Under the pieces are notes generated by a model. That model searched no databases, was not told the DNA's origin, and worked only from the letters and a program-made list of their open reading frames with translations. Positions 1 to 40,904 of a stretch of 40,904 nt of DNA are shown here, piece after piece. The position numbers and the translations under genes were made by a program. Numbering within the stretch: position 1 is the first letter of the stretch; every line of letters starts with the position of its first letter. Source of the DNA: a virus; the IMG/VR virus record IMGVR_UViG_3300001920_000006, positions 1 to 40,904 of that record; one strand, 5' to 3'.

Positions 1-272
1 CGCGGAAAGCCTGAAAAAATCGGGTCGCGCCCCGCCACGCGATGCGCGCCCGCTGCTGCCACTAGGTTCTTGCACGCGGCCCCCTCGTTGCGCCCCCGTG
101 GCGCTGAAACCCGCGGAACTCCGTCGCAAGTCGGACGGATTGCGGTCACCCGGCAACCCGCGTCCGACTTGCGAAAAAATGGCGGTCCGCCGCCGCTTTC
201 CGGCCGATCCGCGCCGCGCCAGGCCGGCGCCAAGTCGGACGGGGAATAACATCCTAAACCGCCCCTGCAGAC
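1..272. other. Left end region of the transposable phage
   Basis: No convincing gene lies here; a 60-codon frame at 98-280 is Arg/Pro-rich and looks like noise. The segment sits just beyond the repressor gene, where Mu-like phages keep their left attachment end. It carries three copies of a 12-13 bp repeat (separate entry). Two TG dinucleotides, at 12-13 and 105-106, are possible phage termini because Mu-type ends begin with TG. The second lies about 20 bp outside the first repeat, a spacing that would suit an L1 site. The exact boundary cannot be fixed without the right end or an empty target site, so bases 1-104 may be host DNA. Confidence 0.5.
125..242. repeat. Three copies of CGCAAGTCGGACG, candidate transposase end sites
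   Basis: CGCAAGTCGGACG occurs at 125-137 (direct) and, exactly inverted, at 161-173. A third copy, CAAGTCGGACGG, lies at 231-242 (direct). No other copy was noticed by eye in the window. Mu and its relatives have several transposase-binding sites (L1-L3), often in mixed orientation, inside the left end next to the repressor gene. The position and number fit that role. Binding by the repressor or Ner instead is possible, but the intergenic operator at 965-1002 has a different sequence. The role is inferred; the repeat itself is seen directly. Confidence 0.6.
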
Positions 273-392
273 TCACTTGAGAAGCCGCGCCGGCGGCTGC
301 GCCAGGATGATCCGGCCGTGGATCGTGACCGCCCCGCGGTTCCGCACCGTCACCGGCGGCTGCACGTTGTCGCCCGCCAGCACCACAGCCCC
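273..392 (-). pseudogene. Out-of-frame C-terminal end of the repressor
   Basis: In the frame offset by -1 from the repressor, this stretch encodes AVVLAGDNVQPPVTV, then GAVTIHGRIILAQ, and stops at 273. It resembles the end of S24/LexA-type phage repressors, where a DNP/DN-P segment is followed by an IxGRV-like strand. It is therefore probably the displaced end of the repressor rather than a gene. The switch point is the four-C run on the plus strand (389-392). One added base there would rejoin the frames. A sequencing error, a true loss-of-function mutation or -1 slippage on the GGGG run would all give this pattern. Confidence 0.65.
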
Positions 393-964
393 GCCGGCTC
401 GTCCAGCACCCGCCGCAGCAGCAGCCGCCCCTCCAGCGTCAGCGCGTACAGCCGGCCGGAGACGATCCGCCTCTCCCCGGTGTCCACGATCGCCCAGTCG
501 CCGTCCGGCAGCTGCGGCTGCAGCACGTTGCCCACGGTGCGGATCGCCACCAGCGGCCCGGCAGGTGAGAGCCGCCGCACCGCCTCGGCCGCGAAGTAGA
601 ACCGGTCCACAGCCGCGCCTTCCGCCCACCCGTCGCGCTCCGGGCTGACCGGCTCGAACGCCGGCACCTCCACCACCTGCGGCGCCGGGGGCGGTCGCGG
701 GCCCGGCCGCTGGGTCTCCTCCAGCCCGCGCACCAGCGCGCCGGCGGGCAGCCCCACCTTGCCCTCGATGCGCCGGCGGTTGAGCGCGGTCGGCTCCGCC
801 TCGCCCTTCAGCCACCGGTACACCGTGCTGCGGGACACCTCGGCCGCCTCGGCCAGCGCCTCCGCGCCGCCCACCATCTCCACCGTCCGCGCCAGCCGAT
901 CCACCAGCGTCAGCTCCGGCCAATCGGTCGCGACGTCCTCCTCCGACGGCAAATCTCCCGTCAT
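350..964 (-). CDS. Phage repressor (HTH plus S24/LexA-like domain), frame-broken at C terminus
   Basis: This is the lysogeny repressor, transcribed divergently from ner and transposase as in Mu-like phages. The open frame gives 204 aa. Residues about 25-65 form a Cro/CI-type HTH (AEAAEVSRSTVYRWLKGE). Residues about 120-195 match an S24 peptidase-like C-terminal half, including a GNVLQPQLPDGDWAIVDTG stretch. The annotated frame ends abruptly in WCWRATTCSRR, which is unlike the family. Reading one base back at the G run (389-392 on the plus strand) restores the expected ending AGDNVQPPVTVRNRG...GRIILA. The intact protein would then run to 273 (about 230 aa). The ATG at 962-964 touches the operator dyad. 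Confidence 0.85.
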   Translation of the reverse strand: MTGDLPSEEDVATDWPELTLVDRLARTVEMVGGAEALAEAAEVSRSTVYRWLKGEAEPTALNRRRIEGKVGLPAGALVRGLEETQRPGPRPPPAPQVVEVPAFEPVSPERDGWAEGAAVDRFYFAAEAVRRLSPAGPLVAIRTVGNVLQPQLPDGDWAIVDTGERRIVSGRLYALTLEGRLLLRRVLDEPAGLWCWRATTCSRR

Positions 965-1002
965 TCCCGAAAGTCCCTTGACGCAACACGGGACATTCGG
1001 GA
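965..1002. promoter_or_regulatory. Operator-like dyad and early promoter between repressor and ner
   Basis: TCCCGAAAGTCCC at 965-977 and GGGACATTCGGGA at 990-1002 are inverted copies of each other with one mismatch, separated by 12 bp. The left arm abuts the repressor start codon (962-964), and the right arm ends four bases before a possible ner start (1006). TTGACG at 978-983 is a good -35 candidate for rightward early transcription, with a weak -10 around 1001-1007. A protein bound to both arms would cover this promoter. The likely ligands are the S24-type repressor and the Ner-like protein. Confidence 0.65.
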
Positions 1003-1005
1003 CTT

Positions 1006-1377
1006 ATGCGAACCCATGAACCGCTCCGCCTCCCGATGACGGCTTCTTCGCCCGCTTCCGCGAAACGGCCACGCAAACCGGCTGCCGATTGGCATCCGGC
1101 CGACATCTCGGCCGAACTGCGCAAGCGCGGCCTGACGTGGATCGATGTCGGGCGCGAGGCGGGGTACGAGAACCCGAACTCCGCCCGCCAGTGCACCCGC
1201 GCCAGCGTGCCCCGGGCCGAGGCCGCGGTGGCGCGCCTGCTGGGCGTGCCGGCGCACAAGATCTGGCCGTCCCGCTACGATGCTCAGGGCCGCCCCCTCC
1301 GCGGTCAGTACGCAGTCATCTTCGGCGCCCGCCTCGCCGCCCGCAACAACGCGGACGACACGCCGGCCGCCGCGTGA
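1006..1377 (+). CDS. Ner-like DNA-binding regulator
   Basis: This is a small HTH regulator of the Mu Ner/Nlp family, which represses early and repressor promoters during the lytic cycle. The diagnostic core runs from DWHPADISAELRKRGLTW through an HTH to a near-invariant ending, LLGVPAHKIWPSRY, which corresponds to the Ner ending LGLHPQEIWPSRY. The 1006 start gives 123 aa. An internal ATG at 1036 gives 113 aa and is preferable if transcription starts near 1012, because the promoter overlaps 978-1007. Neither start has a strong ribosome-binding site. The stop overlaps the GTG of the transposase gene (GTGA), implying translational coupling. Confidence 0.85.
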   Translation: MRTHEPLRLPMTASSPASAKRPRKPAADWHPADISAELRKRGLTWIDVGREAGYENPNSARQCTRASVPRAEAAVARLLGVPAHKIWPSRYDAQGRPLRGQYAVIFGARLAARNNADDTPAAA

Positions 1378-3554
1378 GCGAGACGCTCCCCCTTCCCGCG
1401 CCCGAGCATCGGCCCGAATGGGCGGACCGCGCGGCCGAACTCGCCCGGCAGGATCTGTGGTCGGCCGAGGAGCTGCTGGCGCTGCGCCTGCCCAGCTTGC
1501 CGGCCACCGCCCGGCGCATCCGCGACGCCATGAACCGGGATCGCGTCCTGGCGCACGAGGAGACGGTGAAGGGCGGCCAGCGCCTGCTGTTCAACCGCCA
1601 CGCCATGCCGCGCGCCATCCGGCTGGAGATGGCGGCCGCCATCGCCCGCTGGCTGCCCGAGGCGCCCGCCGGCGCCGCCCAGGATGCGCCGGAGGCCGAC
1701 CTGCAGGCGCTCGCCCAGCTGCCCGGCCCCGCCCATGCCCGCGCCGTCGCCCGCCTCTCCGCCGTGCGCGCCTACGCCGCCTGGTCCGCCGCCGCGGGCC
1801 TGTCCGGCCGCCGCGCCGCCGACCGCTTCGCCGAGGTGTGGGAAGCCGGCGCCGCCGGCGTCGCGCCCTGGGTTCAGACCGCGCTCAAGGGCTTCTGCGG
1901 CGCCTCCCTCCTCGCCTGGCAGGCGACGCTGGCCGCCCACGGCGCCGCCGCGCTGGCCGGCCGCTACCGGCCCCGGGAAGCCGAGATCGACCGCACCCCC
2001 GCGCTGCTCGCCCGGGCCGAGGCCGCGATCGCCGAGTGGCCGCACATCACCGGCGCCCGGCTGCACGACATCCTGGCCCACCGCGCGACGGAACTGGACC
2101 TCACGCCGCCCGCGCCGCGCAGCGTGACCCGCTGGCTGACCGCCTGGAAGGCCGCGAACCGCGGCATCCACCTGGCGCTGGCGAACCCGGACGCGCACCG
2201 CAACCGCTACCGCCCCAGCTTCGGCAACGCCGCGGCCGACGCGCCGCACGTGAACGCCTGCTGGGAGTTCGACGACACCCCGGCCGACGTCCTGCTGACG
2301 GACGGCCAGCGCCACGCCGTGATCGGCGTGATCGACGTCCACACCCGCCGGCTGATGCTGCAGGTGCACCCCACCAGCACCGCCCACGGCGTCAGCCTGC
2401 TGCTGCGCCGCGCCCTGCTGGCCTGGGGCGTGCCGGACCGCGTGCGCACCGACAACGGCGCCGCCTACGTGTCGCGCCACGTCACCGGCGTGCTCGCGCG
2501 GCTGGACGTGGCGCACCAGGTGCTGCCGCCGTTCAGCCCGGAGAAGAAGCCCTTCATCGAACGGGCGCTGAAGACCTTCGCCTACGGCCTGGTGGAGCTG
2601 CTGCCCGGCTATGTCGGCCACGACGTGCCCGGCCGGAAGGCGATCGAAGCCCGCCGCAGCTTCGCCGCGCGCCTGTTCGGGAAAGACCAGGTGGTGGAAC
2701 TGCGCCTCGGCCCCGCCGAGCTGCAGGACGTCTGCGACCAGATCTGCGCCGGCTACAACAGCCGCACCCACGGCGCGCTGCGCGTCTCCCCCAACCAGAA
2801 GGCCGCCGGCGCGACAACGAAGGCGATCAGCGACCAGCGCGCGCTGGATGTGCTGCTGGCCCCGCTCGCCGGCCTGCGCGTGGTGACCAAGAAGGGCCTG
2901 CGGGCCGAGAACGGCACCTTCGTGCACCCGGAACTCGGCCGCCTGGTGGGCGAGACGGTGGAGTGCCGGCAGGACCCGGCCGACGCCGGCCGCCTGTACG
3001 TGTTCGACCAGAACGGCGCCTTCGTGTGCGTGGCCGAGGACCCGGACCGCACCGGCGTGTCGCGGCAGGAGATCGCGTCCGCCGCCAAGGCCATCGCCGC
3101 GCGCCAGCTGGCCGACGAGCGCGCCCGGATGCGCGAAGCCCGCCGGCGCGAGATCCCGGACGCGACCGCCCTGGTGCGCGACATCGTCAACGCGAAGGCC
3201 GCCAGCACCGTCGTCGCCTTCCCGGGCCGCAGCACGTCGCACGACAGCACCGGAATGCAGGCCGCGGCGCAGGCCGCGCGTGCCGACGACGCACCCCAGG
3301 CCCCCGCGCGCACCGCGATCGACGCCGAACGCGCCCGCCGCGTCGCGGCCGATGCCGCGCGCCGGCTGACGGCCGCGCAGGCCGACAACGATCAGGCCGC
3401 GAAGCGCGCCCGCCAGGCGCGCGCGCTGGCCATCCACGACGCGCTGGCGGCGGGACACCCGCCGGCGGAGGCCGATGCCGCGTGGTTCGCGACCTACCGG
3501 GAAAGCCCGGAGTTCCGGACGGCGCTGCACTTCCGGCGGTCAACCACCGCCTGA
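1374..3554 (+). CDS. MuA-like DDE transposase
   Basis: This protein catalyses strand transfer and replicative transposition of the phage. The GTG at 1374 overlaps the ner stop and gives 726 aa, compared with 663 for MuA. Residues about 15-80 form the Mu-type winged-helix end-binding domain (LWSAEELLALRLPSLPATAR). The catalytic core holds the DDE triad: D300 in WEFDDTPADV, D360 in RTDNGAAY and E396 in KPFIERALKTF. A Mu-type C-terminal beta-barrel follows at about residues 475-570. The last 150 residues are Ala/Arg-rich and helical, matching the MuA tail that contacts MuB and ClpX. All key residues are present, so the enzyme should be active. Confidence 0.95.
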   Translation: MSETLPLPAPEHRPEWADRAAELARQDLWSAEELLALRLPSLPATARRIRDAMNRDRVLAHEETVKGGQRLLFNRHAMPRAIRLEMAAAIARWLPEAPAGAAQDAPEADLQALAQLPGPAHARAVARLSAVRAYAAWSAAAGLSGRRAADRFAEVWEAGAAGVAPWVQTALKGFCGASLLAWQATLAAHGAAALAGRYRPREAEIDRTPALLARAEAAIAEWPHITGARLHDILAHRATELDLTPPAPRSVTRWLTAWKAANRGIHLALANPDAHRNRYRPSFGNAAADAPHVNACWEFDDTPADVLLTDGQRHAVIGVIDVHTRRLMLQVHPTSTAHGVSLLLRRALLAWGVPDRVRTDNGAAYVSRHVTGVLARLDVAHQVLPPFSPEKKPFIERALKTFAYGLVELLPGYVGHDVPGRKAIEARRSFAARLFGKDQVVELRLGPAELQDVCDQICAGYNSRTHGALRVSPNQKAAGATTKAISDQRALDVLLAPLAGLRVVTKKGLRAENGTFVHPELGRLVGETVECRQDPADAGRLYVFDQNGAFVCVAEDPDRTGVSRQEIASAAKAIAARQLADERARMREARRREIPDATALVRDIVNAKAASTVVAFPGRSTSHDSTGMQAAAQAARADDAPQAPARTAIDAERARRVAADAARRLTAAQADNDQAAKRARQARALAIHDALAAGHPPAEADAAWFATYRESPEFRTALHFRRSTTA

Positions 3555-3610
3555 AACGAGAGCGGCCCGGCAGCGCGCCAACGCTGACCGGGCCGGCACG
3601 AAACGAGAGA
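3553..3610 (+). other. Hairpin flanked by a short direct repeat between transposase and MuB genes
   Basis: CGGCCCGG (3563-3570) pairs with CCGGGCCG (3588-3595). On each side lies GAAACGAGAG, first at the transposase stop and again near 3600-3609. There is no T tract, so this is not a typical intrinsic terminator. It is the only sizeable gap in an otherwise overlapping operon and could adjust the transposase to MuB expression ratio or mRNA stability. That role is inferred. Confidence 0.35.
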
Positions 3611-3630
3611 GACGAAAAGGGACATACCGC

Positions 3631-4392
3631 TTGACCGATCCGAAAAGCAAGCCTCCAGGGACAGCGACGATCGCCGCGCTGCGCAACGTGCAGGCGTTCT
3701 ACGAGGCGGTGGACCGTGCGCAGCGGCGCATGCACCACCTGCCCGGCCTGGTGGTGTTCCACGGCCCATCCGGCTGGGGAAAAACCTTCAGCGCGCAATA
3801 CGCCGCGCAGGTGCACCGGGCCTACTACGTCGAGGTCCGCAGCGTGTGGACCAAGCTGGCGTTCTGCAAGGCCGTGCTGGCCGAGATGGGGCTGGAGCCC
3901 GCGGCCCGCGTGTACGACATGGTCGCCCAGATCAGCGAGGGCTTGGCCCACAGCCGCCGCCCGCTGATCATCGACGAGGCCGACCAGGTCCTCGGCCGCG
4001 GCTACATCGAGGTGATCCGCGACATCCACGAGGCCAGCGGCTCCGTGGTGGCCATGATCGGCGAGGAGCGGCTGCCCGCCAAGCTGAAGGCGGCCGAGCG
4101 GGTCCACAACCGTGTCATCGCCTGGGTCGCCGCCGTGCCCACGGACATGGACGATGCGCGCGCCCTGGCCGAGATCTACGCCAAGCGGCTGACGCTGGCC
4201 GATGACCTTCTGAACGCCATCGTCCACGCCTCGCGCGGCGGCGCCCGGCGCATCTGCGCGAACCTGGAAGACGTGGTGGAGGAAGCGCGCCGCCGCCCGC
4301 AGGACGTGCTGGATCTGGCGTGGTGGGGCGACCAGCCCTTCAAGTCCGGCGACGTGCAGCCCCGCGCGACGCCGTGGCGGCCAGCGGCATGA
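3631..4392 (+). CDS. MuB-like AAA+ ATPase, transposition target selector
   Basis: This is the MuB homologue: an ATP-dependent DNA-binding protein that delivers target DNA to the transpososome and gives target immunity. A TTG start at 3631 is chosen because AAAAGGGA lies about nine bases upstream and homology begins there; it gives 253 aa. An ATG-type start further upstream would overlap the transposase gene and add Arg-rich nonsense. Walker A is GPSGWGKT (residues 45-52) and Walker B is LIIDEAD (D115, E116). The C-terminal part (about 170-235) is helical, like the MuB C-terminal domain. The stop overlaps the next ATG. Confidence 0.9.
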   Translation: MTDPKSKPPGTATIAALRNVQAFYEAVDRAQRRMHHLPGLVVFHGPSGWGKTFSAQYAAQVHRAYYVEVRSVWTKLAFCKAVLAEMGLEPAARVYDMVAQISEGLAHSRRPLIIDEADQVLGRGYIEVIRDIHEASGSVVAMIGEERLPAKLKAAERVHNRVIAWVAAVPTDMDDARALAEIYAKRLTLADDLLNAIVHASRGGARRICANLEDVVEEARRRPQDVLDLAWWGDQPFKSGDVQPRATPWRPAA

Positions 4393-5015
4393 GCGCGCGG
4401 CACCAGGGCCAGTTCCGCGGCCGCGGGCGGCGCGGCGCGGACGTGGTCGCCACCCTGCCGCACCGCATGGGCCGCGACGCCGTGTGGCAGGCGCTGCGCA
4501 GCCTGGCGGCGCCGGCCACCGCGGCCGAGATCACGCGCGCCGCCGGCGCGCCCCACGGCACCGTGTGCCGGTTCCTCCGCGCGCTGCGCGCGGCCGGCAT
4601 CGCCGAGCGCGACGGCGCCGCCTGGCGCCTGCTGCGCGACACCGGCCCCACCGCCCCGGCGCTGCGGCCGGACGGCACGCCCACCCAGGCCGGCGCCAAG
4701 CAGGACCGGATGTGGCGCAGCATGCAGATGCTGCGGCGCTTCACGGCGCGCGACATCGCCGTGGGCGCCAGCATCGAGGGCGCGCCGATCAACGAGCGCG
4801 TGGCGATGGACTACCTCCGCCTGCTGACCGCCGCCGGCTATCTGGCGGCCTCGGCCGACGTGCACAACCGGTGGACCGGCGCGCGCGTCTTCCGCCTGAT
4901 CCGCCGCACCGGCCCGCGCGCGCCCGTCATCCAGCGCGCGCAGCAGGACGGGCGGACGGTGCGCCGCGTGTGGGACCCCAACCTGCGGCAGTTGATGCAA
5001 GCGGGTGGCCGATGA
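4389..5015 (+). CDS. Winged-helix DNA-binding protein, early region
   Basis: This 208-aa protein was not recognised as a named phage protein. Residues about 20-80 form a likely winged helix (WQALRSLAAPATAAEITRAA, then GTVCRFLRALRAAGIAERDG). A second similar module follows at about 120-180 (FTARDIAVGASIEGAPINER, then VAMDYLRLLTAAGYLAASAD), so the protein looks like a tandem winged-helix protein. The ATG at 4389 overlaps the MuB stop (ATGA), and its own stop overlaps the next start, so all three are coupled. A role in early regulation or transposition is inferred only from context. Confidence 0.75.
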   Translation: MSARHQGQFRGRGRRGADVVATLPHRMGRDAVWQALRSLAAPATAAEITRAAGAPHGTVCRFLRALRAAGIAERDGAAWRLLRDTGPTAPALRPDGTPTQAGAKQDRMWRSMQMLRRFTARDIAVGASIEGAPINERVAMDYLRLLTAAGYLAASADVHNRWTGARVFRLIRRTGPRAPVIQRAQQDGRTVRRVWDPNLRQLMQAGGR

Positions 5016-5437
5016 CCGGCCGGAACGAGGCTATGGCGCGCGAAGCCTGGGGCGAGCCGCCGGACTGGGTGCTGGCGCTGGCGCGGGAATGCGACCGCAC
5101 CAACCAGACGGCGGCCGGCGCGCGCTGTGGCGTGAACGGGTCGGCCGTGAACGGCCTGCTGCGCAACCGCTACGCCGCCAGCACCCACCGCATGGAACAG
5201 CGCATCCGCGGCGCGCTGCTGGGCGCCACCATCGAGTGCCCGGCCCTGGGCGAGCTGCCGCGCGACCAGTGCCAGACCTGGCAGACGAAGGCCGAACGCT
5301 TCGTCGACACCAGCAGCCAGCGCGCGCGGATGTACCGCGCCTGCCGCGCCTGCCCGCACGGCCGCTTCTCCCCATCGGGCCGGCCCGATGGGGACCCCGA
5401 CGCCACCCCCGACACCAACGAGGAACCCACGGAATGA
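5012..5437 (+). CDS. HTH protein of Mu-like phages with CPALGE-type motif
   Basis: This is a 141-aa early protein. Residues about 14-60 (DWVLALARECDRTNQTAAGA, then NGSAVNGLLRNRY) look like a Cro/CI-type HTH. The CPALGELPRDQCQTWQ segment that follows recalls regulators common in Mu-like phages with a CPVLGEI...C...Q motif. A CRAC..CPHG tail suggests a possible metal site (four Cys in all). The start overlaps the upstream stop; an alternative ATG lies at 5033. The region encoding the tail contains a perfect 26-bp palindrome (5369-5394), so the last 25 residues may be a later addition. Confidence 0.7.
   Translation: MTGRNEAMAREAWGEPPDWVLALARECDRTNQTAAGARCGVNGSAVNGLLRNRYAASTHRMEQRIRGALLGATIECPALGELPRDQCQTWQTKAERFVDTSSQRARMYRACRACPHGRFSPSGRPDGDPDATPDTNEEPTE
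5369..5394. repeat. Perfect 26-bp palindrome inside a coding region
   Basis: The left half is TCCCCATCGGGCC and the right half is its exact reverse complement. It resembles the hairpins at 14621-14644, 19492-19513 and 21415-21438, all built on CCC(A/-)CGCG or CCCATCG arms. Here it lies near the 3' end of the HTH gene and stays in frame. It is probably a member of a dispersed palindromic repeat family. Confidence 0.6.
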
Positions 5438-5694
5438 TCCACCAGGATCTGCTGAACCTGTCCGAACGCCTGCTGGAACACGCGATGGGCCGCCCGCTCT
5501 CGCGCCAGGACGCGGGCCGGCTGCACGAGCAGCTGGAGGACATCGCCGACCGCGTGAAGCGGCTGGAACACTACGGCGTGGTGCCGGCGGCGCTGCGCCA
5601 GCCGGCACGCTTGGCCGAGCCGGTGGACGCCTGCCGCCACCCCGCGATCGCCGCGCCGGTGGTGGACCTGGCTCTGGTGCGGGGGGCGCGCTGA
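5434..5694 (+). CDS. Small early protein, unknown function
   Basis: This 86-aa protein is helical at its N terminus (HQDLLNLSERLLEHAMGRPL), followed by a coiled-coil-like RLHEQLEDIADRVKRLEHYG segment and a Pro/Ala-rich tail. It has no recognised family. AGGAACCCACGGA precedes the ATG, which overlaps the upstream stop as ATGA. The stop overlaps the next gene as TGATG. Its position between an HTH protein and the GapR-like gene points to the early operon, but nothing indicates a specific function. Confidence 0.65.
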   Translation: MIHQDLLNLSERLLEHAMGRPLSRQDAGRLHEQLEDIADRVKRLEHYGVVPAALRQPARLAEPVDACRHPAIAAPVVDLALVRGAR

Positions 5695-6092
5695 TGGCCC
5701 GCACCGCGACCCGCGTCGCCGACACCGTCGTCGCCAGGCCCGTGAAGCCCGCGCAGGCGGTGGCCGTGATCCCGCCGCCCCGCCGCGGCCACAACAGCGC
5801 GCGCGACCGCCTGGCCGGCATCGTCGCCCGCCTGCAGCGGCTCGATGAGGAGATCAAGGGCCTCAACCGCGACAAGAGCGACGTGTTCAGCGAGGCGAAG
5901 GCCGCCGGCATCGACGTGGCCGGCCTGCGCGGCGCCCTGCGCTACCTTCGCGACCCCGAGAAGGCCGAGGAGCGGGACGCCGCCACCCGCGCCCTGCTGG
6001 CGGAGCTGGAGGGGCTTGACGCCACCCCCTCGCGCGCGCACGTGCACGTGCACGCGCGCGAGGCCACCCCGGACGACGGGGAGGCCGCGTGA
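5694..6092 (+). CDS. GapR-like (DUF2312) nucleoid-associated protein
   Basis: This 132-aa protein contains a DUF2312/GapR-type helical domain at about residues 37-110: DRLAGIVARLQRLDEEIKGL, then DKSDVFSEAKAAGIDVAGLR and a conserved RD.EK.EER...LL..L pattern. GapR is an alphaproteobacterial protein that encircles overtwisted DNA ahead of replication and transcription machinery and stimulates topoisomerases. The phage copy has a 36-residue basic, Pro-rich N-terminal extension and an acidic, His-rich tail. It sits directly before a DnaA domain IV-like gene, so a role in phage DNA replication topology is plausible. The start is coupled to the upstream stop and preceded by a GGGGGG run. Confidence 0.8.
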   Translation: MARTATRVADTVVARPVKPAQAVAVIPPPRRGHNSARDRLAGIVARLQRLDEEIKGLNRDKSDVFSEAKAAGIDVAGLRGALRYLRDPEKAEERDAATRALLAELEGLDATPSRAHVHVHAREATPDDGEAA

Positions 6093-6511
6093 CCCCCGCC
6101 CAGGCGCTGGCCCAGTTCCAGTCCATCGTCCTCCGCGCCACGCAGCTGCAGGCCGACATCAACGCGCTCGGCAACACGCTGGCCACCGCCGGCGTGGTGC
6201 CGCGGGTGTTCGCGCAGCCGGCGCTGGCCCGCATCCTGGCCGTCGTTGCGCGCGACCACGGCACCACGGTGGAGATGCTGCGCGGCTCCCGCCTGGATCA
6301 GCCGTTGGTCGAAGCCCGCCAGATGGCGGCCTGGCTGATGGTGCACGCCACCACCGCCACCACCCCGCAGATGGGGCGAGCGATGAACCGCGACCGCACC
6401 ACCGTGCAGTGGTGCGCCAAGCGCCATCAGGCGCGGATGGACGCGGACCGAGACGTCCACACCCGCACCACCGAGCTGCTGATGGAACTCTCCGAAAGGA
6501 ACGCCGCATGA
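6089..6511 (+). CDS. DnaA domain IV-like DNA-binding protein
   Basis: This is a 140-aa protein starting with GTG at 6089 (GTGA overlap). From about residue 49 it follows the DnaA C-terminal DNA-binding domain: ILAVVARDHGTTVEMLRGSR, then VEARQMAAWLMVHATTATTP, then GRAMNRDRTTVQWCAKRH. The R101-D102-R103-T104-T105 segment corresponds to the DnaA signature RDHTTV that reads the DnaA box. There is no AAA+ domain, so it cannot be a full initiator. It could bind host or phage DnaA boxes to compete with or guide replication. One perfect DnaA box is present in the phage (11269-11277). Confidence 0.8.
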   Translation: MTPAQALAQFQSIVLRATQLQADINALGNTLATAGVVPRVFAQPALARILAVVARDHGTTVEMLRGSRLDQPLVEARQMAAWLMVHATTATTPQMGRAMNRDRTTVQWCAKRHQARMDADRDVHTRTTELLMELSERNAA

Positions 6512-7065
6512 AGCGCATCAAGACCCGCGCCACCACGGTGGCGATCCCGCGCGACCGGGCCGAGGCCGAGCGCATGGTGGCCGAGATCGGCGCCGCCATG
6601 CGCGCGCGCGACGTGATCCAGGCCGCGCTGGACGAGACCATCGCCGCCGCCAAGACGAAGGCCGAGGCCGACGCCGCGCCCCACGCGCGGATCATCGCCC
6701 AGTGCACGGAGGGGCTGCAGAAATGGGCCGAGGCGAACCGTGCGGCGCTGACCAACGAGAACCGCACCAAGACCGTGCGCCTGGCCACCGGCGAGGTCAG
6801 CTGGCGCGACCGCCCGGCCAGCGTGCGCATTACCGGCGCCGAGGATGTGATCGCCCGCCTGCACGAGCTGAAGCTGGATCGCTTCGTCCGCACGAAGGAG
6901 GAGGTGGACAAGGCCGCGATGCTGAAGGAGCCGGACGTGGCGCGCAGCGTCGCCGGCGTCGCCATCGGCAGCGCGGGCGAGGAGTTCATCGTCACCCCGG
7001 ACACCACGCCGCTGGACAGCGTGGAGGCTCACAACCGCGCCGCCAGCGCATTGGCGGCGTCATGA
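6508..7065 (+). CDS. gam: Gam-like host-nuclease inhibitor
   Basis: This is a Mu Gam family protein (185 aa), an end-binding Ku-like protein that shields linear phage DNA from RecBCD-type exonucleases. Evidence is the N-terminal long helix (AEAERMVAEIGAAMRARDVI and onward), the TVRLATGEVSWRDRPASV strand segment typical of Gam, and the C-terminal E.F.V.P half. GAAAGGAA lies seven bases before the ATG. As in Mu, it lies between the transposition genes and gemA/mor. The start is separate from the upstream gene only by an ATGA overlap. Confidence 0.9.
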   Translation: MKRIKTRATTVAIPRDRAEAERMVAEIGAAMRARDVIQAALDETIAAAKTKAEADAAPHARIIAQCTEGLQKWAEANRAALTNENRTKTVRLATGEVSWRDRPASVRITGAEDVIARLHELKLDRFVRTKEEVDKAAMLKEPDVARSVAGVAIGSAGEEFIVTPDTTPLDSVEAHNRAASALAAS

Positions 7066-7190
7066 GCGCCCGGTGGTGGCGCCGCCGCGTGCTGCGCCGG
7101 CGCCAGCGCAGCCTGGCCCGCACCCTGCTGGCCCTGCCGCTGGAACTGCGGGTGCTGGCGATCGCCGTGATCAGGGGAGGGGCGCGATGA
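7062..7190 (+). CDS. Very small basic protein, unknown
   Basis: This is a 42-aa reading frame that exactly fills the gap between gam and the next gene with ATGA overlaps at both ends. The N-terminal half is Arg-rich (MSARWWRRRVLRRRQRS) and is followed by one hydrophobic segment (TLLALPLELRVLAIAVI). It could be a small membrane-associated or RNA/DNA-binding peptide. Its reality rests on the perfect overlap pattern and codon bias, not on homology. Confidence 0.5.
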   Translation: MSARWWRRRVLRRRQRSLARTLLALPLELRVLAIAVIRGGAR

Positions 7191-7456
7191 ACGAGCCCCT
7201 CGACGTGCCGCAGGTGGCCGCGCTGCTGGCCGAAAACGCCCCGCAGGAGGACTGCGTGGCGCTGATGAAGCAGGTTGGCGCGCTGGTGCACGGCCATCCC
7301 CACGCGGTGGCCACGCTGGCGCTGTGCGGCGAGCTGGGCGTGGTGCTGGCCAGCGCCCCGCCCACGATGCGGGCGTCGCTGGCCGTGCTGATCGGCCAGA
7401 TCATCGGCCGCGCCTGCAACGACACGCTCGCCCTGCGCACCCGGGTGCTGCAATGA
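7187..7456 (+). CDS. Small early protein, unknown
   Basis: This is an 89-aa acidic-to-neutral helical protein (NEPLDVPQVAALLAENAPQ and onward) with no recognised domain. A strong GGGGAGGGG ribosome-binding site lies just before the ATG, stronger than those of its neighbours, so it may be made in larger amounts. It is coupled to genes on both sides. No function can be assigned. Confidence 0.65.
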   Translation: MNEPLDVPQVAALLAENAPQEDCVALMKQVGALVHGHPHAVATLALCGELGVVLASAPPTMRASLAVLIGQIIGRACNDTLALRTRVLQ

Positions 7457-7662
7457 CCGCCGCGCTGCGCCTGGCGCGCATCCTGCTCGCGCTGCCGCTG
7501 GCCGTGCTGGCCGTGGCGGCCATCTTCGCGGCCGCGATCGTGGGCCTGTCCGTCGCCGGCGTCCTGGGCATCGGCATCATCACCGCTGCCGCTGCCGCCC
7601 GCCTCGCCGGCGTCCCCATCCCCATCGAGCGCAGCTTGACCGAACGCAGGTGGCACGAATGA
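7453..7662 (+). CDS. Small membrane protein
   Basis: This is a 69-aa protein that is mostly hydrophobic. One segment covers residues about 8-30 (ARILLALPLAVLAVAAIFAA) and a second about 28-52. Either one long or two short membrane helices are possible. The basic C-terminal end (RSLTERRWHE) is probably cytoplasmic. It overlaps both neighbours by four bases. Similar small membrane proteins occur in early regions of transposable phages, but none was specifically recognised. A holin role is possible but unsupported, since no lysis genes adjoin it. Confidence 0.6.
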   Translation: MTAALRLARILLALPLAVLAVAAIFAAAIVGLSVAGVLGIGIITAAAAARLAGVPIPIERSLTERRWHE

Positions 7663-8615
7663 CCCCGCCGGAGATCTCCGCGGCCATCTGCAAGGCCCGG
7701 GCCGAGGCGTGGCGCGGCGCCGCCTCCCTCGTCACCGCGCTGCTCTCCACGCACGAGGACGCGGTGCCCCAGGCCGCGATCCGCGAGGTGCAGGACGCGC
7801 TGCTGCGCCGCGCCGACACGGCCGAGCACAACGCCGCCACCCTGGCGCCGACAGCGGGGGCGGCGCCCGCGGCGCCCGACGTGCCGGCGCCGGTGCAACT
7901 GATCTTTCACGGCCGATCCGTGGTCGACGACGCTCCGCCGCCGCCCGCGGCCGCGCCCTCCATCGGCCCCGGCCTCACGCGCGCCGAGGCGCCGGTCACG
8001 CTTGCGCCCGAAGCGCCGGCCCGCCTCTCGCCCGCCGGAGTGCGCGAGCGGGCGCTGCAGCTGCTGCAGGCGCGCTCGCCCGATCCGCTGTGCGCGCACG
8101 CGCTGGCCGAGGACGCCGGCGTCTCCCTCCAGTCGGCGGCGAACGCGCTGTCCGACCTGCGGCTGCGCGAACATGCCGCCCTGGTGCGTGCGACCGATGA
8201 CCTGCGCGCCCGCTACCCCGGCGTGCGCGTGGCCTACGTGCTGCCGCACCACGCGCCGGCCGAGGCTGCCGAACCGCCGTCCCAGCCGCCCCAGAGCGCA
8301 CCGCGCCGATGGGTGGGCGCGCTGGACACGCGGGTGCCGGGGGAGGATCTGCGCACGCCGGCGGAGCGGGAGACGATCCTGGCCTGGGCGCGCGCCAACA
8401 AGGTGGCGCTGCCGGACGCCGGCGACACCAAGGGCGGCTGGCTCAACCGCGCGATCCCCGCCATCAACCGCAAGCGCGTGGACCTCGGCCTGCCGGCCTT
8501 CCGGCTGATCACTACCATCCGCGACACCAGCCGCGCCGAGGCCGAGGCCATGCACCGCGCCGGCCAGGTCGGCAGCCCCACCCCGCACGCGAAGCCCGCG
8601 CAGGGCGCCGCGTGA
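7659..8615 (+). CDS. Putative DNA-binding protein with central HTH
   Basis: This is a 318-aa protein. The N-terminal helical part (1-60) is followed by a long Pro/Ala linker. A probable HTH lies at about 125-175 (VRERALQLLQARSPDPLCAH, then LAEDAGVSLQSAANALSDLR). A C-terminal domain at about 220-290 contains ERETILAWARANKVALPDAG and NRKRVDLGLPAFRL. The ATG at 7659 overlaps the upstream stop; an in-frame ATG nine bases earlier also exists. It may be an early regulator or a replication accessory protein, but no family was recognised. Confidence 0.65.
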   Translation: MTPPEISAAICKARAEAWRGAASLVTALLSTHEDAVPQAAIREVQDALLRRADTAEHNAATLAPTAGAAPAAPDVPAPVQLIFHGRSVVDDAPPPPAAAPSIGPGLTRAEAPVTLAPEAPARLSPAGVRERALQLLQARSPDPLCAHALAEDAGVSLQSAANALSDLRLREHAALVRATDDLRARYPGVRVAYVLPHHAPAEAAEPPSQPPQSAPRRWVGALDTRVPGEDLRTPAERETILAWARANKVALPDAGDTKGGWLNRAIPAINRKRVDLGLPAFRLITTIRDTSRAEAEAMHRAGQVGSPTPHAKPAQGAA

Positions 8616-9076
8616 TGGGCGCGCTGGTGGTGGCCCCGTCGCGGCAGATGGGCAAGGAGGCGGCGTGCCGCGCCGCCCTGCAGGCCGAGGCCGTCACCGC
8701 CGCGCTGCTGGCCGTCACCGACGCGCACACGGGCACGCGGGAGCTGGACGCGGCGGTGCTGCACGCGCTGGGCTGGCAGACCCAGGCGCCGGCCCCGCGC
8801 ACCCGCCAGGCCTGGCGCTGCCGCAGCCCGCTGGCGCGGCTCTGGCTGCCCATGCCCCGCATCACCGCCAGCCTGGATGCCGCGCGCGACACGGTGCCCT
8901 TCGGCTGGTCCTGGGGCGTGGGCGTGCGCGACGGCCACCCCTTCGCCTGGTGCCGCCCCGCGCGCGGCAGCGACTTCATGGAGGCCGCGCACGTCGCCGC
9001 CCCGCTGGCGCTGACGAAGGCCGCGCTGCACGGCCACCGCGCGCTGCTGATGGCCGCCCTGGCAGGTGCGGCATGA
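8615..9076 (+). CDS. Early protein, unknown
   Basis: This 153-aa protein is not recognised. The ATG at 8615 (or the GTG at 8612) overlaps the upstream stop. The middle is Arg/Trp-rich (TRQAWRCRSPLARLWLPMPR) and the latter half contains WGVGVRDGHPFAWCRP and a helical end. It looks soluble, with no signal peptide or membrane segment. Its placement directly before the DnaA domain I-like gene suggests a replication or transposition accessory role, by context only. Confidence 0.6.
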   Translation: MGALVVAPSRQMGKEAACRAALQAEAVTAALLAVTDAHTGTRELDAAVLHALGWQTQAPAPRTRQAWRCRSPLARLWLPMPRITASLDAARDTVPFGWSWGVGVRDGHPFAWCRPARGSDFMEAAHVAAPLALTKAALHGHRALLMAALAGAA

Positions 9077-9615
9077 GCGGCCAGTTCCGCCTGCCCAGCC
9101 TGTTCGGCCGCGCCCTTCCGGCGCCCCTGAAGGCCGATTTCGAGGCGTTCTGGAAGGCCTATCCGCCGCGCCGCCCCAACCCACGCGTGCAGGCCGAGGT
9201 GGCGTTCGTCGCCGCCTGCCGCCGCGCCACGCCCGCGCAGCTGGTGGCCGCCGCCGGGGCCTTCGCGGCGGAGTGCGTGGCCCGCAAGATCGACCCCGCC
9301 TACGTCCCCCACGCCGCCACCTGGCTGCGCCAGGACCGCTGGGCGGACTACCTGGCCGCGCCCGCACCCGCGGCCGAGGCGGCGGAGCCCGAGGGCCCGC
9401 TGTGGCAGCGTCTGCGCGGCCGCATCGGGGCCGACGACTACCGCGTGTGGATCGCCAAGTTGGCCATCCACGACTGGGTGGAGGGCGACCGCATCCTGCT
9501 GCGCGCGCCCAGCACCTTCCACCGCGACTACGTGCGATCGAACTTCTTGGCGCTGCTGCGCGCCGGCCTGGGCGTCAACACCGTCGGCATCCTCGGCCCG
9601 CGGGATCCCGGCTGA
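9073..9615 (+). CDS. Replication-type protein with C-terminal DnaA domain I-like module
   Basis: This is a 180-aa protein in two parts. Residues about 23-95 carry the FEAFWKAYPPRRPNP and YVPHAATWLRQDRWADYL segments found in phage replisome-organiser/primosomal proteins. Residues about 110-167 resemble DnaA domain I: LWQRLRGRIGADDYRVWIAK, then a strand-rich ILLRAPSTFHRDYVRSNF match to the W...Wi.pl...l.l.aPn.f..~~v pattern. DnaA domain I binds DnaB helicase and regulators. Together with the domain IV-like protein at 6089, the phage encodes two ends of DnaA on separate chains without the ATPase middle. It may recruit host helicase to transposition forks. Confidence 0.7.
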   Translation: MSGQFRLPSLFGRALPAPLKADFEAFWKAYPPRRPNPRVQAEVAFVAACRRATPAQLVAAAGAFAAECVARKIDPAYVPHAATWLRQDRWADYLAAPAPAAEAAEPEGPLWQRLRGRIGADDYRVWIAKLAIHDWVEGDRILLRAPSTFHRDYVRSNFLALLRAGLGVNTVGILGPRDPG

Positions 9616-10235
9616 TGGCCAACCCGAAGCTGATCGCCGCGATCCAGGCCTGCCGCCGCCAGGTGCCGGGGCTGGAGGATGACGACACCTGGCGAAGCTG
9701 GCTCAAGGGCGTCGCGGGGCAGGACAGCCTGCGCGCCATGGACGGCCGCGCGCTGGGCCGGGTGATGGACGCGCTGCACGCCGCCGGCGCCCCCCGCCGG
9801 CCCGGCGCCGGCGCGGCCGCGAAATCGCTCGCCGACAGCCCTCAGGCCCGCATGGCGCGCGGCCTGTGGATCGAGCTGGCGGACGCCGGCGCCGTGCGCG
9901 ACCGGTCGGAGAAGGCGCTCGCCAGCTTCTGCCGCCGCGTGACGGGCGTGGACCGGCTGGAATGGCTGCGCGCCGAGCAGGCGAACAAGCTGGTGGAGGC
10001 GCTGAAGGACTGGCGGAAGCGCGCCGATCAGCAGGCTGATCGGCGGACTGTGGAAGAACTGTGGGACGCGCTGATCGCCGCCGGTGCGATGAAGACCGGC
10101 GCGCACGCTCGGCTGGGGACCTGGTTGCTGAAGAACTACGGCGTCGCCGGCACCGAGCACCTGGCCACCGCCGACCTGGCCGAGGCCCGCACCCGCCTGC
10201 TGCGCTGGCTGGCGCGCGTCGAAGCGCCGCGATGA
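9615..10235 (+). CDS. gemA: GemA-like (Mu gp16, DUF1018) regulatory protein
   Basis: This is a 206-aa protein of the Mu GemA/gp16 family. GemA in Mu affects DNA supercoiling and host gene expression early in infection. Family signs are the N-terminal KLIAAIQACRRQVPGLEDDD and WRSWLKGVAGQDSLRAMDG segments and the long central and C-terminal helices (RLEWLRAEQANKLVEALKDW). It sits immediately before the Mor-like activator, the same order as in Mu and its relatives. The start is coupled through TGATG. Confidence 0.85.
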   Translation: MANPKLIAAIQACRRQVPGLEDDDTWRSWLKGVAGQDSLRAMDGRALGRVMDALHAAGAPRRPGAGAAAKSLADSPQARMARGLWIELADAGAVRDRSEKALASFCRRVTGVDRLEWLRAEQANKLVEALKDWRKRADQQADRRTVEELWDALIAAGAMKTGAHARLGTWLLKNYGVAGTEHLATADLAEARTRLLRWLARVEAPR

Positions 10236-10624
10236 CCGCACCCTGGCTTCCCAACCTGCTGCGCGAGGTGAAGGACGTGTTCGGCCTGCCGACCGCGCTG
10301 CGCCTGGCCGAGAAGCTGGGCGGCCAGTACGTGCTGCTGCCGGCGAAACCCAAGGCCCAGCACCCCGTGGCGCAGGCCGTGGGGCGGGACGTGCTGGCCT
10401 GGCTGATCGCCACCCAGGGCAAGCACACCCGCGTGGTCATCCCCCGCGCCGCCGCCGCGATGGCGGAGGCGCGCAAGGCCGAGATCCGGCGCCTGTCGGC
10501 CGAGGGGCTGACCGCCAACCAGATCGCCCAGCAGGTGGGCGTGCACGTGCGCGTCGTGGAACTGTGGCGCCGCGCCACCCCCGACCCCCGCCAGCGCGGC
10601 TTGTTCGAGGAGGATACGGCGTGA
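10232..10624 (+). CDS. mor: Mor-like middle transcription activator
   Basis: This 130-aa protein is a Mor/C family activator that turns on middle (and, through C, late) transcription in Mu-like phages. It has the family's N-terminal dimerisation half (LREVKDVFGLPTALRLAEKL then GGQYVLLPAKP) and a C-terminal HTH at about 90-125 (EIRRLSAEGLTANQIAQQVG then VHVRVVELWR). It is the last recognisable early gene; the late region begins downstream of the minus-strand block. No separate C gene is seen, so this protein may serve both steps, as in some relatives. Confidence 0.88.
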   Translation: MTAPWLPNLLREVKDVFGLPTALRLAEKLGGQYVLLPAKPKAQHPVAQAVGRDVLAWLIATQGKHTRVVIPRAAAAMAEARKAEIRRLSAEGLTANQIAQQVGVHVRVVELWRRATPDPRQRGLFEEDTA

Positions 10625-10953
10625 AACCACGCACCAAGGTCCTGCCGCCACCGACAGCCGAGGAGCGCGCGCTGGCCGCCGTCGCCGCTGCCGCGCTGCG
10701 GCGGTGGTGGGCCGAACCGTTCAGCGCCGGCAGTCCAGTGACGGCCCATGTCGACCTGACCCGACCGCGGCGCGGCGAGTGGTGGGTGACCTGGCCCGGC
10801 CTGCCGGGCTTCGTGCATGTCCGCGGCGTGGGCTACCGCCACGCGCTGCTGCCCGGCTGGGTTTACAGCCACAGCGAGATCGCCAGCGAGATGGTGCCGG
10901 ACCTCCAGGCCCTCGCCGATCGCGGCGAACGCCCGACCGTGGCGACCCGCTGA
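10621..10953 (+). CDS. Small accessory protein, unknown
   Basis: A GTG start at 10621 overlaps the mor stop and gives 110 aa. The middle contains a Trp-rich strand segment (RRGEWWVTWPGLPGFVHVRG) and a helical end (SHSEIASEMVPDLQALADRG). It was not recognised. The overlap with mor and with the next gene indicates co-transcription. It may be soluble and beta-rich. Confidence 0.55.
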   Translation: MKPRTKVLPPPTAEERALAAVAAAALRRWWAEPFSAGSPVTAHVDLTRPRRGEWWVTWPGLPGFVHVRGVGYRHALLPGWVYSHSEIASEMVPDLQALADRGERPTVATR

Positions 10954-11459
10954 TGCCGGCCTACAGCTTCCAGCAGCGCTTCGTGCCCGCCTTGCTGGCG
11001 GGGCTTGAGCCCGGGCCGTGGGTGCCGGGCATGAAGCGGATGACGATCCGCGCGCCGCGCAAGCGGGCGCCGCGGCTGGGCGCTCTGGTGCACCTGTTTG
11101 CCGGCATGCGCACACGGGACTGCCGCAAACTGGGTGCGGCGCCGTCGGTCATAGTGCTGCGCGTGGCGATCGGCTGGGGTGCTGAAGGCTTTACCGTGGG
11201 GCCGACCCGCAAGAGCTGGGTGGCCGCACCTGTCCGGCGCGCCGAACTGCCGTCTGTCCTGACTGACTTGTGGATAAAGGGGCAGCTGCACGGCGAGCAA
11301 CTCCACGCACTTGCCCAGGCCGACGGCTTCGCCGACGCGGCGGAGATGGAGGCGTTCTTCGGGCGCCACCTCAGCGTCGACCGTCCGGACCAGTGCTGGG
11401 CGGAGTTCGACCTGATCGCCTGGGCGCCGGCCGGAGGCAGCCATGCCGATCCGCGCTGA
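10953..11459 (+). CDS. PUA/ASCH-like fold protein
   Basis: This is a 168-aa protein. The pattern YSFQQRFVPALLAGLE, then KRMTIRAPRKRAPRLG, then LVHLFAGMRTRDCRKLG with a following V.V.I strand fits small phage ASCH/PUA-like proteins, which may bind RNA or modified nucleotides. The call is by pattern only. The gene contains a rare-codon stretch at 11266-11283 (Leu-Trp-Ile-Lys as TTG TGG ATA AAG) that forms a perfect DnaA box. Base use in the second half is less G+C-rich than in its neighbours. Confidence 0.6.
   Translation: MPAYSFQQRFVPALLAGLEPGPWVPGMKRMTIRAPRKRAPRLGALVHLFAGMRTRDCRKLGAAPSVIVLRVAIGWGAEGFTVGPTRKSWVAAPVRRAELPSVLTDLWIKGQLHGEQLHALAQADGFADAAEMEAFFGRHLSVDRPDQCWAEFDLIAWAPAGGSHADPR
11269..11277 (-). 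promoter_or_regulatory. Perfect consensus DnaA box
   Basis: TGTGGATAA reads TTATCCACA on the minus strand, the strongest E. coli-type DnaA box. No second perfect copy was seen by eye. In DNA this rich in G+C a chance match to a 9-mer with six A/T bases should be rare. It lies within the ASCH-like gene and forces an ATA codon. It could be a target of host DnaA or of the phage DnaA domain IV-like protein. Confidence 0.55.
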
Positions 11460-11772
11460 GAACCGGCACCTCTACCCGGCCGACTGGGCGGCGATCAGCC
11501 GGCGCATCCGGTGGGATCGCGCGCGGTCGGTGTGCGAGGGCATCCCCGGCGCGCCGGCCTGCTACGCGGTCAACGGCCTGCCGCACCCGAAAACGGGCGC
11601 GAAGGTGGTGCTGACCGTCGCCCACCTGAACCACGACCCCAGCGACTGCCGGGACGAGAACCTGCGCGCTCTGTGCCAGCCCTGCCACAACGCCTACGAC
11701 GCCGCGACGCGCCGCGCCGGCACCAAGCGCCGCCGCCGTGCGGCGCTGGGCGTGGGCGAGCTGCCGCTGTGA
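11443..11772 (+). CDS. HNH-endonuclease-like protein
   Basis: This is a 109-aa protein. RRIRWDRARSVCEGIPGAP, followed by VVLTVAHLNHDPSDCRDENL and RALCQPCHNAYDA, gives the His-Asn-His and Cys-pair arrangement (AHLNH; C..CHN) of small phage HNH nucleases. GGAGG lies upstream of the ATG, which overlaps the end of the ASCH-like gene by 17 bases in another frame. Phage HNH proteins often aid packaging or act as free-standing nucleases; here it is far from the terminase genes. Confidence 0.75.
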   Translation: MPIRAENRHLYPADWAAISRRIRWDRARSVCEGIPGAPACYAVNGLPHPKTGAKVVLTVAHLNHDPSDCRDENLRALCQPCHNAYDAATRRAGTKRRRRAALGVGELPL

Positions 11773-11793
11773 TGTCGATCGAGAAGGGAATTG

Positions 11794-12054
11794 ATGTTGA
11801 TGACCGACGCGGAAGCCAGAAACCTCCTGGAGCCCTACCGCAACGACAGGACGCTGCATCTGGATCACTTGCCGCCGCTGCCACCCGCGCTTGCGGGCAT
11901 GAGCATGGAGGATCGCCGGCAGATTGCGGCCTGGCTGGTGGCATGGGACCAAGCAGACGGCTTCATCTTCAGCGACGACAATGGCTTCAGCTTGCGACAC
12001 ATCGTCGCAGTCATTGCCGGCTTCGCCGGACCGTCGCCGTCATCGCCATCCTGA
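11794..12054 (+). CDS. Small protein of lower G+C, unknown
   Basis: This is an 86-aa frame. GAGAAGGGA at 11781-11789 suits the ATG at 11794 or 11800, with a TTG at 11791 as another option. The recognisable body is acidic and helical (SMEDRRQIAAWLVAWDQADG, then FIFSDDNGFSLRH). Base composition is visibly less G+C-rich than in the surroundings, a sign of recent acquisition. The last 112 bases overlap the nuclease gene in another frame if that gene starts at 11943. No family was recognised. Confidence 0.5.
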   Translation: MLMTDAEARNLLEPYRNDRTLHLDHLPPLPPALAGMSMEDRRQIAAWLVAWDQADGFIFSDDNGFSLRHIVAVIAGFAGPSPSSPS

Positions 12055-12395
12055 TCGCCGGCGCGGCGCACGCCCAGGAACGGGTCCGCGTGATCGACGG
12101 CGACACCGTCCGGACCCTGCGGGGCGAGGTGGTGCGGCTGCTGGACATCGACGCGCCGGAGCGTGGCCGCGGCGCGCGCTGCCCGATGGAGGCGCGCCGC
12201 GCCGAGCGCGCGGCCGAGGCGCTGGAGGAGCTGGCGGCCCGCGGCCTGGTGCTGCGTCGGGGGCGGCGCGACCGCTACGGCCGGACCCTGGCCGAGGCCC
12301 GCACGGCGGACGGCCGCAGCGTGGCCGCCGTCATGATCCTGCTGGGCCACGCCCGCCCCTACGACGGCGGCCGGCGCGCGGGGTGGTGCGGCTAG
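11943..12395 (+). CDS. Secreted staphylococcal nuclease-like (SNase) protein
   Basis: This is a thermonuclease-fold protein of about 150 aa. A probable signal peptide (RRTVAVIAILIAGAAHAQ, with cleavage after AHA) is followed by an SNase core: VRVIDGDTVRTLRGEVVRLL, then DIDAPERGRGARCPMEARR and RRGRRDRYGRTLAEARTADG. The DGDT, R.L.ID.PE and GR motifs are the expected substrate and Ca-binding elements. The only normal upstream start is the ATG at 11943, which gives an unusually long basic leader; the true start may be atypical. Export to the periplasm is inferred. It might degrade incoming DNA or host DNA. Confidence 0.8.
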   Translation: MGPSRRLHLQRRQWLQLATHRRSHCRLRRTVAVIAILIAGAAHAQERVRVIDGDTVRTLRGEVVRLLDIDAPERGRGARCPMEARRAERAAEALEELAARGLVLRRGRRDRYGRTLAEARTADGRSVAAVMILLGHARPYDGGRRAGWCG

Positions 12396-13132
12396 GGCTG
12401 ACCGCGCAGAACGGCGACCGCGATCACGGCCGCCACAATCAGCAGGCCGATGACGCCGCGCCAGTCCACGGCGTACGCCTCGCTCTGCGGGCCGCGATCC
12501 TCGGGCGTCCAGACGGACGGACGGCTGGTTGCATCCTCGAAGTAGCGCGGTGCCGGCCGGCGCATGCCCGCCACGTCGGCCGCGATGCCGCCCAGCGCCA
12601 CCAGCACCAGCCCTCCCAACCCCACCTGCCACGCCAACGCCACGCCCACCGGCGCGCAGCCGCGGAACTCGTCGCACGCATTGGCCAGGATGCTGCCGGC
12701 CCACAGCAGCGCAGCCACGCCCAGCACCTGGATCACGCGGTAGACCAGGGCCATCACCGGCGATTCTCCAGCCGATCCTTGAACACCAGCGGCGGGTCCC
12801 TCCGCTCCCGCACCGGGGCCGGCGGGCGGGCGGGTTCCGGCGGGCGCCGCCGGCAGGGTGGCAGCCACCACCAGCATCACCGCCCCGGCGGCCAGGCCGA
12901 ACAGCTGCACCGTCAGCAACCCCAGCGGCTCTGCCAGCAGGCGCGAGCCCTCGGCTGCGACGGCGCCCACGCACACCGCGAACACCAGCAGCTGCACCAC
13001 CACCGCGATGATCGCCCATTTGAACCCGGTGTGCCCGCGGCGGCGCTGCGCGACCACGCCCACCGCCACGCCGACCGCCAGCAGGATCAGCAGGTACAGC
13101 CCCTGCGGAATGGCGGTGTCGGTGGCCACCAT
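12392..13132 (-). CDS. Membrane protein(s), probably two coupled genes fused by a frame change
   Basis: As it stands the frame is open from an ATG at 13132 (AAGGAGA upstream) to 12392, giving 246 aa with about six hydrophobic segments. Codon use breaks inside the Pro/Gly/Ala linker at about 12755-12838. There the +1 frame has the normal G/C third bases and reads PPAPVRERRDPPLVFKDR and on to a stop at 12753, forming TGATG with an in-frame ATG at 12754. The likely original state is therefore two genes: an upstream three- or four-helix protein ending at 12753 and a downstream 120-aa two- or three-helix protein (12754 to 12392). A (CGGG)3 run at 12823-12834 is the likely slip site. The stop shares CTAG with the convergent nuclease gene. 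Confidence 0.6.
   Translation of the reverse strand: MVATDTAIPQGLYLLILLAVGVAVGVVAQRRRGHTGFKWAIIAVVVQLLVFAVCVGAVAAEGSRLLAEPLGLLTVQLFGLAAGAVMLVVAATLPAAPAGTRPPAGPGAGAEGPAAGVQGSAGESPVMALVYRVIQVLGVAALLWAGSILANACDEFRGCAPVGVALAWQVGLGGLVLVALGGIAADVAGMRRPAPRYFEDATSRPSVWTPEDRGPQSEAYAVDWRGVIGLLIVAAVIAVAVLRGQP
12823..12834. repeat. (CGGG)3 tetranucleotide repeat inside the membrane-protein gene
   Basis: Three tandem CGGG units lie exactly where codon bias changes frame in the minus-strand membrane gene. Loss or gain of one 4-bp unit would switch the reading frame between a single fused protein and two TGATG-coupled proteins. The repeat is short, so phase variation is only a possibility. Confidence 0.5.
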
Positions 13133-13169
13133 GGCGCGCGCTCTCCTTCGGAAGGCGGAAAGGATACCA

Positions 13170-13736
13170 TCAGCGGCCCCGGTCACGCCAGGATGCGTGC
13201 AGGTCGCACCAGTCGCCGGGAAAGAACGGCGGAAGCCGGCGATGGTCCCCGGCGCGGATCGCCGCGGCATGACGTGCGACCATCAGCGCGGACGCGGGAC
13301 AGCGAGGGTCGCCGTTGGTCAGCGCCAGGAACCACGGAAACACGCCATCGCGCCGGTGCTCCTCGATCACGGCCAGCGCCTTCTCGGTCATCACCGCGCC
13401 GTACAGGGTGCGCACCAGCAGCCGGACGCGCGCGTTGTGCGGCACGGCGTGCCAATCGGGCGGGAACGTCAGCCCCTCGCGCCGCCATTCGTGCGGCCAG
13501 ACGCCGGCGGCGTGCAGCTGCCGGGCGCAGTCCTCCAGCCAGGGCCAGCGCCAGGCGAAGTCGCCGATCGCCTCGCTCACGTCGCGTGGCATGCGCCTGG
13601 GCTCGCCGCTCCGGTCCGCTGCCTGGAAGGCGGTGCGCACCGCCTCCTTCCCCGCCTCGGGCATGTCCAGCCCGGGTGCGACCCGCGCGAAGGCGGCGCG
13701 GTGGATCTTCAGCGGGGTGCGGAAGTCGGCGGCCAT
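13170..13736 (-). CDS. Unknown 188-aa protein of the minus-strand block
   Basis: This soluble, Trp/Arg-rich helical protein is not recognised. Segments include AIGDFAWRWPWLEDCARQLH, VWPHEWRREGLTFPPDWHAV and RLLVRTLYGAVMTEKALAVI. It starts 10 bp after the zinc-ribbon-like gene ends and ends 37 bp before the membrane gene begins, so the three form one operon running against the phage structural genes. Location between early and late modules is typical of lysogeny-expressed morons. Its function could be host-directed (for example superinfection exclusion), but that is only inferred from context. Confidence 0.65.
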   Translation of the reverse strand: MAADFRTPLKIHRAAFARVAPGLDMPEAGKEAVRTAFQAADRSGEPRRMPRDVSEAIGDFAWRWPWLEDCARQLHAAGVWPHEWRREGLTFPPDWHAVPHNARVRLLVRTLYGAVMTEKALAVIEEHRRDGVFPWFLALTNGDPRCPASALMVARHAAAIRAGDHRRLPPFFPGDWCDLHASWRDRGR

Positions 13737-13746
13737 GCCGGGAACT

Positions 13747-14022
13747 CTACCGCCGCCGGATTTCCACCGGCAGGGGCACGATCAGGGCCGGGGTGGGGTG
13801 GTGGCAGGCGCGCTGGTCCTCGTTGTGGAAGGCCACCAGCTCCGCCTCGTGCGGCGCGCCGCCGCAGTGGCGGCACCGCAGGCGGTTCAGCACGTCGCTG
13901 ATGGACGTGGTGGGCGGCATCCCGCGCTCCAGCAGGTGCCAGACCGCCATCTGGGTCGACCGCCGGCACGTGCGGCAGGCGACGCTGATCCACCAGGAAC
14001 TCATCTTCCCCAGCTGCGGCAT
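13747..14022 (-). CDS. Small zinc-ribbon-like protein
   Basis: This is a 91-aa protein starting at the ATG at 14022 (MPQLGK); a second ATG at 14004 is preceded by GGGGAAG and is also possible. Two Cys pairs, C..C in ISVACRTCRRSTQM and C..C in LNRLRCRHCGGAPH, flank a helical segment with ISDVLNRLRC, a pattern seen in small zinc-binding proteins of Mu-like phages. The C-terminal tail has further His residues. It is the first gene of the minus-strand operon. A role in regulation is plausible. Confidence 0.65.
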   Translation of the reverse strand: MPQLGKMSSWWISVACRTCRRSTQMAVWHLLERGMPPTTSISDVLNRLRCRHCGGAPHEAELVAFHNEDQRACHHPTPALIVPLPVEIRRR

Positions 14023-14366
14023 CCGCCCACGCTGCCCCGGCCGGCCCGCGCGTTCCAGTTCCGTTCCCGCGATGTGGGCATGATGCCCACCCCGGCTTGA
14101 CGCCGCGCCCCGCCGGCCCTCGCCTGTGCCCGTGCGGCGGGCGTGGAAACCCGCCGCGCCGCGGGCCCGCGTCAACCAGACAGCGATCCGTGCCGACCAA
14201 CGGTGCCACCCCCCTCTGTTCCGGGTGGTGCACGGGCATGTCCAGGCCGGCCGGCGACGGGCGGCTAAAGCCGTGCGCGCGCTGACCGTTGGCGGCGTTT
14301 CCAACACCCGGGGCGCCAGGGAGAGACACACACACGAACGGCGCCCCGCCACAACCAGGGGAAGCC
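14023..14366. other. Divergent intergenic region between minus-strand block and late genes
   Basis: About 340 bp with no convincing gene. It must hold the promoters for the minus-strand operon and for the rightward late genes. GTGGGCA and TGCCCAC (14074-14090) form a perfect 7-bp dyad with a TGA loop and could be an operator for a regulator of the minus-strand block. Other short hairpins occur, but no clear -35/-10 pair could be picked out. A Mor-type activator site may be present but was not recognised. Confidence 0.4.
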
Positions 14367-14582
14367 ATGGACCAACCGACGATCGTGCCCACGCCCATCA
14401 TCCCGACACCCGAGACCGACGCCCGCGCCCTGCTGGGCCTGCTGTCCGACGCGCTGGACAGCCTGGGCACGCTGCTGGTGGCGGGCGAGCAGCTGACGGC
14501 CCAGGGGGCACGCACCATCGTGCCGCTGCTGGACCTGATCGGCCTGAACCTGCGCCGCGCGACGGAGAGCCTGCGAGAGTGA
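14367..14582 (+). CDS. Small helical protein, unknown
   Basis: This 71-aa protein is preceded by AGGGGAAG about two bases from the ATG. It is Pro-rich at the N terminus (PTIVPTPIIPTPETDAR), then a long amphipathic to hydrophobic helix region (ALLGLLSDALDSLGTLLVAG and onward). It is the only gene between the divergent region and a strong terminator, so it is transcribed on its own. No family was recognised. Confidence 0.6.
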   Translation: MDQPTIVPTPIIPTPETDARALLGLLSDALDSLGTLLVAGEQLTAQGARTIVPLLDLIGLNLRRATESLRE

Positions 14583-14586
14583 AGAA

Positions 14587-14644
14587 AACCCCGCCCGAGG
14601 GACCCGGGCGGGGTTGGGTTCCCATCGCGGCAGGCCGCGATGGG
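14587..14644 (+). terminator. Two successive strong hairpins, probable terminator
   Basis: AACCCCGCCCG (14587-14597) pairs with CGGGCGGGGTT (14605-14615) around a 7-base loop and begins five bases after the preceding stop codon. A second hairpin, CCCATCGCGG/CCGCGATGGG (14621-14644), follows at once and belongs to a dispersed repeat family. The T tract is weak (TTGGGTT), which is common in G+C-rich genomes. Confidence 0.65.
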
Positions 14645-14722
14645 GTCCCGAGTTCAGCAAACCGGGAGAGACGCCCCGTAGGTAGGGACCGCGGCCACCC
14701 TGAACCCCCTCTGAAGCCCGGA

Positions 14723-14746
14723 TCAGGCCGAATGCATTCGGCCTGA
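14723..14746. repeat. Perfect 24-bp palindrome upstream of the packaging operon
   Basis: The left half is TCAGGCCGAATG and the right half is its exact reverse complement. The same sequence recurs as a 22-bp perfect palindrome at 36123-36144 and as a half-conserved copy at 21445-21464. Each copy lies in an intergenic gap ahead of a late gene group. It may be a late-regulator operator or an RNA processing/termination hairpin. Confidence 0.6.
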
Positions 14747-14782
14747 CGCGCGGCCCGCGCGCGCGCGAAACCCGTGCGCGCC

Positions 14783-15064
14783 ATGACCCAAGACCAGCAC
14801 CTGTCGCGCATCAAGCACCTGCGCGCCGACCGCCGCCAGGCGCTGCACGCCCTGGCCGAGGCCTGCCACCGCATCAACGCGGCGGAGTTCGACACGCGCT
14901 TCGGCGCCGCGGACCAGGTGATCCTGTTCGACGGGGTCGGCGCCGCCTTCGTGCGCGCCCAGGCCGCGCACGACGCGCTGTTCGCCGCCACGGGCGAGGC
15001 CCGCGACGCCGGCGTGCCGGTGCGGATGCTGCTGCACGCCGACATCGCGGTGGTGCGGCCGTGA
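14783..15064 (+). CDS. Small late protein, unknown
   Basis: This 93-aa protein is helical (QDQHLSRIKHLRADRRQALH), with a hydrophobic middle (AADQVILFDGVGAAFVRAQA). The ATG at 14783 is preferred over the GTG at 14774. It is the first gene of the packaging operon, and its stop overlaps the next GTG. Mu-like phages often carry a small uncharacterised protein before gp25. No family was recognised. Confidence 0.6.
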   Translation: MTQDQHLSRIKHLRADRRQALHALAEACHRINAAEFDTRFGAADQVILFDGVGAAFVRAQAAHDALFAATGEARDAGVPVRMLLHADIAVVRP

Positions 15065-15432
15065 CGCTGGTGGAGGCGCTGCTGCGCGCCCAGCCGATAC
15101 TGATCCTGCTGCTGACCGCGTTCGCCACCGCCGCCGCGTTCATCCTGCGCGCGCACCTGGTGGGCCTGGTCTCCGGCAAGGCCGGCCAGGCGGAGGTGGA
15201 CCAGATCGACGGCCGGGTCCACGCGCACGATGCCCGGCTGGCGACCATCGAGGCCGCGATCCGCCATCTGCCGACCGCCGACCAGATGCACGCCCTGGCG
15301 CTGCGGATGGAGGCGGCGGTGGGCGAGCTGCGCGCGCTGGCGATGCGGATCGACGGCGTGGGCGCGCAGGTCGGCGCGCTGACCCGCAAGATCGAGATGA
15401 TCGACGAGCATCTGAAGCGCGCCGGGGCGTGA
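15061..15432 (+). CDS. Mu gp25-like (DUF2730) membrane-anchored coiled-coil protein
   Basis: This is a 123-aa protein with a GTG start overlapping the upstream stop. An N-terminal transmembrane helix (PILILLLTAFATAAAFIL, residues about 12-29) is followed by a long coiled-coil region with repeating short loops (ATIEAAIRHLPTADQMHALA, then GVGAQVGALTRKIEMIDEHL). This architecture and its place before gp26, gp27 and TerL genes match the DUF2730/gp25 family of Mu-like phages, whose function is unknown. Confidence 0.8.
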   Translation: MTLVEALLRAQPILILLLTAFATAAAFILRAHLVGLVSGKAGQAEVDQIDGRVHAHDARLATIEAAIRHLPTADQMHALALRMEAAVGELRALAMRIDGVGAQVGALTRKIEMIDEHLKRAGA

Positions 15433-15725
15433 GCTACGTACAGCACCTGGCCGAGGACCGCCGCCTGTCCATCCTGCTGCTGCTGGACGCCGCGCCGGGA
15501 TCGGCCAGCAACGAGGCGCTGCTGCAGGCCGCGCTGCCCGAGTTCGGCCACGACGCCCCGGCCGACGTGGTGCGCGCCGACCTGGCGTGGCTGGCCGAGG
15601 CCGGGCTGGTCACCACGCGGGACACGCGCGGCCTGACCATCGCCACCATCACCCAGCGGGGCACGGACGTGGCGGCGGGGCGCGCCCGCCACCCCGGCGT
15701 CAAGCGGCCCCGGCCGGCGGCCTGA
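15429..15725 (+). CDS. Mu gp26-like winged-helix protein
   Basis: This 98-aa protein has a winged-helix core: RLSILLLLDAAPGSASNEAL, then LQAALPEFGHD, then ADLAWLAEAGLVTTRD and a beta wing. It is a counterpart of the small ArsR-like gp26 protein that sits between gp25 and gp27 in Mu-like phages. GTG start, coupled on both sides. It could bind DNA during packaging or late transcription; its function is unknown in the family. Confidence 0.75.
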   Translation: MSYVQHLAEDRRLSILLLLDAAPGSASNEALLQAALPEFGHDAPADVVRADLAWLAEAGLVTTRDTRGLTIATITQRGTDVAAGRARHPGVKRPRPAA

Positions 15726-16273
15726 TGGGGCGCCGATCGACGGTGGCGAAGCTGGATCCCCGCATCCGCGAGGCGGTGGACGCCGCGATCCGCGAGGGCC
15801 GCAGCACGATCGACGAGCTGGTGGCGCTGATCGCCGCCCACGGCGGCGACGCCAGCCGCAGCGCGGTGGGCCGCTACGCGAAGGACGTGCAGGACAGCCT
15901 GCGGAGGTACCGCGAGGCGCAGGAGGTGGCGGGCCACTTCATGGCCGAGTTCCGCCGCGACAACGACGGCGACGTGGCGCGCCTGCTGACCGAGATGATC
16001 AAGACGCTGGCGTTCACCAGCCTGCGCGACGCCGAGAAGGCGGACCCGAAGGACCTCATGTTCCTGAGCAACGCGGTGAAGAACCTGGTCAGCGTGGATC
16101 GCCTGAAGCTGCAGATCGAGGCCACGGTGAAGGCCAGCGTGCGCGACGCGGTGGACAAGGCCGTCACCGCCGCCGCCGAACGCCGCGCGATCGACGCCGA
16201 GGCGCTGCGCCACATCCGCGAGACGGTCTACGGCATCGTCGGCCCCCCGCCGGCGGAAGGGGCGGCGGCGTGA
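15725..16273 (+). CDS. Mu gp27-like (DUF3486), probable small terminase
   Basis: This is a 182-aa helical protein of the DUF3486/gp27 family, which occupies the small-terminase position before TerL. It has an N-terminal HTH (SKL-type region around VAKLDPRIREAVDAAIREG, then IDELVALIAAHGGDASRSAV), a middle with LLTEMIKTLAFTSLRDAEKA and a helical C terminus. It is predicted to recognise phage DNA ends for headful packaging with TerL. Coupled by TGATG. Confidence 0.8.
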   Translation: MGRRSTVAKLDPRIREAVDAAIREGRSTIDELVALIAAHGGDASRSAVGRYAKDVQDSLRRYREAQEVAGHFMAEFRRDNDGDVARLLTEMIKTLAFTSLRDAEKADPKDLMFLSNAVKNLVSVDRLKLQIEATVKASVRDAVDKAVTAAAERRAIDAEALRHIRETVYGIVGPPPAEGAAA

Positions 16274-16455
16274 AGGACATCACCGTCGACGTGCGCGTGG
16301 TGGACGGCCAGGTGGCGCTGGACGTGGAGATCCCTGACGACGTGGCAGGCGTGCGCGTGCTGATGACCACGACCGAGACGGACGGCCTGATCGCCGCCCT
16401 GACGGACGCCCGCAACCGCGCCCTGCTGGCCGCCCCGGCCCGGGGGCGGGCGTGA
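16270..16455 (+). CDS. Small late protein, unknown
   Basis: A GTG start overlapping the gp27-like stop gives 61 aa. Beta-rich N terminus (KDITVDVRVVDGQVALDVEI) and helical C terminus. It sits with two similar-sized small genes between gp27 and TerL; all three contain short beta segments that may share a fold (see the findings). No function was recognised. Confidence 0.55.
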   Translation: MKDITVDVRVVDGQVALDVEIPDDVAGVRVLMTTTETDGLIAALTDARNRALLAAPARGRA

Positions 16456-16691
16456 GGCGGTGGTGGCCCTGGTCGCGCCGCCCGCGCTTCGTGGCGCAGC
16501 CGCCGCCCCCGGCCGCGCCGCGCGCGCCGGTGGACGTGACGATCGGCACCGTCAACGTGCGCAATTTCGGCGGGCGCGTGGTGATCCTGGTCGATGCCGG
16601 CCCCCTCGCCACCCGGCTGGAGATGGCGCCCGCCACCGGTTGGCGCCTTGCCGCCGCCATTGAGGCCGCGGCGGATGCCGCCGATGCCTGA
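16452..16691 (+). CDS. Small late protein, unknown
   Basis: This is a 79-aa protein with a GTG start coupled to the upstream gene. Basic Trp/Arg/Pro N terminus (RRWWPWSRRPRFVAQPPPP), then a beta segment (VDVTIGTVNVRNFGGRVVIL) and a helical end (ATGWRLAAAIEAAADAADA). Not recognised. Confidence 0.55.
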   Translation: MRRWWPWSRRPRFVAQPPPPAAPRAPVDVTIGTVNVRNFGGRVVILVDAGPLATRLEMAPATGWRLAAAIEAAADAADA

Positions 16692-16881
16692 CATCGTCGC
16701 GCTGCCGCGCAGCGCCGCCGCCACGGTGGACGAGACCGGCGTGGAGCTGCGGGTGCGCACGCCCCGCGGCGACGTGGTGATGCACTTCGACCCCGCCGGC
16801 GCCGATGCCCTGGCCGACGAACTCAGCGAGGCCGCGTGCGTGTTCCGCCTGCAGGCCCAGCGTCGCCGCCGTGGCTGGTGA
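16684..16881 (+). CDS. Small late protein, unknown
   Basis: This is a 65-aa protein beginning at the ATG at 16684; the ATG at 16675 is an alternative. It has a beta segment (GVELRVRTPRGDVVMHFDPA) followed by a helix (ADALADELSEAACVFRLQAQ), the same plan as the two genes before it. It overlaps TerL by 11 bases. Not recognised. Confidence 0.5.
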   Translation: MPDIVALPRSAAATVDETGVELRVRTPRGDVVMHFDPAGADALADELSEAACVFRLQAQRRRRGW

Positions 16882-18262
16882 CACCGCCCCGGCGATCCTG
16901 CTGCCGGAGTACCAGCGCCGGTGGCTGGCGGATAAGTCGCGCTTCAAGATCGGGATGGTCAGCCGGCAGTCCGGCAAGACCTTCTGCACCACGCTGGAGA
17001 TCGTCGACGACACCATCGAGGCGATGACCGAGCAGCGCGCCAGCCGCTGGGTGATCCTGTCCCGCGGCGAGCGCCAGGCCGCCGAGGCGATGGACGAAGG
17101 CATCAAGAAGCACCTGCAGGCCTACCGCGTCGGGTTCGAGGCGGCGGATTACGAATGGGTCGACGGCGAGACCCGCGTGAAAGCGCTGGAGGTCTCGCTG
17201 CCCCACGGCAGCCGCATCACCGCCCTGCCATCCAACCCGGACACCGCGCGCGGCTTCACCGCCAACGCCTTCCTGGACGAGTTCGCCTTCCACAAGCAGT
17301 CGCGGGAGATCTGGCGCGCGCTGTTCCCCGTGGTCAGCAAGCGCGGCCTGAAGCTGCGGGTCACCTCCACCCCGAACGGCAAGGGCAACAAGTTCTTCGA
17401 GCTGATCACCGGCCCCGGCATCGACCGCGTGCTGCCGCTGCCGCCGCACCTGGTGGGCACCGTCCGCTCGGTCCCAGTCGCGCGCTGGTCGCGCCACATC
17501 GTGGACATCCACCGCGCGGTCGCCGAGGGCCTCGATCGCGACATCGACGAGCTGCGCGAGGCGCTGGGCGACGAGGATGCCTGGGCGCAGGAGTACGAAC
17601 TCAAGTTCCTGGACGAGGCGTCGGCCTGGCTGTCCTACGAGCTGATCGACGCCGTGGAGCATCCGCTGGCCGGCGAGCCCGACATCTACGCCGGCGGCCC
17701 GTGCTTCGTTGGCGTGGACATCGGCCGGCGGCAGGACCTGTTCGTGATCTGGGTCTGGGAACAGGTCGGCGACGTGCTGTGGTGCCGCGAGATCATCGAA
17801 CTCAAGCGCGCCACCTTCGCCCGGCAGGACGAGGCGCTGGACGACGTGTTCCGCCGCTACCGCGTGCTGCGCTGCTGCATGGACCAGACCGGCATGGGCG
17901 AGAAGCCGGTGGAGGACGCGCAGCGCCGCCACGGCAGCCTGCGGGTGGAGGGCGTGCTGTTCACCATCCCGAACAAGCTGACCCTGGCCACGTCGGGCAG
18001 GGAGGCGTTCGAGGATCGGCGCGTGCGCATTCCCGCCGCCCGTCCCGCGCTGCGTGCCGACCTGCACCGGCTGAAGAAGGTGCCCAGCGAGACGGGCGCG
18101 CCCCGCTTCATGGCCGAACGGGACGAGGGCGGCCACGCCGACCGCACCTGGGCCGCGTTCCTGGGCATCCACGCCGCCGGCGGCGCGGTGGTGCCGATGG
18201 AACACCACGCGCTCGGCCAGCCGCGCGAGAGCACCAAGCTCGCCGATTACCTGGAGGGATGA
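16871..18262 (+). CDS. terL: Terminase large subunit (Mu gp28-like)
   Basis: This is the ATPase-nuclease that packages DNA into the prohead. A GTG start at 16871 gives 463 aa; earlier ATG-type starts would run through the upstream gene. The Walker A-like motif is SRQSGKTF (S31-F38) and Walker B is FLDEFAF (D136, E137), with coupling motif TSTPNG downstream. The RNase H-like nuclease half begins with GVDIGRRQD (D283), followed by CMDQTGMGE. Its neighbours, gp27-like, portal and MuF, keep the Mu order. Confidence 0.92.
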   Translation: MAGDTAPAILLPEYQRRWLADKSRFKIGMVSRQSGKTFCTTLEIVDDTIEAMTEQRASRWVILSRGERQAAEAMDEGIKKHLQAYRVGFEAADYEWVDGETRVKALEVSLPHGSRITALPSNPDTARGFTANAFLDEFAFHKQSREIWRALFPVVSKRGLKLRVTSTPNGKGNKFFELITGPGIDRVLPLPPHLVGTVRSVPVARWSRHIVDIHRAVAEGLDRDIDELREALGDEDAWAQEYELKFLDEASAWLSYELIDAVEHPLAGEPDIYAGGPCFVGVDIGRRQDLFVIWVWEQVGDVLWCREIIELKRATFARQDEALDDVFRRYRVLRCCMDQTGMGEKPVEDAQRRHGSLRVEGVLFTIPNKLTLATSGREAFEDRRVRIPAARPALRADLHRLKKVPSETGAPRFMAERDEGGHADRTWAAFLGIHAAGGAVVPMEHHALGQPRESTKLADYLEG

Positions 18263-18265
18263 ACC

Positions 18266-19834
18266 GTGGCCCGTCTGCCCACCGACGCCCGGGTGGAAAT
18301 CGCCACCGTCCGCACCGATCCGCACCGCAGCCTGTTCGGCGACCGGATCACGCCCGAGGACAGCACGCTCGCCACCCGCGGGCAGGGCAAGGGCCTGTGG
18401 CTGTACGACGAGCTGCTGCGCGACCCGGAGGTGTTCTCGGCGATCCAGAAGCGGAAGCTCGCCCTCGTCGGCCGCGAATGGACGGTTGACCCCGCCGACG
18501 ACAGCGCCGCCGCCGTCGCCGCGGCCGACCTGGTCAAGGCGATCCTGACCGACCTGCCGGCCAATCGCCTCGTCTCCGACCTGCTGGACGCGGTGATGAA
18601 GGGCATCGCGATCGTCGAGCTGGTCTGGAAGCCCACCGATCGCGGTATCGTGCCGGTGGAGGCCAAGCCGCGCGACCCGCGCCGCTTCGCGTTCCGGTCG
18701 ATCGAAGCGGGCGGCTACGAGCTGCGGCTGCTGACGCGCACCAACATGATCGACGGCATCCCCGTGCCGCCGATGAAGTTCATCGCGCACCGCAGCGGCG
18801 GCCGCTACGACAACCCCTGGGGCCTGGGCCTGGGGCACCAGCTGTTCTGGCCGGCCTGGTTCAAGCGCCAGGGCGTGGGCTTCTGGCTGAGCGCGGTCGA
18901 GAAGTTCGCCATGCCCACGGCCGTGGGCAAGTACCCACCCGGCACAGCGGAACCCGAGGTGAAGAAGCTGCTGGCCGCGCTGCAGGCGCTGGCCACGGAC
19001 GCCGGCGTCGCGATCCCCGAAGGCATGGCGATCGAGCTGGTGGAGGCGAAGCGCGCCGGCGCGTTCGACACGTACCACCAGCTGGCGACCTACATGGACG
19101 AGCAGATCGCCAAGATCGTCCTGGGCGAGACGCTCACCAGCACCGGCGGCGAGAGCGGCAGCCGCGCGCTGGGCACGGTGCACAACGAGGTGCGGCTGGA
19201 AGTCAGCCGCGCCGACGCCGACCTGCTGAGCGACACGCTCAACACCACGATCGTGCCGTGGATCTGCGCGCTGAACGCCCCCGGCGCACCCCTGCCGAAG
19301 CTGTGGTGGGATTTCTCCGAACCCGAGGACCTAAACGCCCGGGCGGAGCGCGACGTGAAGGTGAAGTCCCTCGGGTTCGCGCCGACCGAGGAGTACATCC
19401 GCGAAACCTACGGCGAGGGGTGGGAGAAGGCGGAACCCGTTGTCCCGCCGCCCGTGCCCGGCCAGCGCCCCGGCAACGACAACGCCGGGACCCCATCGCG
19501 CGAGCGCGATGGGAACCCGGCACGGGCCGCGCTGGCGGCGGCGTTCGCGGAACTCGGCCAGCCGGCCCGCACCCGCAGCACCATGCCCAAGGCCGACGCC
19601 GGCGATGCCGCGGACGTGCTGGCCGCGCAGCTGGAGACCCTGGCCGAGCAGGCGCAGGACGCGATCGTCGAGCGGCTGCGCGCGATCGTGGACGAGAGCG
19701 CGGATCTGTCCGACCTGGCCCGCCGGCTGACCGAGGCGTTCCCAAGCCTGCCCACCGACCAGCTGGCGCAGCTGCTGGGCGACGCGATGAGCCTGGCCGC
19801 GCTGCAGGGCCGCGTCGACGCCGCCGGTGTCTGA
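18266..19834 (+). CDS. Portal protein (Mu gp29-like, DUF935)
   Basis: This is a 522-aa DUF935 portal. Family segments include SAIQKRKLALVGREWTVDP near residue 70, KPTDRGIVPVEAKPRDPRRF, and the FDTYHQLATYMDEQIAKIVL then GETLTSTGG stretch. A GTG start lies 14 bases after GGAGGG. A 19492-19513 hairpin inserts about a dozen residues (AGTPSRERDGNPAR) in a Pro-rich linker at about residue 410. Beyond it, a helical tail (about 430-520) resembles extensions found in siphovirus-type relatives. Confidence 0.9.
   Translation: MARLPTDARVEIATVRTDPHRSLFGDRITPEDSTLATRGQGKGLWLYDELLRDPEVFSAIQKRKLALVGREWTVDPADDSAAAVAAADLVKAILTDLPANRLVSDLLDAVMKGIAIVELVWKPTDRGIVPVEAKPRDPRRFAFRSIEAGGYELRLLTRTNMIDGIPVPPMKFIAHRSGGRYDNPWGLGLGHQLFWPAWFKRQGVGFWLSAVEKFAMPTAVGKYPPGTAEPEVKKLLAALQALATDAGVAIPEGMAIELVEAKRAGAFDTYHQLATYMDEQIAKIVLGETLTSTGGESGSRALGTVHNEVRLEVSRADADLLSDTLNTTIVPWICALNAPGAPLPKLWWDFSEPEDLNARAERDVKVKSLGFAPTEEYIRETYGEGWEKAEPVVPPPVPGQRPGNDNAGTPSRERDGNPARAALAAAFAELGQPARTRSTMPKADAGDAADVLAAQLETLAEQAQDAIVERLRAIVDESADLSDLARRLTEAFPSLPTDQLAQLLGDAMSLAALQGRVDAAGV
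19492..19513. repeat. Palindromic repeat unit inside the portal gene
   Basis: CCCATCGCG (19492-19500) and CGCGATGGG (19505-19513) form a hairpin. With its flanks it reads, in reverse complement, GGGTTCCCATCGCG then CGATGGGGTCCCG, nearly the same as the intergenic hairpin at 14616-14650. The portal frame stays open through it. This points to a dispersed palindromic element that can sit inside genes. Confidence 0.65.
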
Positions 19835-21134
19835 CACGGCCGCCCAGCCCGGCCCGCCCTTCGCCGAGGCGATCGCCGCGCTGCGGCGCAAGGCGGATCT
19901 GCCGACCGCGCGGTGGACCGATCTGTGGCAGGACCAGCACGCGGTGGCGTTCACCGTCGCCGGCGCGACCAGCGCCAACCTGCTGGCGGAGCTGCGCGCC
20001 GCGGTGGACGAGGGCCTGGCCAATGGCGGCACCCTCGCCGAGTTCCGCCAGCGGTTCGACGACATCGTCGCCCGCCACGGCTGGCAGTACCGCGGCAAGC
20101 GCGGCTGGCGCACCCGCGTGATCTTCGAGACGAACCTGCGCACGTCCTACGCCGCCGGCCGCTGGCAGCAGATCCAGGAAAGCAAGGCCGCCCGCCCCTG
20201 GCTGATGTACGAGGCGGTGCTGGACCGCCGCACCCGCCCGCTGCACCGGCTGTGGGACGGCACCGTGCTGCCGGTGGGCGATCCGTGGTGGCGCACCCAC
20301 TACCCGCCCAACGGCTGGGGCTGCCGGTGCAGCGTGATCAGCCTGAGCGAGCGCGAGGCGCAGCGCCGCGGCCTGCGCCCCACCGGCCCGCCGGTGGTGC
20401 GCCTGATCCCGCGCCAGGTGCCCGGCCGCGGCGTGGTGGAGGTGCCGGAGGGCATCGACCCCGGCTGGGGCTACAACCCGGGGATGGCGGCCGCCGACGC
20501 GGCCGGCGCGCCCTCGGCCGCACAGCGCGAGACGCTGCAGCTGACCGAGGCGGCCCGCAGGGCGGCGGAAGCGGTGGCCGCGATGCCGGCGGACCTGGGC
20601 GCGGCGGTGGCAGCGGCCATCGGCAGCGTGGTGCGCGACGCGCTGGCCGCCGGCTTCCGCGCCTGGGTGGCCGAGCGCGCGCAGCCCGGCCGCACGGACG
20701 GCACGATGCACGCGCTGGGCGGCCTTGCGCCCGAGGTGATCGCCGCGCTGGCGGCACGCGACATGGCGCCGGCCAGCGCTGCGGTCGCCATCAACGCCGC
20801 GCAGCTGCGGCACGTGCTGCGCGACGTGAAGCAGCAGGCCGGCACCGGCCTGGCGCTGGCGGACGTGATGCGGCTGCCGGAGATCGTCGCCGCGCCCGAC
20901 GCGGTGCTGCTGGAGCGGGAGACCGGCGTGGTGCTGCTGGTGTTCCGGCCGGCCGACCCGGCCGAGCAGCGACGCGGCAAGCTGGTGGTGCGGCTGGACT
21001 TCGTGCGCCGCGTGCGCGACGCGGAGGGGCGGCGCCGCCCGGTGGTGTACAACGCGCTGACCAGCGGCGGCCTGGTGCCCGAGGCGGCGCTGCGGGACGG
21101 GAACAAGTACGAGCTGCTGACCGGCAGCCTGTAG
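19827..21134 (+). CDS. MuF-type minor head protein with C-terminal nuclease-like extension
   Basis: This is a 435-aa protein with a GTG start overlapping the portal stop. Residues about 20-210 are the Mu F/SPP1 gp7 domain: VIFETNLRTSYAAGRWQQIQ, YEAVLDRRTRPLHRLWDGTV and the NGWGCRC motif (N162-C168). After a linker, residues about 315-435 (RLPEIVAAPDAVLLERETGV, then GKLVVRLDFVRRVR, and a beta-rich end) resemble the barnase/EndoU/RelE-like (PBECR-type) domains often fused to MuF. MuF proteins enter the host with DNA in some phages, so this domain may act as an injected RNase toxin. Catalytic residues were not assigned. Confidence 0.8.
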   Translation: MSDTAAQPGPPFAEAIAALRRKADLPTARWTDLWQDQHAVAFTVAGATSANLLAELRAAVDEGLANGGTLAEFRQRFDDIVARHGWQYRGKRGWRTRVIFETNLRTSYAAGRWQQIQESKAARPWLMYEAVLDRRTRPLHRLWDGTVLPVGDPWWRTHYPPNGWGCRCSVISLSEREAQRRGLRPTGPPVVRLIPRQVPGRGVVEVPEGIDPGWGYNPGMAAADAAGAPSAAQRETLQLTEAARRAAEAVAAMPADLGAAVAAAIGSVVRDALAAGFRAWVAERAQPGRTDGTMHALGGLAPEVIAALAARDMAPASAAVAINAAQLRHVLRDVKQQAGTGLALADVMRLPEIVAAPDAVLLERETGVVLLVFRPADPAEQRRGKLVVRLDFVRRVRDAEGRRRPVVYNALTSGGLVPEAALRDGNKYELLTGSL

Positions 21135-21498
21135 CCGGGGGGGCGCGCCACACCCCTCGGGGTTTCGCGGCTGCCAGGGCCGGACAACCCAGCCGGCACA
21201 GCGTCTCGCGGGCCCGGCTACCGGCCCTTCATACCCCTTGCCGCCCCCGATGGCCAGAAAAGCCGTTTTCCGGGCCGTACAGGCCGGTGGGGCGTTTTGC
21301 GCCCCCACCATGCCCGGACGCCGCCAGACAGCTATCAAACGGGTCTACGGCGGGCTGCCAGAGGGCATCTGAGGGGGCGGGGGGCCGGCGGCGGGCGAAC
21401 CGGGATGACGGGGCCCCCACGCGGCCTGCCGCGTGGGGATACCTGCCGAACGCATTCGGCCTGATCCGGCCCCGCCGGCGCCGCCATGGTGCCCCTCC
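21135..21498. other. Hairpin-rich intergenic region between MuF and protease/scaffold genes
   Basis: About 360 bp. It holds a strong hairpin, GGTGGGGCG/CGCCCCCACC (21286-21309, TTTT in the loop). It also holds CCCCACGCGG/CCGCGTGGGG (21415-21438, a relative of the dispersed hairpin family) and, just after it, a half-conserved copy of the late palindrome (21445-21464). A 40-codon frame (21250-21372) crosses the first hairpin and has no ribosome-binding site, so it is not called. Probably a terminator plus promoter for the head genes. Confidence 0.5.
21415..21464. repeat. Hairpin CCCCACGCGG/CCGCGTGGGG followed by partial late palindrome
   Basis: The hairpin (21415-21438) has a CCTG loop and matches the form of the hairpin at 14621-14644 (loop CAGG). 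Immediately downstream, GCCGAA and TTCGGC (21445-21460) form a dyad. GCATTCGGCCTGA (21452-21464) is identical to the right half of the 14723-14746 palindrome. The two repeat families are therefore adjacent here and close together at 14621-14746. Confidence 0.55.
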
Positions 21499-22599
21499 AT
21501 GGCGACCCCGTCCACCACCATCGAGATCTTCCGCGCCGGCACCCACACCGCCGCCAGCGGCAAGCAGCTGACGTTCTCGGCCGAGGACGTGGCCGCGATC
21601 GCCGCCGGCTACGACCCCGCGAAGCACGAGGCGCCGATCGTGGTGGGCCACCCCGCCACCGACGCGCCGGCGTGGGGCTGGATCGGCGGGCTGGCGATGG
21701 CCGGCGACACGCTGGTGGCGACGCCGCGCCAGGTGGCGCCGGAGTTCGCCGAGCTGGTGAAGGCAGGCCGCTTCCGGAAGGTCAGCGCCTCGTTCTACGC
21801 GCCGGACGCGCCGAACAACCCGACGCCGGGCCAGTGGCACCTGCGCCACGTGGGCTTCCTGGGCGCGCAGCCGCCGGCGGTGAAGGGGCTGCGGCCGGTG
21901 CAGTTCGCCGCCGACGAGGCGGGCGTGGAGAGCTTCGCCGACGGCTGGGCGCTGGGCAGCATCGCCCGCCTGTTCCGCGGCCTGCGGGAGTGGATCATCG
22001 GCGCGCAGGGCCAGGATCAGGCCGATGCCGTGCTGCCCGGATACATGATCGACAGCCTGGCCGACGAGGCCACGCGCAACCAGGCGCCGGCCGGCCTGCC
22101 CGCGTTCACCGACCCCCCCAAACCCGAACCGAAGGAGCCGCCGAAGGTGGACCCCGAGAAGCTGGCCGCCGAGCAGGCGGCCCTGGAGACCCGCGCCACC
22201 GAGCTGGCGGCGCGCGAGGCCGCGTTCGCCGAGCAGGTGCGCGCCACCCGCCGCGCGGCCGACGCCGCGTTCGCCGAGGCCCTGGTGAAGCAGGGCCGCC
22301 TGCCCAAGGCGCTGCAGAAGCTGGCGACCGACGTGCTGGCCCAGGCCGACGACGCGACCACGGCCGACTTCGCCGACGACAAGGCCGTCACCCACCACGC
22401 CGCGCTGCAGAAGCTGCTGTCCGCCCTGCCGGTGCCGGTGGCCTTCGGCGAGTTCGCGCCGGCGGGCGAGCGCGGCGAGCCGGGCGCCACCGACCTGGGC
22501 GCGCGGGCCGACGCGATCTTCGCGGAGGCGCGCTCGAAGGGCCTGACCATCACCCACCGCGAGGCCGTGCGCCGCGCCGAGAAGGAGCTGGCGGCATGA
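21499..22599 (+). CDS. Prohead protease/scaffold (Mu gpI-like)
   Basis: This is a 366-aa protein. The N-terminal half (1-150) matches the Mu I protease: FSAEDVAAIAAGYDPAKHEA, PIVVGHPATDAPAWGWIGGL and GRFRKVSASFYAPD. The C-terminal half (about 200-366) is a charged, Ala/Glu-rich coiled coil (EQAALETRATELAAREAAFA), the expected internal scaffold that is removed on maturation. The ATG at 21499 is used; a frame start at 21433 would run through the palindrome. It heads the capsid operon. Confidence 0.88.
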   Translation: MATPSTTIEIFRAGTHTAASGKQLTFSAEDVAAIAAGYDPAKHEAPIVVGHPATDAPAWGWIGGLAMAGDTLVATPRQVAPEFAELVKAGRFRKVSASFYAPDAPNNPTPGQWHLRHVGFLGAQPPAVKGLRPVQFAADEAGVESFADGWALGSIARLFRGLREWIIGAQGQDQADAVLPGYMIDSLADEATRNQAPAGLPAFTDPPKPEPKEPPKVDPEKLAAEQAALETRATELAAREAAFAEQVRATRRAADAAFAEALVKQGRLPKALQKLATDVLAQADDATTADFADDKAVTHHAALQKLLSALPVPVAFGEFAPAGERGEPGATDLGARADAIFAEARSKGLTITHREAVRRAEKELAA

Positions 22600-22970
22600 C
22601 GCCCGAACTGATCAAGAGCTACGTCGCCGGCGGCACCGTCGGCGAGCGCCGGGTGGTGGTGTTCCACACCACCGCCGGCCAGGTGGTGCAGGCCGCCGCC
22701 GCCACCGGCCTGCTGCTGGGCGTGTGCTACCAGCCCGGCGGCGCCACCGTCGGCCAGCGCTGCGACGTGGTGCTGCAGGGCATCGCGGACGTGGTCGCCG
22801 GCGGCACCATCGCCGCCGGCGCGAAGCTGACGTCCGACGCGAACGGCGCCGTGGTGGCGGCCGCGCCGGCCGCCGGCGCCAACAACCAGATCATCGGCAT
22901 CGCGCTGACCGCGGCGGCGGCGGGGGACATCATTCCCGTGCTGCTGGCGCAGAGCGTGCTGCAGGGCTGA
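22596..22970 (+). CDS. DUF2190-like capsid decoration/head protein
   Basis: This is a 124-aa beta-rich protein with Gly/Ala/Val-rich composition (VVQAAAATGLLLGVCYQPGG, GIADVVAGGTIAAGAKLTSD, GANNQIIGIALTAAAAGDII). This is the pattern of small DUF2190/decoration proteins encoded between scaffold and major capsid genes. ATG overlaps the protease stop. It probably trimerises on the capsid surface. Confidence 0.8.
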   Translation: MTPELIKSYVAGGTVGERRVVVFHTTAGQVVQAAAATGLLLGVCYQPGGATVGQRCDVVLQGIADVVAGGTIAAGAKLTSDANGAVVAAAPAAGANNQIIGIALTAAAAGDIIPVLLAQSVLQG

Positions 22971-22982
22971 GGAGACCCACCC

Positions 22983-23915
22983 ATGGCCAACGCGCCGTTC
23001 CCCATCCAGCCCGCGCTGACCGCGATCGCCACGCGGTTCCGCAACGAGGCGATGATCGCCGACATGGTGCTGCCGCGGGTTCCCGTGGCCGCGCAGGAGT
23101 TCAAGTACTTCGCCCACACGATGGCCGAGGACTTCACGCTGCCGGACACGCGGGTGGGCCGCCGGTCCCGCCCCAACGAGGTGGAGTTCACCGCCACCGA
23201 GCTGACCAGCGCGACCGAGGACTTCGCGCTGGACGATCCGATCCCCATGGCGGACCTGATGAACGCGCCCGCGAACATGGACCCGGAGGGCCGGTCCGTG
23301 GAGGGCATCGCCAACCTGCTGGCGCTGGACCGCGAGGTGCGCGCCGCGAACCTGGTGTTCAACACCAACAGCTACGCGACCGGGAACAAGGCCACCCTGT
23401 CGGGCACCAGCCAGTGGAGCGACTTCACCAACTCCAACCCGATCGACGCGATGCTGATCGCGATGGACGCGATGGTGATGCGCCCGAACATCGCCGTGTT
23501 CGGCCGGGCGGTGTGGACCAAGCTGTCGCAGCACCCGCGCATCTGCAAGGCGGTGTTCGGCAACAACACCGACGCCGGCATCGTCACGCGCCAGCAGCTG
23601 GCCGCGCTGCTGGAGCTGTCCGAGGTGATCGTGGGCGAGGGCTGGGTGAACACCGCCAAGCGCGGACAGACGCCCACCATGACGCGGGTGTGGGGCAAGC
23701 TGGGCGCGCTGCTGCACCGCGACGGCCAGGCCGACACGCGCGGCAACCGCACCACCTTCGGCTTCACGGCGCAGTTCGGCGACCGGGTCGCGGGAAGCAT
23801 CGAGGACCGCGACATCGGCATGCGCGGCGGCCGCCGCGTGCGGGTAGGCGAGAGCGTGCGTGAGCTGATCACGAACAACACGCTGGGCTACCTGTTCATC
23901 GACGCGGTGGCGTGA
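22983..23915 (+). CDS. Major capsid protein
   Basis: This is a 310-aa HK97-fold-type major capsid protein, recognised from NEAMIADMVLPRVPVAAQEF, RPNEVEFTATELTSATEDFA and LDDPIPMADLMNAP near the N terminus and NNTLGYLFIDAVA at the end. It differs from Mu gpT and looks more like capsids of alpha- and gammaproteobacterial siphophages. GGAGA lies ten bases upstream. Moderate codon bias and a clean ribosome-binding site fit high expression. Confidence 0.88.
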   Translation: MANAPFPIQPALTAIATRFRNEAMIADMVLPRVPVAAQEFKYFAHTMAEDFTLPDTRVGRRSRPNEVEFTATELTSATEDFALDDPIPMADLMNAPANMDPEGRSVEGIANLLALDREVRAANLVFNTNSYATGNKATLSGTSQWSDFTNSNPIDAMLIAMDAMVMRPNIAVFGRAVWTKLSQHPRICKAVFGNNTDAGIVTRQQLAALLELSEVIVGEGWVNTAKRGQTPTMTRVWGKLGALLHRDGQADTRGNRTTFGFTAQFGDRVAGSIEDRDIGMRGGRRVRVGESVRELITNNTLGYLFIDAVA

Positions 23916-24118
23916 TGGCGCAGGTCATCATCCGCGCCAACTGGCGCATCCTGCACGACGGGCAGGAGTTCCCGGCCGGGGCCGAGGCGGTGGTGGACGA
24001 GGCCGTCGCCGCGAAGCTGGGCGCCGCGTGCGCCGTGCTGGGGCCGGCGCCGGAGGATCCTCCGCCGCAGGACCCGCCGGCCGACGACACGAAGCCCGCG
24101 CGGAAGGCGAAGGGCTGA
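23915..24118 (+). CDS. Small head protein (gp35-like)
   Basis: This is a 67-aa protein starting at the ATG at 23915 (or the GTG at 23912), coupled to the capsid stop. N-terminal beta hairpin (QVIIRANWRILHDGQEFPAG), helix (AVVDEAVAAKLGAACAVLG), then an acidic/Pro tail ending in Lys. It fits the small protein found between the capsid and DUF1320 genes in Mu-like phages. The stop TGA overlaps an ATG that would naturally start the next gene, but an insert now intervenes. Confidence 0.65.
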   Translation: MAQVIIRANWRILHDGQEFPAGAEAVVDEAVAAKLGAACAVLGPAPEDPPPQDPPADDTKPARKAKG

Positions 24119-24280
24119 TGGGATACCAGCGTGGGCGAGGCGCAGCGGGCGAAAGCCCGTCCGCGAAAGGCCACGCAGCCGGGGAGCGACGCGCCCCGGT
24201 CCGGCCGCCGCTGAACCTCGTGCAGCGGCGGAACCACCGGCTTTCCAGCCTCGCGCCTGCGCGAGGCTGAGATGGGTTAC
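24117..24280 (+). other. Hairpin-rich 154-bp insert flanked by a 10-bp near-direct repeat
   Basis: GATGGGATAC (24117-24126) and GATGGGTTAC (24271-24280) flank the segment. It folds into successive stems: GCGTGG/CCACGC (24129-24134 with 24171-24176), CGGGC-GAAA-GCCCG inside it (24146-24159, a GNRA loop), CCGGGG/CCCCGG (24179-24199), CCGCCGCTG/CAGCGGCGG (24205-24231) and AGCCTCGCG/CGCGAGGCT (24247-24268). The second repeat holds the real DUF1320 start. Without the insert, the gp35 stop and this start would overlap as TGATG like nearly every junction here. It may be a small structured mobile element or an RNA. Confidence 0.6.
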
Positions 24281-24700
24281 GCCACCCAACAGGACCTGGT
24301 CGACCGCTTCGGCGCGGAGGAGCTGGTGCAGCTGACCGACCGCGCCCAGGCCGGCACCATCGACGCGACAGTGGTGGGCAAGGCGCTGGCCGACGCGGAC
24401 GCGCTGATGGATGGCTACCTGGCCACCCGCTACGCCGTGCCGGTCACGCCCACCACCGCGCTGCTGACCCGCCTCGCGGCCGACGTCGCCCGGTTCCTGC
24501 TGCACGGCAAGTCCGCCACCGAGACCGTGCGCCAGGCGCACGAGGATGCGCTGCGGTTCCTGCGCGAGATCGCCAGCGGCAAGGCCAGCCTGATCGGCGC
24601 CGCGCCGCCGCCGGCTTCGCAGGCCACCGGCGGGCCGGTGCTGGTCGCTGCGCCCGACCGCGTGTTCGGCCGCACCGCCATCGGCGACTTCTTCGGCTGA
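24272..24700 (+). CDS. DUF1320 (Mu gp36-like) head-tail connector protein
   Basis: This is a 142-aa DUF1320 protein. Typical pattern: MGYATQQDLVDRFGAEELVQ, then ALADADALMDGYLATRYAVP and LLTRLAADVARFLLHGKSAT. It is thought to act as a head-completion/adaptor protein below the portal. The start is ATG 24272, within the second flanking repeat of the preceding insert; there is little ribosome-binding sequence, so translation may now depend on the upstream hairpins. Confidence 0.88.
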   Translation: MGYATQQDLVDRFGAEELVQLTDRAQAGTIDATVVGKALADADALMDGYLATRYAVPVTPTTALLTRLAADVARFLLHGKSATETVRQAHEDALRFLREIASGKASLIGAAPPPASQATGGPVLVAAPDRVFGRTAIGDFFG

Positions 24701-24707
24701 CGCGGGC

Positions 24708-25229
24708 ATGAGCACCGGCATCCGCATCGACGTGACGGACGCGCCGGTGCGCAGCGCGCTGGCCCGCGCGGCGGCCGCGCTGCGCGACCCGGCCGCAATG
24801 CTGGACGCGATCGGCAAGATGCTGATTTCCAGGACACAGTTCCGCTTTCGCGACCAGCGCGGCCCAAACGGCCAGCCTTGGAAGCCCAGCCTCCGCGCGC
24901 GGCTGGAAGGCGGGCAGACGCTGGTCGATGGAGGCGACCTGCGGCGGTCCATCACCCGGCAGGTCACCGGCAACACGCTGCTGGTGGGCACCAACGTCAA
25001 GTACGCCGCCATCCACCAGTTCGGCGGCGTCATCCGCGCCAAGACGCCGCGCGGCCTGGTGTTCCGCCTGGGCGCCCGCGGCGTGCGCGGCGCGCCCACC
25101 ACCGGCCTGTTCCGCCGCAAGCAGTCGGTCACCATGCCCGCCCGCCCGTTCCTGGGCATCGACGCCGGCGACCGCGCGGAGATCCAGCGCATCGCCACCG
25201 ACCATCTGCGCCGGGCGACCCAGGAATGA
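24708..25229 (+). CDS. Virion morphogenesis/tail completion protein (Mu gpG-like)
   Basis: This is a 173-aa protein of the phage virion morphogenesis (tail completion) family: QFRFRDQRGPNGQPWKPSLR, then GGDLRRSITRQVTGNTLLVG and KYAAIHQFGGVI, ending with PARPFLGIDAGDRAEIQRIA. It joins head and tail. It starts 7 bp after the connector gene and overlaps the next by ATGA. Confidence 0.88.
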   Translation: MSTGIRIDVTDAPVRSALARAAAALRDPAAMLDAIGKMLISRTQFRFRDQRGPNGQPWKPSLRARLEGGQTLVDGGDLRRSITRQVTGNTLLVGTNVKYAAIHQFGGVIRAKTPRGLVFRLGARGVRGAPTTGLFRRKQSVTMPARPFLGIDAGDRAEIQRIATDHLRRATQE

Positions 25230-25726
25230 TCGCCGCGTTCGTAAGCCGCCTCCGCTCCGCCGCCATGCCGCCCCTGCGGCTGGTGGAGGGCGCGGCCGCG
25301 TACAGCCGCCTGTCGGCGCCGCCGCCGCTGGCCAAGCAGCCCGCGGCCTACGTGGTGCCGGTGGGCGACCAGGCCGGGCCCAACCAGCTGGCCAACGCGG
25401 TGCGCCAGCCCATCACCCGGTCGATCGGCGTGATCATCTTCGCGACCGACCTGGGCGATGCGCGCGGCGCCGGCGCGGCCGAGGATCTTGAGCTGGCGCT
25501 GTCCGCCACCCGCGCCGCGCTGCTGGGCTGGGCGGTCGCGCCCATCGAGCCCGTCACGCTGGGCGCCGCCGGCATCACGTTCGGCGGCGCGCCTGTGCAG
25601 TGGCCGGGCGGCGAGCGGCAGACGGAGCCGCTGCTGCTGAGCCAGGGCGCGCTGATCGACATCATCGAGGGCGCCCTGGTGTGGCAGGACACGTGGTCCG
25701 TCACCGGCACTCTCAGGCAGCTGTGA
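25226..25726 (+). CDS. Tail terminator-like protein (Mu gp37 position)
   Basis: This is a 166-aa protein with a mixed alpha/beta pattern: AAFVSRLRSAAMPPLRLVEG, PAAYVVPVGDQAGPNQLANA, SIGVIIFATDLGDARGAGAA and SQGALIDIIEGALVWQDTWS. It fits phage tail terminator/gp37-type proteins located between tail-completion and tube genes. It would cap the tail tube. The family call is by position and pattern. Confidence 0.75.
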   Translation: MIAAFVSRLRSAAMPPLRLVEGAAAYSRLSAPPPLAKQPAAYVVPVGDQAGPNQLANAVRQPITRSIGVIIFATDLGDARGAGAAEDLELALSATRAALLGWAVAPIEPVTLGAAGITFGGAPVQWPGGERQTEPLLLSQGALIDIIEGALVWQDTWSVTGTLRQL

Positions 25727-25736
25727 GGAGCCCCTG

Positions 25737-26663
25737 ATGGCCCGTTTCAACAAGGTCGTGGCGCTGGCCAAGATCGAGACCACGTACGGCGTGGACAGCG
25801 TCCCCACCGGCGCCGCCAACGCCCTGCTGCTGCAGGACGTGGAGGCGGTGCCGATGGAGGCGGAGCGCATCGAGCGCCCGCTGATCCGCCCGTATTTCGG
25901 CGCCCGCCCCCAGGTGCTGGGCGGCAAGCGCTTCCGCCTTCAGGCGGGCGTGGATTTCGCCGGCAGCGGCACGGCCGGCACCGCCCCGGCCTACGGCCCG
26001 CTGCTGCGCGCCTGCGGCATGGCGGAGGCGATCAACGCCGGCACCAACGTGACGTACACGCCCATCAGCGACGCCGAGCCCAGCCTGTCCATCCACTTCA
26101 ACCTGGACGGCACGCGCCACGTGGCCTTGGGCGCGCGCGGCACCTTCGGGCTGGAGCTGGCGAGCCGGCGCTTCCCGGTGCTGCGGTTCGACTTCATGGG
26201 CTTCTACGCCGCGCCCACCGCGGTGGCGCTGCCGGCCACCACGCTGACCGCGTGGCAGGACCCGTCCCCGGTCGGGTTCGTGGACACGCCCGTCGCCACG
26301 CTGGATGGCTTCGCCTGCACGATGGAGAGCTTCAGCCTCACCTTCGGCGCGCAGGTCGCCTACCGCGACCTGGTGGGCGCGCGCACGGTGATGATCACCG
26401 ACCGGCAGCCCAGCGCGACCATCGAGATCGAGGCGCCGGCGCTGGGGTCGAAGGACTTCTTCGCGCTGGCCAACGCGCAGACGCCGGTGGCGCTGAACAT
26501 CGAACACGGGCTGACCGCGGGCCGGAAGGGACGGGTAGAGCTGCCGCGCGCGCAGATCCTCAACCCGTCCTACGTCAACAACCAGGGCATCGTGCACCTG
26601 CGCATGGACCTGGTCCCCCTGCCCAACGCGGGCAACGACGAGATCAGGATCATCGTGCTGTGA
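25737..26663 (+). CDS. Major tail tube protein
   Basis: This is a 308-aa tube protein of the long non-contractile tail. Recognisable stretches are KVVALAKIETTYGVDSVPTG, ERIERPLIRPYFGARPQVLG, RFRLQAGVDFAGSGTAGTAP and ESFSLTFGAQVAYRDLVGAR. GAGGAG lies upstream of the ATG. There is no tail-sheath gene, so the virion should be siphovirus-like rather than a Mu-type myovirus. The stop overlaps the next GTG. Confidence 0.88.
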   Translation: MARFNKVVALAKIETTYGVDSVPTGAANALLLQDVEAVPMEAERIERPLIRPYFGARPQVLGGKRFRLQAGVDFAGSGTAGTAPAYGPLLRACGMAEAINAGTNVTYTPISDAEPSLSIHFNLDGTRHVALGARGTFGLELASRRFPVLRFDFMGFYAAPTAVALPATTLTAWQDPSPVGFVDTPVATLDGFACTMESFSLTFGAQVAYRDLVGARTVMITDRQPSATIEIEAPALGSKDFFALANAQTPVALNIEHGLTAGRKGRVELPRAQILNPSYVNNQGIVHLRMDLVPLPNAGNDEIRIIVL

Positions 26664-27001
26664 CATTCATCCTGGCGAAGGAGCCGCGCTGGACGTGGCC
26701 GGTGAAGGTGCGCGTGCCGGTGGACGGCGGCCGCCACGAGGAACAGGTGTTCGAGGCGACGTTCCGTTTGATCGACGACGCGAACCGCGAGGCGTTGTTC
26801 GCCGACCGCGACGCGGTGGCCGGATCGCGCGCGTTCCTTGAGGCCGCGATCGTCGGCTGGTCCGGCGTGACGGACGAGAAGGGCACGCCGATCCCGTTCG
26901 CCCCCAGCACGCTGGCGCAGCTGGTGCGCATCCCCTTCGTGCTGGCGGCGCTCAGCGAAGCCTACGCCGAGGGCATCGCCGGGGCCGCCCGGAGAAACTG
27001 A
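26660..27001 (+). CDS. Tail assembly chaperone, upstream frame (G-like)
   Basis: GTG start, 113 aa. RWTWPVKVRVPVDGGRHEEQ, FRLIDDANREALFADRDAVA and VGWSGVTDEKGTPIPFAPST are typical of tail assembly chaperones, with a helical end before the stop at 26999. It lies between tube and tape-measure genes, where lambda-type phages make a G and a longer G-T product by -1 frameshifting. The -1 frame stays open across this stop and continues into the next gene. Confidence 0.85.
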   Translation: MTFILAKEPRWTWPVKVRVPVDGGRHEEQVFEATFRLIDDANREALFADRDAVAGSRAFLEAAIVGWSGVTDEKGTPIPFAPSTLAQLVRIPFVLAALSEAYAEGIAGAARRN

Positions 27002-27324
27002 CGGGCGCGGCCGAGCGCTGGGCCCGGCCCGGGCGCGCCCACACGGACGGACTGGGCCTGCCGGACCACGTCGCCGCCGCCTTCGCGGCCGCCGACGCAC
27101 CGACCGAGGTGTGGCCTGAGAACTGGAGCGCGATCGAGGTGCTGAGCGCGATGGGCACGCAGTGGCGACGGGGCGGCATGGCCGCCGTGCCGCTGGGCCT
27201 GGACTACGCCGCCCTGCCCGCGGTGTGCGCCGCCCTGGGCCACACGCTGGACGCGGCCCTGTTCCACCGCGTGCGCACCGCCGAGGCGGCCGCGCTGGGC
27301 GTGATGCTGGCGGAGCGGCGCTGA
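27001..27324 (+). CDS. Tail assembly chaperone, downstream frame (T-like, DUF1799)
   Basis: This frame (-1 relative to the gene before) has no convincing start near its beginning; a GTG at 27109 is the first usable one. Yet conserved sequence begins earlier (GRAHTDGLGLPDHVAAAFAA), then VWPENWSAIEVLSAMGTQWR and GLDYAALPAVCAALGH match DUF1799. It is therefore most likely made as a C-terminal extension of the upstream protein by -1 frameshifting before 26999, giving a G-T-like product. The exact slippery site is unclear. The stop overlaps the tape-measure ATG. Confidence 0.75.
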   Translation, partial: TGAAERWARPGRAHTDGLGLPDHVAAAFAAADAPTEVWPENWSAIEVLSAMGTQWRRGGMAAVPLGLDYAALPAVCAALGHTLDAALFHRVRTAEAAALGVMLAERR

Positions 27325-29741
27325 TGGCACAGGACCTGACCGTCGCGCTGCGGATCACGGCCGACGGCCGGGTGGCCACGGCCGAGATCCAGCGCACGGG
27401 CCAGGCCATCCAGGCCCTGGTGCCTCAGGCCCAACAGGTTGCGCGCGAGACGACGGCCGCGGCCGAACAGTCCGGCCGCGCATTCCTCGGCCTGCGCACC
27501 AACGCCGAGGGTGCGGCCAGCGCCTTCGCCGGCCTGTCCACGCGCGTTGCGGCCCTGGGCCCCGCGCTGCTGGCGCTGGGCGCCGGCGCCGGTGCGGTGG
27601 CCGGCATCCGCGCCATCGCCCGCGCGGGCGACGAGGCGACGCAATCGGTCGCGCGGCTGCGCGCGGCGTTCGGCGGAACCGCCGACAGCAACGCCATCTT
27701 CGCCCGCATCCAGGCCGACGCGCAGCGCACCGGCGTCGCCATCAACGAGAGCGTTGCCGCCACCACGCGCTTCGCGGTCGCGGCGCGCGAGCTGGGGGCC
27801 ACCAGCGCCGATGTCTCGCGCCTGGTGGAGGGCATCCAGCGCTTCGGCATCGTGTCCGGCACCAGCGCGGCCGAGGCCTCGGCCGCCGTGCAGCAGCTGG
27901 GCCAGGCGCTGGCCAGCGGCACCTTCCAGGGCGACGAGCTGCGCAGCGTGCTGGAGAACATGCCGAACCTGGCCGTGGCGCTGGCGCGCGAGCTGGGCGT
28001 GAGCGTGGGCCAGCTGCGCGACATGGGCGCGCAGGGGCAGCTGACTGCCGACCGCGTGTTCCCGGCCCTGCTGCGCGCCAGCCAGGGCATCAACGAGGAC
28101 TTCGAGCGGATGCCGCAGAGCATCAGCCGCGCCTACGCCCAGCTCGCGGCCTCGATGGACACGTTCCTGGCCAAGCTGGACAGCGCGCTGGGCATCAGCC
28201 GCAACATCGTGCTGGCGCTGAATGGGGCGCGCATCGTGGTGGACGCGGTCAGCCGGGGCGGCACCGCCGCGGCCGCGGCCGCGGGCACGGCGGCGACGCT
28301 GGCCGCGAATGATCGCGCGGACCAGGACGCGCTGCGCATCCGCCGCCCGGGCGAGCCCGTGGGCCCCGCCGGCCTGGCGGCCGACCGCGCTGCCGCGGCA
28401 GCGGCGGCCGAGCGGGCGGTGCGCGACGCCACCATCGCCGCCAGCCGGTCGCGGTTCGAGGAGGCGCAGGAGGACCGCGAGGTGGCGGAGAGCGAGCGCG
28501 CCGCGGCCCGCGCCGCCGCCGCCGCGGGGTCACGCGCGCGCGCCACCACGGCCCTGGCGCCGGTGGTCAGCGACCTGGACCCGGTCGCCCGCATCCGGCG
28601 CGACGCGGCCGAGCGGCGGCGCGCCATCGAGGCGGCCTACGCCGCCGGCGCCATCGACCCGCGCACCACCTTCGACCGTCAGGGACGCCGCCTGCCCGGC
28701 ACGCGGCTGACCGAGGCCGGCGCGCGCGAGCTGCAGGCCGAGGTGGACCGCGAGGAGCGCGAGGCGATCCGCCGCGAGCGCGCCGGCGGCGGCGGTGGCG
28801 GTGGCGGTGACCGGCTGACCCCGCGCGAGCGCGACGGCCGCGAGATCGAACGCCGCTCCCGCGAGGAGGCGGCGCTGACGCGCGACCGCGACAAGGCGCG
28901 CCAGTCCTACGATCAGCTGCGGGCCAGCATGGACCCCGTGGCGCGGGCGCAGGTGGAGCTGGAACGCGGCCAGCGCACGCTGCGCGACGCGTTCGAGGAA
29001 GGCGTTATCGGCCAGCAGGAGATGGAGGCGCAGCTGGGCCGGCTGCAGGACCGCTTCCGCGACAACAGCGCCGCCGCCCTGCGCACTTCCGACGCGATCG
29101 GGCAGGAGTTCACGGCCGCGGCGAAGGACGCGGCGAAGGCGCTGACGGACATGCTGCTGGGGCTGACCAGTTTCCAGGACGGGCTGGGGAAGCTGCTGAA
29201 CACGCTTGCCAGCGGCATCATGCAGCGCCTGATCCAGGATCAGATCACCATCCCTATCGCGGACGCCCTGGCGCAGCTGGCCCGCGCCGGGCTGGGCAGC
29301 CTGGGGTTGGGTGGAAGCGCGCCGATCGCCGCCAACAGCAACGTCGCCGGCGGCAACTTCGCCCTGGGCGGGCTGTACCACACCGGCGGCATCGTGGGCG
29401 CCGGCGGGGTCAGCCGGCTGGTGGACGCGCGCCTGTTCGCCTCCGCGCCGCGCTACCACTCCGGCGGCCTGGCCGGGGACGAGGTGCCCGCAATCCTCAA
29501 GCGCGGCGAGGGCGTGTTCACGCCGGAGCAGATGGCCGCCATGGGCGGCGGCGGCACCACGGTGCAGATCATCGATCAGCGCAGCGGCGGCCAGCCCGCC
29601 AGCGTGGAACAGTCGCAGGGGCCGAACGGCGAGCGCCTGCTGCGCGTGCTGATCCGCGACGAGACCAACCGCGCCCTGGCCGACGGCGGGATGGACAAGG
29701 TCATGGAAGGCGCGTTCGGCGTGCGCCGGCGGGGTCGATAG
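27324..29741 (+). CDS. Tape measure protein
   Basis: This is an 805-aa protein that sets tail length and helps DNA ejection. The N-terminal part (1-270) has the tape-measure domain: LTVALRITADGRVATAEIQR, SGRAFLGLRTNAEGAASAFA, LEGIQ/IVSG-type GTSAAEASAAVQQLGQALAS, DELRSVLENMPNLAVALARE and LTADRVFPALLRASQG. A hydrophobic stretch follows, then a long charged coiled coil (about 350-590) with a Gly run, and a C-terminal lambda-type tail (EFTAAAKDAAKALTDMLLGL) ending in HSGGL and E.V.AILKRGEGVFT. The ATG overlaps the upstream stop. Confidence 0.93.
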   Translation: MAQDLTVALRITADGRVATAEIQRTGQAIQALVPQAQQVARETTAAAEQSGRAFLGLRTNAEGAASAFAGLSTRVAALGPALLALGAGAGAVAGIRAIARAGDEATQSVARLRAAFGGTADSNAIFARIQADAQRTGVAINESVAATTRFAVAARELGATSADVSRLVEGIQRFGIVSGTSAAEASAAVQQLGQALASGTFQGDELRSVLENMPNLAVALARELGVSVGQLRDMGAQGQLTADRVFPALLRASQGINEDFERMPQSISRAYAQLAASMDTFLAKLDSALGISRNIVLALNGARIVVDAVSRGGTAAAAAAGTAATLAANDRADQDALRIRRPGEPVGPAGLAADRAAAAAAAERAVRDATIAASRSRFEEAQEDREVAESERAAARAAAAAGSRARATTALAPVVSDLDPVARIRRDAAERRRAIEAAYAAGAIDPRTTFDRQGRRLPGTRLTEAGARELQAEVDREEREAIRRERAGGGGGGGGDRLTPRERDGREIERRSREEAALTRDRDKARQSYDQLRASMDPVARAQVELERGQRTLRDAFEEGVIGQQEMEAQLGRLQDRFRDNSAAALRTSDAIGQEFTAAAKDAAKALTDMLLGLTSFQDGLGKLLNTLASGIMQRLIQDQITIPIADALAQLARAGLGSLGLGGSAPIAANSNVAGGNFALGGLYHTGGIVGAGGVSRLVDARLFASAPRYHSGGLAGDEVPAILKRGEGVFTPEQMAAMGGGGTTVQIIDQRSGGQPASVEQSQGPNGERLLRVLIRDETNRALADGGMDKVMEGAFGVRRRGR

Positions 29742-29744
29742 CCG

Positions 29745-30098
29745 ATGCCCGCCACCTGGCCCGCCGGCCTGCCGCAGCACTTCGACGGCACGTCCTTCAC
29801 CGAGGCGCGGCAGCAGGGCGCGCTGCGCAGCGCGATGGACGCCGGCCCCGCCAAGCTGCGCCGGCGCTTCACCGCCGTGCCCGTCAACATCGACGGCACG
29901 ATGCTGGTGGACGCCACGCAGGCCGCGCTGCTGGAAACCTTCCACCGCGCGACGCTGGCCGAGGGCACGCTGGCGTTCGAGTGGATCCACCCGCGCACCG
30001 GCGGCGCCGTGACCATGCGGTTCCGCGAGCCGCCCGCGCTCGCCTTCGTCTCCGGCCCTTATTGGCGCGCGTCGCTGCGGCTTGAGGTGATCCCATGA
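29745..30098 (+). CDS. Distal tail/minor tail protein
   Basis: This is a 117-aa beta-rich protein: WPAGLPQHFDGTSFTEARQQ, PAKLRRRFTAVPVNIDGTML, EGTLAFEWIHPRTGGAVTMR. This matches the small protein that follows the tape measure in siphoviruses and gene transfer agents of alphaproteobacteria. It probably lies at the tail tip. It starts 3 bp after the tape-measure stop. Confidence 0.75.
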   Translation: MPATWPAGLPQHFDGTSFTEARQQGALRSAMDAGPAKLRRRFTAVPVNIDGTMLVDATQAALLETFHRATLAEGTLAFEWIHPRTGGAVTMRFREPPALAFVSGPYWRASLRLEVIP

Positions 30099-30568
30099 GC
30101 CGCACGCTCACCCTCGCCACGCGCCAGGCGGTCAACGCCGCCGAGACCGAGGAGGTGTTCCTGGTGCTGCTGACCATCACGGTCGCCGGCAGCGCCCAGC
30201 CCATCCGCGTCGTCAACGACCACGCGAACCTGGTGTCCCGCGGGCAGACCTTCGCCGGCTTCCCGTTCGAGATCGAGCTGCCGGGCGAGACCGAGGACAG
30301 CGTGCCCACCGTTCGGCTGCGGATCGACGCCGTCGACCGCAGCGTGATCGCCGCGATCCGCGCCGCCAGCGGCGACGTGGACGCCAGCATCGAGGTGGTG
30401 CGCGCAGCAGCCCCCGACACGGTGGAGGCCGGCCCGTTCCGCCTGCGCCTGACGCGCTGCGACTACGACGCGCTGGTGATCGAGGGCGAGCTGGCCAGCG
30501 AGGACGTGCTGAACGAGCCGTTCCCCGCCGGCCAGTACATCCCGGCCGACTATCCGGGGCTGTTCTGA
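30095..30568 (+). CDS. DUF1833-like minor tail protein
   Basis: This is a 157-aa DUF1833-like protein: LATRQAVNAAETEEVFLVLL, VNDHANLVSRGQTFAGFPFE and CDYDALVIEGELASEDVLNE. In many siphophages it sits between the distal tail protein and the NlpC/P60 protein, as here, forming the baseplate hub. ATGA overlap upstream; its stop overlaps the next ATG. Confidence 0.82.
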   Translation: MSRTLTLATRQAVNAAETEEVFLVLLTITVAGSAQPIRVVNDHANLVSRGQTFAGFPFEIELPGETEDSVPTVRLRIDAVDRSVIAAIRAASGDVDASIEVVRAAAPDTVEAGPFRLRLTRCDYDALVIEGELASEDVLNEPFPAGQYIPADYPGLF

Positions 30569-30987
30569 TGGTCCCCGCACCCGCCTGGGCCGCGGACTTC
30601 ATCGGCCTGCCGTTTGCCCCCGCTGGCCGCACGCGCGCGGGCTGCGACTGCTGGGGCCTGGTCATGCTGGTCTACGCGGCGCGCGCCGGTTTCGCGCTGC
30701 CCGGCCACACCGACATCGCGTGGGCCTCCGCCCGCGACAGCGCGGCCGTCGGCGAGGGGATCACGCGCGTCGCCGCCGACTGGATCCCCGCTTGGGCGCA
30801 CGAGCTGCGCGCGCTGGACGTGCTGGTGATGCGCGTCATGGGCCACCCGATCCACGTGGGCGTCATGGTGGACGCCAGCGCCTTCCTTCATGCCTACGAA
30901 GGGACGGACAGCATCCTGGAGCGGGTCGACAGCCCCGCCTGGCACCGCCGCATCGTCGGCGCGTACCGCCATCCGAGGCTGGCGTGA
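30568..30987 (+). CDS. NlpC/P60-type tail tip peptidase
   Basis: This is a 139-aa cysteine peptidase. AGCDCWGLVMLVYAARAG places the nucleophile at C28, with the catalytic His at H96 in HPIHVGVMVDASAF. The length and position before the J-like protein match the phage cell-wall peptidase that helps tail penetration by cutting peptidoglycan. No lysis role is implied. TGATG-like coupling with both neighbours. Confidence 0.88.
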   Translation: MVPAPAWAADFIGLPFAPAGRTRAGCDCWGLVMLVYAARAGFALPGHTDIAWASARDSAAVGEGITRVAADWIPAWAHELRALDVLVMRVMGHPIHVGVMVDASAFLHAYEGTDSILERVDSPAWHRRIVGAYRHPRLA

Positions 30988-33900
30988 CCGAGGTCGGCCT
31001 GATCGTCGCGCCGCGGCCGTTCTCGGCCCAGCGCCACGTGGTCACCGCGCCCGCCGGCGGCACGATCGCCGAGCTGGTGGCGCACGCGCCGATCGACCCC
31101 GCGCTGCGCGCGCTGTGCCAGGTGTGGCTGGTGGATCCCGTGCGCGGCGACGAGGCCTTGGTGCTGCGCGCGAACTGGCACCGGGTGCGGCCGAAGCCCG
31201 GCATGCAGCTGCTGCTGCGCGTGGTGCCGCAGCGAGGCCGCGGCGGCGGCGGCAAGAACGTGCTGCGCACCGTGCTGGCGATCGCGGTGGTGGTGGCGGC
31301 CACCGCGCTGGGCGGGCCGCTGGCTGGCGCGCTGGGCTTCACCGCGGGCACCACCGCGTTCGCGATCGCCTCGGCCACCATCAGCCTGGGCATCACGGTC
31401 GCCGGCAACCTGCTGCTGAACGCGCTGGTGCCGGTGGGCAAGCCGAAGATCTCCGCGCTGTCCTCCCCCGCCGGCGCCGCGGCCGATGCGCCGTCCTCGC
31501 CCACGCTGTCCATCACCGGCAGCCAGAACCGCGCGAACCCCTACGGCGCCGTGCCGCGGGTGTACGGCCGCCACCGCGTGTTCCCCACCCTGGCCGCCCC
31601 GCCGGTCAGCGAGCTGGTGGGTGACGAGCAGTACCTGCGCCTGCTGTTCGATTTCGGCTACGGCCCGCTGGCACTCAGCGACTACCGCATCGGCACCACG
31701 CCGCTGGGCGAGTTCGAGGGCGTGCAGATCGAGGGCCAGCCCGGCTGGCCCACCGACCCGCCGATCGGCCTGTACCCCAGCCAGGTCGCGCAGGACGAGC
31801 TGGCGATGCGCCTGCTGCTGAACGCGCCGCAGGTGCTGGAGACGCGGGACGCGACCGACGAAATCACGCTGGACATCACCTGGCCGAACGGCCTGGCCAG
31901 CTACGACGCGCAGGGGCGGCGGCAGGATCAGCAGTCCAGCGTGTCGGTGGATTTCGCCCCGGCCGGCACGGAGTTCTGGGTGCCCGGGCCGCGCATCGAC
32001 GTGATCGCCGCGACCGAGGCCGCGCTGCGCCGCGGCATCCGCATCGTGCCCGGCGGGCGCGGGCGGTGGCGGGTGCGCGTGACCGTGGTGTACGAGGGCG
32101 GGCCGCCGCAATCGGCCGTGCGGAAGGACGTGTTCCTGACCGCGCTGCGCTCCATCCGGTGGGAGGCGCCGGTGCGCGCCGCCGGCCGCTGCCTGGTGGC
32201 GCTGCGCATCAAGGCCACCGACCAGCTCAACGGCACGGTGGACGAGTTCAACGCCATCGCGCAGGCGGTGCTGCCGGTCTGGACCGGCACCGGCTTCGGC
32301 TTCGCGCAGACGCGCAACCCCGCCTGGGCGTACCTGGACGTGCTGCGCGGCAGCGCCAACGCCCGCCCGATCGCCGACGATCGGATCGACCTGCCGGCCT
32401 TCGCGGCCTGGGCGGCGGAGTGCGACCAGATCATGCCCGACGGGCAGCCGCGCCGCGCCTTCGACGGCGTGATCGACTTCCGCTCCACCGTGTTCCAGGT
32501 GCTGCAGGACATCGCAGCCGCCGGCCGCGCGACGCCGGCGATGCGCGACGGCAAGTTCAGCATCGTGCGGGACGTCCCGCAGAGCGTGCCGATCCAGCAC
32601 TTCACGCCGCGGAACAGCCGCGGGTTCAAGGGCACCAAGGCGTTCCCCCGCCGGGTGGACGCGCTGCGCGTGCGCTACATCGAACCTGCGCGCGACTGGA
32701 GCCAGCAGGAGGTGGTGGTCTACGCCGACGGTCAGAACGCGGCCACGGCGCGCACCATCGAGCCCCTGGAGATGTTCGGCGTCACGCACGCCGCGCAGGC
32801 CTGGCGCGAGGGGCGCTACCACCTGGCCGTCGCCCGGCTGCGGCCGGAAACCTACTCCATCGAGACCGACATCGAGCACCTGGTGTGCACCCGCGGCGAC
32901 CTGGTGCGCGTGTCGCACGACGTGGCGCTGTGGGGCGGCGGCGCGGCCCGCGTGCGCGACGGGGAGGCGGCCGAGGCCGTCACGTTCGGCGGCGCGCCGG
33001 TGACGTTCGGCGGCGGCGCGGTGGAGTATTCCTCGGCCGCCGCTGCCGGGCTGGTGCGGCTGGATGACCTGGTGGTGCTGCGCGGCGGCCGGCCGAACGT
33101 GCTGCGCTGGCGCGCGGCCGACGGCACGTCGCGCATCCACGGCATCGTCGACGTGGCGGCCGACACGGAAACCGACGAGGTGCAGCTGGCCTCGCCGCTG
33201 CCCGGCGTGCTGCCGCAGCCCGGCGAGCTGGCGATGGTGGGCGAGGCCGGCCGCGAGACGGTGGAGCTGCTGGTCAAGTCCATCACGCCTGGCCCCGACC
33301 TGTCGGCGACGCTGGTGCTGGTGGACGCGGCGCCCGCGGTGCACCAGGCGGAGAGCGGCGTGATCCCGCCCTTCGATCCGCAGCTTTCGATCCCGCCCAC
33401 CCTGCTGCCCACGGTGCCCCGCGCGCCGGTGATCGAGAGTGTGGACACCGGCACCGCCGGCCTGCTGCGCGGACAGGACGGCACCGTGCTGGCGCGCGCG
33501 GCGGTGACCCTGCGGCCGGCGGATGCCGAGACGCTGGCGATCGGCGGCTGGCAGCTGCGCAGCCGCGTGGCCGGCAGCGGTGCGCCGTGGAGCCAGGTGT
33601 CCGCCCCCGGCGGCGGCCGCACCGTGCTGTTCAGCGCGCCGCTGGAGGAGGGGACGGATGCCGAGCTGCAGGCCCGCGCGCTGACCGCCGACGGCCGCGC
33701 CAGCGCGTGGAGTGCGCCCACGATCGTGCCGGTGGTGGGGAAGACCGCGCCGCCGGCGGACGTGACCAACTTCCGCATCAGCGGCCGGGTGCTGGACTGG
33801 GACCCGGTGCCGGACGCCGACCTGGCCGGCTACGCCATCCGCTGGGCCCCGGGCCGCGCCTTCGGGTGGGAGGCGGCGACGCCGGCGCATGGCGGCCTGC

Positions 33901-34757
33901 TGACCAGCAGCCCCTTCACCCTGGACGAGCGGCCGGCCAACACCACGACCCTGCTGATCAAGGCGGTGGACAGCGGCGGTCGGGAGAGCGCGACGCCGGC
34001 CGCGATCGTGACCGACCTGGGCGACCCGCGCATCGAGAACGCGGCGGCGCTGATCGACTTCCGGGCGCTGTCCTGGGCGGGCTCGGAAACGGGGTTCACG
34101 CCCGTTTCAGGGGACCTTCTGGCGGACGAGGCGCCGGGCGGGCCGATGTGGGGTGACGCCGCCCTGCTGCTGTACCCGGACGAGCCGTCGCCGATGTTCC
34201 CGGGCGTCGCCTACGTCGCGGCCGAGTACATCGCTGAGGTGGACTTCGCCGACCTGCCGGCCACCAGCCGCGTGGTGCTGCGCCGGCAGATCGAGGGCGA
34301 GCCGGTGGCGATCGACTATCGCGCCAACCCGCTGATGTTCCCCTCCGGCGGCGCGCCGATGTTCCCCAGCGACCCCGCGCCGATGTTCGCGCAGGCGCCC
34401 ACGGACTGGCTGCCCTGGCCGGGCGAGCTGCGCGGCGTGGGGCAGTTCGACCTGCGGGTGCGCGTGGGCGCCGGCGAGCAGCGCGGCCGCATCGTGCAGC
34501 TGGCGGCCGCGGTGGATGCGCCCGCGATCATCGAGCCGCGCGAGGACGTGGCGATCGCCGCGACCGACACGCGCGTGCCGCCGCTGGCCGATTTCCGGTT
34601 CATCAGCGCCGTCACCGCGTCGCTGCAGGGCGGCACCACCGCCCGGCGGATCGAGGTGGTGAACCGCGACCCCGACCTCGGCCCGCTGATCCGCGCCTTC
34701 GACGCCGCGGGCACGCGCGTGGCCACCACGCTCGACCTCGTCCTCCACGGCTACTGA
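30984..34757 (+). CDS. Tail tip/host specificity protein (lambda J-like)
   Basis: A GTG start at 30984 gives 1257 aa. The N-terminal ThiS/gpI-like part (1-85) and a long hydrophobic stretch (about 90-150, TVLAIAVVVAATALGGPLAG and ISLGITVAGNLLLNALVPVG) precede the J-type core (QNRANPYGAVPRVYGRHRVF near 185; later DEITLDITWPNGL and VDEFNAIAQAVLPVWTGTGF). Fibronectin-like segments lie near 900-1010. The last 250 residues hold three repeats of a P(M/L)MFPS-type motif (SPMFPGVAY, NPLMFPSGG, APMFPSDPAPMFAQAP). It determines contact with the cell envelope. Confidence 0.88.
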   Translation: MTEVGLIVAPRPFSAQRHVVTAPAGGTIAELVAHAPIDPALRALCQVWLVDPVRGDEALVLRANWHRVRPKPGMQLLLRVVPQRGRGGGGKNVLRTVLAIAVVVAATALGGPLAGALGFTAGTTAFAIASATISLGITVAGNLLLNALVPVGKPKISALSSPAGAAADAPSSPTLSITGSQNRANPYGAVPRVYGRHRVFPTLAAPPVSELVGDEQYLRLLFDFGYGPLALSDYRIGTTPLGEFEGVQIEGQPGWPTDPPIGLYPSQVAQDELAMRLLLNAPQVLETRDATDEITLDITWPNGLASYDAQGRRQDQQSSVSVDFAPAGTEFWVPGPRIDVIAATEAALRRGIRIVPGGRGRWRVRVTVVYEGGPPQSAVRKDVFLTALRSIRWEAPVRAAGRCLVALRIKATDQLNGTVDEFNAIAQAVLPVWTGTGFGFAQTRNPAWAYLDVLRGSANARPIADDRIDLPAFAAWAAECDQIMPDGQPRRAFDGVIDFRSTVFQVLQDIAAAGRATPAMRDGKFSIVRDVPQSVPIQHFTPRNSRGFKGTKAFPRRVDALRVRYIEPARDWSQQEVVVYADGQNAATARTIEPLEMFGVTHAAQAWREGRYHLAVARLRPETYSIETDIEHLVCTRGDLVRVSHDVALWGGGAARVRDGEAAEAVTFGGAPVTFGGGAVEYSSAAAAGLVRLDDLVVLRGGRPNVLRWRAADGTSRIHGIVDVAADTETDEVQLASPLPGVLPQPGELAMVGEAGRETVELLVKSITPGPDLSATLVLVDAAPAVHQAESGVIPPFDPQLSIPPTLLPTVPRAPVIESVDTGTAGLLRGQDGTVLARAAVTLRPADAETLAIGGWQLRSRVAGSGAPWSQVSAPGGGRTVLFSAPLEEGTDAELQARALTADGRASAWSAPTIVPVVGKTAPPADVTNFRISGRVLDWDPVPDADLAGYAIRWAPGRAFGWEAATPAHGGLLTSSPFTLDERPANTTTLLIKAVDSGGRESATPAAIVTDLGDPRIENAAALIDFRALSWAGSETGFTPVSGDLLADEAPGGPMWGDAALLLYPDEPSPMFPGVAYVAAEYIAEVDFADLPATSRVVLRRQIEGEPVAIDYRANPLMFPSGGAPMFPSDPAPMFAQAPTDWLPWPGELRGVGQFDLRVRVGAGEQRGRIVQLAAAVDAPAIIEPREDVAIAATDTRVPPLADFRFISAVTASLQGGTTARRIEVVNRDPDLGPLIRAFDAAGTRVATTLDLVLHGY

Positions 34758-34775
34758 CAGCAGGGGATCGCCGCC

Positions 34776-35693
34776 ATGGCCGACCTTCCGACCAATACCG
34801 AGCTGACCGGCGTGACCGTCACGCAGGGGCAGTTCCGCACCAAGCTGGCCCAGCTGCAGGACTTCCTGCGCGACGCGTTCGGGGCCACGGGCACGGTGGC
34901 GAGCATGCGCACGGCGTTCGGCCTGGGTGCGCTGGCGCTGCGGGCCAAGGTGCAGACGGGGGACTGCAACCCCGGCGCCATCGGCACGGCGGACATCGCC
35001 GACGGCGCGGTGACCCGCGACAAGCTCCCCGCCGGTTTCGGGCTGACACCCGTGGGCGCCCAGATGGCGTTTCCGCACTCCACCCCGGACCCCGGCTGGC
35101 TGCCGTGCGACGGGCGCCTGTTGAACCGCGTCACCTACGCTGCGCTTTTTGCCAAGATCGGAACCATCCACGGCGCTGGGAATGGTACAACGACGTTCGC
35201 CATCCCGGACAAGCGGGGCCGCGGATCGATTGGTCGCGACAACATGGGCGGCGTCGCGGCGGGTCGCGTGACTGTGGGCATCTCCGGCATCAGCGGCGAT
35301 GTGATCGGCGCGACGGGCGGCGATCAGCGGATGCCGTCGCACAACCACCCGGTCAACGATCCGGGCCATCATCACCCGGTCAGCGACCCTGGACACGCAC
35401 ACCCCGTCAATGACCCCGGTCACAGCCACACAGTCAACTTGATCGTCGGCAGCACCGACACCGCCGCTGGCGCGGTCCGTGCATCGGAAGCGCAGGCGAA
35501 CGAAGTGCCGACCAGTAGAGCCAGCATCAACGGATCCGGAACGGGCATCTCGGTCGCGGGCGCAGGCACGGGGATTGGCGTAGTGGGCAACTTCACCGGC
35601 ATCGTCGTGCAGTTCAACGGCGGTGGCACCGCCCAGAACATGCCGCCCACGCAGGTCGACGATTGGATGATCTTTACCGGGGTCTACAGCTGA
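34776..35693 (+). CDS. Tail collar domain protein with HxH metal-site repeats
   Basis: This is a 305-aa protein. The N-terminal part anchors it to the tip. At about 95-150 lies a phage tail collar domain (GWLPCDGRLLNRVTYAALFA, then TTFAIPDKRGR). At residues about 190-215 there are tandem HPVNDPGH-like units with His-x-His motifs (HNH, HHH, HAH, HSH), as in T4 short fibres where they bind iron. A Gly/Thr-rich beta tip (GTGISVAGAGTGIGVVGNFT) follows. Base composition is clearly less G+C-rich from about 35130 on, pointing to recent exchange. Confidence 0.82.
   Translation: MADLPTNTELTGVTVTQGQFRTKLAQLQDFLRDAFGATGTVASMRTAFGLGALALRAKVQTGDCNPGAIGTADIADGAVTRDKLPAGFGLTPVGAQMAFPHSTPDPGWLPCDGRLLNRVTYAALFAKIGTIHGAGNGTTTFAIPDKRGRGSIGRDNMGGVAAGRVTVGISGISGDVIGATGGDQRMPSHNHPVNDPGHHHPVSDPGHAHPVNDPGHSHTVNLIVGSTDTAAGAVRASEAQANEVPTSRASINGSGTGISVAGAGTGIGVVGNFTGIVVQFNGGGTAQNMPPTQVDDWMIFTGVYS
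35341..35430 (+). repeat. Imperfect tandem repeat coding HxH units in collar protein
   Basis: About three and a half copies of a 24-27 bp unit coding (H)PVNDPGHxH. Third bases differ between copies, so the amino acid repeat is conserved by selection rather than being a very recent duplication. Confidence 0.6.
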
Positions 35694-36115
35694 TGCGCAT
35701 CGTCACGCAGGAGGAAGCGCGGCCGCTGGGCGGCATCCCCGAGGTGGAGCGGCTGGTGAGCGAGCTGCGCGCCGCGCTGGCGGCGCATGCGGGGACCGAG
35801 GGGGTGCCGCCGCCCACCGCGGACCCGCTGATCGAGGCGCTGGCGCGGCTGCCGGCCGACGCGATCACCTGGGACGTGGGCGAGGGCAGCTCCTGGTGCC
35901 GCAAGCTGCTGATCGTCGAGCGGCTGGAGGCGCGCGGCAAGGGCGACGCGGCCGAGGCGGTGCTGGCCGCGAACGGCCCGCTGCGCCGCGCCTGGGCCGC
36001 CTGCACCATGGTGCGCCGGCGGCCGATGGATCCACGCGCGGTGGCCTTCGTCACCGCGCTGGAGGAGGACCCGGCGGAGATCCTGGCCCACGACCCGGAC
36101 CCGGCCAGCGCGTGA
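35693..36115 (+). CDS. Unknown protein after the collar gene
   Basis: This is a 140-aa soluble helical protein (RIVTQEEARPLGGIPEVERL, then PLIEALARLPADAITWDVGE, KLLIVERLEARGKGDAAEAV). Not recognised. TGATG coupling with the collar gene suggests a partner role, perhaps in fibre assembly, but no chaperone family was recognised. Confidence 0.65.
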   Translation: MRIVTQEEARPLGGIPEVERLVSELRAALAAHAGTEGVPPPTADPLIEALARLPADAITWDVGEGSSWCRKLLIVERLEARGKGDAAEAVLAANGPLRRAWAACTMVRRRPMDPRAVAFVTALEEDPAEILAHDPDPASA

Positions 36116-36122
36116 CGCGCCC

Positions 36123-36144
36123 CAGGCCGAACGCGTTCGGCCTG
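36123..36144. repeat. Perfect 22-bp palindrome ahead of the fibre genes
   Basis: The left half is CAGGCCGAACG and the right half is its exact reverse complement. It is the second full copy of the element at 14723-14746 (two internal base changes that keep symmetry). It starts eight bases after the preceding stop and lies 57 bp before the next gene. Compensating changes on both arms indicate that the symmetry itself matters. Confidence 0.6.
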
Positions 36145-36200
36145 AACGGCCCCTCCGCGCGCGCGTAAGCCCCGGCTGAAACCCCCTTCAGGACGCGCGG

Positions 36201-36917
36201 ATGCCCGAACTCAAGGCCGGTGCGAACATCAGCCTCACGCTGGCCGGCAGCGACCTGACGATCGCGGCCACCGGCGGCGGATCGGTGGTCAGCGTCAACG
36301 GCAAGGACGGCGTGGTGGTGCTGAGCGCGGTCGATGTGGGCGCATCGGCGACGGGGCACACCCACGGCCCGACCGGCATCACGGGGCTGACCACGCTGAA
36401 GCTGCTCGGCCGGCACTCCGCCGGCACCGGCGTGGCCGAGGAGATCGGGCTGGACAGCACGATGCGGATCTCCGGCGGGAACCTGGGGGTCGACACGGTC
36501 GACGGGGCCGACGCCCCCGCCGCCACCAGCCCGCTGCCGGACACGGCGATCATCAACGTGATCGAGGGCACCAGCCTGAAGGCCTGGGACGGCGCCGGGC
36601 GCAACGCCTGGGTGCGCAGCGTGCTTGGGCAGAGCGACACCAAGACGGCTAACTACAACGTGGTGCAGGCGGATCACGGGCGGCGGATCATCATGGCCTC
36701 CGCCAGCGCGACCACGATCACGCTGGCGGACCTGGCGAAGGACACGGTGCTGGAGATCCAGCAGGGCGGCGCCGGCGACGTGACCTTCGCGGTCGCTGGC
36801 GGCCTGACGCTGCGGCAGAGCGACGGGCACGCGAAGATCGAGAAGCAGTGGCGGGTGGTGGTGGCGCGGAAGCTCTCCGCCACCGAGTGGTCGGTCGAGG
36901 GGCCTACCAAGGCATGA
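36201..36917 (+). CDS. Tail fibre-like protein
   Basis: This is a 238-aa protein. The N terminus is beta-rich (PELKAGANISLTLAGSDLTI), with GKDGVVVLSAVDVGASATGH then THGPTGITGLTTLKLLG, a fibre-type segment. The C-terminal half (TANYNVVQADHGRRIIMASA, then a beta domain ending in ATEWSVEGPTKA) resembles a small fibre knob. CTTCAGGACGCGCGG precedes the ATG. Confidence 0.7.
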   Translation: MPELKAGANISLTLAGSDLTIAATGGGSVVSVNGKDGVVVLSAVDVGASATGHTHGPTGITGLTTLKLLGRHSAGTGVAEEIGLDSTMRISGGNLGVDTVDGADAPAATSPLPDTAIINVIEGTSLKAWDGAGRNAWVRSVLGQSDTKTANYNVVQADHGRRIIMASASATTITLADLAKDTVLEIQQGGAGDVTFAVAGGLTLRQSDGHAKIEKQWRVVVARKLSATEWSVEGPTKA

Positions 36918-37027
36918 TCGGCGAACTGATCCGCGGCCTGCTTGGCACGTTCCTGGTGATCGGCCTGGTGGCGGGCGTCGTGGTCTTCGTGATCGGCGGG
37001 CTGCTGCTGCGCCTGGTGTTCGGATGA
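36914..37027 (+). CDS. Very small single-helix membrane protein
   Basis: This is a 37-aa frame exactly linking its neighbours with ATGA overlaps at both ends. Almost the whole chain is one hydrophobic helix: LLGTFLVIGLVAGVVVFVIG, then LLLRLVFG, with a charged N-terminal IGELIRG. Its placement among fibre genes is odd. It may be a small inner-membrane protein (holin-like in size), but with one helix and no lysis gene nearby this is only a possibility. Confidence 0.55.
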   Translation: MIGELIRGLLGTFLVIGLVAGVVVFVIGGLLLRLVFG

Positions 37028-37815
37028 CCATACTGCTGCCCACCGCGCTGTACCGTGCACCGGCGGCCGCGCCGCCGGCCGGCGACATCTGGCCGAGCGG
37101 GATGCCGGCGCCATGGTTCGACTTCGATCCCGGGCACGCGGCGTCCGTGACGCTGAACGCCGGCGCGATCGAGGCCGTCGCCGACAAGGGGGGCAGCGGC
37201 GTCAGCGTGTCGCAGGGCACCGCCGGCAGCCGGCCCACGCAGGGCACGCTGAACGGCTACGCGACCGCGCTGTTCGACGGCGTCGACGACATGCTGTTCA
37301 ACACCGATGTCGGCGCCGGCGCGGACGTGCTGGACAACGGCACGCAGGTGGTGGCGACCATCTTCATGCTGGCGAAGCGCATCACGACCATGAGCGGCGC
37401 CACGCGCATGTACGTGACGCTCCGCCGCGGCGCGGTGACCAGCACCACCCAGCGCAGTTTCGAGCTGGGGCAGGATGCCTCGGCCGTGTTCCGCGCCGCC
37501 AGCCGGAACAACGCGGACTTCACGGCCGCCGCGCCGGGCGGGCTGGTGACGGGCGACTGGACGCTGCTGGTGGGGCGGATCAACACCACCAACGTGGCCG
37601 CCGCGCGGAACGGGGCCGCGCTGACCACCGCCACCCCGGTGCGGGTGACGGACGAGATCCGCCAGATAAGCTTCGGGGGCGCCCGCGCGGGCAGCAGCAA
37701 CGGCTTCCAGGCGAACATCGAGATCGCCCGCTGCGGCATCTTCGCCGGCGACCAGGACAGCTACCGGGCCGACATCCGCGCCAACATCAACAGCCGCTAC
37801 GGGCTGAGCCTGTGA
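37024..37815 (+). CDS. Tail protein with concanavalin A-like lectin fold
   Basis: This is a 263-aa protein. WFDFDPGHAASVTLNAGAIE at the N terminus, then GYATALFDGVDDMLFNTDVG, IFMLAKRITTMSGATRMYVT and FQANIEIARCGIFAGDQDSY, fit a LamG/concanavalin A-like jelly roll common in phage tail proteins. It is probably a sugar-binding part of the spike apparatus. It overlaps the next GTG by four bases. Confidence 0.72.
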   Translation: MTILLPTALYRAPAAAPPAGDIWPSGMPAPWFDFDPGHAASVTLNAGAIEAVADKGGSGVSVSQGTAGSRPTQGTLNGYATALFDGVDDMLFNTDVGAGADVLDNGTQVVATIFMLAKRITTMSGATRMYVTLRRGAVTSTTQRSFELGQDASAVFRAASRNNADFTAAAPGGLVTGDWTLLVGRINTTNVAAARNGAALTTATPVRVTDEIRQISFGGARAGSSNGFQANIEIARCGIFAGDQDSYRADIRANINSRYGLSL

Positions 37816-40793
37816 CCGTCCGGTTCGCCGCGCCGCGCCACAAGGCCGGCCTCAATATCTTCGCGGACGAACTTTGGAAGGGCAACCAGCCCTACATCCT
37901 GGGCAACGCGGCGCTGCCCTTCGCGCCGGCCGTGGTGCGCACCACGGCCATCGCCTACGACGCCGACAACAGCTACCAGGCCACCCACCACATCGCGCGC
38001 AAGCAGGCCGTGAGCGTGCGCCGGCATGCGACGAATGCCAACCAGGTCATCGTCAGCTACGGCGGCACCCAGGGCTACACGATCGCCACCGGCGAGCAGG
38101 CGATGCTGCTGCGCACGGACCACGGCACCGCCGCCCTGGCCTATGGCGGCGGCAGCATTCCCGTGCGCAGCGCCTTTCCCGTGGTGGGGGGCAACGCGGC
38201 CGAGGTGGTGCTGGAGGTCGGCGGAAGCCTGACCGATGCGGGCGCGCTGGCGGTGGCCAACCACGACCTGCTGCACATCAACTTCATGCGCCAGGGCACC
38301 TGGCAGACCGGCCTGCCGCGCTGGCAGCAGGCCGCGCAGGTCGACCGCGTGATCGACTGGGTGGAGGACGGCGGCCACGTGATCGTCGGCGGCCAGCACA
38401 CCCACCAGGGGCGCGATTGGCTGGCCTATGAGGCGCGGTGGGGCCAGGCGGTGGCGCGCGCGATGTTCGAGGCGGAGTACCGATACCTCGCGCAGCGCAT
38501 CGGCCACCTGGATCCCTCGCGCATCGCGATCGCGGTGGAGAACGAGCCCAGCGCCAGCAGCTTCGCCGCCTACAACACGTGGCTGGGCGACTACGCCGTG
38601 CCGTTCCTGCGCGGGCTGTTCCCGGACCACACGCTGATCCTGGGGCATCCCGGGCACAACAGCCTGCTTGACTTCAACGCCAGCACGGGCGCGCTGGCCG
38701 GTGACCGGAACTGCCTGACGGACATCCACTTCTACGAGCTGTGGGAAGCGGCGTCGGAGCGCACGCAGTTCCGCCTGGCGGCGCAGCGCAGCCACGCCGG
38801 CGGCCGCGGCGGGCTGATCTTCGGCGAGATCGGCGTGGTGGCCACGCACCCGCAGCGGGCGGAGCGGATGGCCCGCATGTTCCGCCTGGCCCGCAGCGTG
38901 GGCGCGTGGTTCGTGCCCTGGGTCGCCAAGGCCGGGCCGGACTGGGACGTGCATTCCCTGGGCTACCGGACGCCCGCGGGGAACTGGATCATCCGCGAGG
39001 ACATGCAGCCGGTGATCGGGCCGATCGCGCGGCGCCCGCACCTGGCCGCCGGCGGCCGCCCGCTGCGCGTGGGCGGCAAGCTGGTGGTGCGCGACACGCA
39101 GCCCACGCGCCTGCCCTGGACGCCGCCGGCGCCCCCCTCCGGCGATCCCTCGCCCGTGGCGGTGACCTGGAACCCGCCCGTGTTCGCCGGGCTGGTGGCG
39201 CACCTGGACGCGAGCTGGGCGGAGGCGGTCCAGACGAACCCGGCCACCGCCGACCCGCCGGTGTACGGCGAGATCAAGGGGCCCTACTTCACCACCGGCA
39301 GCTTCGCCGAGGGCCAGGGCGGCGACCTAATCGCCGCCTACATCGAGCGAGCGAAAATCCGCCAGGGCGCGGCCGCCGGCGCCTGGGTGAACCGCACCGA
39401 GAACCCGGCCTGGAGCGACCACATCGGCGGCCCCTACCACGGCATCTTTATCGCGCCGGGTGAAAGCAACCGCAACGACCGCGACGTGGCCGGGCTGTTC
39501 ATGCCCACGATCAGCGCGGGCGGCACCCACAGCTTCACCATCGTGGTCGCCTACACGGGCGGCCGAGGGGCGATGCTGGGCGTCTCAGGCGCCGCGTGGA
39601 ACGCGCTGCTGGAGATCACCGAGAACACGCTGCGCCTGTTCAGCGACAGCGCCTTGGACGTGAACCTGCCCGTGCCGGGCTGGGCCGAGAGCTTCGATGA
39701 CCCCATTGGCGGGGCGAGGACCCACGTCATCACTGTGCGCAGCCGCGCCGGCATTGTGGACGTGTACCTGGACGGCACCCTGATCGGGGTGAGGGACTGC
39801 ACCGGCAAGGCCGCGCGGGTCGCAGCCCTTGTAGTGGGGAACGACAAGAATGTCGGCGCCTACTCCTCTGGTCGCGGGGCAATCGGCTGGTACCACGACG
39901 TGTTCCAGTACGATGTGGCGCTCAGCGACGCAGACATGGCCACGCTGCACGCGGCCTGCCTGGCGCGCTACACCAAGCGGGGCCTGCGGAAGCAGGCGAT
40001 CATCGCACTGTCCGGGCAATCGAACGCCGAGTATCTGACTGACCATGCCGGCGGGGCGAACGGCGGCACCAATGCCAGCCGCATAGCCCGCGCCGCGATC
40101 CGCCAGGCACTCGGCTCTGTCAACGTGCGGCTGCGGTGGAGCAAGGTGGCCGGCGGCAACCTGACCGGCACCGGCACCATGCGCGGGGGCTGCGCGCTGG
40201 ATGTGTGGGTGGACACCAGCAGCGGCATCGGCAACGAGGCGAACTGGGATTGGACCACGATCGACGTCGGCGCCAACAGCCGGAACTTCTACACCGGCGT
40301 GGGCGCGGCCGGGGACGGGCCAAAGTTGGTGGTGGTGCTGTACCACAACGAGTACGACGCGGCGCGCGGCCCCAGCGCCAAGGCGATGTACAAGGCCACG
40401 CTGCGCGCCTTCATCCGCCTGGTGCGGCGCGACGCGCAGTTCCAGGTGCCCATCCTGCTGTGCGGGCCCATGCCCTACGTCTCCTCGGTGCCGGCCGGCG
40501 GGCTGCGGATGACGGCCGAGGTGTTCGACGAGGTGGCGGCCGAGCTGCCGGGCGTGCACCGCGTGCTGCGCAACCTGGGCGATCTGGGCTTCAGCCAGGA
40601 CAGCGGCGACACGACCTTCGGCAACCCGCACCAGCACTGGCGCGACAGCGTGAAGGTCTACCACCGCCTGGGCCGCGAGATCGGCAAGGCGATCGGGTTC
40701 GACAACGCGCCCGCGACAACGCGCCCGCGACCGGCACCGGCCCGTCCATCGCCAGCGCCGCCGCCTCCGTCGCCGGCGGCACGGTGGACGTGA
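37812..40793 (+). CDS. Multi-domain tail spike: GH5-like glycosidase, lectin, SGNH esterase; 3' end frameshifted
   Basis: GTG start, 993 aa as it stands. Residues about 1-425 resemble a cellulase-family (GH5-like) barrel: acid/base E245 in AIAVENEPS and nucleophile E339 in LIFGEIGV, 94 residues apart. Residues about 465-710 contain a LamG/lectin domain (THVITVRSRAGIVDVYLDGT). Residues about 728-960 contain an SGNH/sialate esterase-like domain with GQSN (nucleophile S737) and a late NPHQHW (H940/H942). From about residue 968 a 14-bp tandem duplication shifts the frame into Pro/Arg-rich nonsense. The enzyme set suggests digestion and deacetylation of an acylated capsule or exopolysaccharide. 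Confidence 0.82.
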   Translation: MTVRFAAPRHKAGLNIFADELWKGNQPYILGNAALPFAPAVVRTTAIAYDADNSYQATHHIARKQAVSVRRHATNANQVIVSYGGTQGYTIATGEQAMLLRTDHGTAALAYGGGSIPVRSAFPVVGGNAAEVVLEVGGSLTDAGALAVANHDLLHINFMRQGTWQTGLPRWQQAAQVDRVIDWVEDGGHVIVGGQHTHQGRDWLAYEARWGQAVARAMFEAEYRYLAQRIGHLDPSRIAIAVENEPSASSFAAYNTWLGDYAVPFLRGLFPDHTLILGHPGHNSLLDFNASTGALAGDRNCLTDIHFYELWEAASERTQFRLAAQRSHAGGRGGLIFGEIGVVATHPQRAERMARMFRLARSVGAWFVPWVAKAGPDWDVHSLGYRTPAGNWIIREDMQPVIGPIARRPHLAAGGRPLRVGGKLVVRDTQPTRLPWTPPAPPSGDPSPVAVTWNPPVFAGLVAHLDASWAEAVQTNPATADPPVYGEIKGPYFTTGSFAEGQGGDLIAAYIERAKIRQGAAAGAWVNRTENPAWSDHIGGPYHGIFIAPGESNRNDRDVAGLFMPTISAGGTHSFTIVVAYTGGRGAMLGVSGAAWNALLEITENTLRLFSDSALDVNLPVPGWAESFDDPIGGARTHVITVRSRAGIVDVYLDGTLIGVRDCTGKAARVAALVVGNDKNVGAYSSGRGAIGWYHDVFQYDVALSDADMATLHAACLARYTKRGLRKQAIIALSGQSNAEYLTDHAGGANGGTNASRIARAAIRQALGSVNVRLRWSKVAGGNLTGTGTMRGGCALDVWVDTSSGIGNEANWDWTTIDVGANSRNFYTGVGAAGDGPKLVVVLYHNEYDAARGPSAKAMYKATLRAFIRLVRRDAQFQVPILLCGPMPYVSSVPAGGLRMTAEVFDEVAAELPGVHRVLRNLGDLGFSQDSGDTTFGNPHQHWRDSVKVYHRLGREIGKAIGFDNAPATTRPRPAPARPSPAPPPPSPAARWT
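40701..40728 (+). repeat. 14-bp tandem duplication that shifts the spike frame
   Basis: GACAACGCGCCCGC occurs twice in a row (40701-40714 and 40715-40728). With one copy the frame reads FDNAPATGTGPSIASAAASV and continues open to the window end; with two copies it runs into a stop at 40793. The duplicate is exact, so it is recent. Confidence 0.85.
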
Positions 40794-40904
40794 CGGTGGC
40801 GCATGACGGCGGCACGGACCTGGTGGTGCCCGCGCTGGGGCAGGACGGGCGCGGCTGGCGCGTGGAACAGGGCGGCACGGCCCGCACCGTCAGCGCCTGC
40901 GCGC
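40715..40904 (+). CDS. Displaced C-terminal part of the spike (partial)
   Basis: In the frame set by a single 14-bp unit, this stretch reads DNAPATGTGPSIASAA, then GGTVDVTVAHDGGTDLVVPA and GQDGRGWRVEQGGTARTVSA, running off the window. It has strong G/C third positions and beta-rich, Gly-rich spike-like content, unlike the Pro/Ala nonsense of the shifted frame. It has no start codon of its own, so it is the continuation of the spike gene rather than a separate gene. Confidence 0.7.

Follow-up and report, generated by a model that had tools for sequence, protein, structure and literature searches.

Why would a transposable phage carry two separate pieces of the bacterial initiator DnaA, each in its own early gene? 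In E. coli, the handover from Mu transposition to the replisome has been worked out, and it proceeds through PriA, PriC, DnaT and DnaC. Homologues of DnaC or DnaI are, however, missing from most bacteria (PMC9825169). A DnaA domain I carried by a phage replication protein would offer a testable answer to how this handover might occur in hosts that lack DnaC. If so, domain I would be a portable helicase-docking module capable of working away from oriC, which bears on the recent proposal of one recruitment logic for initiation and restart (PMC13377028). Our searches of the literature, for which subscription papers were mostly outside the scope, found no description of phage-encoded DnaA domains or of a split domain I/domain IV arrangement.

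The early region of a Mu-like phage

We analyzed a stretch of viral DNA of 40,904 nucleotides (hereafter the window), for which an earlier note had proposed DnaA-like domains in two early genes. Genes for MuA, MuB, Gam, GemA and a late activator are present in that order, identifying a Mu-like transposable phage, and its hosts are GC-rich alphaproteobacteria. The relevant features are:

1374..3554, + strand: MuA-like transposase (phrog_310, E 3e-88; 54% identical to an Elioraea prophage transposase)
3475..4392, + strand: MuB-like AAA+ transposition protein (AAA_22, 47 bits; phrog_296, E 2e-54)
5694..6092, + strand: GapR-like gene, directly upstream of P0001 (PF10073, 42.6 bits, cut-off 22.6)
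6089..6511, + strand: P0001, a stand-alone DnaA domain IV (box-reading helix-turn-helix) preceded by a 30-residue helix
6508..7065, + strand: Mu Gam-like end-protection protein, directly downstream of P0001 (PF07352, 113 bits)
9073..9615, + strand: P0002, the FWxAYP C-terminal domain of O-like initiators (residues 17-106) followed by DnaA domain I (residues ~109-175)
9615..10235, + strand: GemA, directly downstream of P0002 (PF06252, 132 bits)

The start of the MuB-like gene is uncertain, with homology beginning at about residue 59, and the GapR-like gene is syntenic in three relatives (L013, L101 and L151). P0001 and P0002 lie within a run of overlapping early genes: the GTG start of P0001 shares bases with the stop codon of the GapR-like gene (GTGA at 6089), and P0002 begins at 9073 with an ATGA overlap with the preceding early gene. 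Because of this overlapping arrangement and a strong codon-position GC bias (0.71/0.50/0.94 for P0001 and 0.75/0.56/0.96 for P0002), both open reading frames are real genes. A predicted tRNA-Ala at 3371-3446(-) was rejected as spurious; it falls inside the coding region for the transposase, and Rfam does not support it. PADLOC gave no match for membership in a defence system.

Two DnaA domains in separate genes

The product of P0001 is a DnaA domain IV, as the earlier note had suggested. Residues 48-106 match PF08299 (Bac_DnaA_C) in a Pfam profile search at 43.4 bits, against a cut-off of 31.5; TIGR00362 also matches (E 6e-10), as does 3pvp by phmmer (E 2e-10). Its AlphaFold (AF2) model (pLDDT 92.2) aligns with domain IV of the DnaA proteins of M. 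tuberculosis and E. coli to about 1 Å, and the best PDB matches found by Foldseek are the domain IV structures 3pvp and 1j1v (rmsd ~1 Å; target TM 0.93). The RDRTT motif is indeed present at residues 101-105. Among the box-contact residues, R407, D433, T435 and T436 are kept in P0001, while R399 is changed to L and H434 to R. Most relatives of P0001 retain R399, R407, D433, H434 and T435/T436, the box-reading residues are intact in the domain IV of L013, L101, L148 and L149, and members of the family score 56-77 bits against Bac_DnaA_C.

The C-terminal domain of P0002 is likewise a genuine DnaA domain I, the identity proposed for it from the sequence. Residues 112-163 match PF11638 (DnaA_N) in a Pfam profile search at 36.2 bits (cut-off 24.6), a cut-off that is also passed by the domain I of nine of the ten relatives. 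Foldseek comparison of the AF2 model (pLDDT 88.7) returned the DnaA domain I structures 4tps and 2wp0 as best PDB matches (probability 1.00; target TM 0.56-0.65). The phage family profile (A4) also hits domain I of host DnaA genes in genomes of the Elioraea order, and the homology therefore holds in reverse. According to published residue roles (PMC5448010), E21 and F46 contact DnaB and W6 mediates dimerisation. F46 is kept in 17 of 18 domain-I sequences and position 21 is acidic in 14/18, with P0002 itself carrying F and D, respectively; six loci have R in place of W6. Both predicted folds are thus DnaA-type, and chance similarity to DnaA is ruled out by the curated cut-offs, the models and the conservation.

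This domain could also be read as a DANL domain of DciA type, structurally related to DnaA domain I, which would make P0002 a phage copy of the DciA loader. DciA is the DnaB loader of alphaproteobacteria (PMC9825169) and has a domain I-like fold, and Foldseek also matches DciA from the DciA-DnaB complex of V. cholerae (probability 0.87-0.89). Yet the DnaA domain I structures score higher, every sequence profile indicates DnaA_N and none a DciA family, and the leucine-bearing C-terminal extension through which DciA binds DnaB is not seen in P0002. We consider this origin extremely unlikely.

The segment ahead of domain I, for which a replication-type function had been suspected, matches phrog_270 (replication initiation) over residues 17-106 (E 5e-15). 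It corresponds to the C-terminal FWxAYP domain of O-like initiators (phrog_270 and phrog_9327; lambda O type), but only 16 residues precede it in P0002. The ~150-200 N-terminal residues of its non-Mu relatives are missing; of 75 non-Mu loci, 53 have a frame that reaches at least 100 residues ahead of the FW domain. P0002 differs further from these initiators in its added domain I, and in that the phage carrying it replicates by transposition.

In comparison with bacterial DnaA, the two phage proteins have the same domain folds and family-level sequence, and the recognition (IV) and helicase-contact (I) residues are largely kept. Unlike DnaA, the phage version is divided between two genes separated by 2.6 kb, places domain I at the C-terminal end behind a phage domain, and is devoid of the AAA+ domain III, the ATP switch and the oligomerisation core. 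In agreement with the earlier note, the AAA+ middle is missing: a profile search of the phage record and four relatives found no PF00308 (DnaA AAA+ domain).

Co-occurrence of the domain I and domain IV genes

Relatives were recovered by alignment-based searches rather than single-sequence scans. Single-protein scans of viral_contigs revealed no relatives of P0001 and only FW-domain relatives of P0002, and a single-sequence transposase scan for relatives found none. Phage sequences had formed part of the seed for our HMMs; the key members were therefore checked again with Pfam, whose curated cut-offs confirm most of the family. A search of 50,697 phage records gave no match to P0001 or P0002 except for one FW-domain match, and no plasmid or sequenced-phage relatives of the P0002 fusion were found. 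The absence from Mu that had been noted for both proteins was confirmed and extends to other sequenced phages. Most Mu-like phages have neither gene.

Where the domain-I gene occurs, the domain-IV gene usually accompanies it, in keeping with the co-occurrence in related transposable phages that the earlier note had made a check of its proposal. Among Mu-like early regions with MuB, GemA and a domain-I gene, 15 of 17 contain a domain-IV gene as well. Its place is almost invariably between MuB and GemA, across several MuB families, and the order MuB - domain IV - Gam - ... - domain I - GemA is kept in loci with divergent transposases. The association (15/17 vs 5/72) has a Fisher p of 5e-11 per locus, and of 9e-5, 0.004 and 0.04 after clustering by MuB at 80%, 60% and 45%, respectively. 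Both genes are under purifying selection (dN/dS 0.2-0.5). Two to three domain-I loci (L153, L154 and L155) have no recognisable domain-IV gene. Conversely, six Mu-like loci (RC1, L076, L082, L084, L087 and L088) have domain IV but no domain I, so domain IV is not tied to domain I. Orphan domain IV proteins are known from alphaproteobacteria and the phages that infect them (NF004688/PRK06030; RC1 RHWG_00044), and they resemble P0001 as stand-alone domains in phage early regions; P0001, however, travels with a domain-I gene, which RC1 lacks.

These solitary occurrences would be expected if the two genes had been domesticated independently, with P0001 as an early or middle transcription regulator, P0002 alone as a replication protein, and a shared operon position as their only link. 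Among the 75 non-Mu loci, 12 have domain IV adjoining ordinary O-like genes, and its recognition residues vary more than in a constrained box reader. Nonetheless, the association survives clustering, domain IV remains next to MuB or Gam in lineages whose transposases have diverged, and its position next to replication genes in non-Mu loci itself points to a replication role. Independent domestication is therefore rather unlikely in our judgement.

DnaA boxes and the targets of P0001

The earlier note had also envisaged binding to DnaA boxes. Neither the phage nor its relatives show any enrichment of canonical boxes (15 module loci): the sole exact box in the phage, TTATCCACA at 11269-11277, lies within a coding region, and L013 and L101 have none. 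DnaA-box arrays in the phage were accordingly rejected as targets of P0001, and with its changes at R399 and H434 the proposed binding to canonical boxes in the phage is not supported.

With no such arrays in the phage genomes, the boxes of the host become the obvious canonical targets, at least for members whose box-reading residues are unaltered (L013, L101, L148 and L149). The pair could then act as host-takeover decoys: P0001 would occupy the DnaA boxes of host oriC and P0002 would cap domain I of host DnaA or titrate DnaB, stopping host initiation and freeing the helicase for use by the phage. Fragments of an initiator that works as an oligomer lend themselves to dominant-negative action, and precedents exist in YfdR of a cryptic prophage, an inhibitor of initiation that binds DnaA domain I (PMC4776307), and in lambda P, proposed to sequester DnaB (PMC3640518). 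However, a pure inhibitor would not need the replication-initiator domain fused in P0002; W6, required to poison contacts between domains I, is lost in six loci while E21/F46 are kept; and P0001 of the window has altered box-contact residues. Such a decoy function seems to us unlikely, if worth weighing.

A proposed role at transposition forks

We favor a different reading, in which the pair is a replication module conserved in the early regions of transposable phages that infect GC-rich alphaproteobacteria and P0002 recruits DnaB to forks, and we regard the case for it as evenly balanced. P0002 keeps the C-terminal domain of O-like initiators without the N-terminal part that precedes it in ordinary phages, and its DnaA domain I would serve as a helicase-docking module. 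Forks would first be created by MuA/MuB transposition, and P0002 would then most likely bring host DnaB to them, either alone or with the host loader DciA. Mu forks need host PriA, PriC, DnaT and DnaB-DnaC (PMC3334882), and P0002 may replace the work of PriC/DnaT-DnaC in hosts without DnaC or DnaT. The present phage shares gene set and order with the early regions of Mu and Mu-like phages (MuA, MuB, Gam, GemA and C/Mor) but would differ in this step from Mu, which loads DnaB via host PriA/PriC/DnaT/DnaC. P0001 would act as a companion that binds double-stranded DNA, expressed from the same gene run and possibly cooperating physically with P0002; its candidate targets are sites in the phage that differ from canonical DnaA boxes, or the DnaA boxes of the host.

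The tethering of host helicase proposed in the earlier note stands as something we infer from sequence, from the largely kept F46/E21 and from the origin of the fused segment in O-like initiators. In Caulobacter, DciA loads DnaB. Among species with dciA, conservation of the DnaA-binding residues of E. coli DnaB is only moderate or poor (PMC9825169), so that retention of E21/F46 need not imply an interaction with DnaB there. DiaA, which competes with DnaB, binds the same domain I residues (PMC5448010). As a small recruiter bringing DnaB to a fork outside oriC, P0002 would resemble the DnaT/preprimosome and DciA loaders, but it is phage-encoded and not homologous to DnaT or DciA by profile. Parallels between DnaT and DnaA have been proposed (PMC13377028).

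A more elaborate arrangement, which we find quite improbable, would disperse DnaA over three proteins, with MuB as the AAA+ platform, P0001 as domain IV and P0002 as domain I of a helicase-loading complex at transposition forks. It draws on gene order: in six relatives the domain IV gene begins right at the MuB stop, an order that is the same as that of AAA+ and domain IV within DnaA itself.

DnaA domains in two early proteins

The window spans 40.9 kb of an IMG/VR virus record that is 43.6 kb long, and its GC content is 74%. Its early region reads, in order, repressor (minus strand), Ner, transposase, MuB, regulator, HTH, small gene, GapR-like gene, P0001, Mu Gam, small genes, P0002, GemA and late activator. 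Four of its genes are considered here:

5694-6092, GapR-like gene
6089-6511 (+), P0001, DnaA domain IV protein
7650-8615, early protein of 321 residues, for which Pfam and PHROG gave no match under the thresholds applied
9073-9615 (+), P0002, FW domain (the C-terminal 'FWxAYP' domain of O-like phage replication initiators) fused to DnaA domain I

The tRNA-Ala(ggc) called by ARAGORN at 3371-3446 (-) lies inside the transposase gene, has no Rfam match and is probably spurious. The nearest named organism found was the Elioraea prophage L101, with the same gene order and with transposase and MuB 54% and 61% identical to those of the window, suggesting an Elioraea-like alphaproteobacterium as host.

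The earlier note had proposed that DnaA is split over P0001 and P0002 with its AAA+ middle missing, and both assignments hold, including their residue positions. P0001 matches Bac_DnaA_C at 43.4 bits (cut-off 31.5), its alignment to the DnaA equivalog model is limited to the model's last part, domain IV, and phmmer matches it to the M. tuberculosis DnaA DNA-binding domain (E 2e-10). Its AlphaFold model (pLDDT 92.2) superposes at about 1 Å on 3pvp and 1j1v, with an N-terminal helix of 30 residues where DnaA has its AAA+ domain. In P0002, residues 17-106 align with the C-terminal portion of replication initiators from phages (phrog_270, phrog_9327) and residues 112-163 with DnaA_N; the P0002 model (pLDDT 88.7) retrieved B. 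subtilis and H. pylori DnaA domain I with probability 1.00 and, lower down, DnaB-bound DciA (0.87-0.89). A DnaA AAA+ domain was absent from the whole phage record. Between relatives both genes have dN/dS of 0.2-0.5, which indicates maintenance as functional proteins.

Capture of host replication parts by phages is a known theme. The fusion query matched no record in annotated phage and plasmid collections, and no description of a phage DnaA domain I or a domain I/domain IV pair was found in the open-access literature.

Helicase recruitment and DNA targets

In E. coli DnaA, E21 and F46 contact DnaB and W6 is needed for dimers (PMC5448010). Among 18 phage domain I sequences the F46 position is F in 17 (F in the window) and the E21 position acidic in 14 (D in the window), while W6 is kept in 8 and R in 6. 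With the DnaB-contacting positions kept and W6 lost, this residue pattern speaks for docking of the helicase rather than for the poisoning of DnaA oligomers, with the caution that DnaB residues touching DnaA are not well conserved in dciA-bearing species (PMC9825169). That the proteins are decoys against host initiation, one of two main rival readings, seems to us unlikely.

In E. coli, PriA, PriC and DnaT load DnaB out of DnaB-DnaC at the forks left by Mu strand exchange (PMC3334882); DnaC/DnaI is missing from most bacteria, and Caulobacter uses DciA (PMC9825169). The identity and conservation of the two proteins are established. As the leading reading, about as apt to be right as wrong, we infer that P0002 would recruit host DnaB to phage forks, with or without DciA, and that P0001 would be a DNA-binding partner or a regulator. 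A further arrangement, DnaA dispersed over MuB, P0001 and P0002 in a hypothetical three-protein assembly, we consider improbable; six loci (L139, L140, L142, L146, L147, L150) have a domain IV gene that starts directly at the stop codon of MuB, with an N-terminal heptad-like helix (LRTQVDLLSRRVRALE) in its product.

Box binding by the pair, which the earlier note thought possible, is not supported for phage DNA: in 15 module loci (partial and including some host DNA) there was no sign of DnaA-box arrays. Exact TTWTNCACA was seen 2 times where chance predicts about 2.3, and a looser form 29 times where it predicts about 24. In the 1j1v structure R399, R407, D433 and H434 contact the DnaA box. 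Across module members R407 is invariant, and D433 (14/15), H434 (12/15) and R399 (13/15) are mostly kept. R399 and H434 are both lost in P0001, whose DNA specificity has probably shifted.

Distribution of the pair

Alignment-based scans yielded 80 transposase loci, 80 FW-domain loci and one Elioraea locus with the fusion. Among loci with MuB and GemA (n = 89), domain IV occurred in 15 of 17 domain-I loci versus 5 of 72 others, a comparison in which related phages enter more than once and some loci had been picked up through the fusion. After clustering MuB at 80, 60 and 45% identity the association weakened but persisted (p = 9e-5, 0.004 and 0.04). Exceptions with sufficient early sequence, having domain I without domain IV, are L153 and L154 (and L155), where domain I is more divergent; L152 has its domain IV gene on the upstream side of the transposase gene. 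Domain IV without domain I occurs in Rhodobacter phage RC1, L076, L082, L084, L087 and L088. An unrelated regulatory role for P0001, the other main rival reading, we think unlikely. In RC1 the domain IV protein, RHWG_00044 (L006:6702-7244; PF08299, 39 bits), is annotated as hypothetical.

In 50 records picked by transposase, independently of the fusion, and searched with curated Pfam models, 1 had both domains over cut-off, 4 domain IV alone and 0 domain I alone. A fusion profile found full-length fusions in 8 of 397 Elioraea-order genomes, query genome included, the lower-scoring matches, among those listed, being mostly domain I of host DnaA. GemA is present in 43 of the 397, including 7 of the 8; the fusion is therefore a minority trait of Mu-like prophages in this order.

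GapR binds overtwisted DNA in front of forks. A GapR-like gene (PF10073) overlaps the domain IV gene start in the window clade (the window, L013 at 4775-5098, L101 at about 6600-6953, and L151), and others lie near domain IV genes in L087 and in the non-Mu loci L158, L159, L164 and L186.

Origin of the parts

Our own HMM recognised no domain I in 75 non-Mu FW-domain loci. In most of them (53) the frame runs at least 100 residues ahead of the FW domain. A separate gene for domain IV lies close by in 12 (L158, L159, L160, L164, L186, L192, L194, L196, L202, L203, L205 and L215). Judging from these architectures, the transposable phages appear to have acquired an O-like initiator's C-terminal half, lost its N-terminal part and gained DnaA domain I. 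By analogy with lambda O the dropped part was probably origin-binding, and its loss would fit replication starting at transposition forks, not at an origin. The O-like protein of L192 (5721-6740), with a weak C-terminal domain I-like segment (PF11638, 19 bits, below cut-off), is a possible intermediate architecture. L160 carries two domain IV copies in a single frame.
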